Positions 1-5,739 of a stretch of 5,739 nt of DNA are shown in pieces. Every line of letters begins with the position of its first letter. Within the stretch, counting starts at the first letter, position 1. Both the position numbers and the translations under genes were made by a program. Source of the stretch: Clostridia bacterium (GTDB lineage Bacteria > Bacillota > Clostridia > Oscillospirales > CAG-272); contig JAFQPC010000155.1 of the NCBI GenBank assembly GCA_017411935.1, positions 1-5,739 of the forward strand, in the 5' to 3' direction. The notes under the pieces were generated by a model. It saw only the letters and a list, made by a program, of their open reading frames with translations. It was not told where the DNA came from and made no database searches.

Positions 1-47
1 ACGGGAGGAGCACGCCCCTCCCCTACCAAGTTTGGCAAAAAAACTTT

Positions 48-84
48 CTTGTGGTGCGTTAAGTTACCGCAAGTCACTTTTTTT
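48..84 (+). terminator. Possible weak terminator of an upstream gene outside the window
   Basis: CTTGTGGT (48-55) can pair with ACCGCAAG (66-73), giving 8 pairs with one G-U wobble around a 10-base loop. A TCAC gap and seven T (78-84) follow. The gap between stem and T-run weakens the call. The first 47 bases hold further short inverted repeats (GGGAGG with CCTCCC at 3-20; AAGTTT with AAACTT near 29-46). I see no convincing gene end before position 94. Confidence 0.3.
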
Positions 85-94
85 CAAAATCCCC

Positions 95-123
95 TTGACA
101 AGAGGAAAATATTCTTATATAAT
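95..123 (+). promoter_or_regulatory. Sigma-A promoter of the sodium-pump operon
   Basis: A consensus -35 TTGACA (95-100) and consensus -10 TATAAT (118-123) are separated by 17 bases. Transcription should start near 130, about 180 bases before the first start codon, which leaves room for the structured leader that follows. Confidence 0.85.
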
Positions 124-137
124 ATATAGGTAAGAAA

Positions 138-222
138 TGAGGGAGTAGTCGCGCGCATTTGCGCGTAGCAAGTCAACAACCACGGTCGATACGACTTGGC
201 TTGCTTTAAAGAACCAGACTCA
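138..222 (+). ncRNA. yybP-ykoY-like metal-ion riboswitch aptamer
   Basis: The leader folds into the layout of the yybP-ykoY (Mn2+) aptamer. P1 is TGAG (138-141) with CTCA (219-222). The 5' internal-loop strand is GGAGTAG (142-148), as in the family's GGGGAGUAG. P2 is CGCGC (152-156) with GCGCG (161-165). P3 is AGCAAGTC (167-174) with GGCTTGCT (198-205), eight pairs including one wobble. The inner loop AACAACCAC (175-183) and cap helix GGTCG/CGACT (184-188/192-196) follow, and the 3' strand CCAGA (214-218) resembles the family's GCAAGACC. Family assignment rests on remembered consensus, not a covariance search. Known members mostly precede metal transporters or exporters; here the downstream gene is a Na+ pump, so the ligand could be Mn2+ or another cation, and a Na+-sensing class is an alternative. 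P1 competes with the following terminator, so ligand binding would favour readthrough. Confidence 0.68.
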
Positions 223-254
223 ATATACGTTTGCGCGTATATTGGGCTTTTTTT
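219..254 (+). terminator. Leader intrinsic terminator (riboswitch expression platform)
   Basis: CTCAATATACG (219-229) pairs with CGTATATTGGG (236-246), giving 11 pairs with one wobble and a 6-base loop, followed by C and seven T (248-254). Its first four bases are also the 3' strand of aptamer P1, so the two folds exclude each other at the stem base. It lies 55 bases before the start codon and inside the leader, so it is an attenuator rather than a gene-end terminator. Confidence 0.8.
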
Positions 255-309
255 GTGAAAAAATAAAAAATTAAGATATAGAAAAGACGAACGTAGAAAG
301 GAACTTCTT

Positions 310-1416
310 ATGGAAATCTTGTATGAAAATCTGTTGCTTCTGTTCCAGAACGGCGGTTGGCAGAGAATGGTGATGTGGCTCATCGGCGGGCTTCTCATTT
401 ATCTTGCCATCAAAAAGGATATGGAGCCGACACTTCTTTTGCCGATGGGATTTGGCGCGATCATCGTCAATATCCCCGCCATTTACAACGGAGCACTCTC
501 GACGCTCTTCTCGGCGGGTATTTCGAATGAGCTGTTTCCGCTGATCCTTTTCATCGGTATCGGCGCGATGATCGACTTCGGTCCGATCCTCTCAAACCCC
601 AAGCTGATGATTTTCGGCGCGGCGGCGCAGTTCGGTATCTTCTTTACCTTCTCGCTCGCGTCTCTTTTCTTCGAGCTTCCCGAGGCGGCATCCATCGGTA
701 TCATCGGTGCGGCAGACGGTCCTACGGCGATCGTCGTGGCACAGAAGCTGCTTGGTAACGCGTCGCAGATCACGGGTGCGATCATGGTGGCGGCATATTC
801 GTATATGGCGCTCGTTCCCGTCATTCAGCCCCCGATCATCAAGCTCCTGACCACCAAAAAGGAGAGAATGATCCGTATGCCCTATCAGCCCAAGAACGTG
901 TCGAAGACCACGCGTATTCTGTTCCCGATCATCATCACGATCATTGCGGGACTGATCGCGCCCGAATCAATCGACCTCTTAGGATTTTTGATGTTCGGTA
1001 ACCTCATTCGTGAGTGCGGTGTGCTCAACTCGCTCTCCGAGACGGCACAGAAGGTGCTCGCGAACCTCATTACCATCTTCCTCGGTATCACGGTCGCAAC
1101 GCAGATGACGGCAGACAAGTTCCTGCAGCCTGCGACGCTCCTCATTCTCGGACTCGGACTCTTTGCCTTTATCTTTGATACGGCAGGCGGTATTCTCGTT
1201 GCGAAGCTGATCAACCTTTTCTCCAAGAAGAAGATCAACCCGATGATCGGCGCGGCGGGTATTTCGGCGTTCCCGATGTCGGGACGTGTCGTGCATAAGA
1301 TGGGACTCGCGGAGGACCCGCAGAACTTCCTTTTGATGCACTCGATCGGTGTCAACGTCTCTGGTCAGATCGCGTCTGTCATTGCGGGCGGACTGATCCT
1401 CAGCTTTATGCTTTAA
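310..1416 (+). CDS. Na+-translocating decarboxylase, beta subunit (OadB/GcdB/MmdB family)
   Basis: Integral membrane subunit that couples decarboxylation of carboxybiotin to export of Na+. The 368 residues are mostly hydrophobic helices and carry the family signature blocks in order: GIGAMIDFGP (83-92), GAADGPTAI (133-141), VAAYSYMALVPVIQPP (160-175), MFGNLIRECGV (228-238) and NPMIGAAGISAFPMSGR (310-326). Residues matching those studied in Klebsiella OadB are kept: D136 (D203), N310 (N373), G314 (G377), S319 (S382) and R326 (R389), with tyrosines at 163 and 165 near Y229. It is shorter than OadB (about 430), mainly at the N-terminus. The C-terminal block reads MHSIGVNVSG where I recall MHAMGPNVAG in typical members. 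AAAGGAA at 297-303 precedes the ATG by 6 bases. The substrate (oxaloacetate, methylmalonyl-CoA, glutaconyl-CoA or malonate) cannot be told from the beta subunit, and no carboxyltransferase or biotin carrier gene is nearby. Expression probably depends on the leader riboswitch. Confidence 0.95.
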   Translation: MEILYENLLLLFQNGGWQRMVMWLIGGLLIYLAIKKDMEPTLLLPMGFGAIIVNIPAIYNGALSTLFSAGISNELFPLILFIGIGAMIDFGPILSNPKLMIFGAAAQFGIFFTFSLASLFFELPEAASIGIIGAADGPTAIVVAQKLLGNASQITGAIMVAAYSYMALVPVIQPPIIKLLTTKKERMIRMPYQPKNVSKTTRILFPIIITIIAGLIAPESIDLLGFLMFGNLIRECGVLNSLSETAQKVLANLITIFLGITVATQMTADKFLQPATLLILGLGLFAFIFDTAGGILVAKLINLFSKKKINPMIGAAGISAFPMSGRVVHKMGLAEDPQNFLLMHSIGVNVSGQIASVIAGGLILSFML

Positions 1417-1428
1417 GGAGGGAATACG

Positions 1429-1605
1429 ATGGATATTTTCGGAAAATTCAGTATAGAACGCTTTGTTTCTTCTCTTCAGTATATGTGGCAGGGAATGCTC
1501 TGCATCTTTATCGTGATCGGCGTGATCATTCTCGCAACGGTTGCGATGAACTCGATCTTCGCAAAGCTTGCGGACAAGAAGAAAGAGAAAGAAAGTCAAG
1601 AATAA
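1429..1605 (+). CDS. Small single-helix membrane protein, gamma-subunit-like (OadG family)
   Basis: A 58-residue protein with one transmembrane helix (about residues 22-42, starting MLCIFIVIGVII) and a short charged tail (KKKEKESQE). Small gamma subunits of Na+-pumping decarboxylases have this layout: one N-terminal helix that anchors and assembles the complex, then a soluble tail. The tail here is much shorter than in OadG proteins carrying metal-binding or biotinyl regions, so only the anchor part is present. The ribosome binding site AAGGAGGG (1415-1422) overlaps the beta-subunit stop codon and lies 6 bases before the ATG, which implies tight co-expression with the pump subunit. Sequence identity to OadG is weak at this length, so the assignment rests largely on layout and position. 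Confidence 0.75.
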   Translation: MDIFGKFSIERFVSSLQYMWQGMLCIFIVIGVIILATVAMNSIFAKLADKKKEKESQE

Positions 1606-1612
1606 ATCTTCG

Positions 1613-1647
1613 TTTGGCGGCTCAAAACGAGCCGCCAAAATTTTTTT
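1613..1647 (+). terminator. Intrinsic terminator of the sodium-pump operon
   Basis: TTTGGCGGCTC (1613-1623) and GAGCCGCCAAA (1629-1639) form a perfect 11-bp stem with loop AAAAC, followed by A and seven T (1641-1647). It starts 8 bases after the small membrane-protein gene, so that operon ends here. Confidence 0.95.
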
Positions 1648-1668
1648 AAAAATTTTTTCAAAAAACTA

Positions 1669-1696
1669 TTGACAAACGAAAAAAGTATGATATAAT
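1669..1696 (+). promoter_or_regulatory. Promoter of the perR-rubrerythrin-ferritin-rubredoxin operon
   Basis: Consensus TTGACA (1669-1674) and TATAAT (1691-1696) with a 16-base spacer. A TG at 1688-1689, one base upstream of the -10, makes it an extended -10. Predicted start is near 1703. The 11-mer TATGATATAAT recurs at the promoter at 3984-4012. Confidence 0.85.
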
Positions 1697-1703
1697 ATAA
1701 TCA

Positions 1704-1714
1704 AGAACGGTTCT
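1704..1714 (+). promoter_or_regulatory. Candidate PerR operator at the transcription start
   Basis: AGAAC-G-GTTCT is a perfect 5-1-5 inverted repeat located at the predicted start site, where a bound repressor would block initiation. A second imperfect repeat, TGAT...ATCA (1688-1703), overlaps the -10. Neither matches the Bacillus PerR box (TTATAAT-N-ATTATAA) well, so the site is inferred from position and symmetry. Autoregulation by the first gene of the operon is the simplest reading. Confidence 0.45.
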
Positions 1715-1735
1715 CAATAAGGAGTGAGTATTAAA

Positions 1736-2143
1736 ATGGCAACGAAAGAAACCAATCAAAAACGAAATACTCTGCAAAAGAGAATCGTCCACGACGTCTT
1801 TTGCAGTTTGCACAATCATCCCTCTGCGGGAATGGTGTATGAGGCGGTTCAGGAAAAATTCCCAGGCATCAGCCGCGCGACGGTCTACCGACTGCTCGCC
1901 GAAGCGGCGGAAGAAGGGAAGATCCAACGTCTCAAACTGGTCGATGCCAACGACCGTTACGACATCACGCTGGGCACGCATCATCACGTGGTGTGTCGCT
2001 CCTGCGGCGCTGTTGCTGACGTAAATCTGGAGGTCGATCACGAGCGCCTGACCGACAAGGCGGAAGGACACGAGGGATTTCTCATTGAGGACTGTCACCT
2101 CGAGTTCGTTGGGCTCTGTGAGAGCTGTCGCAATCAAATTTAA
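1736..2143 (+). CDS. perR: PerR-like Fur-family peroxide-sensing repressor
   Basis: A 135-residue Fur-family repressor: an N-terminal winged helix (about 10-75, including ISRATVYRLL at 45-54), then a metal-binding dimerization domain. By alignment to Bacillus PerR the regulatory-site ligands are H28 (H37), D76 (D85), H82 (H91), H84 (H93) and D95 (D104), and the structural zinc site is C87, C90, C128 and C131. The D at 95 matters: PerR proteins have Asp there while Fur proteins have Glu, so this should be an iron-dependent peroxide sensor rather than an iron-uptake regulator. I chose ATG 1736; a GTG at 1724 in the same frame overlaps the ribosome binding site AAGGAG (1719-1724), so it is unlikely. 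The rubrerythrin gene follows after 33 bases without a convincing terminator, so the repressor heads the operon it probably controls. Confidence 0.88.
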   Translation: MATKETNQKRNTLQKRIVHDVFCSLHNHPSAGMVYEAVQEKFPGISRATVYRLLAEAAEEGKIQRLKLVDANDRYDITLGTHHHVVCRSCGAVADVNLEVDHERLTDKAEGHEGFLIEDCHLEFVGLCESCRNQI

Positions 2144-2176
2144 AAATTTTTTTAATCAAAAAGGAGATCAAAGATT

Positions 2177-2722
2177 ATGGCAAAGTTTGTATGTTCTGTA
2201 TGCGGTTACGTTCACGAGGGAGACGCTGCTCCCGAAAGATGCCCCCAGTGCAAGGTTCCGGCAGAGAAGTTCAACAAGATGGAAGAAAATAAGCTCTCTT
2301 GGGCGGCAGAGCACGTCGTCGGTGTAGCACAGGGTGCTCCCGAGGATATTATGATGGATCTGAGAGCGAACTTTATGGGTGAGTGCACCGAGGTTGGTAT
2401 GTACCTTGCAATGGCAAGAGTGGCACACCGTGAGGGTTACCCCGAGATCGGTCTTTACTGGGAAAAGGCAGCTTACGAAGAAGCAGAGCACGCTGCAAAG
2501 TTTGCTGAGCTTCTCGGTGAGGTCGTTACCGACAGCACCAAGAAGAACCTCGAGATGAGAGTTGCCGCTGAGAACGGCGCAACCGAGGGCAAGTTTGACC
2601 TCGCAAAGAGAGCAAAGGCACTCAACCTTGACGCGATCCACGATACCGTTCACGAGATGGCTCGCGACGAAGCTCGTCACGGCAAGGCATTCGAGGGACT
2701 GCTCCAGAGATACTTTGGCTAA
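2177..2722 (+). CDS. Reverse rubrerythrin (peroxide reductase)
   Basis: Cytoplasmic non-haem iron protein that reduces hydrogen peroxide (and, in clostridial homologues, contributes to O2 reduction) with electrons from NADH via rubredoxin. The domain order is reversed from classical rubrerythrin: the rubredoxin-like iron site comes first (C6, C9, C22, C25), then the four-helix ferritin-like diiron domain (about 40-181). Candidate diiron ligands are E69 and E72 in [10 protein letters not shown]102 and H105 in EEAEH, and E160, E165 and H168 in [10 protein letters not shown]. The 181-residue length fits the clostridial reverse rubrerythrins. AAGGAGA at 2161-2167 is 9 bases before the ATG. It is the second gene of the operon after perR, as expected for a PerR target, and the rubredoxin two genes on is the likely electron donor. 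Confidence 0.93.
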
Positions 2723-2765
2723 TTAAAATACATCACATCTGTCAATGACAGAGAAGGAGACGACA

Positions 2766-3275
2766 ATGAACGATAAGATCAAGGCACTGCTGAATGAGCA
2801 GATCAATAAAGAGCTTTATAGCGCGTATCTGTACGTAGATATTGCCAATTATTATGATGAATTGGATCTCGATGGCTACGCAAACTATTATATGGTACAG
2901 GCACAAGAGGAGCGCGACCACGCACTGCTGTTTATGAAATATATGCAGAACAACGGCTGGAAGGTCACGCTGGAAGCAATCGCAAAGCCCGATAAGACAT
3001 ACGGCAACATTCTTGATCCTCTTGAGGTTGCCGCAGAGCACGAGCGCTACGTCACCTCGCTGATCAACACGATCTATCACGAGTGCTACGAGGCAAGAGA
3101 TTATCGTACGATGAAGTTCCTTGACTGGTTCGTTGACGAGCAGATGGAGGAAGAGGACAACGCGGATTCGATGATCAACCGCTACAAGCTCTTTGGAAGC
3201 GATCCCAAGGGTCTGTACGCCCTCGATCAGGAATACGCAGGTCGCGTTTATACCGCACCGAGCCTCGTTCTGTAA
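2766..3275 (+). CDS. Bacterial non-haem ferritin
   Basis: A 169-residue iron-storage ferritin that would oxidise Fe2+ and store it as a mineral core in a 24-subunit cytoplasmic shell. The ferroxidase residues line up one position off E. coli FtnA: E16 (E17), E49 (E50), H52 (H53), E93 (E94), Q126 (Q127) and E129 (E130), within the blocks NKELYSAYLY, QAQEERDHA and DEQMEEEDN. The chosen ATG is 2766 because AAGGAGA (2754-2760) sits just ahead of it; an in-frame ATG at 2745 lies before that site and would add seven residues not expected in the family. The gap from the rubrerythrin gene is 43 bases with no terminator. Storing iron beside peroxide removal limits Fenton chemistry, so its place in this operon makes sense. 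Confidence 0.93.
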   Translation: MNDKIKALLNEQINKELYSAYLYVDIANYYDELDLDGYANYYMVQAQEERDHALLFMKYMQNNGWKVTLEAIAKPDKTYGNILDPLEVAAEHERYVTSLINTIYHECYEARDYRTMKFLDWFVDEQMEEEDNADSMINRYKLFGSDPKGLYALDQEYAGRVYTAPSLVL

Positions 3276-3308
3276 TTGAAAAACTATCAAAAAAAGGAGA
3301 TAAAACCG

Positions 3309-3464
3309 ATGAAATACGTATGCCCCTGCGGCTATGAATACGATCCCGCCGTCGGCGATCCCGATAACGGCGTCGCTCCCGGCACGGCTTGGGAAGACGT
3401 CCCCGCCGATTGGGTCTGCCCCGTTTGCGGACTCGACAAGGATTCGTTTGACGCTGTGGAATAA
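3309..3464 (+). CDS. Rubredoxin with a shortened first metal knuckle
   Basis: A 51-residue rubredoxin, a small one-iron electron carrier, probably feeding electrons to the reverse rubrerythrin two genes upstream. The family body is clear: [16 protein letters not shown] (11-26), [14 protein letters not shown] (28-41) and the two cysteines C37 and C40. The first knuckle, however, reads V-C5-P6-C7-G8-Y: C-x-C instead of the usual C-x-x-C-G-Y. The frame is intact on both sides, so this is a one-codon loss or a natural variant, not a frameshift. All four cysteines remain, but iron geometry or redox potential could differ. ATG 3309 follows AAGGAGA (3294-3300) by 8 bases; an upstream in-frame TTG (3276) lies before this site and is rejected. 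It is the last gene before the terminator. Confidence 0.92.
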
Positions 3465-3474
3465 TTGAAAAATT

Positions 3475-3505
3475 AAGGAGCGAGCTTCGGCTCGCTCCTT
3501 TTTTT
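3475..3505 (+). terminator. Operon terminator with UUCG tetraloop, probably bidirectional
   Basis: AAGGAGCGAGC (3475-3485) and GCTCGCTCCTT (3490-3500) form a perfect 11-bp stem closed by C(UUCG)G, followed by five more T (3501-3505). On the minus strand the stem is followed by AATTTTTC, so it could also stop transcripts of the converging XRE gene, which ends 83 bases away. Confidence 0.95.
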
Positions 3506-3587
3506 CTTTATGCTTTTTGGAAATCACATTTCAATGATAATGGAAAGATCCCCTATGTTGTAACGAAAAGAGCTGCTACGCAAGGGA

Positions 3588-3899
3588 TTATTTATTCGAT
3601 AGCTTTTCAATTAGAAGTGCCAAGCAATCTAAAGATTCATCATCAAGAGCAGTTATTTTTTTCGTTATCTTTCGTATTTTCTCGGGAGATTTGATATCTT
3701 CCTTGAAAAACTCGGCAGGGGTGATGCCAAGATACTCACAAATATAGAAAAACATCGACATGGACGGAAGTGCTTTTCCGCTTTCAATATTATTGATATA
3801 TCCGGGGTTTTGTCCTATCGACAGGCTCATGTCGCGCGCCGAAACATTCATTTGGTTGCGCAACCGAGCCAAACGAAGCGAAAAATCCTCTTTATACAT
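3588..3899 (-). CDS. XRE-family helix-turn-helix regulator
   Basis: A 103-residue DNA-binding protein of the Cro/C1 type. The HTH covers about residues 6-64: LRLARLRNQMNVSARDMSLS, then the recognition region GQNPGYINNIESGKALPS (29-46) and a fourth helix around FFYICEYLGI (50-59). The C-terminal 40 residues (KSPEKIRKITKKITALDDES onward) are charged and probably helical, likely for dimerization; no enzymatic or ligand-binding domain is visible. AAAGG at 3908-3912 (minus strand) lies 8 bases before the ATG. The gene is divergent from the zinc-ribbon gene at 4136, and the shared spacer carries repeated 12-mers beside both promoters, so it probably represses itself and the divergent cluster. The sequence is more AT-rich than the genes of regions 1 and 2. 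Confidence 0.88.
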   Translation of the reverse strand: MYKEDFSLRLARLRNQMNVSARDMSLSIGQNPGYINNIESGKALPSMSMFFYICEYLGITPAEFFKEDIKSPEKIRKITKKITALDDESLDCLALLIEKLSNK

Positions 3900-3932
3900 T
3901 TGCGTTGCCTTTCATCATTGTTTTTATATTAT

Positions 3933-3941
3933 ATTGTATCA
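3933..3941 (-). promoter_or_regulatory. Possible extended -10 promoter of the XRE gene
   Basis: Read on the minus strand, TGATACAAT gives TG, one base, then TACAAT. No good -35 is present at the right distance; an overlapping TATAAT at 3928-3933 is an alternative. The first ACATATAGAAAA copy lies immediately upstream. Confidence 0.35.
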
Positions 3942-3944
3942 CAT

Positions 3945-3998
3945 ACATATAGAAAAATTATTTGAATAATTCCGTAGAATTGCTTGACATATAGGAAA
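3945..3998 (+). repeat. Paired direct repeats ACATATAGRAAA, candidate XRE operators
   Basis: ACATATAGAAAA (3945-3956) and ACATATAGGAAA (3987-3998) match at 11 of 12 positions, in the same orientation, 42 bp apart (about four helical turns). The first lies just upstream of the candidate XRE -10; the second overlaps the -35 of the plus-strand promoter. The placement suits one protein controlling both directions. Confidence 0.45.
3968..3981 (+). promoter_or_regulatory. Palindrome upstream of the plus-strand promoter
   Basis: AATTC-CGTA-GAATT is a perfect 5-4-5 inverted repeat ending three bases before the -35 TTGACA, between the two 12-mer repeats. It could be a dimer-binding operator; AT-rich sequence makes a chance match plausible. 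Confidence 0.35.
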
Positions 3999-4012
3999 TA
4001 ATATGATATAAT
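3984..4012 (+). promoter_or_regulatory. Promoter of the zinc-ribbon gene cluster
   Basis: Consensus TTGACA (3984-3989) and TATAAT (4007-4012) with a 17-base spacer and an extended TG at 4004-4005. Transcription should start near 4019, leaving an untranslated leader of about 117 bases. The leader holds only weak inverted repeats (AAAACGC at 4070-4076 with GCGTTTT at 4104-4110). Confidence 0.85.
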
Positions 4013-4135
4013 TAGAAAAATTGCAGAATAAAAATGATTTATGTCGTTTAAAATTGGCGTTCAATAGAAAAAACGCAAAAAGATCCCAAAAAACTTCAGT
4101 ATCGCGTTTTGATATGGAGATTAGGAGAGCATAAA

Positions 4136-4726
4136 ATGAAAACGTTAATCCCAAGATGTCCATCGTGTAATAACGCACTTGAGCAAAGCGTTCAGGTCTG
4201 TGAATACTGTGATAGTCCCGTCGTTATTACATCCTTTTCAACGCTTGGCGGGATGTCTGCCCCAAAGGTAAACAAGTATGCAAATGCATATAAAGATATG
4301 ATTTCAGAAAATCCGGACAGTGAGATTTTAGCCATCTCTCTTGGTATGTGTTTTATGAGATTGAAGCTTTATGATAAGGCTTACGAAGCTTTTGATAAAG
4401 CGATTTCCGCTTACACCGAAAATCCTGAGGTTTATTTTATGGCGGCAGTTTGCGCTCTTGGGGGCAAGAAGGCGTTTCTTGCCGGCAAAGCAAATGTTGA
4501 CAAGGCAATTTCAATGCTTAAGATAGCGATAGACATAGAGCCTCGTGGAATTTTCTATTACTTTGACGCTTATCTGAGATTCGATTTTTATAAGAGAAAA
4601 GCGTTGAATATAAGACCCGCTTATACTGATAGTCTTATGTTGGCCAATCGGCTTGGCTATTCTCATGCGGACGTTCAAACGCTTTTTGAGCTCCTCGGTG
4701 TTGAAGCTCCCGCAGAGCTTGGATAA
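4136..4726 (+). CDS. Zinc-ribbon protein with TPR-like helical repeats, function unknown
   Basis: A 196-residue soluble protein of unknown function. The N-terminus is a zinc ribbon: C8-P-S-C11 and C22-E-Y-C25. A short linker (about 30-45) leads into paired helices resembling tetratricopeptide repeats; the clearest unit is residues 64-97, with the LG.C...L..YDKAYEAFDKAI pattern, and a second looser unit covers about 98-136. Such repeats normally bind other proteins. No signal peptide, membrane segment or catalytic motif is visible. ATG 4136 follows AGGAG (4123-4127) by 8 bases; an in-frame TTG at 4109 precedes that site and is rejected. It is the first gene of the plus-strand cluster and is divergent from the XRE regulator. 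I infer an adaptor or scaffold role and cannot name a partner. Confidence 0.85.
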   Translation: MKTLIPRCPSCNNALEQSVQVCEYCDSPVVITSFSTLGGMSAPKVNKYANAYKDMISENPDSEILAISLGMCFMRLKLYDKAYEAFDKAISAYTENPEVYFMAAVCALGGKKAFLAGKANVDKAISMLKIAIDIEPRGIFYYFDAYLRFDFYKRKALNIRPAYTDSLMLANRLGYSHADVQTLFELLGVEAPAELG

Positions 4727-4745
4727 GGGGATACATAATTTAAAA

Positions 4746-4772
4746 GTAATCGTAACTGAGAGTTGCGATTAT
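4746..4772 (+). other. Intergenic hairpin between the zinc-ribbon gene and the next gene
   Basis: GTAATCGTAACT (4746-4757) pairs with AGTTGCGATTAT (4761-4772), 12 pairs including two wobbles around a GAG loop. No T-run follows on the plus strand, so it is not an ordinary terminator. It may adjust mRNA stability or relative expression of the two genes. The minus strand has only a short T-run after it. Confidence 0.5.
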
Positions 4773-4807
4773 TAAAATAAAAAACATTTATAGGGAGGAA
4801 ATCAGAC

Positions 4808-5482
4808 ATGGCAACAAATAATGCAATGTATGAATTCAATCAAAGACTCAAGGGTAAGACGCCCGAGCAGGAAGCGGTAATCAGATACTTCACGGGTATG
4901 AAGAAGGGATGCTTTGGAAAGCTTATGACAGACAGTGAGTACGATAAGCTCGTAGCTGATTATCTTACAAAGAACGGTAATTTCAAGCAAAAGGCAATTT
5001 CCAAGATCGGTCTTGACGAGAGCGAGATCTCTCTTATTCAGCCCGTTTGCATTCAGGGTTATTACTTTGATGCTAAGAGAGCATATTCCCGTTACGGTGA
5101 CGACTCCAAGTGGCGTTCTTCCGCATATCAGGTATCTTGGCTGTTCTTCTCGGAGACACAGGTTTACCTTTATCAGTACACCTTTAACTTCGACGAGAAC
5201 GGAAAGAAGGAGTCGTCTGAGGAATATTTTTACAAGGACGTCGTTAACTTCTCGACGACGGAAGAGAGCATAGAAAAGGAAGTTTGGATCACGCCCAAGG
5301 CGGGTTGCCTCAACAGGAATCCTCTTCCTACGCTTCAGCGTAAGGAGATCAACACGGTTCGTCTTTCGATCATCGTTCCCGGCGACAAGATGTACTGTGC
5401 AGCTAACGTTGAGGACGATTCGTTCGAAACCTCCATTAAGGGTATGAAGAACCTCCTTCGTGAGAAGAAGAATAACGGTTAA
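4808..5482 (+). CDS. Uncharacterised soluble protein, possible PH-like domain
   Basis: A 224-residue protein I do not recognise. Residues 1-70 are charged and probably helical (PEQEAVIRYFTGMKK, then SEYDKLVADYLTKNGNFKQK). Residues about 80-205 alternate hydrophobic and polar residues as beta strands do: SWLFFSETQVYLYQYTFNFD (110-129), then EEYFYKDVVNFST (138-150) and NTVRLSIIVPGDKMYCA (182-198). A strand run followed by YxDVxxxS is reminiscent of bacterial PH-like domains, but this is an impression, not a match. The C-terminus is a short helix (SIKGMKNLLREKKNNG). No signal peptide, membrane helix or obvious active site is seen. GGGAGG (4793-4798) lies 9 bases before the ATG. It is probably co-transcribed with the zinc-ribbon gene, although its codon choice (AAG, GAG, CTT, TTC) looks more like the host genes of regions 1 and 2. 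Confidence 0.82.
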   Translation: MATNNAMYEFNQRLKGKTPEQEAVIRYFTGMKKGCFGKLMTDSEYDKLVADYLTKNGNFKQKAISKIGLDESEISLIQPVCIQGYYFDAKRAYSRYGDDSKWRSSAYQVSWLFFSETQVYLYQYTFNFDENGKKESSEEYFYKDVVNFSTTEESIEKEVWITPKAGCLNRNPLPTLQRKEINTVRLSIIVPGDKMYCAANVEDDSFETSIKGMKNLLREKKNNG

Positions 5483-5509
5483 TTCTTAAGCTCTTACATC
5501 TTTTGTGAT

Positions 5510-5739
5510 ATGAAAAACATACCGAGTCTGGAAAATAGTGATGCGGTAAAGGATTACGTTTTAATACGTCCGTTAACACGACCGAAAACCAGCATATTCA
5601 GAGCAATGATATACGTGATACTTTTTCTTGTATCGGTTGCTGTTCTGTCGTCTGCCTGCTATGCTATTTTTTCTGTGCTCGGTATGTTTTCTTATTTACC
5701 GAGCTCGGTCCAAAAATGGATAGAACAAAATCCCGTGGG
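5510..5739 (+). CDS. Partial membrane protein, runs off the window end
   Basis: An open frame of 76 complete codons continuing past the window edge, beginning MKNIPSLENSDAVKDYVLIR. Residues 1-30 are polar and likely cytoplasmic; a hydrophobic stretch at about 33-60 (IYVILFLVSVAVLSSACYAI and beyond) is one long or two short transmembrane segments, followed by a polar region. The ATG is the only start in a frame open since 5483, but no clear ribosome binding site precedes it, so translation may be coupled to the gene ending 27 bases upstream. I do not recognise the family. If real, it puts a membrane component in the same cluster as the zinc-ribbon and PH-like proteins. Confidence 0.6.
   Translation, partial: MKNIPSLENSDAVKDYVLIRPLTRPKTSIFRAMIYVILFLVSVAVLSSACYAIFSVLGMFSYLPSSVQKWIEQNPV

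What the first reader, a model, noticed from the sequence alone, without database searches (positions are those of the whole stretch)
130..254. yybP-ykoY-like riboswitch controlling a sodium pump
The leader shows P1, the GGAGTAG loop strand, P2, an 8-pair P3 with inner loop AACAACCAC and a cap helix, and a CCAGA 3' strand, as in Mn2+-sensing yybP-ykoY aptamers (seen directly; family consensus from memory). The 3' P1 strand is the start of the terminator stem, giving a plausible ON switch. Family members usually control metal transporters or exporters. Here the target is a Na+-translocating decarboxylase subunit, which suggests either Mn2+/Na+ cross-talk or a variant aptamer with a different ligand, possibly Na+. 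Short four-pair P1 and TGAG/CTCA in place of the usual AAGG/CCUU-like closure also point to a variant.
Basis: partly seen in the sequence, partly recalled or inferred. Interest (0 to 1): 0.75.

Follow-up and report, generated by a model that had tools for sequence, protein, structure and literature searches.

The report
Manganese riboswitch controlling a sodium pump
In front of genes predicted to make part of a bacterial sodium pump lies an RNA of the manganese-sensing riboswitch family, which would likely switch those genes on when manganese builds up, so pumping sodium may help these bacteria cope with excess metal.

Summary
Leader 130-254 starts after a perfect sigma-70 promoter, folds as described, and ends in a terminator sharing the 3' P1 strand. 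It matches no Rfam family, but a covariance model from 13 relatives' oadB leaders, window excluded, finds it at 37.1 bits (E 1.7e-8). The 'variant, perhaps Na+' idea is not supported: an AACA loop (67 of 74), TGAG/CTCA P1 (34 of 74), CCAGAC (10 of 74) and a junction too short for P4 (54 of 54 measured) occur in the other leaders of the same bacterial family, which precede mainly MntP, P-type ATPase and Na+/Ca2+-exchanger genes. The sodium-pump target recurs: 14 of 69 sampled relatives' oadB loci and 29 of 80 nearest loci. In a same-genus relative with 98% identical OadB, an 87% identical leader precedes an exchanger gene, then oadB-oadG; two more have that order. Best reading: a Mn2+-induced operon that likely supplies a sodium gradient for cation export. 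Ligand and physiology are inferred. Against tight coupling: 13 of 22 genomes checked have no exchanger found. Four literature searches aimed at it showed no report of oadB under this riboswitch.

The parts
95..123 (+). sigma-70 promoter TTGACA-17-TATAAT; transcript expected to start near 130
   Evidence: 12 of 12 consensus matches; start site inferred
134..223 (+). yybP-ykoY-type aptamer (three-way junction, no P4)
   Evidence: R1 without the window, 37.1 bits, E 1.7e-8; R2, 60.2 bits, window in training; junction of 5 bases
138..141 (+). P1.1 (switch helix) 5' strand TGAG, pairs with 219-222
142..147 (+). L1 5' strand GGAGTA (equivalents of G8, G9, A10 of the crystal structures, by my alignment)
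151..166 (+). P2 hairpin
167..205 (+). P3: 8 pairs 167-174/198-205, L3 175-183, cap helix 184-188/192-196, bulged T197
   Evidence: covariation of both P3 helices
175..183 (+). L3 AACAACCAC; A178 aligns with the invariant Mn2+-coordinating adenosine (A41 L. lactis, A48 X. oryzae)
   Evidence: position by alignment, contact inferred
214..222 (+). P1.2/L1 3' strand CCAGA and P1.1 3' strand CTCA
219..246 (+). intrinsic terminator whose 5' arm is the P1.1 3' strand (expression platform), T-run 248-254
310..1416 (+). oadB, predicted beta subunit of a Na+-translocating decarboxylase (368 aa)
   Evidence: PF03977 E 2.3e-150; TIGR01109; seven residues at positions that I recall as the Na+/carboxybiotin site are kept (on the alignment)
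1429..1605 (+). oadG-like predicted gamma subunit (58 aa)
   Evidence: PF04277, 27.7 bits against a cut-off of 27

Best explanation
The leader at 130-254 is a member of the yybP-ykoY riboswitch family with an overlapping terminator; it is predicted to bind Mn2+ and would then let transcription run on into oadB-oadG, which encode the predicted beta and gamma subunits of a Na+ pump. Shown here: family membership by covariance model, the shared strand between P1.1 and the terminator, and the recurrence of both in front of oadB. Inferred: when Mn2+ is low, 219-222 pairs into the terminator and transcription stops; when Mn2+ is high, L1 and L3 dock around it, P1.1 forms and the terminator cannot. 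The likely benefit is that the extra Na+ pump subunits raise the sodium gradient that drives cation export, for which the clearest sign is the riboswitch - Na+/Ca2+-exchanger - oadB - oadG order in relatives of the same genus. The window's version has a closely related leader but no exchanger gene, so it looks like a derived, shortened form of that operon.
For:: R1, trained on 13 other oadB leaders, finds the window at E 1.7e-8; strong covariation (262 cells changed on both sides against 86 in shuffles, 32 sequences). R2 also finds the E. coli mntP riboswitch (E 3.7e-4 in 300 kb; annotated Mn2+ exporter), alx only weakly (E 0.081); of 74 non-oadB aptamers in the same GTDB family, 33 precede one BLAST cluster that Pfam calls P-type ATPase, 31 MntP, 6 Na+/Ca2+ exchanger, 2 ABC-type ATPases (named by eye), 1 a CitMHS/ArsB-type carrier, 1 a TetR regulator (Pfam on 10 of the 74); nearest of the 119 aptamers compared with the window's is L184 (83%, same genus), in front of an exchanger; tree support 0.974; 41 of 44 distinct oadB leaders have a terminator overlapping P1.1, against 7.45 of 44 (range 3-11) in 20 of my own shuffles; riboswitch in 14 of 69 relatives' oadB loci and 29 of 80 nearest loci. 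G218 (OadB 98% identical), G199 and G217 have riboswitch - exchanger - oadB - oadG; G218 has the same nine-base L3. (PMC6754395): an AACA-type L3 binds Mn2+ in X. oryzae.
Against: No binding or expression data exist for this RNA. L3 is one base longer than in most members, and P4 is absent. RF00080 gives no hit to the window, although it finds E. coli mntP at 41.6 and L098 at 33.8 bits, both under its cut-off of 45; it also misses alx at E 1. The exchanger link is partial: 13 of 22 genomes chosen for a riboswitch with oadB have no PF01699 match, the window's own included (67% complete) and 8 others at 91% completeness or more; of the 9 that have one, 4 (G199, G205, G217, G218) were put on the list because of it, so the fairer figure is 5 of 18. 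All 22 have MntP, whose dependence on Na+ I cannot judge. Of the 17 family genomes with riboswitch-oadB found by R1, 15 have their alpha-subunit (PYC_OADA) gene on another contig and 2 are not among the genomes with a match, so pump activity is unproven. 55 of 69 sampled oadB relatives show no such leader. A misassembly at the leader-oadB joint cannot be excluded without reads.
Confidence: 0.6

Rival explanations
1. Same RNA family and ON switch, but the natural ligand is Ca2+, or Ca2+ and Mn2+ alike, and the operon serves calcium export: the partner exchangers are of the Na+/Ca2+ family.
For: Partners in G218, G199, G217 and G093 are PF01699-type exchangers. A review says that the S. pneumoniae mgtA aptamer is a three-way-junction yybP-ykoY RNA that binds Ca2+ more tightly than Mn2+ (PMC9495176, passage; the primary paper is not held). 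The window's aptamer lacks P4 too.
Against: Among the 74 non-oadB aptamers, 67 of them AACA-type, 31 precede MntP and 33 P-type ATPases; AACA-type L3 is that of E. coli mntP and the Mn2+-bound X. oryzae RNA. The same review passage says that Mn2+ activates mgtA transcription more than Ca2+.
Confidence: 0.17
2. Mn2+ riboswitch, but for metabolic reasons: oadB-oadG are made when Mn2+ is plentiful because the biotin-dependent carboxyltransferase partner or upstream enzymes use Mn2+, not because of export.
For: At least one alpha-type (PYC_OADA) gene exists in 163 of 196 family genomes, the window's own included, so a complete pump could form in trans; seven active-site positions are kept. No exchanger was found in 13 of 22 genomes. 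Mn2+ use by such enzymes is recalled, not searched.
Against: No alpha subunit or other decarboxylase gene appears among the 74 other targets examined; the visible co-operon partner is an exchanger.
Confidence: 0.15
3. The aptamer has changed ligand, for example to Na+.
For: Target handles Na+; Na+-I riboswitches are associated with pycB/oxaloacetate decarboxylase genes elsewhere (PMC9337991, passages). A review expects ligand-switched yybP variants with genes that do not fit Mn2+ (PMC7266159, passage).
Against: The Mn2+-sensing adenosine and L1 are kept, and the unusual features also occur before Mn2+-exporter-type genes. No Rfam match to a Na+ family.
Confidence: 0.05
4. The leader-oadB joint is an assembly artefact and the leader belongs to an exchanger gene.
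For: Nearest leaders belong to exchangers; window 95-270 and 297-420 match G218 on either side of an exchanger gene of about 1.2 kb; draft genome of 217 contigs.
Against: Riboswitch directly before oadB is the usual arrangement elsewhere (49 of the 52 distinct riboswitch loci counted, window included; the other 3 have the exchanger between); L104-L106 and L279 show it in close relatives, though with other aptamers.
Confidence: 0.06

Closest known systems
Mn2+-sensing yybP-ykoY riboswitch (Rfam RF00080; L. lactis, E. coli mntP, X. oryzae yebN)
   Same: L1 GGGAGUA / AGA, P1.2, P2, P3 with L3 and the Mn2+-binding adenosine position, terminator sharing P1.1 as in L. lactis
   Different: no P4, nine-base L3, target is a Na+-pump beta/gamma pair; below Rfam detection
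S. pneumoniae mgtA yybP-ykoY aptamer
   Same: three-way junction (review passage). Rfam RF02617 (a Streptococcus sRNA) may be this RNA, which is my guess; it matches three oadB leaders of relatives below its cut-off of 56 (36.1, 31.0 and 28.1 bits)
   Different: controls a Ca2+/Mn2+ ATPase; Ca2+ binds tighter there
Na+-I (DUF1646) riboswitch
   Same: activates gene expression and is sometimes found before oxaloacetate decarboxylase genes (PMC9337991)
   Different: no match here; P1-P2 architecture of its own
OadB of Salmonella (PDB 6iva, 6iww; organism recalled)
   Same: homologous over 60-368, E 1.5e-102; chain positions D203, Y229, N373, G377, S382, R389, N412 identical (residue roles recalled)
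   Different: about 55 residues shorter near the N-terminus; no alpha subunit gene next to it in the window

Membership tests
yybP-ykoY (Mn2+) riboswitch | L1 strands GGGAGUA and AGA between P1.1 and P1.2 | tested here: met
   invariant in the 13 training leaders, which were picked partly for GGGAGTAG
yybP-ykoY (Mn2+) riboswitch | P3 with internal loop L3 holding the invariant adenosine | tested here: met
   AACA in window, L184 and E. coli mntP; X. oryzae ACA48
yybP-ykoY (Mn2+) riboswitch | conserved helices with covariation | tested here: met
yybP-ykoY (Mn2+) riboswitch | four-way junction with P4 | tested here: not met
   5 bases between P3 and P1.2 in the window; 54 of 54 non-oadB and 36 of 43 other oadB leaders have 5-8 bases, 7 of 43 have 14-15, E. 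coli mntP 20. Since MntP leaders of the family lack it and a three-way junction is known in S. pneumoniae, I treat P4 as not defining
yybP-ykoY (Mn2+) riboswitch | score over the Rfam RF00080 gathering cut-off | tested here: not met
   no hit at E 10; E. coli mntP itself scores 41.6 under the cut-off of 45 and alx is missed, so the cut-off is not decisive
yybP-ykoY (Mn2+) riboswitch | Mn2+ binding | not testable with these tools
   needs in-line probing
yybP-ykoY (Mn2+) riboswitch | switch helix P1.1 competing with a terminator | tested here: met
   (by sequence and predicted folds)
Na+-I (DUF1646) riboswitch | match to the family model | tested here: not met
   no match among 4227 Rfam models at E 10; that DUF1646 is among them is recalled
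Na+-translocating decarboxylase beta subunit (PF03977) | family score and active-site residues | tested here: met
Na+-translocating decarboxylase complex | alpha, beta and gamma subunits acting together | tested here: inconclusive
   beta and gamma here; an alpha fragment on another contig of the same genome

The most novel reading that the evidence does not exclude
The riboswitch-controlled OadB-OadG pair, which has no alpha subunit gene beside it, is not a spare pump part but a metal-efflux device: either a dedicated sodium battery for a Na+-driven Mn2+ exporter made from the same operon, or, where no exchanger exists, itself a Na+-coupled Mn2+ exporter evolved from a decarboxylase pump.
Probability: 0.2. 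Interest if true: 0.85.

Novelty: new variant of a known kind. Interest (0 to 1): 0.55.

Why it matters
The RNA is a known kind; the target is the news. A 2020 review (PMC7266159, passage) notes that some genes under yybP RNAs do not fit Mn2+ sensing and may signal changed ligands. Here one such gene, a predicted sodium-pump subunit, recurs behind two aptamer subtypes (GTCA and AACA), stands in one operon with a Na+/Ca2+-exchanger-type gene in relatives, and the aptamer keeps its Mn2+ site. That offers another answer than ligand switching: the sodium gradient may be part of metal export. Gemmiger formicilis ATCC 27749, a named strain, has the riboswitch-oadB arrangement, so it can be tested directly. 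It also shows a blind spot of the Rfam model, which matched 1 of the 12 leaders of this group that I gave it, and that one below its cut-off (window; seven leaders; four).

Tried and rejected
Rfam as the sole test: it fails on the window and on relatives with canonical-looking leaders such as L007, so its silence was not taken as refutation. A Na+-sensing aptamer was rejected as main reading because the odd features also belong to exporter-type leaders. Copying of the leader from a distant mntP was considered and dropped when G218 showed a closely related leader in front of exchanger-oadB. A search for an exchanger elsewhere in the window's genome found none. The window's own MntP has no such leader. 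R1 over 196 genomes missed the window itself because of stricter filters; R2, which has the window in its training set, found it. My terminator finder found nothing in 3 of 44 leaders: L010, L178, L183. Literature: four searches aimed at oadB/decarboxylase under a manganese or yybP riboswitch, two on exchangers, one on a sodium gradient in Mn2+ efflux; of the papers listed I opened passages only of those cited, the others I saw as listings. The two 2015 papers that defined the class, and the S. pneumoniae one, are not held, so a mention there cannot be excluded.

Counts and bias: 52 of 154 distinct oadB loci with a riboswitch (166 loci before removing duplicates) mixes samples, one of which, 19 loci, was chosen because DNA there matched the window; the cleaner figures are 14 of 69 and 29 of 80 (one of the 29, L131, is cut off at the contig end, and L160 scores only 24.8 bits). 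The 69 are the best-scoring relatives, not a random draw; one of them, L052, has almost no upstream sequence. The two samples overlap. For the downstream tally 74 non-oadB hits were fetched, nearly all from the best-scoring ones. The L3 and junction counts used 54 of these 74; one oadB row (L160) gave no L3 there. The terminator finder and its shuffles are home-made and only roughly dinucleotide-preserving.

Full report
What is there. The window is a whole contig (G000:C142) of a draft genome of 217 contigs, 67% complete. Then come oadB (310-1416) and a small oadG-like gene (1429-1605), and after a terminator-like stretch near 1615 (by eye) a PerR-type regulator and rubrerythrin-, ferritin- and rubredoxin-like genes.

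Is it a yybP-ykoY RNA? Rfam finds nothing. But orthologous oadB genes in the same GTDB family carry leaders with GGGAGTAG ... GTCA ... AGACTTTT and a terminator on the last strand. A model of 13 of them (R1), with strong covariation, finds the window at E 1.7e-8. Caveat: the 13 were picked partly for GGGAGTAG, so that stretch is not independent; the helices are. A second model of 32 leaders (R2, window included) finds in 72 sources, up to E 1, only oadB leaders (15, window included) and the E. coli mntP riboswitch; alx is seen only weakly in a smaller search (E 0.081).

Is it a variant with another ligand? Among 99 aligned aptamers L3 begins AACA in 48 of 54 non-oadB leaders, in E. coli mntP and in the window, and GTCA in 39 of the 43 other oadB leaders. 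By string count over all 74 non-oadB aptamers: AACA 67, TGAG/CTCA 34, CCAGAC 10. The junction is too short for P4 in 54 of 54 non-oadB and 36 of 43 other oadB leaders. A nine-base L3 is rarer (2 of 54 and 5 of 43), but G218 has the same one. The 74 stand before 33 P-type ATPases, 31 MntP, 6 Na+/Ca2+ exchangers and 4 others (Pfam on 10 of them). PMC6754395 (abstract and the sections on introduction, metal sites, L3 and L1 read) reports ACA in the X. oryzae L3 against UCA in L. [quoted passage not shown] So the window's aptamer is of the exporter type, and its features argue for Mn2+, not for Na+. Binding itself is untested.

How it would switch. In the fold of the whole leader the terminator forms and P2 and P3 stay; with the terminator cut off, TGAG pairs with CTCA. 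This is the layout of the L. lactis Mn2+ riboswitch, where Mn2+ stabilises P1.1 and prevents the terminator (PMC11087558, passages). One review calls Mn2+ riboswitches OFF switches (PMC11477304, passage), which does not fit the L. lactis work or this layout. Of 44 distinct oadB leaders, 41 have a terminator overlapping P1.1; shuffles of the same stretches give 7.45 on average, range 3-11.

How often is oadB the target? 14 of 69 relatives' oadB loci in the first sample, 29 of 80 nearest loci in the named genome collection, among them Gemmiger formicilis ATCC 27749 (Oscillospiraceae). All 29 lie upstream of the oadB match on the same strand (coordinates). Most sampled orthologues therefore lack it.

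Why this aptamer here? Of 119 aptamers compared, the closest is L184, in front of a Na+/Ca2+ exchanger in the same genus (83%; tree support 0.974 in a tree of 99); the best other oadB leader reaches 65%. A DNA search of 30 same-genus genomes explains it: in G218, whose OadB is 98% identical, the leader (87%) and the oadB start (88%) lie about 1.2 kb apart, with an exchanger gene between. G199 and G217 have the same order; G205 has exchanger, then riboswitch, then oadB; G214 has exchanger and oadB without a detected riboswitch; G093 has riboswitch and exchanger followed by PerR and rubrerythrin, the genes that follow oadG in the window; L139 has oadB then exchanger. In all, 6 of 154 distinct oadB loci have an exchanger next door on the same strand; 2 of the 6 (L105, L139) come from the 80 nearest loci, while 4 were found only in the genus search. 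The simplest account is that the window's lineage lost the exchanger gene while keeping leader and pump genes; a misassembly is less likely but open.

What is it for? OadB keeps the seven positions I recall as the Na+/carboxybiotin site, so pump chemistry is plausible. The alpha subunit is not beside these genes: of the 17 family genomes with riboswitch-oadB found by R1, 15 have a PYC_OADA gene on another contig, and 2 (G117, G186) are not among the genomes with a match, read off. The co-operon suggests that the pump feeds a Na+-driven exporter. Against this, 13 of 22 genomes with a riboswitch and oadB have no PF01699 match; leaving out the four listed for their exchanger, only 5 of 18 have one. 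All 22 have MntP. So either MntP-type export also profits from the Na+ gradient, or OadB-OadG does something by itself.

What is known. Na+-I riboswitches are sometimes found before oxaloacetate decarboxylase genes (PMC9337991, passages). Mn2+ riboswitches are described before Mn2+ exporters and other cation transporters (PMC11477304 and PMC7266159, passages). I found no report of oadB under a Mn2+ riboswitch in the four searches aimed at it, which cover open-licence papers only.

Verdict. Real element; known RNA family, probability of membership about 0.95; Mn2+ as ligand about 0.75; ON switch about 0.85; sodium-gradient role in export about 0.4. These numbers are my judgement.

Noticed in passing
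L008, L012, L017, L019, L028 upstream of oadB: Several oadB orthologues without a yybP-type leader seem by eye to share another leader with a TGACTG-like stretch near the start codon; it may be a different control element.
   Followed up: no
window 1736-3464: PerR-type regulator followed by rubrerythrin-, ferritin- and rubredoxin-like genes, an oxidative-stress cluster; PerR and rubrerythrin also follow the riboswitch operon in G093 and G032.
   Followed up: partly
RF00080 and RF02617 in Rfam 15: The Rfam Mn2+ model scores E. coli mntP under its own cut-off (41.6 against 45) and misses alx at E 1, while the 'Streptococcus sRNA 10' model RF02617 matches three of the oadB leaders below its cut-off, as if it were a yybP-type RNA filed as an sRNA.
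   Followed up: partly
G000:C79:1235-1699 (L245): The window's own genome has an MntP gene without a recognisable riboswitch in front, unlike the 31 MntP genes with one in relatives.
   Followed up: partly
L094, L100, L101: Good aptamer hits upstream of ABC-type ATPases and a TetR regulator, unusual targets for this class; intervening genes were not checked.
   Followed up: no
window 4136-4726: Protein with weak zinc-ribbon and TPR matches, function unknown.
   Followed up: no
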